Source of the DNA: Pseudomonas fluorescens
GTDB lineage: Bacteria > Pseudomonadota > Gammaproteobacteria > Pseudomonadales > Pseudomonadaceae
Length of the DNA stretch: 64,000 nt
Assembly (NCBI RefSeq): GCF_000967965.1
Contig: NZ_LACC01000012.1
Span: 662 to 64,661, forward strand
Direction of reading: 5' to 3'
Shown: positions 1 through 64,000 of the stretch, piece after piece
Layout of the letters: each line of letters opens with the position of its first letter
Numbering within the stretch: the stretch's first letter is position 1
The notes under the pieces: generated by a model
What the model saw: the letters and a program-made list of their open reading frames with translations, nothing else
Told to the model about the DNA's origin: nothing
Database searches by the model: none
Made by a program: the position numbers and the translations under genes

Positions 1-1
1 C

Positions 2-706
2 AACAACATCCGTCAGATGGCGCAGGAAGAAGGCGTGGAAAACGCATTCGACTTCCCAGGCTTCGTACCGGCGTACATCCGTCCGCTGTTCTGCCGTGGC
101 ATCGGCCCGTTCCGCTGGGCTGCACTGTCGGGCAACGCTGAAGACATCTACAAGACCGACGCCAAGGTCAAGGAGCTGATCCCGGACGACGCCCACCTGC
201 ACAACTGGCTGGACATGGCCCGCGAACGTATCAGCTTCCAGGGTCTGCCGGCCCGTATCTGCTGGGTTGGCCTGGGCCTGCGCGCCAAGCTCGGTCTGGC
301 GTTCAACGAAATGGTGCGCAGCGGCGAATTGTCCGCGCCCATCGTGATCGGCCGCGACCACCTGGACTCCGGTTCGGTGGCCAGCCCTAACCGCGAAACC
401 GAATCGATGCAGGACGGTTCCGACGCCGTCTCCGACTGGCCACTGCTCAACGCTCTGCTCAACACAGCGAGCGGCGCGACCTGGGTTTCCCTGCACCACG
501 GCGGCGGCGTTGGCATGGGCTTCTCCCAGCACTCGGGCATGGTGATTGTCTGCGACGGTACTGACGAAGCGGCCGAGCGTATCGCTCGTGTGCTGCACAA
601 CGACCCGGCCACTGGCGTTATGCGTCACGCCGATGCCGGTTATCAGATCGCCATCGACTGCGCCAAGGAACAAGGGCTGAACCTGCCGATGATTACCGGC
701 AAGTAA
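2..706 (+). CDS. hutU: Urocanate hydratase (urocanase), C-terminal part; 5' end outside the window
   Basis: Catalyses the second step of histidine breakdown, urocanate to 4-imidazolone-5-propionate, using tightly bound NAD+ in the cytoplasm. The reading frame is already open at base 2, so about 234 C-terminal residues of a protein normally near 557 are visible. The conserved Gly-rich [15 protein letters not shown] stretch and the [11 protein letters not shown] segment are typical of urocanase. It is followed after a 77-base gap by the NCS1 permease on the same strand and heads the hut genes seen here. The HutC operator expected upstream of the operon is not in the window. Identification is secure; only the start is missing. 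Confidence 0.96.
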
Positions 707-712
707 TGCTTG

Positions 713-746
713 CCCTGTGGGAGCGAGGTTGCTTGCTCCCACAGGG
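713..746. repeat. REP-type palindrome (single) after hutU
   Basis: A near-perfect hairpin whose arms read CCCTGTGGGAGC and GCTCCCACAGGG, starting 6 bases after the hutU stop. It has the core of the GTGGGAGC family found repeatedly in this window. It could damp transcription or stabilise the hutU 3' end, but no T-run follows, so it is not an obvious terminator. Confidence 0.75.
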
Positions 747-783
747 ACCAAAACAAAAACAAACAATCCATAGAGGTTGAACC

Positions 784-2253
784 ATGGCTGTCAGCAGCGA
801 ACGTGCAAGCAACAAACCGTTGATCGAGAAGCGCTCGATCGACTACATCCCGGAAGCGGAAAGACACGGTCGTCTGTTAAGCCAGTTCACCCTGTGGATG
901 GGTGCCAACCTGCAAATCACTGCGATTGTCACCGGTGCTTTGGCAGTGGTGCTTGGCGGCGATGTGTTCTGGTCGTTGATCGGTCTGTTGATCGGCCAAC
1001 TGCTCGGCGGTGGCGTGATGGCGCTGCATGCCGCGCAAGGCCCCAAGCTTGGCCTTCCGCAGATGATTTCCAGCCGGGTACAGTTCGGCGTGTACGGCGC
1101 GGCCATCCCGATCGTGCTGGTCTGCTTGATGTACCTGGGCTTCACCGCAACGGGAACCGTGTTATCCGGCCAGGCGCTGGGCCAGTTGTTTGGCGTCAGC
1201 GACACCGTCGGTATCCTCCTTTTCGCCAGTGTCATCGTGCTGGTCACGGTGCTCGGTTATCGGGTGATCCATTGGATCGGCCGTGTTGCCAGTGTCATTG
1301 GCGTGATTGCCTTTGTTTATCTGTTCAGCCGTCTGATGAGCCAGGTTGACGTTGGCGCACTGTTGCAAATCCGCCACTTCAGCTGGAGCAGTTTCTTGCT
1401 CGCGGTGTCGCTCGCGGCGTCCTGGCAGATCGCCTTCGGCCCTTATGTGGCTGACTATTCTCGCTACCTGCCGAGCAAGATTTCCTCGGTGAAAACTTTT
1501 TTTGCCGCAGGCGCAGGTTCGGTCATTGGTGCACAGGTGGCGATGGTCCTCGGCGTGTTCGCTGCCGCTTCGGCCAACGGGCAATACGCCGGCCACGAAG
1601 TGGCCTACATCGTTGGTCTGGGTGGTACCGGTGCCACCGCTGCGCTGCTGTACTTCAGCATCGCGTTCGGCAAGGTCACCATCTCCACGCTGAACTCCTA
1701 CGGCAGCTTCATGTGCATCGCGACCATCATCAGCGGTTTCCGTGGTGACCTGAAGGTAACGCGCTTGCAGCGTCTGGTGTTCGTGCTGGTCATCGTCGGG
1801 GCTGCGACCCTGATGGCGTTGCTCGGTCAACACTCGTTCCTCGGTGCGTTCAAGTCCTTCATCCTGTTCCTGCTGGCGTTCTTTACGCCGTGGAGCGCGA
1901 TCAACCTGGTGGACTACTACTGCATCACTCGCGAGCGCTATGACGTACCGGCGCTGGCCGATCCGAATGGTCGCTACGGTCGTTGGAACCTTCTCGGTAT
2001 CAGCGTTTATGTGTTTGGTGTGCTGGTGCAACTGCCGTTCATCTCCACCAAGTTCTACACCGGTCCGCTGGTGGCGGCCCTGGGTGATGTGGATATTTCC
2101 TGGATCATCGGTCTGGTGCTTCCCGCAGCCCTGTATTACCTGTGTGCGAAAAAATGGCACGGCACAGTGCCTGATCGTTTGATCCTGCCGGTCGAGCAGG
2201 ACGCGGTCACCGAACAAAAGCTGGATGTCGGTCGCGCTGCGGCGCAGGCCTGA
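784..2253 (+). CDS. NCS1-family permease of the hut operon (probable urocanate transporter)
   Basis: A 489-residue integral membrane protein of the nucleobase:cation symporter 1 family (CodB/CytX-like) with about twelve hydrophobic segments. The N-terminus is a soluble stretch ending near residue 40, before TM1. General annotation would be cytosine/purine permease. Its place directly after hutU argues that the substrate is an imidazole compound, and from memory the homologue in P. fluorescens SBW25 is the urocanate transporter called HutTu. GAGGTTGA lies just before the ATG and supports this start. The family is seen in the sequence; the urocanate substrate is inferred from position and recalled work. 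Confidence 0.85.
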   Translation: MAVSSERASNKPLIEKRSIDYIPEAERHGRLLSQFTLWMGANLQITAIVTGALAVVLGGDVFWSLIGLLIGQLLGGGVMALHAAQGPKLGLPQMISSRVQFGVYGAAIPIVLVCLMYLGFTATGTVLSGQALGQLFGVSDTVGILLFASVIVLVTVLGYRVIHWIGRVASVIGVIAFVYLFSRLMSQVDVGALLQIRHFSWSSFLLAVSLAASWQIAFGPYVADYSRYLPSKISSVKTFFAAGAGSVIGAQVAMVLGVFAAASANGQYAGHEVAYIVGLGGTGATAALLYFSIAFGKVTISTLNSYGSFMCIATIISGFRGDLKVTRLQRLVFVLVIVGAATLMALLGQHSFLGAFKSFILFLLAFFTPWSAINLVDYYCITRERYDVPALADPNGRYGRWNLLGISVYVFGVLVQLPFISTKFYTGPLVAALGDVDISWIIGLVLPAALYYLCAKKWHGTVPDRLILPVEQDAVTEQKLDVGRAAAQA

Positions 2254-2322
2254 TTGGACGTGGACAGGGCTGGATGCCTCTTGACTGCCGTAAGCCAATT
2301 CATGATTAGGAGCGTCACAACA

Positions 2323-3291
2323 ATGAAATCGAACAAGACCCTGCTGACCACATTGCTTTCCATGGGCCTGCTGGCCAGCGCTGGCGCCACTCAGGCGGCG
2401 AGTTGGTGCGAGTCGGGCAAACCGGTGAAATTCGCCGGTTTGAACTGGGAAAGCGCCATGCTGCTGACCGACGTGATGCAAGTCGTGTTGGAGAAAGGCT
2501 ACGACTGCAAGACTGACAGCCTGCCGGGCAACTCCATCACCATGGAAAACGCCCTGAGCAGCAACGATATTCAAGTGTTTGCCGAAGAATGGGTCGGCCG
2601 TAGCGAAGTCTGGAACAAGGCCGAGAAGGCCGGCAAGGTCGTCGGTGTCGGCGCGCCGGTTGTTGGTGCGATCGAAGGCTGGTACGTGCCGCGCTACGTG
2701 ATCGAAGGCGACGCCAAGCGCAAGCTGGAAGCCAAGGCTCCGGACCTGAAAAACATTGCTGACCTGGGCAAATACTCGGCGATCTTCAAGGACGCCGAAG
2801 AGCCGTCCAAGGGCCGTTTCTACAACTGCCCGGCCGGCTGGACCTGTGAGCTGGACAACAGCGAAATGCTGAAGAGCTACGGCCTGGAAAGCACCTACAC
2901 CAACTTCCGCCCGGGCACCGGCCCGGCGCTGGATGCCGCCGTGCTGTCGAGCTACAAGCGTGGCGAGCCGATCCTGTTCTACTACTGGTCGCCAACGCCG
3001 CTGATGGGCCAGATCGACGCGGTGAAACTCGAAGAGAAACCAGGCGTGAACAAGACCGTGGATATCAAGGTCGGCCTGTCCAAGACTTTCCACGACGAAG
3101 CGCCTGAATTGGTGGCCGTGCTGGAAAAGGTCAACGTGCCAATCGACCTGCTGAACCAGAACCTGGGGCGCATGACCAAAGAGCGGATCGAATCACCAAA
3201 ACTGGCCAAGATCTTCCTGAAGGAACATCCTGAAGTCTGGCACGCATGGGTGAGCGAAGACGCAGCCAAGAAAATCGACGCGGCCTTGTAG
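2323..3291 (+). CDS. hutX: Periplasmic substrate-binding protein of the hut ABC transporter
   Basis: A 322-residue OpuAC-type (glycine betaine/proline class) binding protein. The first ~24 residues form a classical signal peptide, a KSNK positive start followed by a hydrophobic core and an ATQAA cleavage region. The ATG at 2323 is preferred over upstream in-frame codons because TTAGGAG lies 12 bases before it and it begins the signal peptide. It is followed by permease and ATPase genes, giving a complete importer. In Sinorhizobium meliloti the like-named HutXWV takes up histidine, so histidine or a betaine-like compound is the likely ligand. Sequence alone does not settle the ligand. Confidence 0.88.
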   Translation: MKSNKTLLTTLLSMGLLASAGATQAASWCESGKPVKFAGLNWESAMLLTDVMQVVLEKGYDCKTDSLPGNSITMENALSSNDIQVFAEEWVGRSEVWNKAEKAGKVVGVGAPVVGAIEGWYVPRYVIEGDAKRKLEAKAPDLKNIADLGKYSAIFKDAEEPSKGRFYNCPAGWTCELDNSEMLKSYGLESTYTNFRPGTGPALDAAVLSSYKRGEPILFYYWSPTPLMGQIDAVKLEEKPGVNKTVDIKVGLSKTFHDEAPELVAVLEKVNVPIDLLNQNLGRMTKERIESPKLAKIFLKEHPEVWHAWVSEDAAKKIDAAL

Positions 3292-3361
3292 GTTGAGCTT
3301 CTCCGGCTGTCGGCAACGGCAGTCGGATGCTTGATCGCAACCCCTTGATTGAGAGTCTCTT

Positions 3362-4213
3362 ATGTTTCCCGAAAGCTTTACCTTTTCCATCGCCGACTGG
3401 GTCAACGGTTGGGTCGATTCGCTGGTCACCAACTACGGCGACGTGTTCCGGCACATCTCCGACACCCTGTTGTGGGCCATCGTCAATCTCGAAGGCCTGC
3501 TGCGCGCCGCACCCTGGTGGCTGATGCTGGCAATCGTGGCCGGTGTGGCCTGGCACGCGACCCGCAAGGTCGTGACCACTGCCGTCATCGTTGGTTTGCT
3601 GTTCCTGGTGGGTGCGGTTGGCCTCTGGGACAAACTGATGCAGACCCTGGCGCTGATGATGGTGGCGACGATCATCTCGGTGTTGATCGGCATTCCGCTG
3701 GGCATTCTCTCGGCGCGCAGCAACCGCCTGCGTTCGATACTGATGCCATTGTTGGACATCATGCAGACCATGCCGAGCTTCGTGTACCTGATCCCGGTGC
3801 TGATGCTGTTTGGCCTGGGCAAGGTCCCGGCGATTTTCGCCACGGTGATCTACGCCGCGCCGCCGCTGATCCGTCTGACCGATCTGGGCATTCGCCAGGT
3901 CGACGGCGAAGTGATGGAAGCGATCAACGCCTTCGGTGCCAACCGCTGGCAGCAACTGTTCGGTGTGCAACTGCCACTGGCCCTGCCGAGCATCATGGCC
4001 GGGATCAACCAGACCACCATGATGGCCCTGTCGATGGTAGTGATTGCCTCGATGATCGGTGCCCGTGGCTTGGGTGAAGACGTGCTGGTGGGGATTCAGA
4101 CCCTCAACGTCGGACGCGGCCTTGAAGCCGGTCTGGCGATCGTGATTCTGGCTGTGGTGATCGACCGCATTACACAGGCGTACGGTCGCGCACGGCATGA
4201 GGTGAGCAAATGA
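3362..4213 (+). CDS. hutW: ABC transporter inner-membrane permease (proline/betaine class)
   Basis: A 283-residue permease of the OpuAB/ProW type with several hydrophobic helices. The EAA-loop signature that docks to the ATPase is visible near residues 180-215 ([16 protein letters not shown], then a Pro-rich LPLALP turn). A longer soluble N-terminal part precedes the helices, as is usual in ProW-type proteins. The stop overlaps the next start in ATGA, indicating translational coupling to hutV. It works with HutX and HutV in the inner membrane. Confidence 0.9.
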
Positions 4214-5040
4214 ACAATGCAACCGTGAGCAAGATCGAAGTCAAAAACGTCTTCAAGATTTTCGGCAACCGTGCCAAGGACGCGCTGGCCATGGTCGGCC
4301 AGGGCAAGACCAAGGACCAAGTGCTGGCCGAAACCGGCTGCGTGGTCGGCGTGAACGACCTGTCCCTGAGCATCGGCAGCGGCGAGATCTTCGTGATCAT
4401 GGGCCTGTCGGGCTCCGGCAAGTCGACCCTGGTCCGCCACTTCAACCGCCTGATCGACCCGACCAGCGGCGCGATCCTGGTGGACGGCGTGGACATCCTG
4501 CAATACGACATGGAAGCCCTGCGCGAATTTCGTCGGCGCAAGATCAGCATGGTGTTCCAGAGCTTCGGCCTGCTGCCGCACAAGAGCGTGCTGGACAACG
4601 TCGCCTACGGCCTGAAAATCCGTGGCGAAACCAAAGCCATGTGCGCCGAGCGTGCGCTGCACTGGATCAATACCGTGGGCCTCAAGGGCTACGAAAACAA
4701 ATACCCGCACCAGCTCTCCGGCGGCATGCGTCAGCGTGTGGGCCTGGCCCGCGCCCTGGCGGCGGACACCGACATCATCCTGATGGACGAAGCGTTCAGC
4801 GCCCTCGACCCGCTGATCCGCGCCGAGATGCAGGACCAGTTGCTGGAGCTGCAAAAGACCCTGCACAAGACCATCGTCTTCATCACCCACGACCTCGACG
4901 AGGCCGTGCGCATCGGCAACCGCATCGCGATCCTCAAGGACGGCCGCCTGATCCAGGTCGGCACGCCGAGAGAGATCCTGCATTCGCCGGCGGATGAGTA
5001 TGTCGACCGCTTTGTGCAGCGTCGGGCGGCGGTGGTTTAA
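4210..5040 (+). CDS. hutV: ABC transporter ATP-binding protein (proline/betaine class)
   Basis: A 276-residue ATPase. The Walker A motif GLSGSGKST is at residues 65-73, the Q-loop Gln at 117, the signature LSGGM at 169-173 and the Walker B IILMDE at 189-194. The ~50-residue N-terminal extension before the P-loop matches ProV/OpuAA. It ends after the ATPase domain and lacks the C-terminal CBS pair of ProV, so osmosensing by CBS domains is not expected. That fits a catabolic importer. It overlaps hutW by four bases. Confidence 0.92.
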
Positions 5041-5055
5041 GGCGTACCGCTTTTT

Positions 5056-5184
5056 GTGGCGAGGGGGCTTGCCCCCGTTCGAGTGCGCAGCGCTCGCACA
5101 ATCAGTTAACCGGATAAATCTGACACACCAGAAAGCCAGAACAGGGCTGCTTCGCAGCCCAACGGGGGCAAGCCCCCTCGCCAC
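5056..5184. repeat. REPIN-like inverted REP doublet inside the hut operon
   Basis: Two REP palindromes in inverse orientation, GTGGCGAGGGGGCTTGCCCCC on the left and its complement ending at 5184. Between them are conserved small hairpins (GAGTGCGCAGCGCTCGC and GGGCTGCTTCGCAGCCC). The same arrangement occurs at 13159-13289 and, more diverged, at 38754-38889. It lies between hutV and hutH1 without interrupting either gene, and ends 40 bases before the hutH1 start. Confidence 0.85.
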
Positions 5185-5223
5185 AGGGTGTCATTGGTCA
5201 ACAGAATTGGTATGAGGCTCCAG

Positions 5224-6747
5224 ATGTCCCAGGCTGAAAAAATCGTTATCACCGAGGCGCAGGTCAGTTGGCAGGATGTTGTCGCCGTTGCTCGTCATGG
5301 CGCACAGCTTGAGCTGTCGGCGCCGATCTGGGCGCGCATCGAAAACGCGCAGGCCATCGTCCAGCGCATCGTCACCAGCGGCGAACGTGCCTACGGCATC
5401 AACACCGGCCTGGGCGCGCTGTGCAATGTCTCGCTGCAGGATGAGCAACTCAGCCAGTTGTCGCGCAATACCTTGCTCAGCCACGCCTGTGGCGTTGGCG
5501 CGCCACTGACCAACGAGCAGACCCGCTCGATCATGTGTGCCGCCGTCGTCAACTACAGCCATGGTAATTCCGGCCTGCACCGTCAGGTTGTCGAAGCACT
5601 GCTGGCGCTGCTCAACCGTGGCATCACCCCGCAAGTACCGTCCCAGGGTTCCGTGGGCTACCTGACCCACATGGCGCACATCGGCATTGCGCTGCTGGGT
5701 GTCGGCAATGTCAGCTATCGCGGCCAGGTCGTTTCCGCGCAGCAAGCGCTGGCCGAAGAAGGCCTGCAACCGGTCAAGCTTGGTGCCAAGGACGGTTTGT
5801 GCCTGGTCAACGGTACGCCGTGCATGACCGGCCTGAGCTGCCTGGCGATTGCCGATGCGACGCGCCTGCTGGAATGGGCTGACGTGATTGGTGCCATGAG
5901 CTTTGAAGCCCAGCGCGGGCAGATCGACGCGTTCGATGCCGAGATCATCGCGCTCAAGCCGCACCCGGGCATGCAGCAGGTCGGGATTAATCTGCGGGCC
6001 TTGCTCGACGGCAGTGAAGTGATTGCCAAGAGCAAAGGCATCCGTACCCAGGATGCCCTGAGCATTCGCTCGATCCCGCAGGTGCACGGCGCTGCTCGCG
6101 ACCAATTGGTACACGCGACCAAACAGATCGAAACCGAACTCAACGGCACCACCGATAACCCGATGGTGCTGGGCACCGCGGACAATTATCGCGTGGTGTC
6201 CCAGGCCAACCCCCACGGCCAGTCCGTGGCAATGGCGGCGGACCTGCTGGCGATTGCCATGGCGGAAATCGGCTCCATTGCCGAGCGTCGCCTGGACCGT
6301 TTGATCAACCCGCACGTTAGCGGTCTGCCGGCTTTCCTGGTGGCCAACCCGGGGGTGAACTCCGGGATGATGATCGTGCAGTACGTCGCCGCTTCGCTGT
6401 GCGCGGAGAACCGTCAACTGGCACAACCGGCGGTGCTGGATAACTACGTGACGTCGGGCCTGCAGGAAGATCACCTGAGCCTGGGCACCAACGCCGCGCT
6501 GAAGCTGCATCGCGCGCTGGAAAACTGCACGCAGATCCTCGCCATCGAGTATTTGCTGGCGGCCCAGGCGTTTGAATTTTTGAAAGAACAACGCTTCGGC
6601 GCAGGCACCGATGCTGCCTGGCGTCTGCTGCGCGAGCACGTTGCCCCCTACGACCAGGATCGCTGGTTGGCACCGGACATCGCCGCCGCTGCCGCGGTAT
6701 TGAAAGACCCGATTTTGCTGCACAACGCTTTTCCAGACCTGAACTGA
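5224..6747 (+). CDS. hutH1: Histidine ammonia-lyase-like paralogue lacking the MIO-forming Ala-Ser-Gly
   Basis: A 507-residue member of the aromatic amino acid lyase fold. The active enzymes build the electrophile MIO from an Ala-Ser-Gly in GSVGASGDL. Here GSVG (residues 142-145) runs straight into YLTHMAH, so exactly those three residues are absent compared with the neighbouring HutH. The catalytic Tyr of DPYSLR is Leu279, and the Phe of GGNFHAEP is Pro329. Other pocket residues remain: Tyr57 in YGINTG, His87, Asn196, Gln276, Arg282 and Glu414. GAGG lies 6 bases before the ATG at 5224, which I prefer over the upstream GTG at 5188. Standard deaminase activity is unlikely; it may be regulatory, form mixed tetramers, or catalyse something else. 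Confidence 0.88.
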   Translation: MSQAEKIVITEAQVSWQDVVAVARHGAQLELSAPIWARIENAQAIVQRIVTSGERAYGINTGLGALCNVSLQDEQLSQLSRNTLLSHACGVGAPLTNEQTRSIMCAAVVNYSHGNSGLHRQVVEALLALLNRGITPQVPSQGSVGYLTHMAHIGIALLGVGNVSYRGQVVSAQQALAEEGLQPVKLGAKDGLCLVNGTPCMTGLSCLAIADATRLLEWADVIGAMSFEAQRGQIDAFDAEIIALKPHPGMQQVGINLRALLDGSEVIAKSKGIRTQDALSIRSIPQVHGAARDQLVHATKQIETELNGTTDNPMVLGTADNYRVVSQANPHGQSVAMAADLLAIAMAEIGSIAERRLDRLINPHVSGLPAFLVANPGVNSGMMIVQYVAASLCAENRQLAQPAVLDNYVTSGLQEDHLSLGTNAALKLHRALENCTQILAIEYLLAAQAFEFLKEQRFGAGTDAAWRLLREHVAPYDQDRWLAPDIAAAAAVLKDPILLHNAFPDLN

Positions 6748-6772
6748 TTTCAACAACACCAGCGTGCCAAGG

Positions 6773-6826
6773 CGCGTCTCCCCAAAAGGCAGACGCGACG
6801 GACAACGGACATCTCCGGAGCGTCTG
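6773..6826 (+). promoter_or_regulatory. Mutually exclusive hairpins between hutH1 and hutH
   Basis: CGCGTCT at 6773-6779 can pair with AGACGCG at 6791-6797, while CAGACGC at 6790-6796 can instead pair with GCGTCTG at 6820-6826. The middle segment is shared, so only one stem can form. The second stem ends 35 bases before the hutH ATG. The pairing is seen directly; a role in translation or RNA processing is conjecture. Confidence 0.35.
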
Positions 6827-6860
6827 GTGAGTTAACAACAACTCTCAAAAGGAGCACAAA

Positions 6861-8393
6861 ATGACTGCGCTAAACCTGATTCCCGGCCAACTGACCCTCT
6901 CCCAACTGCGTGACGTCTATCAGCAGCCGGTGAAACTGACCCTCGACCACAGCGCCTCGGCCCAGATCGAAGCCAGCGTGGCCTGCGTGGAGCAGATCCT
7001 CGCCGAGAACCGCACCGCTTATGGCATCAACACCGGTTTCGGCCTGCTGGCCTCGACCCGCATCGCCAGCGAAGACCTGGAAAACCTGCAGCGCTCGCTG
7101 GTGCTGTCCCACGCCGCCGGTGTTGGCCAGCCGATCAGCGATGAGCTGGTGCGTCTGGTCATGGTGCTCAAGGTCAACAGCCTGAGCCGTGGTTTCTCGG
7201 GTATCCGTCGTGTGGTGATCGACGCGCTGATCGCCCTGATCAACGCCGAGGTTTACCCGCACATTCCGTTGAAAGGATCGGTCGGTGCTTCTGGTGACCT
7301 GGCGCCTCTGGCCCACATGTCGCTGGTACTGCTGGGCGAAGGCAAGGCTCGCTACAAAGGCGAGTGGATGGAAGCCACCGAAGCGCTGAAAGTCGCAGGT
7401 CTTGCCCCGCTGACCCTGGCCGCGAAAGAAGGCCTGGCGCTGCTCAACGGCACTCAGGTGTCCACCGCTTTTGCCCTGCGTGGCCTGTTCGAAGGTGAAG
7501 ACCTGTTCGCCGGTGCCTTGGCACTGGGCGGCCTGACCGTTGAAGCGGTATTGGGCTCGCGTTCGCCGTTCGACGCCCGCATCCACGCTGCCCGTGGCCA
7601 GAAAGGCCAGATCGACGCCGCCGCCGCTTATCGCGACCTGCTGGGCGAGCGCAGTGAAGTCTCCGACTCCCATGAAAACTGCGAGAAGGTACAAGACCCG
7701 TACTCCCTGCGCTGCCAGCCACAAGTCATGGGCGCCTGCCTGACCCAGTTCCGTCAGGCGGCCGAAGTGCTGGCGATCGAAGCCAACGCCGTTTCCGACA
7801 ACCCGTTGGTGTTCGCCGCTGAAGGTGACGTGATCTCCGGTGGCAACTTCCACGCCGAACCGGTGGCCATGGCCGCTGACAACATGGCATTGGCCATCGC
7901 TGAAATCGGTTCCCTGAGCGAGCGCCGTATCTCGCTGATGATGGACAAGCACATGTCGCAACTGCCGCCGTTCCTGGTGGCCAACGGTGGCGTGAACTCC
8001 GGCTTCATGATTGCCCAGGTGACTGCGGCGGCACTGGCCAGCGAGAACAAGGCGTTGTCCCATCCGCATTCGGTGGACAGCCTGCCGACTTCCGCCAACC
8101 AGGAAGACCACGTGTCCATGGCTCCGGCGGCTGGCAAGCGTCTGTGGGAAATGGCTGAAAACACTCGCGGGATTCTCGCGGTGGAATGGCTGGCGGCCGT
8201 TCAGGGCCTGGACCTGCGCAACGGCCTGAAAACCTCGCCGAAACTGGAAAAGGCTCGGGCCATCCTGCGTAACGACGTGCCGTTCTACGAGAAAGACCGC
8301 TTCTTCGCGCCGGACATCAATGCGGCGTCTGAATTGTTGGCTTCGCGCTGCCTGAACGAGCTGGTGACAACGAAGTTGCTGCCTAGCCTGTAA
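6861..8393 (+). CDS. hutH: Histidine ammonia-lyase (histidase)
   Basis: First enzyme of histidine degradation, L-histidine to trans-urocanate plus ammonia, a cytoplasmic homotetramer. At 510 residues it matches the classic Pseudomonas enzyme. The MIO prosthetic group is made from Ala143-Ser144-Gly145 in [13 protein letters not shown]. Expected active-site residues are all present: Tyr54, His84, Asn196, Gln278, Tyr281, Arg284, Phe330 and Glu415. AAAGGAG precedes the ATG. It follows the MIO-less paralogue and is clearly the functional histidase of the pair (HutH2 of two-copy pseudomonads). Confidence 0.97.
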
Positions 8394-8400
8394 TGGCCCC

Positions 8401-8466
8401 TTCGCGAGCAAGCCCGCTCCCACATGGATCACGCTGATCCTGTAGGAGCTGGCTTGCCAGCGATTC
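8401..8466. repeat. REP doublet between hutH and the histidine permease gene
   Basis: Two facing REP units: TTCGCGAGCAAGCCCGCTCC from 8401, and TGTAGGAGCTGGCTTGCC from 8441. They belong to the GTGGGAGC/GTAGGAGC family and sit wholly in the 109-base gap between two hut genes. Confidence 0.75.
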
Positions 8467-8502
8467 GATTTTGCGTCGAATAACAATAATTAGGGACGAG
8501 AA

Positions 8503-9909
8503 ATGGCACAGCCAGAAAAAGGTTTGAAACGCGGGCTATCTGCCCGACATATTCGCTTCATGGCGCTGGGGTCGGCGATCGGCACCGGGCTGTTTTACGG
8601 TTCTGCCTCGGCCATTCAAATGGCCGGGCCTGCGGTACTGCTCGCTTACCTGATCGGTGGCGCGGCAGTGTTCATGGTCATGCGCGCCCTCGGTGAGATG
8701 GCGGTGCACAACCCGGTGGCTGGCTCTTTCGGTCAGTACGCCAGCACCTACCTGGGGCCGATGGCGGGCTTCATCCTCGGTTGGACCTACGCATTCGAAA
8801 TGGTCATCGTCGGCATGGCCGACGTCACTGCATTCGGTATCTACATGGGCTTCTGGTTCCCGGAGGTTTCCCGCTGGATCTGGGTGCTGGGTGTTGTTTC
8901 CATCGTCGGCGGCCTGAACCTGTGCAACGTCAAAGTCTTCGGTGAAATGGAGTTCTGGCTGTCGCTGCTCAAGGTTGCGGCCATCGTCGCGATGATCCTG
9001 GGTGGTTTCGGCATCATGCTCTTCGGCATCAGCTCGGCCCCCGGCCAAGCGACCGACATCAGCAACCTCTGGACCCAGGGCGGCTTCATGCCCAATGGCA
9101 TGGGCGGTCTGATCGCTTCGTTCGCGGTTGTGATGTTTGCGTTTGGCGGTATTGAAATCATCGGCGTAACGGCAGGTGAGGCCAAAGACCCGCAACACGT
9201 GCTGCCCCGGGCGATCAATGCCGTACCGTTGCGTATCCTGCTGTTCTACGTACTGACGATGCTGGTGCTGATGTCGATTTTTCCATGGCAGCAGATCGGC
9301 AGCCAGGGCAGCCCGTTCGTGCAGATTTTCGACAAGCTGGGGATCAGCTCGGCGGCCACTATCCTTAATATCGTGGTGATCACGGCGGCGATTTCGGCGA
9401 TCAACAGTGACATCTTCGGCGCTGGCCGCATGATGTTCGGTCTGGCCCAGCAAGGTCATGCACCCAAGGGCTTCGCCCGCCTGTCGCGCAATGGCGTGCC
9501 ATGGATGACGGTGGTGGTAATGAGTGCCGCGCTGTTGCTGGGTGTGTTGCTGAACTACCTGATCCCGGAAAACGTGTTCCTGCTGATCGCTTCCATCGCG
9601 ACCTTTGCCACGGTGTGGGTCTGGCTGATGATTCTGGTGACCCAAGTGGCCATGCGCCGCTCCATGAGCGCCGAGCAGGTGGCACAACTGAAATTCCCGG
9701 TACCGCTCTGGCCCTATGCGCCGGCGGCGGCGATTGCCTTCATGCTGTTCATTTTCGGCGTGCTGGGCTATTTCCCGGACACCCAGGCGGCGCTGATCGT
9801 CGGCGTGGTCTGGATCGTATTGCTGGTGCTGGCTTACCTGACGTGGGTGAAACCGGCGGCGGGCCAGGCAGCCCTGGTAACGCAGGATCCTACTTTTTCT
9901 CATCGATAA
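8503..9909 (+). CDS. hutT: Amino acid permease of the APC family (histidine transporter)
   Basis: A 468-residue permease with about twelve hydrophobic segments and the amino acid permease signature near the N-terminus ([16 protein letters not shown], around residues 18-33, TM1). It resembles ProY/HutT. Its location between hutH and hutI indicates histidine uptake for catabolism, and from memory this is HutTh of P. fluorescens. Together with the NCS1 permease and HutXWV, this cluster encodes three distinct uptake systems. The family is certain; the histidine substrate follows from context. Confidence 0.9.
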
Positions 9910-9926
9910 CCTAATGGAGGCCACGG

Positions 9927-11132
9927 ATGAAAACTCTCTGGCAACACTGTCACGTCGCAACCATGGCACAAGGCGTCTACTCGATCCTCGAGGACGCGGC
10001 CATCGTGACGTCAGGAGCGCACATTGAGTGGATCGGCCCGCGCGGTGAGTTGCCGGCGGGCGAGTACCCGGCCGTCAATGATTTGAACGGGGCCTGGGTC
10101 ACACCGGGCCTGATCGACTGTCACACTCACACGGTGTTCGGCGGTAACCGCAGCGGTGAATTCGAACAGCGCCTGCAAGGCGTCAGCTACGCGGAAATCG
10201 CCGCCAGCGGTGGCGGCATCGCCAGCACCGTGCGCGCGACCCGCGCGGCCAGCGAAGATGAACTGTTCGTCAGTGCCGCCAAGCGCCTGAAAAGCCTGAT
10301 GCGTGATGGCGTCACCAGCATCGAAATCAAGTCCGGCTACGGCCTGGACCTGGCCAACGAGCGCAAGATGCTGCGTGTGGCCCGTCGCCTCGGTGCCGAA
10401 CTGCCGGTCAGCGTGCGCAGCACCTGCCTGGCGGCTCATGCCCTGCCGCCGGAGTACAAGGACCGCGCTGACGACTATATCGATCACATCTGCGCCGACA
10501 TGCTCCCGGCCTTGGCCGCCGAAGGTCTGGTGGACGCGGTGGATGCATTCTGCGAATACCTGGCGTTCTCGCCTGCGCAGGTTGAGCGTGTATTCATCAC
10601 CGCTCAGAAGCTGGGTTTGCCAGTGAAGTTGCACGCTGAGCAATTGTCGTCGCTGCACGGCTCAAGCCTGGCGGCGCGTTATCACGCGTTGTCCGCCGAT
10701 CACCTGGAGTTCATGACCGAGGACGACGCCATCGCCATGGCCGAGTCCGGCACGGTTGCGGTGCTGTTGCCCGGCGCCTTTTACTTCCTGCGCGAAACCC
10801 AATTGCCACCGATGGAAGCCCTGCGCAAGCACGGCGTGAAAATCGCCATCGCCAGCGACCTCAATCCGGGCACCTCGCCGGCACTGTCGTTGCGCCTGAT
10901 GCTGAACATGGCTTGCACCTGCTTCCGCATGACCCCGGAAGAAGCCCTGGCCGGCGCGACGATTCACGCCGCCACCGCATTGGGTATGGCCGACACCCAT
11001 GGCTCGCTGGAAACCGGCAAGGTCGCGGATTTCGTCGCCTGGCAAATCGATCGTCCGGCCGACCTGTGTTACTGGCTGGGCGGCGACCTGGAAAAACGCG
11101 TCGTGCGCCACGGCGTCGAATCAAGTCTGTAG
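9927..11132 (+). CDS. hutI: Imidazolonepropionase
   Basis: Hydrolyses 4-imidazolone-5-propionate to N-formimino-L-glutamate, the third step of the pathway. The 401-residue protein is a metal-dependent amidohydrolase. The HxH metal ligands are His66 and His68 in [16 protein letters not shown] follows near 135-140, and later metal/catalytic segments read KLHAEQ and [17 protein letters not shown] precedes the ATG. It is followed after ten bases by hutG. Confidence 0.97.
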
Positions 11133-11142
11133 GAGATCTGTT

Positions 11143-11946
11143 GTGGATAAGGTTCTGAACTTCAAACAAGGCCGCGTACCGCTGCTGATCAGCATGCCCC
11201 ACGCCGGCGTGCGCCTGACGCCTGCGGTCGAAGCCGGGTTGATCCCTGACGCGAAAAGCCTGCCGGACACCGACTGGCACATCCCGCAGCTGTACGACTT
11301 CGCTGCCGAACTGGGCGCCAGCACCCTGGCCGCCGAGTACTCGCGGTTCGTCATCGACCTGAACCGGCCGTCCGACGACAAGCCGTTGTACGTCGGCGCG
11401 ACCACCGGTCTGTATCCGGCCACGTTGTTCGACGGCATACCGTTGTTCCGCGAAGGCTTGGAGCCTTCTGCCGATGAGCGTGCGACTTATCTGGAGCAGA
11501 TCTGGACGCCGTACCACAGCACCTTGCAAAACGAACTGGCGCGACTGAAGGCCGAGTTCGGCTATGCGTTGCTGTTCGATGCCCACTCGATCCGTTCGAT
11601 CATCCCGCACCTGTTCGACGGCAAACTGCCGGACTTCAACCTCGGCACCTTCAACGGCGCCAGTTGCGATCCACTGCTTGCGACCCGACTGGAAGCGATC
11701 TGCGCGCTTCACGACAACTACACCCATGTACTCAACGGTCGCTTCAAGGGCGGGCACATCACCCGCCATTATGGCAATCCGGCCGAGAACATCCACGCGG
11801 TGCAACTGGAACTGGGGCAGTGCACCTACATGGAGGAGTTCGAGCCGTTCCGTTATCGCCCGGATCTGGCAGAACCGACGCGGGTGGTGCTCAAGGAGTT
11901 GCTGCAAGGGTTGCTGGCCTGGGGGCAGCAGCACTACAAGGGCTGA
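11143..11946 (+). CDS. hutG: N-formylglutamate deformylase
   Basis: Last step of the pseudomonad five-step hut pathway, N-formyl-L-glutamate to glutamate plus formate. The protein is 267 residues, the length I recall for the P. putida enzyme, and belongs to the N-formylglutamate amidohydrolase family (SMPHAGVRL near the N-terminus, FDAHSIRS in the middle, GHITRHYG towards the C-terminus). The start is GTG at 11143, with AGGAG seven bases upstream. Its presence implies that HutF, outside the window, supplies formylglutamate, rather than the direct formamide route. Confidence 0.95.
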   Translation: MDKVLNFKQGRVPLLISMPHAGVRLTPAVEAGLIPDAKSLPDTDWHIPQLYDFAAELGASTLAAEYSRFVIDLNRPSDDKPLYVGATTGLYPATLFDGIPLFREGLEPSADERATYLEQIWTPYHSTLQNELARLKAEFGYALLFDAHSIRSIIPHLFDGKLPDFNLGTFNGASCDPLLATRLEAICALHDNYTHVLNGRFKGGHITRHYGNPAENIHAVQLELGQCTYMEEFEPFRYRPDLAEPTRVVLKELLQGLLAWGQQHYKG

Positions 11947-11953
11947 AGATCAA

Positions 11954-12044
11954 AAGATCGTCCGAACGCGGCCCGAGCCTTCGGCAGCTCCTACCGGTGT
12001 TCGCAATACTAAGTAGGAGCTGCCGAAGGCTGCGATCTTTTTTT
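11954..12044. repeat. Long inverted repeat ending in a T-run after hutG; possible operon terminator
   Basis: The arms GCCTTCGGCAGCTCCTAC (11977-11994) and GTAGGAGCTGCCGAAGGC (12013-12030) are perfect complements, extended by AAAGATCG at 11953-11960 and CGATCTTT at 12033-12040. A run of Ts follows to 12044. The same element occurs at 41512-41578. It lies 7 bases after the last hut gene, so it may have been recruited as the hut terminator. Confidence 0.7.
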
Positions 12045-12162
12045 GTCGCCACCGTGCAAAACACGGTCGCCACAGGTCGCTTTCACCGCTCGTCTGCTGC
12101 GTAATGTTCTCGCCACGGTGCACAAAGACACCGCCCCGACAATAATCCGCTGCCGCACGAGA

Positions 12163-13128
12163 ATGCTCTCTATGACAAGCCCCAAAGGTCTGTTCACCCG
12201 CTGTCTCTCAATCTTCTGTGGCGCCGCTCTATTTAGCGCCGGCGCCATGGCCGCGGACGACTCCTCCTGCAAAACCGTGCGCATGGGCGTGGTGAACTGG
12301 ACCGACGTGATCGCCACCAGCGGCATGGCCGATGTGTTGCTCAACGGTCTGGGCTACGAAAGTAAGCAAACCAGCGCCGTGCAGCAAATCATCTTCGCCG
12401 GCATCCGCGACAAACGCCTGGACATCTTCCTCGGCTACTGGAAACCGGCGATGGATAAAAACATCGCACCTTTCGTGGCTGCCAATCAGGTCAAGGTCAT
12501 GGACAAGCCGAGCCTGGCCGATGCCCAAGCCACCCTCGCGGTCCCTGACTATGTTGCAGCGGCCGGCCTGAAAACCTTCTCTGACATCGCCAAATTCAAG
12601 GATCAGCTCGGCGGCAAGATCTACGGCATCGAGCCGGGCAGTGGCGCCAACACCACGATCAAGACCATGATCGAGACCAATCACTTTGGCCTCAAGGATT
12701 TCAAACTGATCGAGTCCGGTGAAGCCGGCATGCTTGCGGCCGTGCAGCGGGCAGTGAATCGCAAGGAGTTCGTGGTGTTCGTCGGCTGGACCCCGCACCC
12801 GATGAACATCAACATGAAGATCGACTATCTGACCGGCAGTGAGGACGTGTACGGCCCGAATGAAGGTGCCGCAACCGTCTCCAGCGTGACTGCCCCGGAT
12901 TACGCCGAGCGCTGCCCGAACGTCAATCGGCTGTTGGAAAACCTGACGTTCACCGCCGCCCAGGAAAGCCAGTTGATGGTGCCGATCATGGAGCGCCAAA
13001 CGGCTCAGGATGTCGCGAAAAAATGGCTGCGTGATCATCCCGAAGACTTGCAGCGCTGGCTGGCGGGTGTCAGCAGTTTCGATGGCAAGGATGGTGTGGC
13101 GACGGTTCAGGCCAGCCTGAAGAATTGA
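12163..13128 (+). CDS. Orphan ABC transporter binding protein, choline/quaternary amine type
   Basis: A ~321-residue periplasmic binding protein of the OpuAC family, closest by eye to choline-binding ChoX/BetX. An N-terminal signal peptide ends near AGAMAADD. Aromatic-containing stretches such as MGVVNWTD, FLGYWKPAMD and FVGWTPHPMN are the type that cage quaternary ammonium groups. No permease or ATPase gene is adjacent. In P. aeruginosa the orphan proteins BetX and CaiX share the CbcWV core, and this one may do the same. The alternative ATG is at 12172. The family is firm and choline is a likely ligand; carnitine or another betaine is possible. Confidence 0.8.
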   Translation: MLSMTSPKGLFTRCLSIFCGAALFSAGAMAADDSSCKTVRMGVVNWTDVIATSGMADVLLNGLGYESKQTSAVQQIIFAGIRDKRLDIFLGYWKPAMDKNIAPFVAANQVKVMDKPSLADAQATLAVPDYVAAAGLKTFSDIAKFKDQLGGKIYGIEPGSGANTTIKTMIETNHFGLKDFKLIESGEAGMLAAVQRAVNRKEFVVFVGWTPHPMNINMKIDYLTGSEDVYGPNEGAATVSSVTAPDYAERCPNVNRLLENLTFTAAQESQLMVPIMERQTAQDVAKKWLRDHPEDLQRWLAGVSSFDGKDGVATVQASLKN

Positions 13129-13158
13129 CCCCAAGGTCTTTGTGAACAAAAGGCTTTT

Positions 13159-13289
13159 GTGGCGAGGGAGCTTGCTCCCGTCCGAGTGCGCAGCACTCGC
13201 AAGTTTAGCGCCACGGTGAGTCAGTTAAACAGCGAGTCGTGCAATATGGGGCTGCTTCGCAGCCCAACGGGAGCAAGCTCCCTCGCCAC
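13159..13289. repeat. REPIN-like inverted REP doublet
   Basis: Outer arms GTGGCGAGGGAGCTTGCTCC and the complement ending at 13289, with the same internal hairpins as the copy at 5056-5184 (GAGTGCGCAGCACTCGC and GGGCTGCTTCGCAGCCC). Paired G/A-for-C/T changes in the two arms keep the stems intact, which suggests that the secondary structure is maintained. Confidence 0.85.
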
Positions 13290-13336
13290 AGGGATCATTT
13301 CAATCCAAACCCTCTGAATCAACGGGCACCAGGCTC

Positions 13337-14242
13337 ATGGCTCCTTACCCGCTTTCCAAACAGATGACGGCATTCGTCGACAAAACCCTGAGTTTCAACA
13401 GCGCCGACAGCAGAATCACCGGATTGCGCCAGGCCTACAGCGAGATGTGCCGGGCGTTTACCCCTGCACGCCCCGCCGGGTTGCATGTGGTCGATTTCGA
13501 GTTGGACGGTGTTGCGGTTCGTTCCTATCAGCCACCGGCCAGCGGTGCGTCGTGCATCGTTTATCTGCATGGCGGCGGCTGGGTGGTGGGGGACCTCGAT
13601 TCCCACGATTTCATCTGCGCCGAATGGGCATCGACTCTCGGTGTACGGGTGGTCGCCGTCGATTACCGCCGGGCACCGGAGCATCCGTTTCCCGCCGCGT
13701 TCAATGATTGCCTGAAGGTCTGGCGAGCACTGCGCACCGGGCCGAATAAGCTCGACCCGGAGCGTACGCTGGTGGCTGGCGACAGTGCCGGTGGCAACCT
13801 CGCGGCGGCGTTGTGCCTGGCGCTGCGCGATGCCGGCGAGCCGGTGCCGTGCGCGCAGGTGCTGATTTATCCGGGGTTGGGCGGCGATCACCGCCTGCCG
13901 TCGCGCAGTGAGTGCATCGACGCGCCATTACTCAGCAGCAGTGACGTCGATTGCTATCACGCGCTTTACCTGCAAGGCACCCACCATCCGAACGCCTACG
14001 CCATGCCATTGCTCGCCACGGATTTCAGCGGACTGCCACCGGCATTGATCGCCGTGGCGCAATTCGACCCGTTGCGTGATGACGGCGTGCTGTATGCCGA
14101 GCGACTGAATGCCGCGGGCGTGGTTGCCACTCTGTATGTCGGCGAAGGTTTGGTCCATGGCTGTTTACGGGCTCGCGGGCAGGTGGCCGAGGTCGATGCG
14201 CTGTACGAAACCTTGTCTGGTTATCTTGCGGAAAAACTCTGA
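13337..14242 (+). CDS. Alpha/beta-hydrolase esterase of the HSL (acetyl esterase) family
   Basis: A 301-residue cytoplasmic hydrolase. The oxyanion-hole motif HGGGW is at residues 78-82. The nucleophile is Ser150 in GDSAGGN, and the catalytic Asp244 (FDPLRD) and His274 (LVHG) lie in the expected order. RRAPEHPFPAA around 111-121 is another hormone-sensitive-lipase family mark. The natural substrate cannot be read from sequence; short-chain esters are typical. It has no obvious operon partner, as a REPIN separates it from the binding-protein gene and ~100 bases precede pip. Confidence 0.85.
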   Translation: MAPYPLSKQMTAFVDKTLSFNSADSRITGLRQAYSEMCRAFTPARPAGLHVVDFELDGVAVRSYQPPASGASCIVYLHGGGWVVGDLDSHDFICAEWASTLGVRVVAVDYRRAPEHPFPAAFNDCLKVWRALRTGPNKLDPERTLVAGDSAGGNLAAALCLALRDAGEPVPCAQVLIYPGLGGDHRLPSRSECIDAPLLSSSDVDCYHALYLQGTHHPNAYAMPLLATDFSGLPPALIAVAQFDPLRDDGVLYAERLNAAGVVATLYVGEGLVHGCLRARGQVAEVDALYETLSGYLAEKL

Positions 14243-14346
14243 CTTCGCGCGGGCATGCTCATTGACGTAATTCGGGTTTATGATGCCCAACGGCAGAATA
14301 ATAGAAGTCCCCCCAGGGATGACCTCGACCCCTTACGGAGCGCGCA

Positions 14347-15318
14347 ATGCAGACTTTGTACCCGCAGATCAAACCCCACGCCCGGCACGATCTGGCCGTC
14401 GACGAAACCCACACCCTGTACGTCGACGAAAGCGGTTCACCGGAAGGTTTGCCGGTGGTGTTCATCCACGGCGGCCCCGGTGCCGGATGCGATGCCCAGA
14501 GTCGTTGTTTTTTTGATCCCAACCTCTATCGCATTGTCACTTTCGATCAGCGCGGTTGCGGTCGCTCCACTCCCCACGCCAGCCTGGAAAACAACACCAC
14601 CTGGGACCTGGTCGCCGACCTCGAGCGGATCCGCCAGCACCTGGGCATCGACAAATGGGTGCTGTTTGGCGGCTCCTGGGGTTCGACCCTGGCGCTGGCC
14701 TACGCACAAACCCATCCTGAGCGTGTGCACGGCCTGATCCTGCGCGGGATCTTTCTCTGCCGTCCGCAGGAAATCGAATGGTTCTACCAGGCTGGCGCCA
14801 GCCGCCTGTTCCCCGATTACTGGCAGGACTACATCGCGCCGATCCCGCTGGACGAGCGCGACGACTTGCTCACCGCGTTCCACAAGCGCCTGGTCGGCAA
14901 CGACCAGATTGCCCAGATGCACGCGGCCAAGGCCTGGTCGACCTGGGAGGGCCGCACCGCGACCCTGCGTCCCAACCCGTTGGTAGTCGATCGCTTCTCC
15001 GAACCACAACGTGCATTGTCGATTGCCCGCATCGAATGCCACTACTTCACCAACAACGCGTTCCTGGAGCAGAACCAGTTGATCCGCAACATGGGCAAGA
15101 TCGCCCATTTGCCCGGCGTGATCATTCATGGGCGCTATGACGTGATCTGCCCGCTGGATAACGCCTGGGAATTGCATCAAGCCTGGCCGAACAGCGAGCT
15201 GCAGGTCATCCGCGATGCCGGTCATGCCGCTTCCGAGCCTGGCATCACCGACGCGCTGGTACGCGCCGCCGATCAGATGGCCCGGCGTCTGCTCGACCTG
15301 CCGCCTGAAGAAGCATGA
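14347..15318 (+). CDS. pip: Proline iminopeptidase
   Basis: A 323-residue serine peptidase of family S33 that releases N-terminal proline from peptides. HGGPGAG at residues 41-47 forms the oxyanion hole, the nucleophile is Ser110 in GGSWGS, and the acid and His lie in GRYDVICP and AGHAASEP near the C-terminus. TACGGAG precedes the ATG. Its last codons overlap the dtd start in ATGA, so the two are co-translated. The esterase upstream is a different hydrolase subfamily and not a duplicate. Confidence 0.94.
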
Positions 15319-15752
15319 AGGGCCTGCTGCAGCGGGTGCGCGGCGCGCGGGTCGAGGTCGCGGGCGAGATCGTGGGTGCCGTCGATCAGGGATTGCTGGT
15401 CCTGGTAGCCGTCGAGCCCGACGATACGCGGGCTAGCGCCGACAAACTTCTTAATAAGCTGCTTAACTATCGAGTATTCAGCGATGCTGAGGGCAAGATG
15501 AATCTGTCCTTGGCGGATGTGGGCGGAGGGCTGCTGCTGGTCTCTCAGTTCACCCTGGCTGCCGATACCAAAAGCGGGCTGCGTCCGGGTTTCTCGACCG
15601 CGGCCCCTCCGGCGCTGGGCGAGGAACTGTTCGACTATCTATTAAGCAAAGCGAAACAGGTGCATGGCACTGTGGCATCAGGTAGATTCGGCGCGGATAT
15701 GCAGGTACACCTGGTCAATGATGGCCCGGTAACCTTCCTGTTACAGACCTGA
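15315..15752 (+). CDS. dtd: D-aminoacyl-tRNA deacylase
   Basis: Removes D-amino acids, and glycine from tRNA-Ala, to protect translation. The 145-residue length is standard. The two family motifs are visible: SQFT at residues 77-80, and the Gly-cisPro motif GPVT at 137-140. It overlaps pip by four bases, and the same pip-dtd pairing is, as I recall, conserved in other pseudomonads. No convincing terminator follows. Confidence 0.96.
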
Positions 15753-16073
15753 AAGCGTTTGAAACAAGTTTTTACGTTCATTTCGACTGAAAACAGGGCT
15801 TTTTCGCGATAAATACTTTGTTACCCCTGATGCGTTGTAACGCGGCCTGCTAGATAATCCCGCGCTACGGGGATCAGCGTTCGTTGGTCCATTTTGACTT
15901 AGGTAGAGACTTGTCCGGATCCGATTGGGGAATCATTTCGCCCCAGCGGAGTCGGAACAATGCTCGCCAACTTGGCAAGAGTGGTTTGCAAGGGCGGTTT
16001 TTTCATACCGTACACCGAGCAGACCCTTTAACTGGCCGTTGGTTTTTTGATCTGTTTTCGGCGAGGGTTGCTC
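15753..16073 (+). promoter_or_regulatory. 320-base upstream region of opgGH with a candidate extended -10
   Basis: No gene is apparent here; the only open frame is short and out of register with opgG. TGCTAGATAAT at 15848-15858 resembles an extended -10 without a good -35, which would suit an extended -10 or RpoS-type promoter. If used, the opgG leader would be about 210 bases long. The leader contains small inverted repeats such as GCCAACTTGGC near 15965. Confidence 0.35.
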
Positions 16074-17888
16074 GTGATTGTTAGTCCCTGTAACGCACCA
16101 AAATTGTCTGCCAAACGGTTACGCAGCGCCCTGGTAGCGGGCTCTGCACTGCTCTGCCTGCTCAGCGGCGGTCAGCTTTGGGCATTCAGTCTGGATGATG
16201 TATCGGCCAAGGCAAAAGAACTGGCCGCGCAGAAATACGAAGCGCCGCGCAGTAACCTGCCGAACGAGTTCCGCGACATGAAATTCGCGGACTATCAGAA
16301 AATTCGTTTTCTGACGGAAAAAGCCGAGTGGGCTGATCAGAAGACGCCGTTCAAGCTGTCCTTCTATCACCAGGGCATGCATTTCGATACGCCGGTGAAA
16401 ATCAACGAAATCACCGCGAACACCGTCGAAGAGATCAAGTACGACCCGAGTCGTTTCGACTTCGGCGACATGCAGTTCGATCCCAAGGCCACCGAACAAC
16501 TGGGCTATGCCGGTTTCCGTGTGCTGTACCCGATCAACAAGGCCGACAAGCAAGACGAAATCATGACCATGCTCGGCGCGAGCTACTTCCGCGTCGTTGG
16601 CAAGGGTCACGTCTATGGTTTGTCCGCTCGCGGCATGGCGCTGGATACCGCATTGCCGTCCGGCGAAGAATTCCCGCGCTTCCGCGAGTTCTGGATTCAG
16701 CAGCCCAAGCCAGGTGACAAGCACCTGGTGATCTTCGCCCTGCTGGACTCACCTCGTGCCACCGGTGCCTATCGCCTGACCCTGCGTCCGGGCAGCGACA
16801 CCATCGTCGACGTCAAGGCGCAGATGTTCCTGCGTGACAAAGTCGGCAAGCTGGGTATCGCCCCGTTGACCAGCATGTACCTGTTCGGCGCCAACCAGCC
16901 GTCGAAAGTACTGAACTACCGTCGCGAGCTGCACGACTCCAGCGGCCTGGCGATCCATGCCGGCAACGGCGAGTGGATCTGGCGTCCGCTGAACAATCCG
17001 AAGCACCTGGCTGTGAGCAACTTCAGCGTGGAAAACCCGCGCGGCTTCGGTCTGCTGCAACGTGGCCGCGACTTCAGCCACTACGAAGACCTCGACGACC
17101 GGTACGACAAGCGTCCAAGCGCCTGGATCGAGCCGAAGGGTGACTGGGGCAAGGGCACCGTCGACCTGGTCGAGATTCCGACCGCCGACGAAACCAACGA
17201 CAACATCGTTGCTTTCTGGAACCCGGAAAAATTGCCGGAACCTGGCCAGCCGCTCGATGTCGCTTATCGTATGCACTGGACCATGGATGAAGACACGATT
17301 CACGCGCCGGACAGCGCCTGGGTCAAACAGACCCTGCGTTCCACCGGTGACGTCAAGCAGTCAAACCTGATTCGTCAGCCGGACGGCAGCGTTGCCTACC
17401 TGGTGGACTTCGAAGGCCCGTCCCTGGCGGCATTGCCGGCCGATGCGGAAGTTCGCAGCCAGGTCAGCGTCGGCGACAACGCCGAGCTGGTGGAAAACAG
17501 CGTGCGCTACAACCCTGAAACCAAGGGCTGGCGCCTGACCCTGCGGATGAAGATCAAGGATCCGGGCAAGTCCACCGAGATGCGTGCCGCACTGGTGCAG
17601 AACATCGTGCCGGCGGACCTGGCCAAGACTTCGATTCCAGCGTCGAACTCTTCGGTTGCCAAGGCCGACAAGGTTGCCGCCAAGCAACAAGAGAAAGCGG
17701 ACAAGGAAGCCAAACAAGCGGAGGCCAAACAGGCTGAAGCGAAGCCTGTTGCAGATGCCAAGGACAAGACCAATAAAGACGCCAAGCAGCCTGTTGCTGC
17801 CGACGCGGCCCCAGCCACACCGGAATCGGCCCCGACTGAAGAAGTCCTGACCGAGACCTGGAGCTATCAGTTGCCTGCCGATGAGTAA
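16074..17888 (+). CDS. opgG: Periplasmic glucan biosynthesis protein G
   Basis: A periplasmic protein needed to synthesise or branch osmoregulated beta-glucans. I place the start at GTG 16074, with GAGG seven bases upstream, giving 604 residues. The signal peptide covers about the first 35 residues. The MdoG domain fills the rest up to about residue 525. A ~75-residue Ala/Lys/Glu low-complexity segment ([13 protein letters not shown] and similar) is then inserted before the conserved last strand [13 protein letters not shown]. coli OpgG, about 511 residues, has no such insert. The last eight bases overlap opgH (ATGAGTAA), so the two genes are coupled. Confidence 0.94.
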
Positions 17889-20451
17889 CTCTCAAGTACG
17901 GCCAGAAACTCTTTCCGAGTATCTGGCGCATCTGCCGATGACCGACGAGCAGCGCGCGGAACTCGCGGGCTGCCAGTCTTTCAGCGAATTGCATGAACGC
18001 CTGTCATCGTCGACATTCGACGCCCCGACCGAAGCCGCGCAGGCTTCGGTGGGCAAACGCCTGACCCTGAGCACTGCCGAAGAGCTGCAGGACGCGGAAA
18101 TGCTGGTGCTCGACGCCAACGGCCGAGTCTGCCTCAAGGCGACCCCGCCGATCCGTCGGACCAAGGTCGTGCCAGAGCCGTGGCGCACCAACATTCTGGT
18201 GCGTGGCTGGCGTCGGATGACCGGTCGTACCAACCCGCCGAAGCCGCCGAAGGATGAGCGTGTCCTGCCGGCCGCGCGCTGGCGTACCGTAGGTTCGATC
18301 CGTCGCTACATTCTGTTGCTGCTGATGCTCGGCCAGACCATCGTCGCCGGCTGGTACATGAAAGGCATCATGCCGTACCAGGGCTGGTCGTTCGTCGACC
18401 TCAACGAAGTGCTGCACCAGCCGCTGCTGCAAACCGCCACGCAAGTGCTGCCGTATGCCTTGCAGACCAGCATCCTGATCCTGTTCGGGATTCTGTTCTG
18501 CTGGGTATCGGCCGGTTTCTGGACCGCGCTGATGGGCTTCCTCGAATTGCTCACCGGTCACGATAAATACCGTATCTCCGGTAAAAGTGCCGGCAACGAG
18601 CCGATTCCGAAAGATGCCCGCACCGCACTGGTGATGCCGATCTGCAACGAAGACGTGCCACGGGTATTCGCCGGCCTGCGGGCGACCTTCGAGTCGGTGG
18701 CGGCCACGGGTGACTTGGACCGCTTCGACTTCTTCGTCCTCAGCGACAGTAACGACGCCGATATCTGTGTTGCCGAGCAACAGGCCTGGCTGGATGTCTG
18801 CCGAGAAGCCGGGGGCTTCGGCAAGATCTTCTACCGTCGCCGCCGTCGTCGCGTAAAACGTAAAAGCGGCAACCTCGACGACTTCTGCCGTCGCTGGGGC
18901 GGTGACTACAAGTACATGGTCGTACTCGATGCCGACTCCGTGATGAGCGGTGAGTGCCTGACCAGTCTGGTACGCCTGATGGAAGCCACGCCGGACGCCG
19001 GGATCATTCAGACCGCGCCACGTGCGTCGGGCATGGACACCTTGTATGCGCGCATGCAGCAGTTCGCCACTCGTGTGTATGGCCCGCTGTTCACCGCCGG
19101 CCTGCACTTCTGGCAACTGGGCGAGTCGCACTACTGGGGCCACAACGCGATCATCCGCATGAAGCCGTTCATCGACCACTGCGCCCTGGCGCCGTTGCCC
19201 GGTACAGGCGCGTTCTCCGGCTCGATCCTGTCCCACGACTTCGTTGAAGCTGCGTTGATGCGCCGTGCAGGCTGGGGCGTGTGGATTGCCTACGACTTGC
19301 CGGGCAGCTACGAAGAACTGCCGCCGAACCTGCTGGACGAACTCAAGCGTGACCGTCGCTGGTGCCACGGTAACCTGATGAACTTCCGCCTGTTCCTGGT
19401 CAAGGGCATGCACCCGGTGCACCGCGCAGTGTTCCTGACCGGCGTGATGTCCTACCTGTCGGCGCCGTTGTGGTTCTTCTTCCTGGTGCTGTCGACCGCG
19501 CTGCTGGCGGTCAACACGCTGATGGAGCCGCAGTACTTCCTCGAACCGCGTCAGCTCTATCCGCTGTGGCCGCAATGGCACCCGGACAAGGCGATTGCGC
19601 TGTTCTCGACCACCATCGTGCTGCTGTTCCTGCCGAAACTGCTGAGCATCATCCTGATCTGGGCCAAGGGCGCGAAAGAGTTTGGCGGCAAGTTCAAGGT
19701 GACCCTGTCGATGCTGCTGGAGATGCTGTTTTCCATGCTGCTGGCGCCGGTGCGGATGATTTTCCACACCCGTTTCGTCCTCGCCGCGTTCCTCGGCTGG
19801 GCCGCGACCTGGAACTCGCCGCAACGTGACGACGACTCCACGCCATGGAGCGAAGCGGTCAAGCGCCACGGCCCGCAAACCCTGCTGGGCTTCTTCTGGG
19901 CCATGCTAGTGATCTGGCTGAACCCGAGCTTCCTGTGGTGGCTGGTGCCGATCGTCGGTTCGCTGATGCTGTCGATCCCGGTGTCGGTGATCTCCAGCCG
20001 TGTCGGCCTGGGCCTGAAGTCCCGTGACGAGAGCCTGTTCCTGATCCCCGAGGAATACAATCCGCCGCAGGCCTTGCTGGCAACCGACCAGTACACCCAC
20101 GAAAACCGCTGGCATGCGCTGAACGACGGCTTCGTCCGTTCGGTGGTCGATCCACAGCAGAACGCCCTGGCGTGCTCGCTGGCGACCTCCCGGCACAATC
20201 AGGCTGAGCCGATTGAGTGGTTGCGGATCGAGCGGGTTCGCCACGCTATGAAGGTTGGACCTGAAGGCCTGACCAACAACGAGCGTGTGCAACTGTTGAG
20301 CGACCCGGTGGCATTGGCCCGCTTGCATGAGCAGGTCTGGAGCGAAGGTCACCCAGAGTGGCTGGGCGCCTGGCGTAAGTCGGTCAAGGCCGACCCCCAC
20401 GCACCGCTGCTGCCGCTCAAGCCAATGAGCGAACAGCCCCAGTTGGCATAA
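17881..20451 (+). CDS. opgH: Glucans biosynthesis glucosyltransferase H
   Basis: An inner-membrane family-2 glycosyltransferase that polymerises the linear beta-1,2-glucan backbone from UDP-glucose and exports it. The protein has 856 residues. A cytoplasmic N-terminal region of about 135 residues precedes the first membrane segments (~140-165 and ~195-225). The GT domain carries Asp350/Asp352 in LDADS and the RRW motif at 492-494, and several C-terminal membrane helices follow. It overlaps opgG by eight bases. A strong hairpin terminator lies immediately downstream. Confidence 0.97.
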
Positions 20452-20454
20452 TAG

Positions 20455-20480
20455 AAAAACCCGCGAAAGCGGGTTTTTTT
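20455..20480 (+). terminator. Rho-independent terminator of opgGH
   Basis: AAAACCCGC, a GAAA tetraloop and GCGGGTTTT form a perfect stem followed by more Ts, starting four bases after the opgH stop. Confidence 0.92.
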
Positions 20481-20544
20481 ATGGCTTGAAGTTTGTTCTT
20501 GAGCTCGCACCAGATGCTGTAACGGCAGCGTCTGGTCGGACGCT

Positions 20545-20617
20545 TTCGCGGGCAAGCCCGCTCCCACAAGGTTGTGTGTACAACGCAATTCCCCGTGGGA
20601 GCGGGCTTGCCCGCGAA
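20545..20617. repeat. REP doublet between convergent opgH and the chemoreceptor gene
   Basis: The arms TTCGCGGGCAAGCCCGCTCC (from 20545) and GGAGCGGGCTTGCCCGCGAA (to 20617) are complementary, with a 27-base spacer between the full REP units. It lies in the convergent gap, a common REP location. Confidence 0.85.
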
Positions 20618-20660
20618 GGCATCACCTCGGTCCTGAGTAAACCGAGGTATGCGGATCACC

Positions 20661-22577
20661 TCAAACCCTGAATTTGCCCACCAGCATCTGCAAATGCGTC
20701 CCCAGCCGTGCCAGCTCAACGCTGGACGCCGCCGTCTCTTCACTCGCCGCCGAAGTCTGGTCCGACACATCCCGCACGTTCAGCACGCTACGGTTGATCT
20801 CCTCGGCCACAGCGCTCTGCTGTTCGGCGGCTGCGGCGATCTGCTGGTTCATCGCCTGGATCGCCGACACCGTGCGGGTGATGCTTTCCAGTGAGCCACC
20901 GGCGCGGCGGGTCAGTTCGACGCTGCTGTCGGTCAGGGTGCGGCTGTTGTCCATGATGGTCGCCACTTGCTGGGTACCGTTTTGCAGGCCGACGATCAGC
21001 TCTTCGATCTCCTCGGTGGACTTCTGGGTACGCTGGGCCAGGCTGCGGACTTCGTCGGCGACCACGGCAAAACCACGCCCGGCTTCACCGGCGCGGGCGG
21101 CTTCAATCGCAGCGTTGAGCGCCAGCAGGTTGGTTTGCTGGGCCACGGACTTGATGACGTCGAGCACGCTACCGATCTTGTCGCTTTCGCGCTTGAGTTC
21201 GCCCATGGCCTCGGTGGAATGACCGACTTCCTTGGCCAGGCGTTCGATCTGGGCGATGGCTTCACCGACCACTTTGTCGCCTTCGCGGGCCTGCTGGTCG
21301 GCGGCGACGGCGGCTTCGGAGGCTTCTTCGGCGTTGCGCGCAACTTCCTGCACGGTGGCGGCCATTTCGTTCATGGCGGTGGCGACCTGATCGGTCTCAA
21401 TCTTCTGGCTGTTGACCCCGGCGCTGGTCTGCTCGGTGACGGCAGACAGCTCTTCGGCGGCGCTGGCGATCTGCGTGACGCCATCGCTGATGCCGCCGAT
21501 CAGTTCGCGCAAGCCCTGGGTCATGCTCTGCATGGCACGCTGCAACTGGCCGAGTTCGTCACGGCGCTGCGACGTCAGGTTGTGGGTCAGGTCGCCACTG
21601 GCGACGCGCTGGGCCACGACCAGAGTCTGGTTCAACGGAATGATGATCTGCCGGGTGATCGCCCAGGCGGCCAGCAGGCCGAAGGCGATGGCCAGCACGG
21701 TGGCGAGGCTCAGCATGTTCTTGGCATGGGCGGCGTCGGTGTCGCGCACGACGGTTTGCGAGACGGTGAGTTTCTGGCTCATGTCCAACAGGATGTTGCC
21801 TTGGACGGACATGCGTGCCAGGGCCTTGGCGCTGGCCACCTGGGAGTCGCGGAACTGGCTGACGGCGGCGCGGTAGGCCTTCAGCGAATCTGTTGCCTGT
21901 TGCAGGTTGGCGATGTGTTCTTCAGGCAGTTTGGCCGGCAGGCTCTCGAGGTTCTTCAGGGCGTTGTCGATCGCGTCGAGGGCTGGCTGTTCGGCTTCGT
22001 TCTTGCCGCTGTAGGTGTAGCCGCGAACCTGGAAGCGCGCCTGCTGGATCAGCTTGCTCAGGTCGATGACGCTGTTGAACGCCGCCACGCTGTCACCTTG
22101 CAGCATGGATTTTTCCACTTCGGCGACGCGGGCCACTGCGTTGTCGGCGGTGGCGCCGAGTTTGCTGCGGGCGTCTTCACGCTGGGCGCCGGCCTGGGTC
22201 ATTTCGTTGAAGGCGCGACGGTATTCGGCGACAGCGGCCAGTTGTTGATCGACCATGGCCGTATCGGCCGGTTGCTCGATCAGGCCGCGGGCGGTCTGCA
22301 GGCCGCTTTCTAGCTTGCCCAACAGATCGTTGACGGCGCCGGGACCTTGTTCACCGCGACGCATCTCGTAATCCAGGCGTGCAATGCGCAGGTCCTTGGT
22401 CAGGTCGTTGAGACTGGCGATGAACCCGAGTTTATCGCCACGGCTGGTTACGCCGCTCAGGCCGTTCCAGCCGGTGAAGGTGATCAGCAGGGTCAGTAAC
22501 AGCACCAGGCCGAAGCCGATCCCCAGCTTGCGTTTGACGCTGACGTTTCCCAGATTCTCGGCTAGCCATTGGTACAT
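20661..22577 (-). CDS. Methyl-accepting chemotaxis protein with an HBM-type sensor domain (McpK-like)
   Basis: A 638-residue transmembrane chemoreceptor. TM1 is near residues 19-39, followed by a periplasmic helical ligand domain of about 240 residues, long enough for the helical bimodular (HBM) fold. TM2 is near 285-308, then HAMP. The signalling hairpin has its conserved tip at roughly 475-520 ([19 protein letters not shown]). Position between opgH and rsmE matches, from memory, P. aeruginosa PA5072 (McpK, a 2-oxoglutarate receptor), so a dicarboxylate ligand is plausible but unproven. GGGGAG precedes the ATG. The C-terminus lacks a CheR-docking pentapeptide. Confidence 0.92.
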
Positions 22578-22617
22578 GCTGAAACTCCCCTGACCACAAT
22601 TTGGTTTTATGGGGAGG

Positions 22618-22644
22618 TTATCGGCCGGCGTGCGAAGTTCTGTA
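22618..22644 (-). promoter_or_regulatory. FliA (sigma-28)-like promoter of the chemoreceptor gene
   Basis: On the minus strand GCCGATAA (22625-22618) is a perfect flagellar -10. TACAGAAC (22644-22637) lies exactly 11 bases upstream and partly matches the -35 TAAAGTTT. It sits 40 bases before the ATG. Control with the motility regulon is expected for such receptors. Confidence 0.6.
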
Positions 22645-22700
22645 GTACAGGTGGCTGATCATCCAGGGCAGATGACAGACCTGTGGGATTGTGTCCGGGA

Positions 22701-23408
22701 TTAGAAAAGTCGTGCCAGCAGCGCGGTCACGGCGGTTTCAACGCGCAGGATGCGTTCGCCCAATTGCACCGGTTGCAGCCCGGACTTGCCCAGCAGGTCG
22801 ATCTCGTAGGGAATCCAGCCACCCTCGGGGCCAATGGCCAGGGTCACCGGTTCACTGAGTGCGCGAGGGCAGGGCGGGTAATTGCCCGGATGCCCCACCA
22901 GGCCGAGGGTGCCTTCGGTGATCGCCGGCAGACGATCTTCGACGAAGGGCTTGAAGCGCTTCTCGATCACGACTTCCGGCAGCACGCTGTCCCGGGCCTG
23001 TTCGAGGCCGAGGATCAACTGCTCGCGAATCGCCTCTGGCTCCAGGAAGGGGGTCTGCCAGAAGCTCTTCTCGACGCGATAGCTGTTGACCAGCACGATC
23101 CGTGGCACACCCATGGCCGCCACGGTCTGAAACACCCTGCGCAGCATCTTGGGCCGTGGCAGGGCCAATACCAGGGTCAATGGCAGCTTGGCTGGTGGCG
23201 GTTGGTCGAGGGTGACGCGCAATTCCGCTTCATCGGCGTCCAGGCGCAGCACTTCGGCCGAACCCATCAAGCCGCCGATTCGCCCGACGCGCATGCTGTC
23301 ACCGACTTCGCAGCGATGGACTTCCTGCATGTGGGTCAACCGGCGATCACACAGGACCGCGCGGTCGGCCGCAATGAAATCGGCCTCTTCAAGGAGCAGC
23401 AGGTTCAC
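22701..23408 (-). CDS. rsmE: 16S rRNA (uracil-1498-N3)-methyltransferase
   Basis: A SPOUT-class enzyme that methylates U1498 in the decoding region of 16S rRNA. The 235-residue protein has an N-terminal PUA-like part and a C-terminal trefoil-knot domain with the S-adenosylmethionine loops LAIGPEGGW and [11 protein letters not shown] near residues 190-225. The start is GTG, overlapping the tatC stop as GTGA, so it is the last gene of the tat run and translationally coupled. Confidence 0.94.
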
Positions 23409-24199
23409 GCTTGGGTCGCTGGCGGCTGGTCGTTGTGATCGTCAGCCGGTTGGTCGTCCGGATGCTCGCCACGCTTGCTGATCAGGCTGCCAAACAGGAT
23501 GCCGATCTCGAACAACAGCCACATCGGCACGGCCAGCAGGGTCTGCGAGAAGATGTCCGGCGGTGTCAGGATCATGCCGACTACGAAGCAGCCAATGACC
23601 ACGTACGGGCGGATTTTCTTCAGGTATTTGACGTCGACCACGCCGATCCACACCAGCAGCACCACGGCCACCGGGATTTCGAACGCCACGCCAAAGGCGA
23701 AGAACAGCGTCATGACGAAATCGAGGTAACTGGTGATGTCGGTCATCATTTCCACACCGGCCGGGGTGGCGGCGGCGAAGAACTTGAAGATCAACGGGAA
23801 CACCAGGTAGTAGGCGAACGCCATGCCGGCATAGAACAACACGATGCTGGACATCAGCAATGGCACAGCAATGCGCTTTTCATGCTTGTACAGGCCGGGG
23901 GCGATGAAGCCCCAGATCTGGTGCAGGATCACCGGGATGGCCAGGAACAGCGAGACCATCATCGTCAACTTCAGTGGCGTCAGGAACGGCGACGACACGT
24001 CAGTGGCAATCATCGTAGCGCCGGCGGGCAGGTACGCGCGCAGCGGCGTCGACACGAAGGTGTAGATCTGCTGGGTGAAGGCGAACAGCCCGGCAAAGAT
24101 GATGAAGATCGCCGCTACGCAGCGCAGCAGGCGGGTGCGCAACTCGGTGAGGTGCGAAACCAGCGGCATGTGCTGGTCGTTTTCAGGAAGATCGCTCAT
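23405..24199 (-). CDS. tatC: Sec-independent translocase subunit TatC
   Basis: A multispanning core subunit of the twin-arginine translocase that recognises the RR signal peptide. The 264-residue protein has about six hydrophobic segments and the conserved N-terminal [12 protein letters not shown] region. The C-terminal tail is hydrophilic ([21 protein letters not shown]-like, rich in Asp, Gln and Pro). The start overlaps tatB by four bases. Confidence 0.96.
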
Positions 24200-24648
24200 G
24201 GGGCTCGCGGCGGCAGTGTTGGGTCATGAGGGGCCGGCGCAACGGGCGCAGCCGCCGGTGTAACGGGTTCAATCGGAGTGGCTGCAACAACAGGCGCAGG
24301 TTCGACAGGCGCTACAACGGGAGCAGGTGTCGGGTCGACGGTAGCGGCAGGCGCATGAATCGTCTGCTCGCCCACGTGTTCCACCGGCGTCGGCTCCTGC
24401 TGGGTCGGCGTGAAGATTTTCCGCGCCTCCTGCTCAAGCGACAGGATGTGCTCGTTGTGCAGTTGCCGACGAATTTCGTCGGCACCGATTTCACGTTCAA
24501 CTTCCTGTTTGATTGCGTTGAAGCTGCGCTTCAGACGCCCGACCCACAGGCCAGCGGTGCGCGCAGCGCCCGGCAGGCGCTCGGGACCCAGCACCAGCAG
24601 GGCAACGAGGCCGACGAGCAGCAGTTCAGAGAAGCTGATACCAAACAT
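24196..24648 (-). CDS. tatB: Sec-independent translocase subunit TatB
   Basis: A single-span TatB that links substrate binding on TatC to TatA recruitment. The 150-residue protein begins [26 protein letters not shown], with the TM in the first 20 residues, the Glu at residue 8 and the FGP/LGP hinge typical of TatB. An amphipathic helix follows. The last ~60 residues are a disordered Pro/Ala/Val-rich tail ([14 protein letters not shown] and similar). Confidence 0.95.
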
Positions 24649-24658
24649 TAGTCAGTGC

Positions 24659-24931
24659 TCACACGTCTTTGCGGATCGGCTCTTCGACTTTCTGTGCCTG
24701 CACGTCGATGGTGTGCGGCTGGTTTACAGAGGCCTGAGGCTGTACCGGTGGAACCGGTTGGGCCGGGGTCGCATTCGGGTCGGCCGGTTTTTCGTCGTCG
24801 TTCATGGCTTTCTTGAAGCCCTTGATCGATTCGCCGACGTCGGTGCCGAGGTTTTTCAGTTTCTTGGTGCCGAACACCAGTACCACGACAACCAGGATGA
24901 CGATCCAGTGTTTCCAGTCAAAAATGCCCAT
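24659..24931 (-). CDS. tatA: Sec-independent translocase subunit TatA
   Basis: The pore-forming TatA, 90 residues. The N-terminal membrane helix ([21 protein letters not shown]) is followed by an amphipathic [21 protein letters not shown] helix and a Pro/Gln-rich tail. An 10-base gap separates it from tatB. It is the first gene of tatABC, directly downstream of hisE. Confidence 0.96.
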
Positions 24932-24956
24932 GCTGCTGCTCCTCTCTAATAGTTAT

Positions 24957-25289
24957 TCAGACGGACGGGCGCGAGGCTTTCTCGGCGTGTCCGGAGAGAC
25001 CGAAACGACGGTCCAGTTCATCGAGTACAGCTTGTGGATGCTGCCCCAATTGGGCGAGCATGACCATGCTGTGGAACCACAGATCGGCGGTTTCGTAGAT
25101 CACATCGCTACAGTCGCCGCTGACGGCGGCGTCCTTGGCGGCAATGATGGTTTCGACCGACTCTTCGCCGACTTTTTCCAGAATCTTGTTCAAGCCCTTG
25201 TGGTACAGGCTGGCGACGTACGAGCTGTCGGCAGCGGCGCCTTTGCGCTCTTCGAGTACCTCGGCGAGGCGGGTGAGAGTGTCACTCAT
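24957..25289 (-). CDS. hisE: Phosphoribosyl-ATP pyrophosphatase
   Basis: Second step of histidine biosynthesis, PR-ATP to PR-AMP plus pyrophosphate. The 110-residue all-helical MazG-like protein shows the conserved [13 protein letters not shown] motif and the E..DLWFHSMV segment. It overlaps hisI by eight bases. The two activities are on separate proteins here, unlike the fused HisIE of enterics. Confidence 0.95.
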
Positions 25290-25683
25290 GTTTGTGCCCT
25301 GCGGAATAGATGGCGTGCGGATCTTTCAGGACCGGGTCGACGGTTGTCCAGTCGCCGTTCTCATAGACGCGGTAGAAGCAGCTCTGGCGGCCGGTATGGC
25401 AGGCGATGTCGCCGATCTGCTCGACCATCAGGATGATCACGTCGGCGTCGCAGTCCAGGCGCATCTCGTGCAGGGTTTGCACATGGCCGGACTCTTCGCC
25501 CTTGCGCCACAGCTTGCCACGGGAGCGTGACCAGTAGATTGCACGGTTCTCGGCAGCGGTCAGTTCCAGTGCTTCGCGGTTCATCCAGGCCATCATCAGG
25601 ACGCGCCCGGTCTTGTGATCCTGGGCGATGGCCGGCACCAGGCCGTCAGCGTCCCACTTGATCTCGTCCAGCCAGTTTTTCAT
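25282..25683 (-). CDS. hisI: Phosphoribosyl-AMP cyclohydrolase
   Basis: Third step of histidine biosynthesis, opening the adenine ring of PR-AMP. A 133-residue zinc enzyme with metal-site motifs RLDCDADVI and [11 protein letters not shown] and the N-terminal [10 protein letters not shown] use the ATG at 25683; a longer frame begins upstream without a better ribosome site. It lies 81 bases after ubiB. Confidence 0.95.
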
Positions 25684-25764
25684 CTTCGACTCCGACAGCG
25701 GGCTCGACACTTCAATAGCCGAGCTCAGGCGTTGAAACAGTGTGCCAGTCGTTCACACAACTGG

Positions 25765-27369
25765 CTATCGGCGCACGACCAGATACAAACCGACGGCCAT
25801 CATGATTCCCGCCGGCCAATAGGCCAACTGGTTCAGCGGACCGCCCGCGGCAAGGATGGCGCCACCGGCCAGGTGTGCCGTACCGAGCAGGCGCAGGAAC
25901 CAGTCGTCACGGCGTCGGTGCCACGCAGGTGGCGGGCCGTAGGCGTGGGGCTGGGACATGCGTTCGAGCAGGTCGCGGGCCATGTTGGCCAGGTGCGGGA
26001 TCTGCTCGAACTGGCTGTGCACGTTGCCGAGCAGGGCTTTGGGGCTGACCCGCTCGCGCATCCAGCGTTCGAGGAACGGCTGCGCGGTGTTCCACAAGTC
26101 TAGGTCCGGGTACAGCTGGCGGCCCAGGCCTTCAATGTTCAGCAGGGTTTTTTGCAGCAGGACCAACTGTGGCTGCACTTCCATGTTGAAGCGGCGCGCG
26201 GTCTGGAACAGGCGCATTAGCACCTGGCCGAAGGAAATATCTTTTAACGGTTTTTCGAAGATCGGCTCGCACACGGTACGGATCGCTGCTTCGAATTCGT
26301 TGAGTTTGGTTTCCGCCGGCACCCAGCCCGAATCGATGTGCAACTGCGCCACGCGACGGTAATCGCGCTTGAAGAAGGCGAACAGGTTGCGCGCCAGGTA
26401 ATCCTGGTCTTCCGGGGTCAGGCTGCCGACGATGCCGCAGTCGATCGCAATGTACTGCGGGCTCCACGGATTCACGGTGCTGACGAAAATGTTGCCGGGG
26501 TGCATGTCGGCGTGGAAGAAACTGTCGCGGAACACCTGGGTGAAGAAAATTTCCACGCCACGTTCGGCGAGCATTTTCATGTCGGTGCGCTGGTCGGCGA
26601 GGGTTGCCAGATCGGTGACCTGAATGCCGTAGATACGCTCCATCACCAGCACTTTCGGTCGGCACCAGTCCCAATAGACTTGCGGCACGTACAGCAGCGG
26701 CGAACCGTCGAAGTTGCGCTTCAACTGGCTGGCGTTGGCCGCCTCGCGCAGCAGGTCGAGTTCGTCGTAGATGGTCTTTTCGTAATCGCTGACCACGTCC
26801 ACCGGATGCAGCAGGCGCGCATCGGCCGAGAGTTTTTCGGCGGCGCGGGCGAGGATGAACAGCCACGCCAGGTCCTGGGCGATCACCGGCTTGAGGCCAG
26901 GGCGGATCACTTTGACCACCACTTCTTCACCGGTTTTGAGTTGCGCGGCATGCACCTGTGCCACCGAGGCCGAGGCCAACGGTTCGACGTCGAAACGGCT
27001 GAACACTTCGCTGATTTTCTTGCCCAGCTGTTCCTCGATCAGCTTGACCGACACCTGCGAGTCGAACGGCGGTACGCGGTCCTGCAGCTTCATCAGTTCG
27101 TCGGCGATGTCTTCGGGCAGCAGGTCGCGACGGGTGGACAGGATCTGCCCGAACTTGATGAAGATCGGCCCCAGGTCCTGCAATGCCAGGCGCAAGCGCG
27201 CGCCACGGCTCAGGTCCAGTGTCTTGCGCGGGAACCAGCGCCACGGCAAGGCGTAACGCAGCGCCCGCAGAAACCAGGGCAGCGGCAGGGCGAACAGCAG
27301 GTCATCGAGGCGGTAGCGGATCACGACGCGCTGGATGCGCAACAAACGGCGGACGGCAAGCAGCTTCAT
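25765..27369 (-). CDS. ubiB: Ubiquinone biosynthesis accessory ATPase UbiB
   Basis: A 534-residue atypical protein-kinase-like (ABC1/ADCK) protein required for ubiquinone synthesis. The signature KxGQ is in [15 protein letters not shown] near residue 75. Kinase-like motifs DMHPGNIFV and IAIDCGIVG follow, and two C-terminal hydrophobic helices anchor it ([16 protein letters not shown] and [15 protein letters not shown]). It overlaps ubiJ by four bases in the ubiE-ubiJ-ubiB operon. Confidence 0.95.
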
Positions 27370-27989
27370 GCGTTATCGCTTGGGTCGAGGGATCGGGAAA
27401 GGCGCTCGAAACGCGCCTCGAGACGTTCCAGATCGAGCTTGATCTGGTCCAGTTCACTGAATCGGGCTTCGGCCTCGCGCTGCCCGACGAGGGTGCGCGA
27501 TTCTTCGGCCAGGTATTCGCCCAGGTTCTGGCCCAGGCTGGCAAAGCCTTGCTGATACCAGCGGGCGCGGCTGCGCAGGTGACCGCCGACCAGTTGCGTG
27601 GCCACTGGGCCCAGCCAGCGCGAGAGTTCGTACTCCCAGTCCAGCTCAAGGTCCTGGAGGATCGCCGCCAGCTCCAGCAGCACGCCGCTGTTGCCGTCGA
27701 GTTCGACTTCAGGACTGTGCAGGATCGAGGTCTTGTCCTTGCGCATGGCCAGTTTCAGCAGGCTCGAGGCCGGTGCACGCAAGGTGCAGTCGGCGCCGGT
27801 TTCCCACTGGGAAGCGAGCATCAGGCCTTCGTCGCTGGGCAGGATGAACAGTTGCAGCGCCGGGCTGCGACAATCGACGGCAATCACTTTGCCGGTCAAG
27901 TGCGCCAGCCGCGGCAGCGCCGTGCTGTCGAGACGCAGCACCCGGTTCAGGCCGAGTTCAACGCTGGCGAGCAGGCCGGCGAGCAGCAT
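27366..27989 (-). CDS. ubiJ: Ubiquinone biosynthesis accessory factor UbiJ (SCP2 domain)
   Basis: A 207-residue protein with an N-terminal sterol-carrier-2-like lipid-binding domain (about residues 15-115) and a C-terminal coiled-coil. In E. coli it scaffolds the soluble Ubi complex with UbiK. It sits between ubiE and ubiB as in other gammaproteobacteria. It starts one base inside the ubiE stop. Confidence 0.88.
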
Positions 27990-28759
27990 CAGGGCTTGAT
28001 ACCGCGGTGCAGGGCAACGATGCCTGCGGTCATGTTGTGATAGGTCACGCGGTCGAAACCGGCCTCGACCATCATCGACTTCAGGGTTTCCTGGTTCGGG
28101 TGCATGCGGATCGATTCGGCCAGGTAGCGGTAGCTTTCCGAGTCGTTGGTGATCAGCTTGCCCATCAGCGGCATGAAGGCGAACGAGTAGGCGTCGTAGG
28201 CCTTGGACATCAGCGCGTTGGTCGGCTTGGAGAACTCCAGCACCAGCAAGCGGCCGCCAGGCTTGAGCACGCGCAGCATCGAGCGCAGGGCATCTTCCTT
28301 GTGGGTCACGTTGCGCAGGCCGAAGGCGATGGTCACGCAGTCGAAATGGTTGTCCGGGAACGGCAGTTTTTCCGCGTCGGCCTGGACGAATTCGACGTTG
28401 CCGGCCACACCGAGGTCCAGCAGGCGGTCACGACCGACCTTGAGCATGGATTCGTTGATGTCGGCCAACACGACCTGGCCGGTCGGGCCTACCAGGTGCG
28501 AGAACTTGCGGGTTAGATCGCCGGTACCGCCGGCAATGTCCAGCACGCGGTTACCGGTGCGCACGCCCGACAATTCGATCGCAAAACGCTTCCACAGACG
28601 GTGCATGCCGCCCGACAGAAGGTCGTTCATCAGGTCGTACTTGGCGGCTACCGAGTGGAAAACCTCAGCGACTTTTTCCGCTTTCTGGCTTTCCGGAACG
28701 TTTTTGAAGCCGAAGTGAGTGGTGGGTTCGGCATCGCTGCCTTTGCGCTGATCAGTCAT
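27989..28759 (-). CDS. ubiE: Ubiquinone/menaquinone methyltransferase
   Basis: C-methyltransferase of ubiquinone synthesis using S-adenosylmethionine. The start at 28759 gives 256 residues, the usual length. SAM motif I is VLDIAGGTG at 72-80. The family signatures [18 protein letters not shown] (about 41-58) and [17 protein letters not shown] are clear. It is the first gene of the ubiE-ubiJ-ubiB-hisIE-tatABC-rsmE run. Confidence 0.96.
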
Positions 28760-28914
28760 ATCGCTGTCACCAAAAGAGAATGCGCGACATTCTAATCCCC
28801 AAGGCATGCTTTGTCTTGGCAAGGCTGAAGGTAAGATGGGCAACCATCGGGACGTTTTGACGCAGCAGAGGTCAAGATGCCTCGGGAAAGCATCCATAAA
28901 GCAGGAGTCATTCG

Positions 28915-29190
28915 ATGGCCCGTATTAGTGTTGAACGTGCCCATGGCCTGGGTAAGGAAGCGGCTCGCGAAAAGGCCGACAAGCTGGCGCAGAAACTTTC
29001 CGACCAGTATGGCCTGGAGCCGCAGTGGTCCGGCGACACCCTGAACCTCAAGCGCTCGGGTGTGAAGGGCGCGGTGCATGTCAGTGAAGATTCGATCAAG
29101 GTCGACGTGGAACTGGGCCTGATGATGTCGGCCATGAGCGGCATGATCAAAGCGGAAATCGAAAAGGCGCTGGACAAGGCGTTGGTCTGA
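28915..29190 (+). CDS. Small PHA-locus protein (polyhydroxyalkanoic acid system family)
   Basis: A 91-residue soluble protein of the small family commonly found beside PHA granule genes. It begins [21 protein letters not shown] and ends in an amphipathic helix. The biochemical role is not established; a granule-associated function is inferred from neighbourhood. It is divergent from ubiE and ~260 bases before phaI. AGGAG lies ten bases before the ATG. Confidence 0.8.
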
Positions 29191-29213
29191 TTTCCCCTTG
29201 AAATCACATCCCT

Positions 29214-29317
29214 TGTAGGAGTGAGCCGGCTCCGGGCGGCGTTCCGACGATAGCGGTTAAATAGACAACATTGATGTTGGCTGACACTCCGTCATCGCGA
29301 GCAGGCTCACTCCTACA
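29214..29317. repeat. REP doublet upstream of phaI
   Basis: Arms TGTAGGAGTGAGCC (29214-29227) and GGCTCACTCCTACA (29304-29317) are complementary; the left half is more diverged inside than the right. The phaI promoter must lie in the ~130 bases after it, where I see no clear consensus. Confidence 0.7.
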
Positions 29318-29448
29318 TTTTTTATGGCGCGCGCCCGACGATTTATGTCATTTGTTAGGGTGCCGTTTCTAATTTTTCTCCCTACTTTGTGCCAGAGCCC
29401 GACACTTACCCGGGCAGTTCCTCAAACCTTCTGCGCGTGAGGTGCACC

Positions 29449-29871
29449 ATGGCCAAAGTTATTTTGAAGAAAAAAATCGACCCGTCGACCGGCACGCTGG
29501 GCGACGTCAAATCCTATGCCCGCAAGATCTGGCTGGCAGGCCTGGGTGCCTACACCAAGGTCGGCCAAGAGGGCAGCGAGTACTTTCAAGAACTGATCAA
29601 GGCTGGTCAGGTTGTTGAAAAGAAAGGCAAAAAGGTAGTCGCCGAGAAACTTGAAGCGGCCAATGCCGAGATCGATGAAGCCAAGAGTGAAGTCAGCACT
29701 TTCAAAGGTCGTGTCGAAGTTCAACTCGACAAGGTCGAGAAGGCGTTCGACACGCGCGTCGCAAGTGCCTTGAATCGTATCGGTATTCCGTCTAAACATG
29801 ACGTTGAGACACTCTCTGCTAAGCTCGATGAGCTGACGGCATTGCTCGAACGTGTCGCGCGTAAATCTTAA
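29449..29871 (+). CDS. phaI: Phasin PhaI (PHA granule protein)
   Basis: A 140-residue granule-associated protein coating medium-chain-length PHA inclusions. The YARKIWLAGLGAYTKVG segment near residues 24-40 is the conserved hydrophobic phasin helix, followed by long charged amphipathic helices likely to form a coiled coil. It is homologous to the N-terminal part of PhaF, whose gene starts ten bases downstream. In P. putida the pair is regulated by PhaD, encoded convergently here. Confidence 0.94.
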   Translation: MAKVILKKKIDPSTGTLGDVKSYARKIWLAGLGAYTKVGQEGSEYFQELIKAGQVVEKKGKKVVAEKLEAANAEIDEAKSEVSTFKGRVEVQLDKVEKAFDTRVASALNRIGIPSKHDVETLSAKLDELTALLERVARKS

Positions 29872-29881
29872 GGAGAACGGG

Positions 29882-30745
29882 ATGGCTGTTAAAAAGAAAA
29901 CCGAAAAAGAAGGCAGCTCGTGGATCGGGAAGGTTGAAGATTACTCCCGAAAAATCTGGCTGGCTGGTTTAGGCGTGTACTCGAAGATCGACACTGACGG
30001 CAGCAAACTCTTCGATGCATTGGTTAAAGACGGCGAGAAAGCCGAGAAGCTCACCAAGAGCGCTGTTGGCAAGACTGTCGACGCCGCCAAGGACTCCGCT
30101 TCTTCGGCCAAATCGCGCATCAGCGGCGTGAAAGATCGCGCACTGGGCAAGTGGGATGAGCTGGAAGGTGCTTTCGACAAGCGTCTGAACAGCGCCATTT
30201 CGCGTCTGGGCGTACCGAGCCGCAACGAAGTCAAGGCACTGCACAGCAAGGTCGAAACCCTGACCAAGCAAATCGAAAAACTGACCGGTGCCAAGGTTGC
30301 GCCTGTTGCGGCGAAAACCGCAGCAGCCAAGCCTGCTGCCAAGCCGGCCGCCAAAACCGCAGCCAAGCCACTGGCAAAAGCAGCGGCTAAACCTGCTGCC
30401 AAGCCTGCGGCTAAAACTGCAGCCGCCAAACCGGCCGCGGCAAAACCAGCGGCCAAGCCGGTAGCTGCAAAAGCCGCTGCTAAACCGGCCGCCAAGCCTG
30501 CAGCGAAAACTGCAGCGGCCAAGCCAGCTGCCGCCAAGCCAGCAGCCAAACCTGCTGCGGCGAAAAAACCAGCGGTGAAAAAGCCGGCAGCTCCAAAAGC
30601 CGCCGCGCCAAAACCAGCAGTGGCAGCTGCCAAACCGGCAACGCCGGCAGCTCCGGTCAGCGCATCGAACTCCGCGACCGCACCGACCCCTGCTGTCACC
30701 CCGACTGTCGCGCCGGCTCCATCGACGCCAACCAGTCAGTCCTGA
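29882..30745 (+). CDS. phaF: Phasin PhaF with a histone-like Ala-Lys-Pro tail
   Basis: A 287-residue bifunctional granule protein. Residues 1 to ~140 are a phasin domain like PhaI (YSRKIWLAGLGVYSKI). The rest is a histone H1-like tail of many AAKPAAK units ending in a Pro/Ala/Ser-rich segment. The tail binds DNA and in P. putida helps segregate granules at cell division. The AAKP codons vary from unit to unit, so the repeat is maintained at protein level more than at DNA level. I chose the start at 29882, with AAGGAGA upstream, over an upstream in-frame ATG at 29852 that overlaps phaI. Confidence 0.94.
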   Translation: MAVKKKTEKEGSSWIGKVEDYSRKIWLAGLGVYSKIDTDGSKLFDALVKDGEKAEKLTKSAVGKTVDAAKDSASSAKSRISGVKDRALGKWDELEGAFDKRLNSAISRLGVPSRNEVKALHSKVETLTKQIEKLTGAKVAPVAAKTAAAKPAAKPAAKTAAKPLAKAAAKPAAKPAAKTAAAKPAAAKPAAKPVAAKAAAKPAAKPAAKTAAAKPAAAKPAAKPAAAKKPAVKKPAAPKAAAPKPAVAAAKPATPAAPVSASNSATAPTPAVTPTVAPAPSTPTSQS

Positions 30746-30760
30746 TTTTCAGGGCTCAAG

Positions 30761-30794
30761 AAAACGCCCGGCCTGTGAAGGCCGGGCGTTTTTG
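30761..30794. terminator. Bidirectional terminator between phaF and phaD
   Basis: AAAACGCCCGGCC and GGCCGGGCGTTTT form a 13-base perfect stem with a six-base loop. T-runs occur on both strands, so it can end phaF (+) and phaD (-) transcripts in this convergent gap. Confidence 0.9.
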
Positions 30795-30848
30795 TTTGCG
30801 CGTGAATCTCTGAGCGACACAAGCCCACAGGGTTGGTCGGTATCAGGA

Positions 30849-31469
30849 TTACTCGTGGTCTTCCAGATACTCCATCGCCATCTGTTCGGTCGCCGCCTTC
30901 ATCGACGGCAGCAGGTGCGGCGCCACCAGCATCATGATCTGGTAAACCACCAATCGCACCTCGCCCTGACGATCAAGAATCCGCTGGTAATCCAGTGAGA
31001 ACAGCAGCGTCATGGTGATCTGCTCCACCAGTTGCCCCAGTGCCTGGGTATCGCTGACCAGCAGCCCTTGTGCCTGCAATCGTGCCAGCAGCGACGCCAG
31101 TGTGCGCTTGAGTGCGTTGAGCAGGTTGCGAATGCCCTTGGCCAGCTTCGGCAGGCGTCCGGCGAGGTTCGACAGGTCCTGGAACAGGAACCGGTAATGG
31201 GACAGGCGTTCGACGATCAGGTGCAGGAACAGCCAGTATTCTTCGGGCGCCAGTTCGGCATCGGCCGGTGGATCGAGCAGGGGCGCCAGTTCGCTCTGAA
31301 AGCGTTCGAACAGCCCGAGAATCAGCGGTTCCTTGCCGTGGAAGTGGTAGTAGAGGTTGCCCGGGCTGATCCCCATTTCATTGGCAACTTCCATGGTGGA
31401 GACATTCGGTTCGCCCTTTTGATTGAACAACTGCAGGGCACATTCGAGGATCCGGTCGCGGGTTTTCAT
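30849..31469 (-). CDS. phaD: TetR-family regulator of PHA genes
   Basis: A 206-residue TetR-type protein. The helix-turn-helix is at about residues 22-45 (NVSTMEVANEMGISPGNLYYHF). Known in P. putida as an activator of the phaC1 and phaI promoters responding to an acyl-CoA-type effector. It is the last gene of phaC1-Z-C2-D, 59 bases after phaC2. Confidence 0.94.
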   Translation of the reverse strand: MKTRDRILECALQLFNQKGEPNVSTMEVANEMGISPGNLYYHFHGKEPLILGLFERFQSELAPLLDPPADAELAPEEYWLFLHLIVERLSHYRFLFQDLSNLAGRLPKLAKGIRNLLNALKRTLASLLARLQAQGLLVSDTQALGQLVEQITMTLLFSLDYQRILDRQGEVRLVVYQIMMLVAPHLLPSMKAATEQMAMEYLEDHE

Positions 31470-31528
31470 CCAGTCTTCTTAATCATCGGGTCTTGCCACG
31501 GCCGACAGCGGCCGTGGCTCGTTGAACG

Positions 31529-33211
31529 TCAGCGCACGCGCACGTAAGTACCGGGTGCTGCCTCCATCGGTGGATAGTTCTGGTTGCCGAGGGCCATGTG
31601 GGTTTCTTTCTGCGCGCCGGAACGTTGCTGTATCCAGTCCAGCCATTGGGTCCACCAACTGCCGTCGACACGCTTGGCGTCGTAGTACCAGGCCCGTGGG
31701 TCGCTGCTCAGTTTGCCGTTCTCGACGTAGTTGGCTTTCGGGTTACTCGGCGGGTTGAGGATGCTCTGCACATGCCCACTGTTGGACAGCACGAAGCGGC
31801 GCTCGCCACCGAGCAACAGCGTCGAGCGATACACCGCGTCCCACGGCGTGATGTGATCGTTGATGCCGGCGACGCTGAAGCTGTCGACGGTAACCTTCTG
31901 CAAATCGATCGGTGTGCCACAGACTTCCAGGCCACCCGGGTGAGTCAGCGGGTTGTGCTTGAAGAAGTCCAGCAGGTCGCCATGCAGGGCGGCCGGCAGG
32001 CGTGTGTTGTCGTTGTTCCAGTAGAGGATGTCGAACGCCGGTGGCTCCTTGCCCAACAGGTAGTTGTTGACGAAGTAGCTCCAGATCAAATCGTTGGGGC
32101 GCATCCAGGCGAAGACCTTGGCCATGTCGCGGCCGTCCAGCACACCTTTTTGATAGGAGCGGCGCTTGGCGGCTTCCAGAGTCTGTTCGTCGGCGAACAG
32201 CGTCGCGGGGCTGTCCATCTGACTGTCGAGCAGGCTCACCAGGTAAGTCGCGCTGGACACTCTGCGCAGCTGTCGCTTGGCCTGCAAGTGACCCTGCAAC
32301 GCGGCAATGGTCAGCCCGCCGGCGCAGGCGCCCATCAGGTTGACCTCCCGTGCGCCGGTGATCGCCCGGCAGACGTTCATGGCCTCTTCCACGGCTTCCA
32401 CGTAGGTCGAGAGCCCCCATTCACGATGGCGCACATCCGGGTTACGCCAGCTGATCATGAAGGTTTGCAGACCGTTTTTCAGGGCGTACTGGACGAAGCT
32501 GTTGTGGGGGCTCAGGTCGAAAATGTAGTACTTGTTGATTTGCGGCGGCACCACCAGCAGGGGCTTGGAATACTGCTTTTCGCTCATCGGCTTGTACTGG
32601 ATCAACTCCAGCAGCTCGTTGCGAAACACCACTGCACCAGTGGAGGTGGCGACCGTCTTGCCAACCTCGAACGCTTGCTTGGTGACTTGCCGGGGCAGGC
32701 CATCGTTGTGCAGCAGATCGTCCACCAAATGGCTGATGCCGCGCACCAGGCTGTTACCGCCGGAATTGAAAAGCTCCTTGACCGCCAGTGGATTGAGCAG
32801 GCTGTTGGAGGGCGATACGGCGTCGTTGAGCAAGGTGAACGCGAAGTGGGCGCGGGCGCGGTCGTCCGGGCTCATGTCGCTCTCGTCGATCCAGCTCTTG
32901 ACCTGTTTCTGCCAGCTCAGATAGGCCTGCAGGCTACGGCGATAAAACGGGTTGAGGCTCCACGCCGGATCGGCGAAGCGAGCGTCCTGCGGGTTGGTCG
33001 GGTGCAGGGTTTCGCCCAGCAGCACACGGCCAAGCTGACCGCCGAGTTTGAGTGCATGTCGGGCGCTGTGCACCGGATTGCGCAAGCCATGGGCGGCCAC
33101 ACTGCGCAGGGTCGACAGCAGGTCCCGACCGCGCAGGCCGGTAATCGCACTCTGTGCATTGATGAACGCGGCGGGAGTCGGTAAGGAATCCCTCGCTGGT
33201 TTCTCGCGCAT
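31529..33211 (-). CDS. phaC2: Class II PHA synthase 2
   Basis: Polymerises (R)-3-hydroxyacyl-CoA of C6-C14 into medium-chain-length PHA at the granule surface. The 560-residue protein has the lipase-like box GACAGG with nucleophile Cys296. The catalytic Asp is in INDHITPW and the His in NSGHVQS. It aligns along its length with PhaC1, but the N-terminus and box (A for S after Cys) differ. It lies between phaZ and phaD. Confidence 0.96.
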   Translation of the reverse strand: MREKPARDSLPTPAAFINAQSAITGLRGRDLLSTLRSVAAHGLRNPVHSARHALKLGGQLGRVLLGETLHPTNPQDARFADPAWSLNPFYRRSLQAYLSWQKQVKSWIDESDMSPDDRARAHFAFTLLNDAVSPSNSLLNPLAVKELFNSGGNSLVRGISHLVDDLLHNDGLPRQVTKQAFEVGKTVATSTGAVVFRNELLELIQYKPMSEKQYSKPLLVVPPQINKYYIFDLSPHNSFVQYALKNGLQTFMISWRNPDVRHREWGLSTYVEAVEEAMNVCRAITGAREVNLMGACAGGLTIAALQGHLQAKRQLRRVSSATYLVSLLDSQMDSPATLFADEQTLEAAKRRSYQKGVLDGRDMAKVFAWMRPNDLIWSYFVNNYLLGKEPPAFDILYWNNDNTRLPAALHGDLLDFFKHNPLTHPGGLEVCGTPIDLQKVTVDSFSVAGINDHITPWDAVYRSTLLLGGERRFVLSNSGHVQSILNPPSNPKANYVENGKLSSDPRAWYYDAKRVDGSWWTQWLDWIQQRSGAQKETHMALGNQNYPPMEAAPGTYVRVR

Positions 33212-33327
33212 GAGTCAACACTCCTTCGTCTTCAGGCCAAAAACAAACACACTGAACCAGAACACCATAGACGCTGTAACGGGTTGTTGCGCGGCGTGGC
33301 GTCCTGCCGACCGCTGAACCAGCGGTT

Positions 33328-34182
33328 TTAGCCGCCCAATGGCGCCGGACGCGGATGCATCACCGCGCGCTGGCGCTCCTCTTCCAGGAATTTCATGATG
33401 ATCGGGGCCACCGCTTCAGCCCGGGTAATCAGGAACAGATGCCCGTCATCGATGATGTGCAACTGGGCATTGGGAATCCGCCAGGCCAGCACGCGCATGT
33501 TGATCAACGGGATCAGTGGGTCATCGTCGCCGGCCAGTACCAGGGTCGGCTGGCGGATCTTGTGCAGCCAGTGGATGCTGGTCCAGCCGAGGCCGGCGAA
33601 CAGCTGCCAGTAGTAACCGAGCTTGCCCGCCGAACGCACCTTGGCCGCATGGCTGGCGGCCAGCGTCGGGTCGCGACGGAACGCACCACCGTAGATCATC
33701 GGCGCAATGCGGATCACGTGGGATGGCTGGATGTAACGTCGCGGGCTGGCCATCATCCACAGTACTTTCGGTTTGCCCGGCACCATCACTGCACCCGCCG
33801 CCGTCGCGGCCAGCACGAGTTTCTTGCAGCGCTCCGGATAGTCGTAGGCGAACTGTTGGGCCAGGGCGCCCCCCCAGGACACGCCGATGACGTTGACCTG
33901 CCCGTAGTCGAGATAGTCGAGCATCCGCGCCGTGAGTTTCGCCAGCCCCGGAAAGCGATAGGGCCGGTTCGGTGTCGACGAACCGCCGACTCCGGGTACG
34001 TCGAAGGCGATGACTTCCAGGTCGGGGTCCAGCGCCGCGATGAACGGGAACACCAGCTCCAGGTTGGCGCCGATGCCGTTGAAAATCAGCAGGGGCGTCA
34101 AGTGAGGCTTGCCGGGGCGTACCGCCGTGCGGAGCGTCTGGCCATCCAGATCGACGGTACGGAATATGAAGGGTTGCGGCAT
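33328..34182 (-). CDS. phaZ: Intracellular PHA depolymerase
   Basis: A serine hydrolase that mobilises stored PHA, located on the granule. The 284-residue alpha/beta-hydrolase has its nucleophile Ser102 in GVSWGG, and a catalytic His in DDGHLFL near the C-terminus. Position between the two synthases is the hallmark arrangement of mcl-PHA pseudomonads. Confidence 0.95.
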   Translation of the reverse strand: MPQPFIFRTVDLDGQTLRTAVRPGKPHLTPLLIFNGIGANLELVFPFIAALDPDLEVIAFDVPGVGGSSTPNRPYRFPGLAKLTARMLDYLDYGQVNVIGVSWGGALAQQFAYDYPERCKKLVLAATAAGAVMVPGKPKVLWMMASPRRYIQPSHVIRIAPMIYGGAFRRDPTLAASHAAKVRSAGKLGYYWQLFAGLGWTSIHWLHKIRQPTLVLAGDDDPLIPLINMRVLAWRIPNAQLHIIDDGHLFLITRAEAVAPIIMKFLEEERQRAVMHPRPAPLGG

Positions 34183-34227
34183 GCTTCTGGCCCTGTGGGT
34201 CGCTATCTCAAATTCATCCCCAATCCC

Positions 34228-34319
34228 CTGTGGGAGCGAGCCTGCTCACGAAGGCGCCGGATCAGTCGACATCAATGTTGAATGATCAAACGCCATCGCG
34301 AGCAGGCTCGCTCCCACAG
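34228..34319. repeat. REP doublet between phaC1 and phaZ
   Basis: CTGTGGGAGCGAGCCTGCTC (34228-34247) and its complement at 34300-34319 flank a ~50-base spacer. It lies in the gap between two genes of one operon and may separate phaC1 from phaZ transcript levels. Confidence 0.85.
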
Positions 34320-34339
34320 TGTGGGGCGAGGTGTGTCAG

Positions 34340-36019
34340 TTACCGCTCATGTACATAAGTGCCCGGTGCGGCTTCACCCGCTGGATAGGCCTTGTTGCCC
34401 AGTTTTAGCGGAGCTTTTTTCAGGTTGCCCGAACGCTGTGCCTGCCACGCCTGCCAGTGCAGCCACCAGGAGTCGGCGTGCTTGGTCGACTCTTCCTGCC
34501 AGTCATCGGCATTGGCGGGCATTTCGATGCTGGTCATGTAGCGCGATTTCGGATTGCCCGGCGGGTTCAGAATGCTCTGGATGTGCCCGCTGCTGGACAG
34601 CACGAATTCAACGTTGCCGCCGAACAGTTGCGCCGACTTGTAGCAGGAGCGCCACGGAGTGATGTGGTCGCTGGTGCCGGCCAGGGAGAAGATGTCGGCG
34701 GTGACCTTCTTCAGATCGATCGGCGTTCCGCACACTTCCAGTGCATCGGCACGGGTCAACGGGTTACTTTTGAACATTTCGATCAGGTCGCCATGGAACG
34801 CGGCGGGCAACCGGGTGGTGTCATTGTTCCAGAACAGAATGTCGAATACCGGCGGCTCGTTGCCCAGCAGGTAGTTGTTGACCCAGTAGTTCCAGATCAG
34901 ATCGTTGGGGCGCATCCAGGCAAAGACTTTCGCCATGTCGCGGCCTTCGAGCACACCGGCCTGGTAAGACTGGCGCTTGGCGGCTTCGAGGGTTTGTTCA
35001 TCGACGAACAGGGCCACGTCGCTGTCCAGGGTGGTGTCGAGCACGCTGACCAGCAGGGTCAGGGCGTTGACCTTGTTCTCGCCGATTGCCGCGTAGTGGC
35101 CCAGCAGCGCGGTGCAGGTGATGCCGCCGGAGCAGGCACCGAGCATGTTCACGTCTTTGCTGCCGGTGATGGCGGTGACCACATCAACCGCTTCCTTGAG
35201 CGCTTCGATGTAGGTCGACAGACCCCATTCGCGCTGCTCCTTGGTCGGGTTGCGCCAGCTGACGATGAAGGTCTGCATGTTGTTGCGCAGGCAGAACCGC
35301 GCCAGGCTTTTTTCCGGGCTCAGGTCGAAAACGTAGAACTTGTTGATTTGCGGCGGTACCACCAGCAGTGGGCGTTCATGCACCTGCTCGGTGATCGGCT
35401 TGTACTGGATCAGCTCCAGCACGTCGTTGCGAAAGACCACCGCACCCTCGGTCACGCCAAGGGTCTTGCCGACCTCGAATGCGCCCATGTTGACCTGGCT
35501 CGGCATTCCGCCGTTATGCACCAGGTCCTTGGCCAGATGCGAGAGGCCATCGAGCAGGCTCTTGCCACCGGTTTCGAAGAAGCGCTTGACCGCCGCCGGG
35601 TTGGCCGCCGTGTTGGTCGGGGCGAAGGCCTCGGTCATGAGGTTGATCACGAAGTGCCCGCGGCTGACGTCCTTGGCCGGCAGGTTACTGTCGTCGATCC
35701 AGTCGTGGAGCTCCTTGCGCCACGCCAGGTAGGTTTGCAGATAACGTTTGTAGAGCGGGTTCTGGCTCCAGGCCGGATCCGCGAAGCGACGGTCATCGCT
35801 GGTCGGCAGCAGCTCGGATTTGCCGAGCAGCACGTTCTTGAGTTCAAGGCCGAAATGAGCGACATGCTTGGCGCTGTGAATCGGTTGCTTGATGGCCTGC
35901 CTGAGCACCATTCGAGCAGAAGCCAGTAGATCCTTTCCACGCAGTCCAACGACAGGATTCAGCCCCAAGGTGTTTTCCGAGGCTTGACTCTTCAAGTCAT
36001 CGTTATTCTTGTTACTCAT
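34340..36019 (-). CDS. phaC1: Class II PHA synthase 1
   Basis: The main mcl-PHA synthase. The 559-residue protein has nucleophile Cys296 in GACSGG, and the Asp and His in TSDHITPW and SSGHIQS. It is the first gene of phaC1-Z-C2-D. The 259-base upstream gap holds a sigma-54-like element and palindromes. Two synthases with different substrate preference are usual in this group. Confidence 0.97.
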   Translation of the reverse strand: MSNKNNDDLKSQASENTLGLNPVVGLRGKDLLASARMVLRQAIKQPIHSAKHVAHFGLELKNVLLGKSELLPTSDDRRFADPAWSQNPLYKRYLQTYLAWRKELHDWIDDSNLPAKDVSRGHFVINLMTEAFAPTNTAANPAAVKRFFETGGKSLLDGLSHLAKDLVHNGGMPSQVNMGAFEVGKTLGVTEGAVVFRNDVLELIQYKPITEQVHERPLLVVPPQINKFYVFDLSPEKSLARFCLRNNMQTFIVSWRNPTKEQREWGLSTYIEALKEAVDVVTAITGSKDVNMLGACSGGITCTALLGHYAAIGENKVNALTLLVSVLDTTLDSDVALFVDEQTLEAAKRQSYQAGVLEGRDMAKVFAWMRPNDLIWNYWVNNYLLGNEPPVFDILFWNNDTTRLPAAFHGDLIEMFKSNPLTRADALEVCGTPIDLKKVTADIFSLAGTSDHITPWRSCYKSAQLFGGNVEFVLSSSGHIQSILNPPGNPKSRYMTSIEMPANADDWQEESTKHADSWWLHWQAWQAQRSGNLKKAPLKLGNKAYPAGEAAPGTYVHER

Positions 36020-36059
36020 CTACGACGCTCCATTGTCCTGAGACGAGTACCGGGTCCTG

Positions 36060-36075
36060 CTGTGTAGTCACACAG
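36060..36075. promoter_or_regulatory. Palindrome CTGTGT-N4-ACACAG before phaC1, possible operator
   Basis: A perfect six-base dyad with a four-base centre, 41 bases upstream of the phaC1 start and downstream of the sigma-54-like element. The protein that might bind is unknown; PhaD is one candidate because it acts on this promoter in P. putida. Confidence 0.35.
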
Positions 36076-36145
36076 CCAATGCCAGGTACTACTGCTCGGG
36101 GTGACCGTTAATACTGCATCGCTGCTTTTTTAATGCAGAGAGCAC

Positions 36146-36161
36146 TGCAGGGAACTTGCCA
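36146..36161 (-). promoter_or_regulatory. Sigma-54-like promoter upstream of phaC1
   Basis: On the minus strand TGGCAAGTTCCCTGCA has the invariant GG and GC separated by exactly ten bases, as RpoN requires, with consensus TGGCAC-N5-TTGC otherwise mostly matched. It is 127 bases before the phaC1 ATG. It overlaps a perfect palindrome, GGAACT-TGCC-AGTTCC (36151-36166). A sigma-54 promoter was, as I recall, proposed for phaC1 of P. aeruginosa. Confidence 0.5.
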
Positions 36162-36278
36162 GTTCCATTGGTTACCCGAGTTTAATTTTTTTCGCAAGCA
36201 GGCCAATCGGCGGCCCTGGAGCGGAGCATTCAAACAGATGAAATTAGAAAATGCCCTCTAAAGAGCAAGAGGCTCGGA

Positions 36279-36656
36279 TTAGAGCATCAGCTTGACGACG
36301 GATTCGTTCGGGTCGCGGGTTTTTCCGGCGGCTTTTAGCTCGGCCAGATAATCTTCCCAGAGTGCGTCATAACGTCGCCCCAGTTCGTACAGATATTCCC
36401 AGGTGAACAAGCCGCTGTCGTGGCCGTCGTCGAAGGTCAGTTTCAGTGCGTACTGACCGGCCGGTTCTACTTTGGTCAGTCCTACGTTGATCTTGCCAAA
36501 TTGCAGGATGGGTTTGCCGTGGCCCTGGACCTCGGCGGAAGGAGAATGCACGCGCAGGAACTCGGCGGGCAGGGTGTATTCCTCACCGGACGCGTATTTG
36601 AGCGACAGGGTTTTCGAGGCTTTGTGCAGCTTGATGTCGGTGGGGAGTTGGGTCAT
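36279..36656 (-). CDS. DUF971-family protein (gamma-butyrobetaine hydroxylase-like N-terminal domain)
   Basis: A 125-residue single-domain protein. The LKYASGEEYTLPAEFLRVHSPSAEVQGHG N-terminal part and DDGHDSGLFTWEYLYELG are family marks. The isolated domain is widespread in proteobacteria and has been discussed as an iron-sulfur-related factor, but its role here is unknown. It follows hslVU on the same strand, with a REP palindrome between. Confidence 0.8.
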   Translation of the reverse strand: MTQLPTDIKLHKASKTLSLKYASGEEYTLPAEFLRVHSPSAEVQGHGKPILQFGKINVGLTKVEPAGQYALKLTFDDGHDSGLFTWEYLYELGRRYDALWEDYLAELKAAGKTRDPNESVVKLML

Positions 36657-36684
36657 GAGCGCCGTTCCGTTATGGATGGAACCC

Positions 36685-36712
36685 TGTAGGAGCGAGCTTG
36701 CTCGCTCCTACA
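36685..36712. repeat. Single REP palindrome after hslU
   Basis: A perfect palindrome with arms TGTAGGAGCGAGC and GCTCGCTCCTACA around TT, in the 64-base gap between hslU and the DUF971 gene. Confidence 0.8.
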
Positions 36713-36720
36713 AGTATGGC

Positions 36721-38058
36721 TTACAGGATATAACGGGACAGGTCTTCGTTCTGCGCCAATTCACCGAGGTGGCTGTTGACGTAGTCGGCGTCGATCTGGA
36801 TTACCTTGCCGTCATGGACACTGGCCAGGTCGCCGGCGCTGAACGACACCTCTTCGAGCAGGCGCTCGAGCAGGGTGTGCAGGCGACGGGCACCGATGTT
36901 TTCGGTTTTCTCGTTGACCTGCCAGGCGATCTCCGCGATGCGCTTGATCCCGCTCGGCTGGAACTCGATGTCCAGGCCTTCGGTTTTCAGCAGTGCGCAG
37001 TATTGCTCGGTGAGCGAGGCGTGAGGCTCGCTGAGGATGCGTTCGAAATCCTCGGGGCTCAGGGCCTTGAGTTCGACACGGATCGGCAGGCGGCCTTGCA
37101 GCTCAGGCACCAGGTCGCTCGGCTTGCTCAGGTGGAACGCACCGGAAGCAATGAACAGGATGTGGTCGGTCTTGACCATGCCCAGCTTGGTGTTGACGGT
37201 GCAGCCTTCGATCAGCGGCAGCAGGTCGCGCTGTACGCCTTCGCGGGACACATCGACGCCACCGGAATTACCGCGTTTGGCGACCTTGTCGATTTCGTCG
37301 ATGAACACGATGCCATGCTGCTCGACTGCTTCCAGGGCCTTGGCCTTCAACTCTTCATCGTTGACCAGGCGGCTGGCTTCTTCGTCGCGCACCAGCTTGA
37401 GCGCTTCCTTGACCTTGAGCTTGCGGGCTTTCTTCTTGCCCTTGCCCATGTTGGCAAACAGGCTTTGCAGCTGGTTGGTCATTTCTTCCATGCCCGGTGG
37501 CGCGGAGATATCGACGCCGGCCATTTCGGCGACTTCGATTTCGATCTCCTTGTCATCCAGCTGACCTTCGCGCAGGCGCTTGCGGAACAGCTGGCGGGTG
37601 TTGGAGTCGGCAGTCGGGGCGTCGTCGCTGCTGAAGCCCATGCGTGCCGGTGGCAGCAGGGCGTCGAGGATGCGCTCTTCGGCGGCGTCTTCGGCGCGGT
37701 GGCGAACCTTGACGATTTCCTGCTCGCGCAGCAGCTTGATCGCAGCATCGGCCAGGTCACGAATGATCGACTCGACGTCGCGGCCGACATAGCCGACTTC
37801 GGTGAACTTGGTCGCTTCGACCTTGATGAACGGTGCATTGGCCAGTTTGGCCAGGCGACGGGCGATCTCGGTTTTACCGACGCCGGTCGGGCCGATCATC
37901 AGGATGTTCTTCGGCGTTACTTCAACGCGCAGCTCTTCAGGCAGCTGCATGCGGCGCCAGCGGTTGCGCAGGGCAATGGCGACGGCGCGCTTGGCATCGT
38001 CCTGGCCGATGATGTGGCGATTGAGTTCGTGGACGATTTCACGGGGAGTCATGGACAT
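36721..38058 (-). CDS. hslU: ATP-dependent protease ATPase subunit HslU
   Basis: The AAA+ unfoldase of the HslUV protease. The 445-residue protein has Walker A GPTGVGKT at residues 56-63 and Walker B IVFIDEID near 255. The I domain between them is rich in charged residues. The C-terminal tail ends LSRYIL, the peptide that docks into HslV. It lies 54 bases after hslV. Confidence 0.97.
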
Positions 38059-38112
38059 AGTATTTAAAGGACCTCAAGCAAGAATGAGCCGTGGTGCGGT
38101 GGCTGCACGGGC

Positions 38113-38643
38113 TTACTCGGCGCAGTCCTGCTCCTCAATGGTCTGAGTGTGATTGGTGAATACGCAGATGTCGGCGGCGATGCCGAGGGCGGTTTCGACG
38201 ATTTCCCGGGCCGACAGATCGGTTTTCTTCAGCAGCGCGCTGGCAGCGGCCTGGGCGTAACCGCCGCCGGAACCCATGGCGATCAGGCCTTCTTCGGGTT
38301 CAACCACATCGCCGTTGCCGGTGATGATCAGGGAGGCGTCTTTGTTGGCGACCGCGAGCATGGCTTCAAGGCGGCTCAGGGAGCGGTCGGTGCGCCATTC
38401 TTTGGCGAGTTCGACGGCGGCACGGACCAAATGGCCCTGATGCTTTTCAAGCTGGCCTTCGAAACGTTCGAAGAGGGTAAAGGCGTCGGCGGTGGCACCG
38501 GCAAAACCGGCAATGACCTGGCCGTGGTACAGGCGGCGAACTTTTTTCGCGTTGCCTTTCATCACGGTATTACCAAGGGAAACCTGGCCGTCGCCGCCCA
38601 TGACGACTTTGCCGTGGCGGCGAACTGAAACGATGGTGGTCAA
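38113..38643 (-). CDS. hslV: ATP-dependent protease proteolytic subunit HslV
   Basis: The peptidase of HslUV, an N-terminal-threonine protease. I set the start at TTG 38643, giving 176 residues, because removal of the initiator exposes Thr-Thr-Ile-Val-Ser as in E. coli. GGAG lies nine bases upstream. The only in-frame ATG, at 38691, falls inside the sigma-32-like -10 and so cannot be on the message. The [14 protein letters not shown] and [11 protein letters not shown] segments are conserved. Confidence 0.93.
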
Positions 38644-38689
38644 GGGAAGAGTCTCCACGCAGCGGGGCGAAAATGCCTTATGCAAACTC

Positions 38690-38716
38690 ATATGGGGGTG
38701 GTGGAGCGTTTTTCAA
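38690..38716 (-). promoter_or_regulatory. Sigma-32 (heat-shock) promoter of hslVU
   Basis: On the minus strand GGTTGAAA (core TTGAAA 38716-38711), a 13-base spacer, and CCCCATAT (38697-38690) closely match the RpoH consensus CTTGAAA / CCCCATNT. The predicted start lies near 38683, giving a ~40-base leader to the TTG start. Confidence 0.75.
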
Positions 38717-38753
38717 CCGTAGGGCGCGGCGGGGGACGAATGGCGTGCAATAA

Positions 38754-38889
38754 CTGTGGCGAGGGGGCTTGCGCCCGCTGGGGTGCGAAGCGCCCCCAAA
38801 ACCCGGACACCATGTTGCTTCAGACAAGTCCGGAATTCCGGTTTTGCGGCCGCTGCGCGACCGAACGGGGGCGAGCCCCCTCGCCACAG
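38754..38889. repeat. REPIN-like inverted REP doublet upstream of hslV
   Basis: Outer arms CTGTGGCGAGGGGGCTTGC and the complementary end at 38889 bracket internal G/C-rich hairpins. It is the third copy of the GTGGCGAGGG type; its inside differs from the copies at 5056 and 13159. It lies between the FtsN-like gene and the hslV promoter. Confidence 0.8.
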
Positions 38890-38930
38890 GGTTTTGTGGG
38901 CAACCTCAAGCAAGGTGCCCACAGGGAGCG

Positions 38931-39644
38931 TTATCGGCTTTGGCGTTGTTGTAACAGCAAGTTGCTAAAGCCTGCGCCCGCCAATTGTTTCTGCGCAGTG
39001 GTCAGTTGTTCGCGGTTGCTGAACGGTCCGACCAGTACTCGATACCAGGTTTCGTCCTTCACCGTGCCGGACTCAACCGCCACGGCCTGGCCCAGCAGGA
39101 TGATCTGCGCCCGAACCTTGTCCGCATCAGTCTCTTTGCGGAACGAGCCAGCCTGCAGGAAAAACTTCGTCACAGGCGCAGCCTTGACCGGCGGCGCAGG
39201 AGGCGGAGTAATCCCGGCCAAGGCAGCCTGGGCGCGAGCCGTGTCGATCTTCGCCGCTTCGGCCGGGGTGACCGGCGTGGTCGGGATGGCCGGCACTTGC
39301 GGCGTCGGCAGGGTTTTTTCCGGCACGGCATCCGGCGGCACGATGACTTCCGATTCCGGCAGCAAGGTGTAGAAGTCGTACTTCGGCTTCACCGGTTGCG
39401 TCGGGCTCGGCGGGGTCTTGTTGGCCTCGGCGATCTTGCTGGCTTTCTGCTGTTGCTGTTGCTCGACTTTTTCACGCTTGACCGTGTCGCTGCCTTTGCC
39501 CGGTTCCAGCTTCATCAGGAATACGATGAAGGCGCCGACCGTCAGGCCGATGGCCATCCACAGCCAGCCCGGGATCGGTTGCTTTGCAGGAGCTTGGTAA
39601 CGGCTGGCGCCACGTTTGGGTGCAGGTTTTTTCTTGGCAGCCAA
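38931..39644 (-). CDS. SPOR-domain cell-division protein (FtsN-like)
   Basis: A 237-residue bitopic inner-membrane protein. A basic N-terminus (AAKKKPAPKRGASR) leads to a TM at about 26-44, then a Gln-rich coil and a Pro/Thr/Ala-rich periplasmic linker. The C-terminal SPOR domain (about 158-232, FFLQAGSFRKETDADKVR) binds denuded septal peptidoglycan. The start is TTG, one base after the argS stop, so it is expressed with argS. Confidence 0.88.
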   Translation of the reverse strand: MAAKKKPAPKRGASRYQAPAKQPIPGWLWMAIGLTVGAFIVFLMKLEPGKGSDTVKREKVEQQQQQKASKIAEANKTPPSPTQPVKPKYDFYTLLPESEVIVPPDAVPEKTLPTPQVPAIPTTPVTPAEAAKIDTARAQAALAGITPPPAPPVKAAPVTKFFLQAGSFRKETDADKVRAQIILLGQAVAVESGTVKDETWYRVLVGPFSNREQLTTAQKQLAGAGFSNLLLQQRQSR

Positions 39645-39645
39645 C

Positions 39646-41382
39646 TTACATACGCTCCAGAGTTTCCAGGCCCAAGAGTTCCAGGCCTTGCTTGAGGGTG
39701 CGTCCGGTCAGCGCGGCGAGGCGCAGGCGGCTCTGCATTTGTGCCGGGGTATCGGCGGCGAGGATCGGGCAGTTCTCGTAGAAGCTGGAGAACAGGCCGG
39801 CGACGTCGTACAGGTAAGTGCAAAGGATGTGCGGGGTGCCTTTTTCGGACACGTTGTTCAGGATCTCGCCAAACTGCGCGAGCTTCGCCGCCAGTTCGTG
39901 TTCGTGTGCCGCTTCCAGAACGATCTGGCCGTCGACTTCGCTGAAGTCCTTGCCGAGCTTGCGGAACACGCCGGCCACGCGAGTGTAGGCGTACAGCAGG
40001 TACGGCGCGGTGTTGCCTTCGAAGTTGAGCATAAGGTCGAAGTTGAAGCTGTAGTCACTGGTGCGATGTTTGGACAGGTCGGCGTATTTCACTGCGCCGA
40101 TGCCCACCACCTTGGCGATGTTGCGCAACTCGGCTTCGGCCAGCTCCGGGTTCTTGTCCTTGACCAGGGTGTAGGCACGCTCCTGGGCTTCGGTCAGCAG
40201 GTCGATCAGCTTCACGGTGCCGCCATCACGGGTCTTGAACGGACGACCGTCGGCACCGTTCATGGTGCCGAAGCCCATGTGTTCCATTTCCATCGGATGG
40301 GTCACGAAGCCGGCCTTGCGCGCCACGGCGAACACTTGCTGGAAGTGCAGGGCCTGACGCTGGTCGACGAAGTAGAGCGCGCGATCGGCCTTCAGCTTGC
40401 CGCTGCGGTAGCGCACGGCCGCCAGGTCGGTGGTGGCGTAGAGGTAGCCGCCGTCAGCCTTGACGATGATCACCGGCAGCGGGTCGCCGTCGGCGTTCTT
40501 GAACTCGTCGAGGAACACGCACTGTGCGCCGTTGCTCTCGACCAGCATGCCCGCCGCTCTCAGATCGTTGACCACGTTGATCAGGTCGTCGTTGTAGGCG
40601 CTTTCGCCCATCACGTCGGCCATGGTCAGTTTGACGTTGAGCAGTTCGTAGATCTTCTGGCAGTGGGACAGCGAGATGTCCTTGAACTTGGTCCACAGTG
40701 CCAGGCAATCGGCGTCGCCGGCCTGCAACTTGACCACCAGGCCACGGGCGCGGTCGGCGAACTCTGCGGATTCGTCGAAGCGTTGCTTGGCGGCGCGGTA
40801 GAAGTTCTCCAGGTCCGACAGCTCGTCGCTGGTGATCGGGTTTTCCTGCAGGTAAGCCATCAGCATGCCGAACTGAGTGCCCCAGTCGCCGACGTGGTTC
40901 TGACGGATCACGGTGTCGCCGAGGAATTCCAGTACACGGGCCACGCCGTCGCCGATGATGGTCGAGCGCAGGTGGCCGACGTGCATCTCTTTGGCCAGGT
41001 TCGGTGCCGACAGGTCAACCACGGTGCGCTGCACCGGGCCGGCCTTGCGTACGCCGATGTGGGCGTCGGCCAGGGCGGCGTCCAGGCGGGTCGCCAGGGC
41101 GTCGGTGTTCTGGAAGAAGTTCAGGAAGCCTGGGCCGGCGATTTCGGTCTTGGCGACATTTTCGTCAGCCGGCAGCGCGGCAATGATTTTTTCCGCCAGA
41201 TCGCGGGGCTTCATGCCGGCCGGCTTGGCCAGCATCATGGCGATGTTGCTGGCGAAATCGCCGTTCTTCTTGTCGCGGGAGTTTTCCACCTGGATCGCCG
41301 GCGACAGGCCTTCAGGCAACACACCTTCGTTGACGAGTTGGGTGATGGCTTGTTGGATCAGCTGGCGAATGGTGTCTTTCAT
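39646..41382 (-). CDS. argS: Arginyl-tRNA synthetase
   Basis: A class I synthetase of 578 residues. The HIGH motif is HVGH in [14 protein letters not shown], and the site of KMSKS carries the degenerate [11 protein letters not shown] usual in ArgS. The N-terminal Add-1 domain precedes it, and a helical anticodon domain ends at [10 protein letters not shown] good sigma-70 promoter lies 60 bases upstream. Confidence 0.97.
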
Positions 41383-41441
41383 GGTCTTCTCTTTCGACCG
41401 CAGGCGCGGCGGCGCATCATGCGCTGGTGGAAAAACTGGGC

Positions 41442-41470
41442 ATTATCCGTTGCGAAGACGGGCTTGCCAA
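41442..41470 (-). promoter_or_regulatory. Sigma-70 promoter of argS
   Basis: On the minus strand TTGGCA (41470-41465), a 17-base spacer and GATAAT (41447-41442). The leader would be about 50 bases. Confidence 0.65.
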
Positions 41471-41511
41471 CCATAGCAGGCAGGATATGGATGTGTGGTG
41501 ACAAAAGGGGC

Positions 41512-41578
41512 AAAGATCGCAGCCTTCGGCAGCTCCGCTGATCGCGCTTTTCTGTAGCTGCCGAAGGCTGCGATCTTT
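41512..41578. repeat. Long inverted repeat between priA and argS
   Basis: AAAGATCGCAGCCTTCGGCA (from 41512) is complementary to the end of the element (to 41578), with 23-base perfect arms and a 21-base centre. It is the second copy of the family seen after hutG. Lying eight bases after the priA stop, it may act as a priA terminator. Confidence 0.85.
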
Positions 41579-41585
41579 TAAACTT

Positions 41586-43805
41586 TCAATACAAATCGAC
41601 TGGATCAACATCCAAAGACCAACGCACCGCCCGCCCGCTCGGCATCTGCTCCAGCACCAGCAACCAACTGGCCAGCAATCGATGCAAGGGTGCCCGCGCC
41701 GTAGCCTGTACCAACAGTTGCGCACGATAACGCCCGGCCCGGCGCTCCATCGGTGCCGGGACCGGTCCCAGTAATTCGATCCCCGTCAGATTCTGCTCGG
41801 CCAGCAATCGCTCCGCCTCGCTGCAAGCCTCATCCAGGAAGCCTTCGGCCTGACCCGGTTTGTGCGCCTCGGCCCGCAGCAGCGCCAGGTGCGCAAACGG
41901 CGGCAATCCGGCCGCACGGCGTTCGCTCAAGGCCTGTTCGGCGAAGGCGAAATAGCCTTGCTCGGTCAATTGCACCAGCAGCGGATGGTCGGCCAGGTGC
42001 GTCTGAATAATCACTTTGCCCGGCTCTTCGGCGCGACCTGCGCGGCCGGCGACCTGCACGATCAGTTGAGCCATGCGCTCGCTGGCGCGGAAGTCGCCGG
42101 AGAACAGGCCACCGTCGGCGTCGAGGATCGACACCAGTGTCACCCGTGGAAAGTGGTGACCTTTGGCAAGCATCTGCGTGCCGATCAGGATGCACGGCTG
42201 GCCTTTTTGAATGGTCGCGAACAACTGGTTCATCGCATCCTTGCGCGATGTGCTGTCGCGGTCGACCCGCAGCACCGGATAGTCCGGGAACAGAATCGCC
42301 AAGCGCTCCTCGGCCCGTTCGGTGCCGGCGCCAACGGGGCGCAGATCGACCTTGTTGCACTTCGGGCACTGGCGCGGCACGCGTTCGACGTAGCCGCAAT
42401 GGTGGCAGCGCAGCTCGCCGTAACGCTGGTGCACGGTCATCCGCGCATCACAGCGCTGGCACTCGGACATCCAGCCGCAGTCATGACATAGCAGGGTCGG
42501 GGCGAAGCCGCGGCGGTTGAGGAACACCAGGACCTGCTGCCCGGCAGCCAGGGTCTGGCCGATGGCTTGTTGCATCGGCCCGGAAATGCCGCTGTCCAGC
42601 GGGCGACTTTTGACATCCAGACGCAGGAAACGCGGCTGTTTGGCGCCGCCGGCTCGCTCGTTCAAGCGCAGCAGCCCATAGCGGCCGGTGTAGGCATTGT
42701 GCAGGCTTTCCAGCGAAGGGGTGGCGGAGCCGAGGACAATCGGGATGTTTTCCTGTCGCGCCCGCACCAACGCAAGGTCGCGGGCGTGGTAGCGCAAACC
42801 TTCCTGCTGTTTATAGGAACCGTCGTGCTCTTCGTCGATGATGATCAGGCCGGGGTTCTTCATCGGTGTGAACAGGGCCGAGCGGGTGCCGATGATGATG
42901 TCGGCCTCACCGTCCCGGGCGGCCAGCCAAGCCTCGAGGCGTTCGCGGTCATTGACCGCCGAATGGATCAGTGCGATACGGGCATTGAAACGCTGCTCGA
43001 AGCGCGCCAGGGTCTGCGGGCCGAGGTTGATTTCCGGGATCAGCACCAGCGCCTGCTTGCCGGCCTCGAGGGTTTCGCGGATCAACTGCAGATAGACTTC
43101 GGTCTTACCGCTGCCGGTGACACCGGCCAGCAGGAACGCGTGATAACTGTCGAAGCCGGCGCGAATCGCCTCATAGGCGGCACGCTGCTCCGGGTTCAGC
43201 GGGAGTTCCGGTTGCGCCAGCCAGTGTTCGTGGCGTGCGCCCGGGGCGTGCCGGCGGATCTCGACCTGCACCAAATCCTTGGCCAGCAGCAAATCCAGGC
43301 TGTCCTTGCTCAGCATCAGTTTGCTCAGCAATTGATGGGCGACGCCATGGGGATGCTGGGCCAGCGTGGCCAGGGCTTCGCGCTGGCGCGGGGCGCGGGC
43401 GATGCGCGGGTCATCGAGGCTGGCCCCCGGCGCGGCGGACCAGAAACGCTCCTGGCGCGCTTCGGCCAGTTCACCCTGGCGCAGCAACACCGGCAGTGCC
43501 CAGCTCAAGGTGTCGCCGAGGCTGTGCTGGTAATACTGGGAGGTCCACAGGCACAGCTTGAACAGCGCGGGCGGCAGCGGTGGCGTAGCGTCGAGCAGGG
43601 CCAGGGCCGGCTTGAGTTTCTCGACCGGCACTTCGCTGGTGTCGGTGACTTCCACCAGAATACCGATCATCTCGCGTCGACCGAACGGCACCCGCAGGCG
43701 CATGCCAGGGTGCAACTGGGCGCGCAGGATGCCGGCCGGTGCGCGGTAGTCGAACAGGCGGCGCAGCGGCGAAGGCAGGGCGAGGCGCAAAATGGCGTCG
43801 GGCAC
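41586..43805 (-). CDS. priA: Primosomal replication-restart helicase PriA
   Basis: A 3'-5' helicase that reloads the replisome at collapsed forks. Walker A GVTGSGKTE and the DEAH-type IIIDEEHDGSYK are clear. Zinc-binding Cys pairs follow (CHDCGWMSECQRC, CHHCG, CPKC). GTG at 43805 gives 739 residues, the family length. The open frame extends to two TTG codons at 43821-43826, but these lack a ribosome site. Confidence 0.95.
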   Translation of the reverse strand: MPDAILRLALPSPLRRLFDYRAPAGILRAQLHPGMRLRVPFGRREMIGILVEVTDTSEVPVEKLKPALALLDATPPLPPALFKLCLWTSQYYQHSLGDTLSWALPVLLRQGELAEARQERFWSAAPGASLDDPRIARAPRQREALATLAQHPHGVAHQLLSKLMLSKDSLDLLLAKDLVQVEIRRHAPGARHEHWLAQPELPLNPEQRAAYEAIRAGFDSYHAFLLAGVTGSGKTEVYLQLIRETLEAGKQALVLIPEINLGPQTLARFEQRFNARIALIHSAVNDRERLEAWLAARDGEADIIIGTRSALFTPMKNPGLIIIDEEHDGSYKQQEGLRYHARDLALVRARQENIPIVLGSATPSLESLHNAYTGRYGLLRLNERAGGAKQPRFLRLDVKSRPLDSGISGPMQQAIGQTLAAGQQVLVFLNRRGFAPTLLCHDCGWMSECQRCDARMTVHQRYGELRCHHCGYVERVPRQCPKCNKVDLRPVGAGTERAEERLAILFPDYPVLRVDRDSTSRKDAMNQLFATIQKGQPCILIGTQMLAKGHHFPRVTLVSILDADGGLFSGDFRASERMAQLIVQVAGRAGRAEEPGKVIIQTHLADHPLLVQLTEQGYFAFAEQALSERRAAGLPPFAHLALLRAEAHKPGQAEGFLDEACSEAERLLAEQNLTGIELLGPVPAPMERRAGRYRAQLLVQATARAPLHRLLASWLLVLEQMPSGRAVRWSLDVDPVDLY

Positions 43806-43850
43806 GCGGGGGATCTCGATCAACAAACAATAGGGGGGCGTGACATATAA

Positions 43851-43943
43851 CCTGTAGGAGTGAGCCTGCTCGCGATAGCAATCTTGCAGTCAACATTGCG
43901 GCGACTGGCAGACCGCTATCGCGAGCGGGCTCACTCCTACAGG
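43851..43943. repeat. REP doublet between divergent priA and rpmE
   Basis: Arms start CCTGTAGGAGTGAGCC at 43851 and end in the complement at 43943, with 29-base near-perfect complementarity (one mismatch) around a 35-base centre. It separates the two divergent promoter regions. Confidence 0.88.
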
Positions 43944-43994
43944 GGATCGCGTATTGGGCCGGGAGCCTAGCAGACGACCGGTTTGAGGGACAGC

Positions 43995-44022
43995 TTGCGT
44001 GAATGGGATTGTCTGGTAGAAT
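43995..44022 (+). promoter_or_regulatory. Sigma-70 promoter of rpmE
   Basis: TTGCGT (43995-44000), a 16-base spacer and TAGAAT (44017-44022). The leader is about 65 bases and contains TGAGGAAG before the ATG. Confidence 0.6.
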
Positions 44023-44092
44023 CCGCGGCCTAATTACGTGCGGTATTCAACAATAGTGTTGGGTGGCGGCACGCTAGCCTGAGGAAGACACC

Positions 44093-44311
44093 ATGAAAGC
44101 TGATATCCATCCAGAATACCCAGCAGTTGCTGTTACCTGCAGCTGCGGCAACAAGTTCGAAACCCGTTCGACCTTCGGCAAAGCCCTGGCGATCGACGTT
44201 TGCAACGAATGCCACCCGTTCTACACCGGTAAGCAGAAGACTCTGGACACTGGCGGCCGCGTTCAGCGCTTCGCCGACCGTTTCGGTGCTTTCGGCGCGA
44301 AAAAGGCCTAA
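44093..44311 (+). CDS. rpmE: 50S ribosomal protein L31 (zinc-binding form)
   Basis: A 72-residue L31 of the C+ type. Cys16, Cys18, Cys37 and Cys40 form the zinc site (CSCGN and [10 protein letters not shown]). In bacteria with a Zur-controlled, Cys-less paralogue (rpmE2), this form is used when zinc is sufficient; the paralogue is not in this window. Confidence 0.97.
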
Positions 44312-44346
44312 GGCCAATCAACTTGGGAAGCCGTTCCGGTTTTTCC

Positions 44347-45135
44347 ATGCTGATGAAAAAGGCGTCCCTCGCGGGCGCCTTTTTTATGTCCGCGATTTGG
44401 CTATCCAGCGCCCAGGCGTTTTGCCCGGCGCCAAGCGGCCTGACGCCCGTCGCGGTGCAGCGGGTGGTGGACGGCGACACCCTGCGCCTGAGCGATGGCC
44501 GCAGCGTGCGCATGATCGGCTTGAACACACCGGAGCTAGGCAAGAGTGGCCGCTCCGACGAACCGTTCGCCGTGGTCGCGCGCAAGCGACTCGAAGCCCT
44601 GGTGGCGGCGAGTGACGGGCAGGTTGGTTTGCTGCCCGGCAAAGAAAGCAAAGACCATTACGGCCGCACCCTGGCCCATGTCTACGGTGCCGATGGTGCC
44701 AACCTTGAAGCGCAAATGCTCGCCGAAGGCCTGGGGTTTCAGGTGGCCGTGGCGCCGAATGTCGATCTGGTTACCTGTCAGCAAGCCGCAGAAAGCAGCG
44801 CTCGGCAGGCCGGGCTCGGTGTGTGGCGCCAGTCTCCTGTACTGAAAGCGGATCAGATCAATGCTTCCGGTTTCGCCGTGCTCAGCGGTCGTGTGAGCAA
44901 GGTGCAACGCAATCGCGGCGGGGTTTGGATCGAATTGCAGGATTCAGTTGTATTGAAGGTTGCGCCCAATCTGCTGGGGCGGTTCGATGCAGCCTCGCTG
45001 GAAAGGCTCGAAGGCAAGCAGATCGAGGCGCGCGGTTGGGTGCTGGATCGTTCGCGACGTGGCGGACTGAAAGAAGGTCAGGCGCGCTGGATGTTGCCCT
45101 TGACCGACCCGGCGATGCTTCAAGTCGTGCAGTGA
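44347..45135 (+). CDS. Secreted thermonuclease-like (SNase) nuclease
   Basis: About 262 residues. A signal peptide (LMKKASLAGAFFMSAIWLSSAQA) is followed by an SNase/OB-fold domain (VVDGDTLRLSDGRSVRMIGLNTPELG at about 44-70, then DHYGRTLAHVY) with the Asp and Glu calcium/catalytic positions. A C-terminal OB-like region of unknown role (SGRVSKVQRNRGGVWIEL) covers the last ~90 residues. The codons for the signal peptide overlap the rpmE terminator hairpin. Alternative starts are TTG 44323, ATG 44353 and ATG 44386; the last would truncate the signal peptide. Confidence 0.8.
   Translation: MLMKKASLAGAFFMSAIWLSSAQAFCPAPSGLTPVAVQRVVDGDTLRLSDGRSVRMIGLNTPELGKSGRSDEPFAVVARKRLEALVAASDGQVGLLPGKESKDHYGRTLAHVYGADGANLEAQMLAEGLGFQVAVAPNVDLVTCQQAAESSARQAGLGVWRQSPVLKADQINASGFAVLSGRVSKVQRNRGGVWIELQDSVVLKVAPNLLGRFDAASLERLEGKQIEARGWVLDRSRRGGLKEGQARWMLPLTDPAMLQVVQ
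44356..44385 (+). terminator. Rho-independent terminator of rpmE inside the next gene's signal-peptide codons
   Basis: AAAAAGGCG and CGCCTTTTTT flank CCC-TCGC-GGG, giving a long G/C-rich stem and a six-T run 44 bases after the rpmE stop. It falls within the first codons of the nuclease frame. Confidence 0.75.
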
Positions 45136-45235
45136 TTAAAAGTTGTAGACATTTTTTCTATCGATTGTGAACAGTAGATCCCTTGTGTTCCGCGGCTCTT
45201 GGCCCAAAGTCGTAGGGCCGGGCGCTTGACAGGGG

Positions 45236-45277
45236 TGACCGGTCAGTCTTGTGGGGACTTTGCGAGGCGCGTATCCT
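45236..45277 (+). promoter_or_regulatory. Candidate promoter and palindrome before malic enzyme gene
   Basis: TTGTGG (45249-45254), a 17-base spacer and TATCCT (45272-45277) form a plausible sigma-70 promoter. A perfect palindrome TGACCGGTCA (45236-45245) lies just upstream of the -35 and could be a regulator site. Confidence 0.4.
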
Positions 45278-45317
45278 CGCTGACCAGTCTGTCCAACAGT
45301 AAAAGCGGAATGCCAAA

Positions 45318-46586
45318 ATGTCTGATCTGAAAACTGCCGCTCTCGAATATCACGCCAATCCTCGTCCAGGGAAGCTGAGTGTCGAGCTCACCAAGGCCAC
45401 TGCTACCGCTCGCGACCTGTCGCTGGCCTACAGCCCGGGCGTAGCCGAACCAGTCCGCGAGATCGCCCGCGATCCTGAACTGGCCTACAAGTACACCGGC
45501 AAAGGCAACCTGGTTGCAGTCATTTCCGATGGCACCGCGATTCTCGGTCTGGGTAACCTCGGCCCATTGGCTTCCAAGCCAGTGATGGAAGGTAAAGGCG
45601 TACTGTTCAAGCGCTTCGCCGGCATCGACGTTTTCGACATCGAAGTCGACTCCGAAAGCCCGCAAGCCTTCATCGACACCGTCAAGCGCATCTCCATCAC
45701 CTTCGGTGGCATCAACCTGGAAGACATCAAGGCACCAGAGTGCTTTGAAATCGAACGCGCTCTGATCGAGCAGTGCGATATTCCGGTATTCCACGATGAC
45801 CAGCACGGCACCGCTATCGTGACCGCCGCCGGCATGATCAACGCCCTGGAAATCGCTGGCAAAACCCTGCCGGAAGCCAAGATCGTCTGCCTGGGTGCCG
45901 GCGCTGCCGCTATCTCCTGCATGAAGTTGCTGGTGAGCATGGGCGCCAACATCGAAAACATCTACATGGTCGACCGTACCGGCGTGATCCACTCCGGCCG
46001 TGACGACCTGAACCAGTACAAGGCTGTGTTCGCTCACGCGACCGACAAGCGCACCCTGGCTGAAGCCCTGCAAGGTGCTGACGTGTTCGTTGGCCTGTCC
46101 GGCCCGAACCTGCTGAGCGCTGAAGGCCTGCTGGCGATGGCGCCGAACCCGATCGTGTTCGCCTGCTCCAACCCTGATCCGGAAATTTCCCCGGAGCTGG
46201 CGCACGCTACCCGTAGCGACGTGATCATGGCCACCGGTCGTTCCGACTACCCGAACCAGGTCAACAACGTACTGGGCTTCCCGTTCATCTTCCGTGGTGC
46301 CCTGGACGTTCGCGCCAAGCGCATCAACGAAGAAATGAAAGTGGCTGCGGCCAATGCCCTGCGTGAACTGGCCAAGCTGCCAGTACCTCAGGAAGTGTGC
46401 GACGCCTACGGCGGTGTCAAGCTGGAATTCGGTCGTGAGTACATCATTCCGAAGCCAATGGATGCCCGTCTGATCACCCTGATCTCCGATGCCGTGGCCA
46501 AAGCCGCGATCGAGACCGGTGTGGCGACCCTGCCGTATCCGAAGAACTATCCGCTCAAAAGCGTGGATGACGTGTTCAACGGATAA
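45318..46586 (+). CDS. maeB: Malic enzyme (NAD(P)-dependent, oxaloacetate-decarboxylating)
   Basis: Converts malate to pyruvate plus CO2 with reduction of NAD(P)+. The 422-residue protein has the N-terminal malic domain (AYSPGVAEPVREIA) and the C-terminal Rossmann domain (VCLGAGAAAISC). It lacks the C-terminal phosphotransacetylase-like domain of long MaeB proteins such as that of E. coli. The cofactor cannot be decided by eye. Ends at a strong bidirectional terminator. Confidence 0.93.
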   Translation: MSDLKTAALEYHANPRPGKLSVELTKATATARDLSLAYSPGVAEPVREIARDPELAYKYTGKGNLVAVISDGTAILGLGNLGPLASKPVMEGKGVLFKRFAGIDVFDIEVDSESPQAFIDTVKRISITFGGINLEDIKAPECFEIERALIEQCDIPVFHDDQHGTAIVTAAGMINALEIAGKTLPEAKIVCLGAGAAAISCMKLLVSMGANIENIYMVDRTGVIHSGRDDLNQYKAVFAHATDKRTLAEALQGADVFVGLSGPNLLSAEGLLAMAPNPIVFACSNPDPEISPELAHATRSDVIMATGRSDYPNQVNNVLGFPFIFRGALDVRAKRINEEMKVAAANALRELAKLPVPQEVCDAYGGVKLEFGREYIIPKPMDARLITLISDAVAKAAIETGVATLPYPKNYPLKSVDDVFNG

Positions 46587-46594
46587 AAGCAGTC

Positions 46595-46637
46595 GCCCAT
46601 AAAAAACCCCAGCCAAGTGCTGGGGTTTTTTATGGGC
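46595..46637. terminator. Bidirectional terminator between maeB and ponA
   Basis: Nineteen-base perfectly complementary arms (GCCCATAAAAAACCCCAGC and its complement) with a five-base loop, and A/T tracts on both sides of the G/C core. It can end maeB (+) and ponA (-) transcripts. Confidence 0.93.
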
Positions 46638-46640
46638 TCA

Positions 46641-46720
46641 AAGCGGCAAGTTACAAGCTGCAAGTTAAAAGCAGGTGCGGGCCACTAGCTTCCTCTTGTG
46701 GCTTGCAGCTTGCAGCTGCT
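46641..46720. repeat. AAGCTGCAAG-type inverted repeat
   Basis: AAGCGGCAAGTTACAAGCTG and further GCTTGCAGCTTGCAGCTG units form an imperfect inverted repeat directly after the maeB terminator. A related element lies at 62692-62792 between gltB and gltD; both contain AAGCGGCAAG. It is distinct from the REP families. Confidence 0.6.
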
Positions 46721-46723
46721 GCT

Positions 46724-49168
46724 CTAGAACAAATCGATCGGCGCCGCTTCATCCGCTGGCAGCGGGCTGCCAGGTGCCAGGCCGTTGCCCAGTTCGTTCC
46801 CCGACGGTGGCGTATCTTCGACCTTGAACAGTTCGAAGTAGGCTCCAGGCGTGCCCGGGCTGGCCGCGCGGCCGCTGATCGGGTCGACTCGCAGGCTGAG
46901 GATGCCTTCGGGCTCCGGTTGCGTATGTGGCGGTTTGCCTTTGAGCGCGGCGCCCATGTAGTTCATCCAGATCGGCAACGCGACGGTGCCGCCAAATTCC
47001 TTGCGACCCAGGCTTTCCGGTTGATCGAAACCGGTCCACACGGTCGTCACGTAATCGGCGTTGTAGCCGGAGAACCAGGCGTCCTTGGATTCGTTGGTCG
47101 TACCGGTCTTGCCGGCAATGTCAGGGCGGCCCAAGGCCAGTGCACGACGACCGGTGCCGAGCTTGATCACGTCCTCAAGCATGCTGTTGAGGATGTACGT
47201 GGTGCGCCCGTCAACGATGCGTTCGGCCACGGCGGGTGCTTGTGGCGCCTGCGTAGCACCCGGGGCTTCGCCCTGCGTTGCGTTGACCGTGAAGGCTTGA
47301 GGGGCGCTTGGCGCGGCAATGCCATCGCTGGCGGCGCCGCCCTGAGGCACGGTCGGCGGGTTGGCGACGAACAGCGTGTCGCCGTTGCGGCTTTCGATCT
47401 TGTCGATGATGAACGGGGTGATCTTGTAGCCGCCGTTGGCGAAGGTGCTCCAGCCAGTGGCGATTTCCATTGGCGTCAGGGTCGCGGTGCCCAGCGCCAG
47501 GGACAGGTTGGGTGGCAGGTCCTGTTTGTTGAAACCGAAGCGCGTGATGTAGTCGATGGTCTTGCCGACGCCCATCGCTTGCAGCAAGCGGATCGACACC
47601 AGGTTGCGCGACTTGTACAGCGCTTCACGCAGGCGAATCGGGCCGAGGAAGGTGTTGGTGTCGTTCTTCGGACGCCAGACCTTGTCCAGGTACTCGTCGA
47701 CGAACACGATCGGTGCGTCGTTCACCAGGCTGGAGGCGGTGTAGCCGTTATCCAGTGCGGCGGCGTAGACGAACGGTTTGAAGCTCGAGCCCGGCTGGCG
47801 CTTGGCCTGCAATGCGCGGTTGTAGTTGCTCTGCTCGAAGGCGAAACCGCCGACCAGCGAACGAATGGCGCCGTTCTGTGGGTCCAGGGACACCAGTGCG
47901 CCCTGGGCTTGCGGGATCTGGCTGAACTTGAGCGAATTGTCCGGCTGACGCTGCACGCGAATCAGGTCACCGACCTGGGCCACGTCCGAGGGTTGTTTCG
48001 GGTTGGCGCCCATGCTGTTGGTATTCAGGAACGGCCGGGCCCACTTCATGGTGTCCCAGTTCACGTGTTCCTGGCCGGTGCGGGTCAGCACTTGCAGGCC
48101 GTTCTTGTCGACCTGGGTCACGATGGCCGGTTCCAGGCCGCTGATGGTGCGTTGTTTGGTCAGCTCGGTTGCCCAGGCTTCGCGAGTCTTGCCTGGCAGT
48201 CGCGAGTCAGGCCCGCGATAGCCGTGACGCTGGTCGTAGGTCATCAGGCCTTCGTGGACCGCGGTGTTGGCCAGTTCCTGGAGGTCGCTCGGCACCGTGG
48301 TGGTGACGCGGAAGCCTTCGGTATACGCGTCGCTGCCATAACGTCCGACCATTTCGGCGCGGGCCATTTCGGCGATGTACGGGGCGTTCACTTCCGGCGT
48401 CGGCACGTGATAGCTGGCGTTCAGCGGCTCGTTGACTGCAGTGGTGTAGTCGGCCTCGCTGATTTTTCCGAGCTTGTACATGCGCCCCAGGATCCAGTCG
48501 CGGCGCTCCTTGCTGCGCGCCGGGTTGGCCAGCGGGTTGAAGCGCGACGGCGCCTTGGGCAGGCCGGCGATCATCGCCATCTGCGCCAGGCTGACATCGC
48601 GGATCGATTTGCCGTAATAGACCTGCGCCGCCGCCTCGATGCCGTAGGCACGGTTACCCAGATAGATCTTGTTGACGTACAGCTCGAGGATCTCGTCCTT
48701 GGTCAGCTGGCGTTCGATCTGCAGAGCCAGGAGGATTTCGGTGGTCTTGCGCGAAAAGCTGCGTTCGCTGGACAGGAAGAAGTTCTTCGCCACCTGCATG
48801 GTGATCGTGCTGCCGCCGGACTGGATGTGTCCGCTTTTGACCAGCTGGGTCGCGGCACGCATCAGGCTGCTCGGATCGACGCCATAGTGGTTGGCGAAAT
48901 TGTCGTCTTCAGCACTTAGTAACGCATTGATGAAGTTGGGGGGAATGTCGGCGAAACGGATCGGTGTACGGCGCATTTCGCCAAATTCTGCGATCAACTT
49001 GTTATCGCTGCTGTAGACCCGCAAAGGGATCTGCAACTGGATGCTTCTCAGCGCCTCCACGGACGGAAGTCCGGGACTAAGGTAGAGGTACGCCCCGCTC
49101 AGACCCAGAAGGAGTCCGCAGAAAACCGCGACGATGGACCAACCGAAAAACTTCAGCAGACGAATCAA
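46724..49168 (-). CDS. mrcA: Penicillin-binding protein 1A (bifunctional peptidoglycan synthase)
   Basis: A class A PBP with glycosyltransferase and transpeptidase activity. TTG at 49168 gives ~814 residues, close to the P. aeruginosa PonA; the frame is open further upstream, but that part is the divergent promoter region and not PBP-like. TM is at about 8-30. The GT motif EDDNFANHYGVD is near residue 90. Transpeptidase motifs are SSFK, SRN and KTGTTN. The C-terminus is Pro/Ala-rich. Confidence 0.94.
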   Translation of the reverse strand: MIRLLKFFGWSIVAVFCGLLLGLSGAYLYLSPGLPSVEALRSIQLQIPLRVYSSDNKLIAEFGEMRRTPIRFADIPPNFINALLSAEDDNFANHYGVDPSSLMRAATQLVKSGHIQSGGSTITMQVAKNFFLSSERSFSRKTTEILLALQIERQLTKDEILELYVNKIYLGNRAYGIEAAAQVYYGKSIRDVSLAQMAMIAGLPKAPSRFNPLANPARSKERRDWILGRMYKLGKISEADYTTAVNEPLNASYHVPTPEVNAPYIAEMARAEMVGRYGSDAYTEGFRVTTTVPSDLQELANTAVHEGLMTYDQRHGYRGPDSRLPGKTREAWATELTKQRTISGLEPAIVTQVDKNGLQVLTRTGQEHVNWDTMKWARPFLNTNSMGANPKQPSDVAQVGDLIRVQRQPDNSLKFSQIPQAQGALVSLDPQNGAIRSLVGGFAFEQSNYNRALQAKRQPGSSFKPFVYAAALDNGYTASSLVNDAPIVFVDEYLDKVWRPKNDTNTFLGPIRLREALYKSRNLVSIRLLQAMGVGKTIDYITRFGFNKQDLPPNLSLALGTATLTPMEIATGWSTFANGGYKITPFIIDKIESRNGDTLFVANPPTVPQGGAASDGIAAPSAPQAFTVNATQGEAPGATQAPQAPAVAERIVDGRTTYILNSMLEDVIKLGTGRRALALGRPDIAGKTGTTNESKDAWFSGYNADYVTTVWTGFDQPESLGRKEFGGTVALPIWMNYMGAALKGKPPHTQPEPEGILSLRVDPISGRAASPGTPGAYFELFKVEDTPPSGNELGNGLAPGSPLPADEAAPIDLF

Positions 49169-50446
<1,278 letters not shown>

Positions 50447-50447
<1 letters not shown>

Positions 50448-51013
50448 TGGCACGGATCAACCTTTTACCCTGGCGCGAGGAGCGGCGTGAAGTTCGCCGC
50501 AAGCGCTTCCTGCTGGTCCTGGTGGCGGCAATGGTGGGTGCGATGGGTGCGGTGCTGGTCGCGAACCAGGTCATCAGCGGTGCCATCGACCGGCAAGTCG
50601 CCCGTAACGATTACATCGGCAAGCAAGTCGCCGTGATCGATGAACGGATCACCCAGATCAATGATCTCAAGGCGCGTCGTCAGCAATTGGTCGAGCGCAT
50701 GGATGTCATCCAGGACCTGCAAGGTAATCGCCAAATCAGCGGGCGGATATTTGACCAGTTAGCGCGAGCCCTGCCCGATGGCGTGTATTTCACCGAGGTG
50801 AAAATGAGCGCAAAGACCTTGTCCATCACCGGCGCTGCTCAATCCAACAACCGTGTTTCAGAATTGATGCGCAACCTCGAGGCATCAGACTGGTTCGATG
50901 CGCCGAGCCTGACCGAAGTCAAGGCCAGGGCTGCGGGTCAGGTGGAGCAGGCCAACGTCTTCCAGTTGACCGTTCGCCAGACTCAGCCCGCAAAACCGGA
51001 GGAGGGCAAATGA
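50447..51013 (+). CDS. pilN: Type IV pilus assembly protein PilN
   Basis: A bitopic inner-membrane protein, 188 residues. The N-terminal MARINLLPWREERR is the PilM-binding motif (INLLPW). TM is at about 20-42, followed by a coiled coil and a ferredoxin-like periplasmic domain that pairs with PilO. Overlaps pilM by one base and pilO by four. Confidence 0.96.
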
Positions 51014-51633
51014 GCCTGTCCGAATGGTTCGAAGGGCTGCGCGAGATCGACATCAATGACCTGGATACCAGCAACATGGGTTCCTGGCCGCCGGCGATCA
51101 AGTTTCTGGTGGCTGGTTTGCTCGTGCTTCTGGTGATGACCTTTGGCTATAGCTTTTCCACCCGCGACCTTGTGAGCCAGCTCGATCTCAAGCGCGAGGA
51201 AGAGTCGACTCTCAAGGAGCAGTTCGCCGGCAAAGCCCGCATGGCGGCAAATCTGGATCTCTACACCCAGCAGTTGAAGGAGATGGAGAACGCCTTCGAC
51301 GTACTGCTGCGACAACTGCCCAGCGACACCGAAGTGCCCGGCTTGCTGGAAGACATCACGCGTACGGGCCTCGGCAGCGGCCTGGAGTTTGAAGAGATCA
51401 AGTTGCTGCCGGAGGTCGCCCAGCCGTTCTACATCGAACTGCCGATCCAGATCACAGTCACCGGGGATTACCACGACCTGGCCACCTTCGTCAGTGGTGT
51501 GGCCGGGTTGCCGCGAATCGTCACCTTGCACGATTTCGACCTTGCCCCCGTCAGCCCCAAGGGTGGCCCGAAGCTGCGCTTGATCATCCTCGCCAAGACC
51601 TACCGCTACAACGACAAGGGACAGCATCAATGA
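51010..51633 (+). CDS. pilO: Type IV pilus assembly protein PilO
   Basis: A 207-residue bitopic protein. A short cytoplasmic part (EWFEGLREIDINDLD) precedes a TM at about 32-50, a coiled coil and a ferredoxin-like domain. Forms heterodimers with PilN and contacts PilP. ATGA overlaps on both sides show tight translational coupling of the operon. Confidence 0.96.
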   Translation: MSLSEWFEGLREIDINDLDTSNMGSWPPAIKFLVAGLLVLLVMTFGYSFSTRDLVSQLDLKREEESTLKEQFAGKARMAANLDLYTQQLKEMENAFDVLLRQLPSDTEVPGLLEDITRTGLGSGLEFEEIKLLPEVAQPFYIELPIQITVTGDYHDLATFVSGVAGLPRIVTLHDFDLAPVSPKGGPKLRLIILAKTYRYNDKGQHQ

Positions 51634-52157
51634 GCCCGGCACGTTGTTTTTCGGTGGTGGTGTTGCTGTCTGCCCTGTCCGGTTGTGGCGCAGGTGATGA
51701 CTACACCGATCTGGACGCGTACATGAACGAAATGCGCCTGCACGGGCCGGGGAAGATTGAACCAACGCCGGTATTCCAGTCTCACCCGGCATTCACTTAC
51801 AACGCGACGAATCTGCGTAGCCCGTTTTCGCCGCAGATCAGCACTGATCTGGTAGCCCGGCGGCGGGGTTCGCATGACGTCAAACCCGACCCGGGTCGGG
51901 TCAGGCAGTACCTCGAAGGCTTCAACATCGAGCAGTTTGAAATGGTCGGCACCCTTTCCAATGCAACGGGCTCCTATGCCCTGTTGCGCGGGGCGGGTGG
52001 GGTGCACCGGCTGAAAGTCGGCGATTACCTGGGGCGTAACGACGGACGGATCGTTGCGATCAGCGGCTCTCAAGTCGATGTGGTTGAAATTGTCCCTGAT
52101 GGTCAGGGGGCGTGGCTGGAGCGCCCCCGGACCATTTCCTTGAAAGAGCACTCATAG
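51630..52157 (+). CDS. pilP: Type IV pilus lipoprotein PilP
   Basis: An inner-membrane lipoprotein linking PilNO to the PilQ secretin. The lipobox LSGC (about residues 16-19) follows a short signal sequence. The C-terminal beta-sandwich covers about residues 85-160. The 175-residue length is normal for the family. Confidence 0.95.
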   Translation: MSPARCFSVVVLLSALSGCGAGDDYTDLDAYMNEMRLHGPGKIEPTPVFQSHPAFTYNATNLRSPFSPQISTDLVARRRGSHDVKPDPGRVRQYLEGFNIEQFEMVGTLSNATGSYALLRGAGGVHRLKVGDYLGRNDGRIVAISGSQVDVVEIVPDGQGAWLERPRTISLKEHS

Positions 52158-52170
52158 TGGAACTCCAATA

Positions 52171-54240
52171 ATGAACAGGATTCTTTCCACCGTCGGCCTT
52201 TCGCTATGGATAGCGTTGTTGTCGCCGATGGTGCAAGCGGCCAATCTCAAGGCGCTGGATGTCGCTGCGCTGCCGGGTGACCGTGTCGAGTTGAAGTTGT
52301 CATTCGATGCACCGCCCCCGGTGCCCCACGGCTACACGACGGATTCGCCGGCCCGGATTGCCCTGGATTTGCCGGGTGTCACCAGTCAGTTGGCCAGCAA
52401 GACTCGCGATCTCGGCAGTGGAAATGCCCGTAGTGCGACGGTGGTGGAAGCCCGGGACCGTACGCGATTGATCATCAACCTGACCCAGCCGGCCCCGTAT
52501 GACTCGCGAATTGAAGGCAACAATTTGCTGGTAGTTGTCGGCCAGGGAGTCAAACCGTCGACATCCAGGCCGGCGGTTACCGCAACGTCGGTCCCGGCAC
52601 GAGCCGCCGCGACGGCAGGCAAGGCCATTCGGGGGGTGGATTTCCAGCGGGGAACCCAGGGCGAAGGCAACGTGGTGATCGATTTGTCGGATCCATCGAT
52701 TGCGCCCGACATACAAGAGCGCGAGGGCAAGATCATCGTCGGGTTTGCCAAAACCCGATTGCCCGAGCCATTGCGCGTGCGTCTGGACGTGAAGGATTTC
52801 GCCACGCCAGTGCAGTTCGTCAATGCCAGCGCGAGCGGAGATCGAGCCGTCATCAGCATTGAGCCCGGCGGCACGTTCGATTACTCGACCTATCAGACTG
52901 ACAATAAGCTCACGGTCAGCGTTCGCCCGGCGACGGTCGACGAGCTGCAAAAGCGCAATGTCGGGCAACAGGCCTACAGCGGCGAGAAGCTATCGCTGAA
53001 TTTCCAGGACATCGATGTGCGCTCGGTGCTGCAGCTGATCGCCGATTTCACCAACCTCAATCTGGTGGCCAGCGACACGGTCCAGGGGGGAATTACCCTG
53101 CGCCTGCAGAACGTACCGTGGGATCAGGCGCTGGATCTGGTGCTGAAAACCAAGGGGCTGGACAAGCGCAAGGTCGGCAATGTCCTGCTTGTTGCGCCGG
53201 CCGATGAAATTGCTGCCCGTGAGCGTCAGGAGCTCGAATCACAGAAGCAGATTGCCGATCTGGCGCCGTTGCGTCGGGAGCTGTTGCAGGTCAATTACGC
53301 CAAGGCGGCGGACATCGCCAAGCTCTTCCAGTCGGTGACCAGTGCCGAAGCGAAACCCGACGAACGGGGGTCGATCACCGTCGATGAGCGCACCAACAAC
53401 ATCATTGCCTACCAGACCCAGGACCGGCTGGACGAGCTGCGCAGGATTGTCACGCAACTGGATATCCCGGTGCGTCAGGTGATGATCGAGGCGCGCATTG
53501 TCGAGGCCAACGTCGACTATGACAAAAGCCTCGGGGTGCGCTGGGGCGGCTCGATACAGAACAAGGGCAACTGGAACACCTCCGGCGTCAGCAACGGACT
53601 CAATGGGTCATCGACCATCGGAACGCTCGGCAGTACCAGCACCAATTCGCCGTTCGTCGACATGGGTGTAGCCAACAATACCTCGGGAATCGGCATCGCG
53701 TTCATCACCGATAACGTCTTGCTGGACCTGGAGCTGACGGCCATGGAAAAAACCGGCAACGGGGAAATCGTCTCGCAGCCCAAGGTGGTCACGTCCGACA
53801 AGGAAACCGCGAAAATCCTCAAGGGCACCGAGATTCCCTATCAGGAGGCCAGTTCCAGCGGCGCGACTTCGGTGTCGTTCAAGGAGGCTTCGCTTTCGCT
53901 GGAGGTGACGCCGCAGATCACGCCCGACAACCGGATCATCATGGAGGTCAAGGTCACCAAGGACGAGCCGGATTACCTCAACAAGGTCCAGGATGTACCG
54001 CCCATCAAGAAAAACGAAGTCAACGCCAAGGTCTTGGTCAACGATGGCGAGACCATCGTCATTGGCGGCGTTTTCTCAAATACTCAGAGCAAGGTTGTAG
54101 ATAAGGTGCCATTTCTTGGCGATGTGCCGTATCTTGGCCGCCTTTTCCGGCGTGATGTGGTTTCGGAGAAAAAATCCGAGCTGTTGGTATTCCTCACTCC
54201 GCGTATCATGAATAATCGGGCGATTGCTGTGAGTCATTGA
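52171..54240 (+). CDS. pilQ: Type IV pilus secretin PilQ
   Basis: Outer-membrane channel for the pilus. The 689-residue protein has a signal peptide (to about residue 23), two AMIN peptidoglycan-binding domains (about 30-250), an STN/N0 domain ([20 protein letters not shown] near 272), N1, and the secretin domain ending VFLTPRIM. aroK begins four bases after its stop, joining pilus and shikimate genes. Confidence 0.97.
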
Positions 54241-54244
54241 TTCT

Positions 54245-54763
54245 GTGCGAAATTTGATTCTTGTTGGACCGATGGGTGCTGGAAAAAGCACCATCGGCCG
54301 GTTGCTGGCCAAAGAGCTGCGCCTGCCATTCAAAGATTCCGATAAGGAAATTGAATTGCGCACGGGCGCCAATATCCCTTGGATCTTCGATAAGGAAGGC
54401 GAACCGGGCTTTCGTGATCGCGAGCAGGCAATGATTGCCGAGCTGTGCGATTGCGACGGTGTGGTGCTGGCGACAGGCGGGGGCGCGGTCATGCGCGAAG
54501 CCAATCGTCGGGCACTGCATGCCGGTGGGCGAGTGGTTTATCTGCATGCGTCGGTCGAGCAGCAGGTCGGTCGCACGTCCCGCGACCGCAACCGGCCACT
54601 GTTGCGTACCGCCGATCCGGCCAAGACCCTTCGGGATCTATTGGAGATCCGCGATCCGCTATATCGGGAAATTGCCGACCTGGTGGTCGAAACCGATGAG
54701 CGGCCCCCACGAATGGTCGTACTCGATATTCTAGAGCGTCTGCAGCAGTTGCCACCCCGTTAA
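54245..54763 (+). CDS. aroK: Shikimate kinase I
   Basis: Phosphorylates shikimate in aromatic amino acid synthesis. The 172-residue P-loop kinase has Walker [10 protein letters not shown] at residues 8-16, shikimate-binding DSD at about 33-35, and the GGGAV motif near 79-83. The start is GTG 54245, almost abutting pilQ. Confidence 0.97.
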
Positions 54764-54914
54764 AGCGCCGCGCGAAATGCGCTATCCTCGGCGTCTCGCC
54801 ATGACCGCTCAAGGTTGTGGCGGATGGCTACCGAACGGCGTCACACCAGCGGAGGCCGTGGATATTCGTTAACTCAGGGCAGAACGCCTGATTCCATCTT
54901 CACTGTGGGGACAC

Positions 54915-56015
54915 ATGCAGACACTCAAGGTCGATCTAGGCGAGCGCAGCTACCCGATTCATATTGGCGAAGGTTTGTTGGATCAGCCCGAGCTGCTGGC
55001 CCCGCACATTCGCGGACGGCAAGTAGCGATCATCTCCAACGAGACTGTTGCGCCGCTCTATCTCGAGCGTCTGACCCGCAGCCTGGCGCAGTTCTCGGTG
55101 ATTTCCGTGGTACTGCCCGACGGCGAAGCCTTCAAGACCTGGGAAACCCTGCAGCTGATTTTCGACGGTCTGCTGACCGCCCGGCATGACCGCCGTACCA
55201 CGGTGATCGCCCTCGGTGGCGGTGTGATCGGTGACATGGCCGGCTTTGCCGCCGCCTGCTACCAGCGCGGCGTCGATTTCATCCAGGTTCCGACCACGCT
55301 GCTGTCGCAGGTCGACTCCTCGGTGGGCGGCAAGACCGGAATCAACCATCCGATGGGCAAGAACATGGTCGGCGCCTTCTATCAGCCGAACGTGGTGCTG
55401 ATCGATACCGCCAGCCTCAATACCTTGCCGGCGCGCGAGCTGTCCGCCGGGCTGGCCGAAGTCATCAAGTACGGGCTGATCTGTGATGAGCCGTTCCTGA
55501 CCTGGCTCGAAGACAATGTCGACCGCCTGCGCAATCTGGACCAGCAAGCCCTGACCTATGCCATCGAGCGCTCCTGCGCGGCGAAGGCGGCGGTGGTCGG
55601 TGCCGATGAGAAAGAGACGGGCGTTCGTGCCACCTTGAACCTGGGCCACACGTTTGGCCACGCCATCGAAACCCACATGGGCTATGGTGTATGGCTTCAT
55701 GGTGAGGCAGTGGCTGCTGGCACTGTAATGGCGCTGGAAATGTCCGCGCGACTCGGCTGGATCAGCGAGCAGGAGCGTGATCGCGGCATTCGTCTGTTCC
55801 AGCGTGCGGGGCTGCCGGTCATTCCGCCGCAAGAGATGACAGAAGCCGATTTCCTCGAACACATGTCCATTGATAAAAAAGTGATCGACGGTCGTTTGCG
55901 CCTGGTGCTGCTGCGCCACATGGGCGAAGCGGTGGTGACCGACGATTATCCGAAAGAGGTTCTACAGGCCACGCTGGGGGCAGACTACCGCGCCCTGGCT
56001 CAGCTTAAAGGTTAA
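54915..56015 (+). CDS. aroB: 3-Dehydroquinate synthase
   Basis: Second enzyme of the shikimate pathway, DAHP to 3-dehydroquinate, NAD+ and zinc dependent. The 366-residue protein shows the NAD-binding GGGVIGDM at 101-108 and the metal-ligand stretch [11 protein letters not shown] near 245. It follows aroK after 151 bases in the conserved aroK-aroB-damX order. Confidence 0.97.
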
Positions 56016-56025
56016 TAAGAACACG

Positions 56026-57627
56026 ATGACTAGTTTGCATGCCGACGAGGCTTTCCTCGGCCATTACCAGTTGAGTCATGACCCTTTTGCTCCACGGGTG
56101 CCTGGCTTCAAATTTTTCCCGGCCCAGCGCAAACCCGTGCTGGGACAACTGCATCACCTGGCCCGCTACAGCCAGTTGCTGCTGGTGGTCACCGGTCCCG
56201 AGGGCAGTGGCAAGACCCTGTTGCGTCAGGCCCTGGTCGCCAGCACCAACAAGCAATCGGTACAAAGTGTGGTGGTTTCTGCCCGCGGCGCCGGCGATGC
56301 GGCCGGTGTGCTGCGCCAGGTGGCCCAGGCGCTGAGCGTCGGCCAGGCTGATGCCGACGCGATTCTGGCACAGGTGGTGCAGCTTGCACTGACCGGCCAG
56401 GAAGTCTATCTGCTGGTCGATGACGCGGAACAACTCGACGAGTCCGCCCTTGAGGCTCTGATGGTCCTGGCTGCCGGCGCGCCTGAAGGCCGCCCGCATG
56501 TGTTCCTGTTCGGCGAGACCTCGATGATCGGTCAGCTAGAGGCTTTGCATCTCGAGGAAGAGCGTTTCCACGTCATCGAGTTGCAGCCCTACACCGAAGA
56601 AGAAACCCGCGAATATCTGGAGCAGCGGCTCGAAGGCGCGGGTCGCGGTATCGAACTTTTCACCGCGGATCAGATCTCTGATATTCACGAAAGCTCGGAA
56701 GGTTGGCCTGGCAGCATCAATCAGGTCGCCCGCGATGCAATGATCGAAGCCATGATCGCCAGCCGCTCAGCGGTCAAGCGTCCAAAAATGGGGTTCAATA
56801 TGCCGAAGAAACACGTATTGGCGATTTCCGCCGTGGTCGTGGTCGCGGTAGCTGCCGCCTGGTTGATTCCAGGTCGCAACAAGGCACCGACCACCGGTGC
56901 GCCGTCCAATGAACAGGCGCAACTGCCGCTTGGCCAGGGCCAGCCAACCGCGAATGGCGGTGCTCCGGCCGTCGAGTTCGCCGGCAACACGCAGCCGATG
57001 CCATTGCCGTTGGTCGGTAACTCACAGCCGGTCATGCGCGCCCCGCTGGCTGAAGCCGCAGGCGGCATCACCGAAGGCGACGACGGCGTTCCGGTCGAGG
57101 GTTCCAGCGCTACGCCGCCGACGGTTACCACAACCGCACCTCCTGTGGGCGTTCCTGCCGGCCCTGCGCCGACACCGACACCGACACCAGCGGCCAAGCC
57201 GACGCCTGCGCCGACCCAGGTCGCCACCGCCAAGCCAGCGCCTGCTCCAGTGGCCAAGCCTGCTCCAGCGCCAGCCAAGCCAGCCGTTGCTGCGGCGGCC
57301 AAGCCAGCCGAGAAACCGGCTCCGGCGGCCAAGGCTGCTGGCGGCACCTGGTATGCCGGTCAGGCACCGGGCAACTACGTGGTGCAGATCCTCGGCACCA
57401 GCTCCGAAACTGCCGCACAAAGCTTCGTCAAGGAGCAGGGCGGCGAGTACCGTTATTTCAAGAAAGTCCTCAATGGCAAGCCGCTCTACGTGATCACCTA
57501 CGGCAACTTCGCCAATCGTGATGCAGCCGTTTCCGCCATCAAGGCCTTGCCAGCGAAGGTTCAGGCTGGTAAACCTTGGCCTCGCACTGTCGCCAGCGTC
57601 CAACAGGAACTGGCAACAACTCGCTGA
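56026..57627 (+). CDS. damX: AAA-ATPase/SPOR-domain protein of the DamX type
   Basis: A 533-residue bitopic protein. The N-terminal ExeA-like ATPase domain has Walker A GPEGSGKT at 57-64 and Walker B VYLLVDDAE near 126-134. A TM lies at about 262-285. A ~150-residue Pro/Ala/Thr/Lys linker (PTPTPTPAAKPTPAP and similar) leads to a C-terminal SPOR domain (about 442-525, NYVVQILGTSSETAAQSF). E. coli DamX lacks an intact ATPase of this kind. It starts ten bases after aroB. Its likely role is in septal peptidoglycan or division. Confidence 0.9.
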   Translation: MTSLHADEAFLGHYQLSHDPFAPRVPGFKFFPAQRKPVLGQLHHLARYSQLLLVVTGPEGSGKTLLRQALVASTNKQSVQSVVVSARGAGDAAGVLRQVAQALSVGQADADAILAQVVQLALTGQEVYLLVDDAEQLDESALEALMVLAAGAPEGRPHVFLFGETSMIGQLEALHLEEERFHVIELQPYTEEETREYLEQRLEGAGRGIELFTADQISDIHESSEGWPGSINQVARDAMIEAMIASRSAVKRPKMGFNMPKKHVLAISAVVVVAVAAAWLIPGRNKAPTTGAPSNEQAQLPLGQGQPTANGGAPAVEFAGNTQPMPLPLVGNSQPVMRAPLAEAAGGITEGDDGVPVEGSSATPPTVTTTAPPVGVPAGPAPTPTPTPAAKPTPAPTQVATAKPAPAPVAKPAPAPAKPAVAAAAKPAEKPAPAAKAAGGTWYAGQAPGNYVVQILGTSSETAAQSFVKEQGGEYRYFKKVLNGKPLYVITYGNFANRDAAVSAIKALPAKVQAGKPWPRTVASVQQELATTR

Positions 57628-57733
57628 AGATTCGGCGGCCTTACCCAGGCCGCCTCTCCAAGCACCTCAAAATTTCTACAAGTGCACGCCGCCTTCAGGG
57701 GCTGTTGGCACTTGCTGACGACCGCGACGCAGA

Positions 57734-57930
57734 CCCATTTGGCGCTGGGCAAGGCGCGAGGAACGCAGTTTGGTTTTTCCAAATAAGTTCCGAGCAACGC
57801 TGCCCAGCGCCAAATGGGGCGCGTCCCTTCGGGTTGCGCGCCAACGTGCGCGAGGCTGCGTTGCGGGATTTGCCAAGGGAACAACCATTGGCGGCATCCC
57901 GCGCCTTGCCTCGCGCACGTTGGCGCGCAA
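57734..57930. repeat. Nested inverted repeats in the damX-gltB intergenic region
   Basis: The 614-base gap 57628-58241 has no credible gene. Its first half holds two perfect stems. CCCATTTGGCGCTGGGCA (57734-57751) pairs with 57801-57818, an 18-base stem. A 22-base arm at 57834-57855 (starting TTGCGCGCCAACG) pairs with 57909-57930. Inside the second stem GCGGGAT (57863-57869) pairs with ATCCCGC (57896-57902), and GCCAA with TTGGC. This makes a ~97-base near-continuous hairpin. None matches the REP families elsewhere in the window. Confidence 0.75.
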
Positions 57931-58070
57931 CGCGGTTCGCCAGCAAGCGCCAACATCCCCTGCGGCTGCGTGCCTTGTGGTGTCTGCGTCACAGTAGTCT
58001 TTGAGTCGTTGCGGTCAAAATTAAAAAAAGTTTTGACTAGCACAGCAGATCGCTTTAAACCTTTCACAAA

Positions 58071-58091
58071 TGCGACATAGATTTGCGACAT
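58071..58091 (+). promoter_or_regulatory. Direct repeat TGCGACAT x2 upstream of the gltB promoter
   Basis: TGCGACAT at 58071-58078 and 58084-58091, 13 bases apart and ending 13 bases before the -35. This could be a tandem regulator site. Confidence 0.35.
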
Positions 58092-58104
58092 TTCGTCGTC
58101 AAAT

Positions 58105-58133
58105 TTGTGAGCCTCTGTGTCGGTGTGTACAAT
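58105..58133 (+). promoter_or_regulatory. Sigma-70 promoter of gltBD
   Basis: TTGTGA (58105-58110), a 17-base spacer and TACAAT (58128-58133). The transcript would start near 58140, leaving a ~100-base leader before gltB. Confidence 0.7.
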
Positions 58134-58241
58134 GACCTCCCTTTTGCCCCCGCAAAGCTGACGTACGTTCGGCGCGGTTGGTAAGTGGTTGAATTGAAAA
58201 GAAATTTGCTTCGCGAGAAGCAGCCTGGTGAGAAAGTGTCT

Positions 58242-61200
58242 ATGAAAGCAGGTCTGTACCAACCAGATGAATTCAAGGATAACTGCGGTTTCGGCCTGAT
58301 AGCCCATATGCAGGGCGAGCCCAGTCATACCCTTTTGCAAACGGCCATTGAGGCCCTGACCTGCATGACCCACCGCGGTGGGATTAATGCCGACGGCAAG
58401 ACCGGTGACGGTTGCGGTCTGCTGATTCAAAAGCCGGACGTGTTCCTGCGAGCGATCGCCCAGGAAACCTTCGGCGTCGAAATGCCCAAGCAATACGCTG
58501 TGGGCATGGTCTTCTTCAACCAGGACCCGGTCAAAGCCGAAGCCGCTCGCGAGAACATGAACCGCGAAATCCTGGCCGCCGGTCTGCAACTGGTCGGCTG
58601 GCGCAAAGTGCCGATCGACACCAGCGTCCTCGGCCGCCTGGCCCTTGAGCGCCTGCCGCAGATCGAGCAGGTGTTCATCGGCGGTGAAGGCCTGAGCGAT
58701 CAGGACATGGCCGTCAAGCTGTTCACCTCCCGTCGTCGCTCGTCCGTGGCCAACGCCGCCGACACCGACCACTACGTGTGCAGCTTTTCGCACAAGACCA
58801 TCATTTATAAAGGCCTGATGATGCCGGCGGACTTGACCGCCTTCTATCCGGACCTGAGCGATGAGCGCCTGCAAACCTCGATTTGCGTGTTCCACCAGCG
58901 CTTCTCCACCAACACCCTGCCGAAATGGCCGCTGGCTCAACCGTTCCGCTTCCTGGCGCACAACGGCGAGATCAACACCATCACCGGCAACCGCAACTGG
59001 GCCGTGGCCCGTCGCACCAAGTTCACCAACGACCTGATGGATCTGGAAGAGCTCGGCCCGCTGGTCAACCGCGTGGGTTCCGACTCCTCCAGCATGGACA
59101 ACATGCTCGAACTGATGGTCACCGGTGGCATCGACCTGTTCCGTGGCGTGCGGATGATCATTCCGCCTGCGTGGCAGAACGTCGAGACCATGGACCCGGA
59201 TCTGCGTGCGTTCTACGAATACAACTCGATGCACATGGAGCCGTGGGACGGCCCGGCCGGCGTGGTAATGACCGATGGTCGTTACGCGGTGTGCCTGCTC
59301 GACCGTAACGGCCTGCGTCCGGCGCGTTGGGTCACCACCAAGAACGGCTTCATCACCCTGGCCTCGGAAATCGGTGTCTGGAACTACCAGCCTGAAGACG
59401 TGATCGCCAAGGGCCGTGTGGGCCCGGGCCAGATCTTTGCCGTGGACACCGAAACCGGTCAGATCCTCGACACCGATGCGATCGACAACCGCCTGAAGTC
59501 CCGTCATCCGTACAAGCAATGGCTGCGCAAGAATGCCCTGCGCATCCAGGCGACCATGGAAGACAACGACCACGGTTCGGCGTTCTACGATGTCGATCAG
59601 CTCAAGCAATACATGAAGATGTACCAGGTCACGTTCGAAGAGCGCGACCAGGTGCTGCGTCCGCTCGGTGAGCAAGGCTACGAAGCCGTGGGCTCGATGG
59701 GCGACGATACGCCGATGGCCGTGCTGTCCCAGCGCGTGCGCACGCCGTACGACTATTTCCGCCAGCAGTTCGCGCAGGTCACCAACCCGCCGATCGACCC
59801 GCTGCGTGAAGCCATCGTCATGTCGCTGGAAATCTGCCTCGGTGCCGAGCGCAACATCTTCCAGGAGTCGCCGGAACACGCTTCGCGCGTGATCCTCAGC
59901 TCGCCGGTCATTTCCCCGGCCAAGTGGCGCTCGCTGATGAACCTCGATCGTCCGGGCTTCGAGCGCGCGATCATCGACCTCAACTACGACGAGAGCGTCG
60001 GCCTGGAAGCGGCGATCCGCAACGTGGCCGATCAGGCTGAAGAAGCCGTGCGCGCCGGTCGTACCCAGGTCGTGCTGAGTGACCGTCACATTGCCCCAGG
60101 CAAGCTGCCGATCCACGCTTCGCTCGCCACCGGTGCGGTGCATCACCGCCTGACCGAGAAAGGCCTGCGTTGCGACTCCAACATCCTGGTGGAAACCGCG
60201 ACCGCTCGCGATCCGCACCACTTCGCCGTGTTGATCGGTTTCGGCGCCTCTGCCGTTTATCCGTTCCTGGCCTACGAAGTGCTGGGCGACCTGATCCGTA
60301 CCGGTGAAGTGCTGGGCGACCTCTACGAGGTGTTCAAGAACTACCGTAAAGGCATCACCAAAGGCCTGCTCAAGATCCTGTCGAAGATGGGTATCTCGAC
60401 CATCACTTCGTACCGTGGTGCGCAGTTGTTCGAAGCCATCGGCCTGTCCGAGGAAGTTTGCAACCTGAGCTTCCGTGGCGTGCCAAGCCGCATCAAGGGT
60501 GCGCGTTTCGTCGACATCGAAGCCGAGCAGAAAGCCCTGGCCACCGAAGCCTGGAGCCCGCGCAAGCCGATCCAGCAGGGTGGATTGCTGAAGTTCGTCC
60601 ATGGTGGCGAGTATCACGCGTACAACCCGGACGTGGTCAACACCCTGCAAGCCGCTGTGCAGCAGGGCGACTACAGCAAGTTCAAGGAATACACGTCGCT
60701 GGTGGACAACCGCCCGGTGTCGATGATCCGCGACCTGCTGAAAGTCAAAACCCTCGACACTCCATTGGACATCAGCGAGATCGAACCACTGGAATCGGTG
60801 CTCAAGCGCTTCGACTCCGCCGGTATCTCCCTGGGCGCCCTGTCGCCGGAAGCTCACGAAGCCCTGGCCGAAGCCATGAACCGCCTCGGTGCGCGTTCCA
60901 ACTCCGGTGAAGGCGGCGAAGACCCGGCGCGCTACGGCACCATCAAGAGCTCGAAAATCAAGCAGGTTGCCACCGGCCGTTTCGGTGTGACCCCGGAATA
61001 CCTGGTCAACGCTGAAGTGCTGCAGATCAAGGTCGCCCAGGGCGCCAAGCCCGGCGAAGGTGGTCAGCTGCCAGGCGGCAAGGTCAACGGTCTGATCGCC
61101 AAGCTGCGTTACGCAGTACCAGGCGTGACCCTGATTTCGCCACCGCCGCACCATGACATCTATTCGATCGAAGACTTGTCGCAGCTGATTTTCGACCTGA

Positions 61201-62687
61201 AACAAGTCAACCCGAAGGCGCTGGTCTCGGTGAAGCTGGTAGCAGAAGCGGGCGTCGGCACCATCGCCGCCGGTGTGGCCAAGGCCTACGCGGACTTGAT
61301 CACCATCTCCGGTTATGACGGTGGTACCGGTGCATCGCCACTGACCTCGATCAAGTACGCGGGCGCTCCGTGGGAACTCGGCCTTGCCGAAACCCACCAG
61401 ACCCTGCGTGGCAACGACCTGCGCGGCAAGGTCCGTGTACAGACCGACGGCGGCCTGAAAACCGGCCTCGACGTGATCAAGGCGGCCATCCTCGGTGCTG
61501 AAAGCTTCGGCTTCGGCACCGCGCCAATGATCGCCCTGGGCTGCAAATACCTGCGCATCTGCCACCTGAACAACTGCGCCACCGGCGTCGCGACCCAGAA
61601 CGAGAAGCTACGCAAGGATCACTACATCGGTACCGTCGACATGGTGGTGAATTTCTTCACCTACGTCGCCGAAGAAACCCGTGAGTGGCTGGCCAAGCTG
61701 GGCGTGCGCTCCCTCGAAGAGCTGATCGGCCGTACCGATCTGCTGGAAATCCTCGAAGGCCAGACCGCCAAGCAGCATCACCTGGACCTGACCCCGTTGC
61801 TGGGCAGCGACCACGTGCCGGCGGACAAGCCGCAGTTCTGTGGCGTTGAACGCAACCCGCCGTTCGACAAGGGCCTGCTGGCCGAGAAAATGGTCGACAT
61901 GGCCACCTCGGCGATCAACGACCTGAGCGGCGCTGAATTCGCCCTGGATATCTGCAACTGCGACCGTTCCATCGGCGCACGGATCTCCGGCGAAATCGCG
62001 CGCAAGCACGGTAACCAGGGCATGGCCAATGCGCCGGTCACGTTCCGCTTCAAGGGCACTGCCGGTCAGAGCTTCGGCGTGTGGAACGCCGGTGGCCTGC
62101 ACATGTACCTGGAAGGCGACGCCAACGACTACGTCGGCAAAGGCATGACCGGCGGCAAGCTGGTCATCGTTCCGCCGAAGGGCAGTGTCTACCGCACCCA
62201 GGACAGTGCCATCATCGGCAACACCTGCCTGTACGGCGCCACTGGCGGCAAGCTGTTCGCCGCCGGCACCGCGGGCGAGCGTTTCGCCGTGCGTAACTCC
62301 GGTGCCCACACCGTCGTGGAAGGCACTGGCGATCACTGCTGCGAGTACATGACCGGTGGTTTCGTCTGCGTCTTGGGCAAGACCGGTTACAACTTCGGCT
62401 CTGGCATGACCGGCGGTTTCGCCTACGTGCTCGACCAGGACAACACCTTCGTTGACCGGGTCAACCACGAACTGGTGGAAATCCAGCGGATCAGCGGCGA
62501 GGCGATGGAAGCCTACCGCAGCCACCTGCAACGCGTGCTGAACGAATACGTCGAGGAAACCGACAGCGAGTGGGGTCGTGAACTCGCCGAGAACCTCGAT
62601 GATTACTTGCGTCGTTTCTGGCTAGTCAAACCTAAGGCGGCGAGCTTGAAATCTCTGCTCTCCAGTACTCGTGCGAATCCGCAGTAA
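58242..62687 (+). CDS. gltB: Glutamate synthase (GOGAT) large subunit
   Basis: Ammonia assimilation: glutamine plus 2-oxoglutarate to two glutamates with NADPH. The start at 58242 gives 1481 residues. The Ntn glutaminase nucleophile is Cys15 (NCGFGLI), exposed by removal of a 14-residue propeptide. The central and FMN-binding synthase domains follow. The 3Fe-4S cluster uses Cys1101, Cys1107 and Cys1112 ([12 protein letters not shown]), and a C-terminal beta-helix ends the protein. A further in-frame start lies upstream at 58185 but would mask the propeptide. Confidence 0.97.
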
Positions 62688-62691
62688 CGAC

Positions 62692-62792
62692 GCAGCTGCA
62701 AGCGGCAAGCTTCAAGCCGCAAGTTAACAGCAGTGCGCGTTGTGCCTGCCACCGTGATTGTCTTGCAGCTTGAAGCTTAGAGCTTGAAGCTG
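62692..62792. repeat. AAGCTGCAAG-type inverted repeat between gltB and gltD
   Basis: GCAGCTGCAAGCGGCAAGC and following units at the left are complementary to CTTGCAGCTTGAAGCTT and following units at the right. It fills most of the 125-base gltB-gltD gap and is related to the element at 46641-46720. Confidence 0.7.
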
Positions 62793-62800
62793 TCGTGTAA

Positions 62801-64000
<1,200 letters not shown>

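Follow-up and report, generated by a model that had tools for sequence, protein, structure and literature searches.

The window, the 64,000-nucleotide stretch of Pseudomonas fluorescens DNA analysed here, carries between hutV and the canonical hutH a gene for a full-length HutH homologue from which Ala-Ser-Gly, the source of the MIO cofactor, is cleanly absent in alignment with the neighbouring HutH. This observation is real. The loss is old, fixed and selected, since all of the best 80 orthologues are MIO-less, dN/dS is low and the active-site residues are invariant in 15 relatives. By analogy with ergothionase, we judge it fairly probable that the protein is a cofactor-free lyase whose most likely reaction would be the cleavage of hercynine (N,N,N-trimethylhistidine, histidine betaine) into trimethylamine and urocanate.

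The MIO-less gene and its active site

The gene, the residues that set it apart and the neighbour used for comparison are as follows.
5224..6747, + strand: MIO-less HutH-like lyase, 507 aa; by position, SBW25 hutH1; proposed hercynine trimethylamine-lyase (PF00221, 553.7 bits)
5647..5679, + strand: GSVGYLTHMAH loop, residues 142-152, the ASG-absent site with new Tyr146 and His149
6058..6060, + strand: Leu279, replacing the Tyr of HutH 281; also Leu in all four ergothionase-clade sequences
6211..6213, + strand: Pro330, replacing the Phe of HutH 330; Pro in eight and Ala in five of 13 clade members
6861..8393, + strand: canonical HutH with ASG intact, the comparison neighbour (TIGR01225, 727.9 bits)

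The MIO-less frame is open from the ATG at 5224 to the stop at 6747; a longer start at GTG 5188 is possible, and the consensus of 25 Pseudomonas orthologues starts with MSQAEK. Aligned with the neighbouring HutH (GSVG-Y---LTHMAHI), the protein has exactly three residues fewer and regains register at once, which bears out the claim of the initial annotation that ASG is cleanly missing beside a normal hutH. The same alignment confirmed that Tyr281 of the neighbour, which we take to correspond to Tyr280 of P. putida HAL, is Leu279 here. The reported replacement of Phe330 by proline also holds, although this proline is residue 330 and not 329, and among the residues described as kept, Tyr57, His87, Asn196, Gln276 and Arg282 were correct, whereas the glutamate is Glu415 and not Glu414. 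The interval then quoted, 5641-6090, spans the MIO loop and Leu279 but leaves out Pro330. In the MIO-less clade, the Tyr281 position is Leu in 13/13 members compared, and the same 13 sequences share the new Tyr146 and His149 as well as the changes of HutH Val387 to Tyr and Leu359 to Arg. Tyr57, His87, Tyr146, His149, Asn196, Gln276, Leu279, Arg282 and Glu415 are invariant across the window protein and 15 relatives of 47-80% identity.

The PF00221 score lies far above the gathering score of 27.3 and places the protein in the aromatic amino acid lyase superfamily, of which the same genome encodes a third member, outside the window and with ASG. Identity to HutH is approximately 39-42%. The hutH equivalog model TIGR01225 gave 542.8 bits, only 3.65 bits over its cut-off of 539.15, and the broader model NF006871 takes the protein in by a larger margin; the narrow pass of the one and the pass of the other may explain the hutH label of these genes in annotated plasmid records. 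An AlphaFold2 model built from 25 close Pseudomonas sequences had a mean pLDDT of 41.6, the alignment being probably too shallow.

The score with the equivalog model would suit an ammonia-lyase or aminomutase that works without MIO on unmodified histidine, as would the part of HutXWV in histidine uptake described in passages of the review PMC8871633. We consider this very improbable, because ammonia would be a poor leaving group without MIO, a normal HutH is encoded next door and the SBW25 copy is not needed for growth on histidine according to the same passages.

The orthologue set consisted of the best 80 matches from genome contigs, all from Pseudomonas because the search retains the best 80. 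GSVGYLTHMAH and TQDALS were present in 80/80, and neither ASG at that site nor an internal stop was found in any of them. The dN/dS values (NG86) against the window gene had a median of 0.087 (range 0.043-0.138, 80 orthologues); for the neighbouring HutH the median was 0.050 (78 orthologues). The initial annotation had argued that the gene is not a decaying pseudogene, and had named ASG in close relatives, as a sign of recent loss, and a dN/dS near 1 as observations that would speak against its account. The orthologues uphold its argument: the loss is not recent and dN/dS is far from 1. The missing catalytic residues might still suggest a decaying pseudogene retained through its position in the operon, a chance that we regard as negligible, this reading being refuted by dN/dS values of 0.04-0.14 over the best 80 orthologues, by the lack of stops and by conservation across several proteobacterial groups. 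Chance or recent decay as the cause of the missing ASG is ruled out by the 80/80 conservation, the absence of stops and the low dN/dS.

In 99 genomes of the genus, including that of the window, an orthologue was counted by eye in 74 at an identity of at least 60% and in 72 at at least 70%. All 74 also have a HutH match, which is only a copy of approximately 62% identity in five of them, is truncated in G034 and is partial in G080.

Phylogeny and comparison with ergothionase

A maximum-likelihood tree built from 38 sequences united the 18 MIO-less proteins of the window gene's kind in one clade (support 100/99), with members from Pseudomonas and, by named plasmid records, from Erwinia, Burkholderia, Rhizobium and Aureimonas. 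Sister to it, at 95/93, was another group without MIO (L062, L063). Canonical HutH proteins formed a separate clade (99/98) with the window protein outside it, and the Treponema denticola ergothionase (6s7j) grouped with three relatives in another MIO-less clade (100/99). The branch of 6s7j is long (3.22), so that its exact deeper placement is uncertain. The simplest account of this tree has at least two losses of MIO, which we regard as probable. In the active-site table the sister group L062/L063 keeps both Tyr281 and Phe330, and those two changes are therefore not required by MIO loss.

Passages of PMC13405746 describe ergothionase as an MIO-less enzyme that splits trimethylamine off ergothioneine to give thiourocanate, whereas the product of the MIO-less lyase would be urocanate. 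The ergothionase alignment, obtained via the L068 query, shows that both the T. denticola enzyme (PDB 6s7j/6s7q) and the window protein are HAL-family homologues without the ASG triad and with Leu at the Tyr281 position, and that the Tyr, Gln, Arg and Glu positions are kept in both. At the position that is Leu, Ile or Met in HutH, both clades have a basic residue, Lys in the ergothionase clade and Arg359 in the window clade. The two nevertheless belong to separate, fully supported clades, the loop reads SSIGEGD in ergothionase and GSVGY in the window protein, and Asn196 of the latter is Ser in the former. In addition, a Lys (383 by chain index, in QKT or QKP), which we take to be catalytic, is conserved in 4/4 sequences of the ergothionase clade, whereas 13/13 of the window clade have Tyr387. 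The separate clade and the missing Lys rule out plain ergothionase as the identity of the MIO-less protein. It is thus not an ergothionase by these two tested features, but may, by analogy, work like one.

As a parallel to the window gene, a gene of the ergothionase clade (L068/L234, 6085-13527) was found together with hutC (279 bits, over the cut-off), an importer of OpuAC type and a gene of the ornithine cyclodeaminase type, which makes this locus a likely unit for ergothioneine or a related betaine.

Importers and hut genes around the MIO-less gene

Upstream of the MIO-less gene, the window encodes the following.
17..706, + strand: C-terminal part of urocanase HutU, the window beginning inside the gene (ORF; HutU homologues at the same place in most of the best 80 loci)
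784..2253, + strand: NCS1 permease, by position the urocanate transporter HutTu in passages of PMC8871633 (PF02133, 178 bits)
2323..3291, + strand: HutX, OpuAC-family (glycine-betaine-type) binding protein (PF04069, 199.7 bits)
3362..4213, + strand: HutW, ABC permease of the HutXWV importer (ORF; named by gene order as in passages of PMC8871633)
4210..5040, + strand: HutV, ABC ATPase of the HutXWV importer (ORF; named in the same way)

HutX aligns with glycine betaine and choline binding proteins and keeps the Trp positions; its Trp 41, 89, 119 and 221 (counting the Lys at window 2326 as residue 1) are invariant in 80/80 best orthologues, and the relatives of known structure at E <= 0.001 are six proteins, each deposited as a binding protein for glycine betaine, proline or choline. 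In SBW25, HutXWV takes part in histidine uptake according to passages of PMC8871633, and this speaks against an importer for betaines alone. In the SBW25 locus described there, the genes from hutU to hutH follow one another as in the window, so that the match is one of position; its hutH1 is called a histidase, and those passages make no mention of a missing MIO or of the substrate.

Between hutV and the MIO-less gene lies a perfect inverted pair of 24 bp (window 5056-5079 and 5161-5184). The motif has 176 copies genome-wide (89 forward and 87 reverse, with at most two mismatches), in many listed cases as facing pairs approximately 85-110 bp apart, and similar pairs occur at window 13159/13266 and 38756/38864. 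We take it to be a REP-type repeat, and the pair may tune expression between importer and lyase. A second binding protein, of quaternary-amine type by reading of its sequence, is encoded downstream of hutG (window 12043-13128) and is present in part of the best 80 loci.

Gene maps of the loci were built by tblastn. The order hutX-hutW-hutV-MIO-less gene was found in 80/80 best loci, all from Pseudomonas. By eye over the 99 genomes of the genus, HutX at an identity of at least 75% occurs in 68, namely in 67/72 genomes that have the MIO-less gene (at least 70%) versus 1/27 others (G043). Five Pseudomonas genomes (L080-L084) have a unit composed of a LysR gene, hutX, hutW, hutV and the MIO-less gene, around which no other hut gene was found within stretches of 19.5 kb; importer and lyase can thus travel as one module. 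In a further Pseudomonas locus (L079, genome G023, 9056-13774), hutW, hutV and the MIO-less gene are present without a hutX between the NCS1 gene and hutW, where another binding protein would have to serve.

Over 47 mapped loci, an importer component lies directly upstream of the MIO-less gene on the same strand in 38, being of HutV type in nine, an opine-type ABC ATPase in 26 and a BCCT (betaine/carnitine/choline carrier family) protein in three (L065, L066 and L090, with 385.7, 388 and 390.9 bits). The other nine comprise two with the dehydrogenase of a Rieske operon directly upstream and seven with none of the importers tested. As a control, an importer lies directly upstream of only one of 25 canonical, ASG-bearing hutH genes, drawn from the loci at hand and including 14 with only about 1.4-1.5 kb of upstream sequence; two others have the MIO-less gene upstream. 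The 47 loci are not independent, as several genomes per genus are included, L079-L084 were picked because the gene lies away from hutH, and the set includes 15/15 same-kind matches of one search, 9/16 of a second and 10 selected ones (47-67% or 80% identity) from a third. The contrast with hutH is large despite these non-independent and partly chosen loci. MIO-dependent HutH belongs to the same family and the same operon and shares most substrate-binding positions, but the window clade differs from it in the lack of MIO, in the replacement of Tyr281 and Phe330 and in the importer component upstream in most of the loci inspected.

The opine-type importer, the commonest outside Pseudomonas (26/47), does not itself point to betaine: the one binding protein tested, from R. 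etli, is nearest to the octopine-binding protein and also related to the nopaline-binding protein. Octopine- and nopaline-binding proteins bind alpha-N-substituted amino acids. These 26 loci therefore lend some weight to an MIO-free lyase that would form urocanate from another alpha-N-substituted histidine, for example a mono- or dimethylated histidine, an opine (histopine, for instance) or a betaine modified on the ring, and the hut and hutC context would suit any urocanate precursor. We regard this as unlikely, since the BCCT and OpuAC importers favour quaternary amines and secondary or tertiary amines would be poor leaving groups without MIO; ergothioneine itself is made less likely by the Tyr that replaces the Lys of the ergothionase clade.

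The importers also bear on the suggestion that the protein is a non-catalytic partner or sensor, which would bind histidine or urocanate and either form mixed tetramers with HutH or report on substrate. The loss of MIO and Tyr281, the HutH match in 74/74 sampled genus genomes with the MIO-less gene and its position beside hutH in the window are in keeping with such a role. We hold it to be improbable, because the general active-site residues are conserved, importers accompany the gene in 38/47 loci versus 1/25 for hutH, separate four-gene units with their own LysR exist, two relatives lie in a Rieske operon (L064 and L228) and the MIO-less gene takes the hutH position in an Aureimonas operon (plasmid sequence only). 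Mixed tetramers, sensing and MIO-independent chemistry had all been offered in the initial annotation; the evidence favours the last, while the importer link is left unexplained by the first two. MIO-independent chemistry is favoured because the active-site residues are kept, an importer lies upstream in most loci, LysR-HutX-HutW-HutV units occur and ergothionase provides an enzyme precedent.

In L064 (4566-10606) and L228 (4006-10028), the MIO-less relative forms part of an operon-like run with a Rieske oxygenase, an enolase-type enzyme, an Ldh_2 dehydrogenase and a GbcB/DmmA-like reductase. The best model for the oxygenase was GbcA (glycine betaine monooxygenase), with 585.7 bits, under the cut-off of 670. 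The L064 protein is 49% identical to the window protein, and genes of its kind occur in 3/298 Pseudomonas genomes; in the third (L229), the neighbours of the Rieske run were not found in the tblastn map. In L231 (9880-18608), the operon-like run around a member of the sister group comprises genes for an opine-type importer, a Rieske oxygenase of VanA type with its reductase, a glyoxalase-fold protein and a glutathione-dependent formaldehyde dehydrogenase (710.9 bits versus a cut-off of 543.95), and may serve to break down a different methylated amino acid. The L064/L228 and L231 settings alike point to chemistry on methylated nitrogen or oxygen. On a plasmid of Rhizobium daejeonense (L078, 8009-14761), the MIO-less gene lies beside genes for a molybdenum hydroxylase, a cytochrome c and a desaturase-like protein, and no importer was found directly upstream.

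On the product side, the MIO-less gene lies among hutU, hutI, hutF, hutG or hutC in many mapped loci. It adjoins hutC in Burkholderia pyrrocinia (L075) and in L086, L210, L211 and L213, in which no other hut gene was found in the stretch. HutC binds DNA without urocanate and is released by it, according to passages of PMC8871633; the title of PMC12772324 states that HutC also senses PCA, so that a hutC neighbour alone is no proof of urocanate. In Aureimonas AU20, a complete hut operon has the MIO-less gene as its sole hutH-type gene, and the 311-kb plasmid that carries it contains no further match. Urocanate, or a close analogue, as product of the MIO-less lyase is the plain reading of the hut and hutC context. 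PA5093 is presumably a HutH-like gene. That locus tag is given to hutG in passages of PMC12772324.

The putative hercynine lyase

Catalysis, substrate, leaving group and the roles of single residues, as we infer them, would be as follows. HutXWV, or elsewhere a BCCT or another importer, would bring the betaine into the cell. The residues retained from histidase at the Tyr, His, Asn, Gln, Arg and Glu positions would hold the imidazole and the carboxylate and take the beta proton, and the trimethylammonium group would sit in the space freed by MIO and Tyr281. Trimethylamine would then leave without MIO, needing no electrophilic activation, and urocanate would enter the hutU-hutI-hutF-hutG pathway. 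In HAL, MIO is required to turn ammonia into a leaving group. That trimethylamine can leave without it is argued by analogy, because ergothionase releases it in this way (passages of PMC13405746).

A hercynine lyase would be expected to be dispensable on histidine, and passages of the review PMC8871633 call hutH1 of P. fluorescens SBW25 exactly that, which agrees with the statement in the initial annotation that growth on histidine depends on the other HutH alone. The genomic context, foremost the upstream importer component, is the main evidence for the hercynine reading. Points against it are the opine-type importer in 26/47 loci, the 7/47 loci without the importers tested and the 5/72 genomes without HutX at an identity of at least 75%. 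No recognisable description of a hercynine lyase was found in the open-licence PMC literature, as judged by titles, abstract starts and passages.

We give about even chances to a broader account, in which MIO-free lyases would have evolved independently a second time and, spread widely through Proteobacteria under the HutH label, would bring hercynine, via urocanate, into the hut pathway with betaine importers of their own. HutXWV would then be primarily a histidine-betaine importer. The MIO-less L062/L063 group, which in one genome adjoins the VanA-type Rieske oxygenase and the glutathione-dependent formaldehyde dehydrogenase, may have a different methylated amino acid as its substrate, and betaine lyases without MIO would then form a general class.

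The analysis proposes for SBW25 hutH1 and hutXWV a function that can be tested, and suggests that some proteins annotated as histidine ammonia-lyases are not. Hercynine is made by fungi and actinobacteria en route to ergothioneine. If the proposed reaction is true, soil and plant-associated bacteria would have a route to feed on hercynine, which would also be a source of trimethylamine. The same chemical reason would then lie behind at least two losses of MIO, and the rule that a betaine leaving group needs no MIO would become testable.
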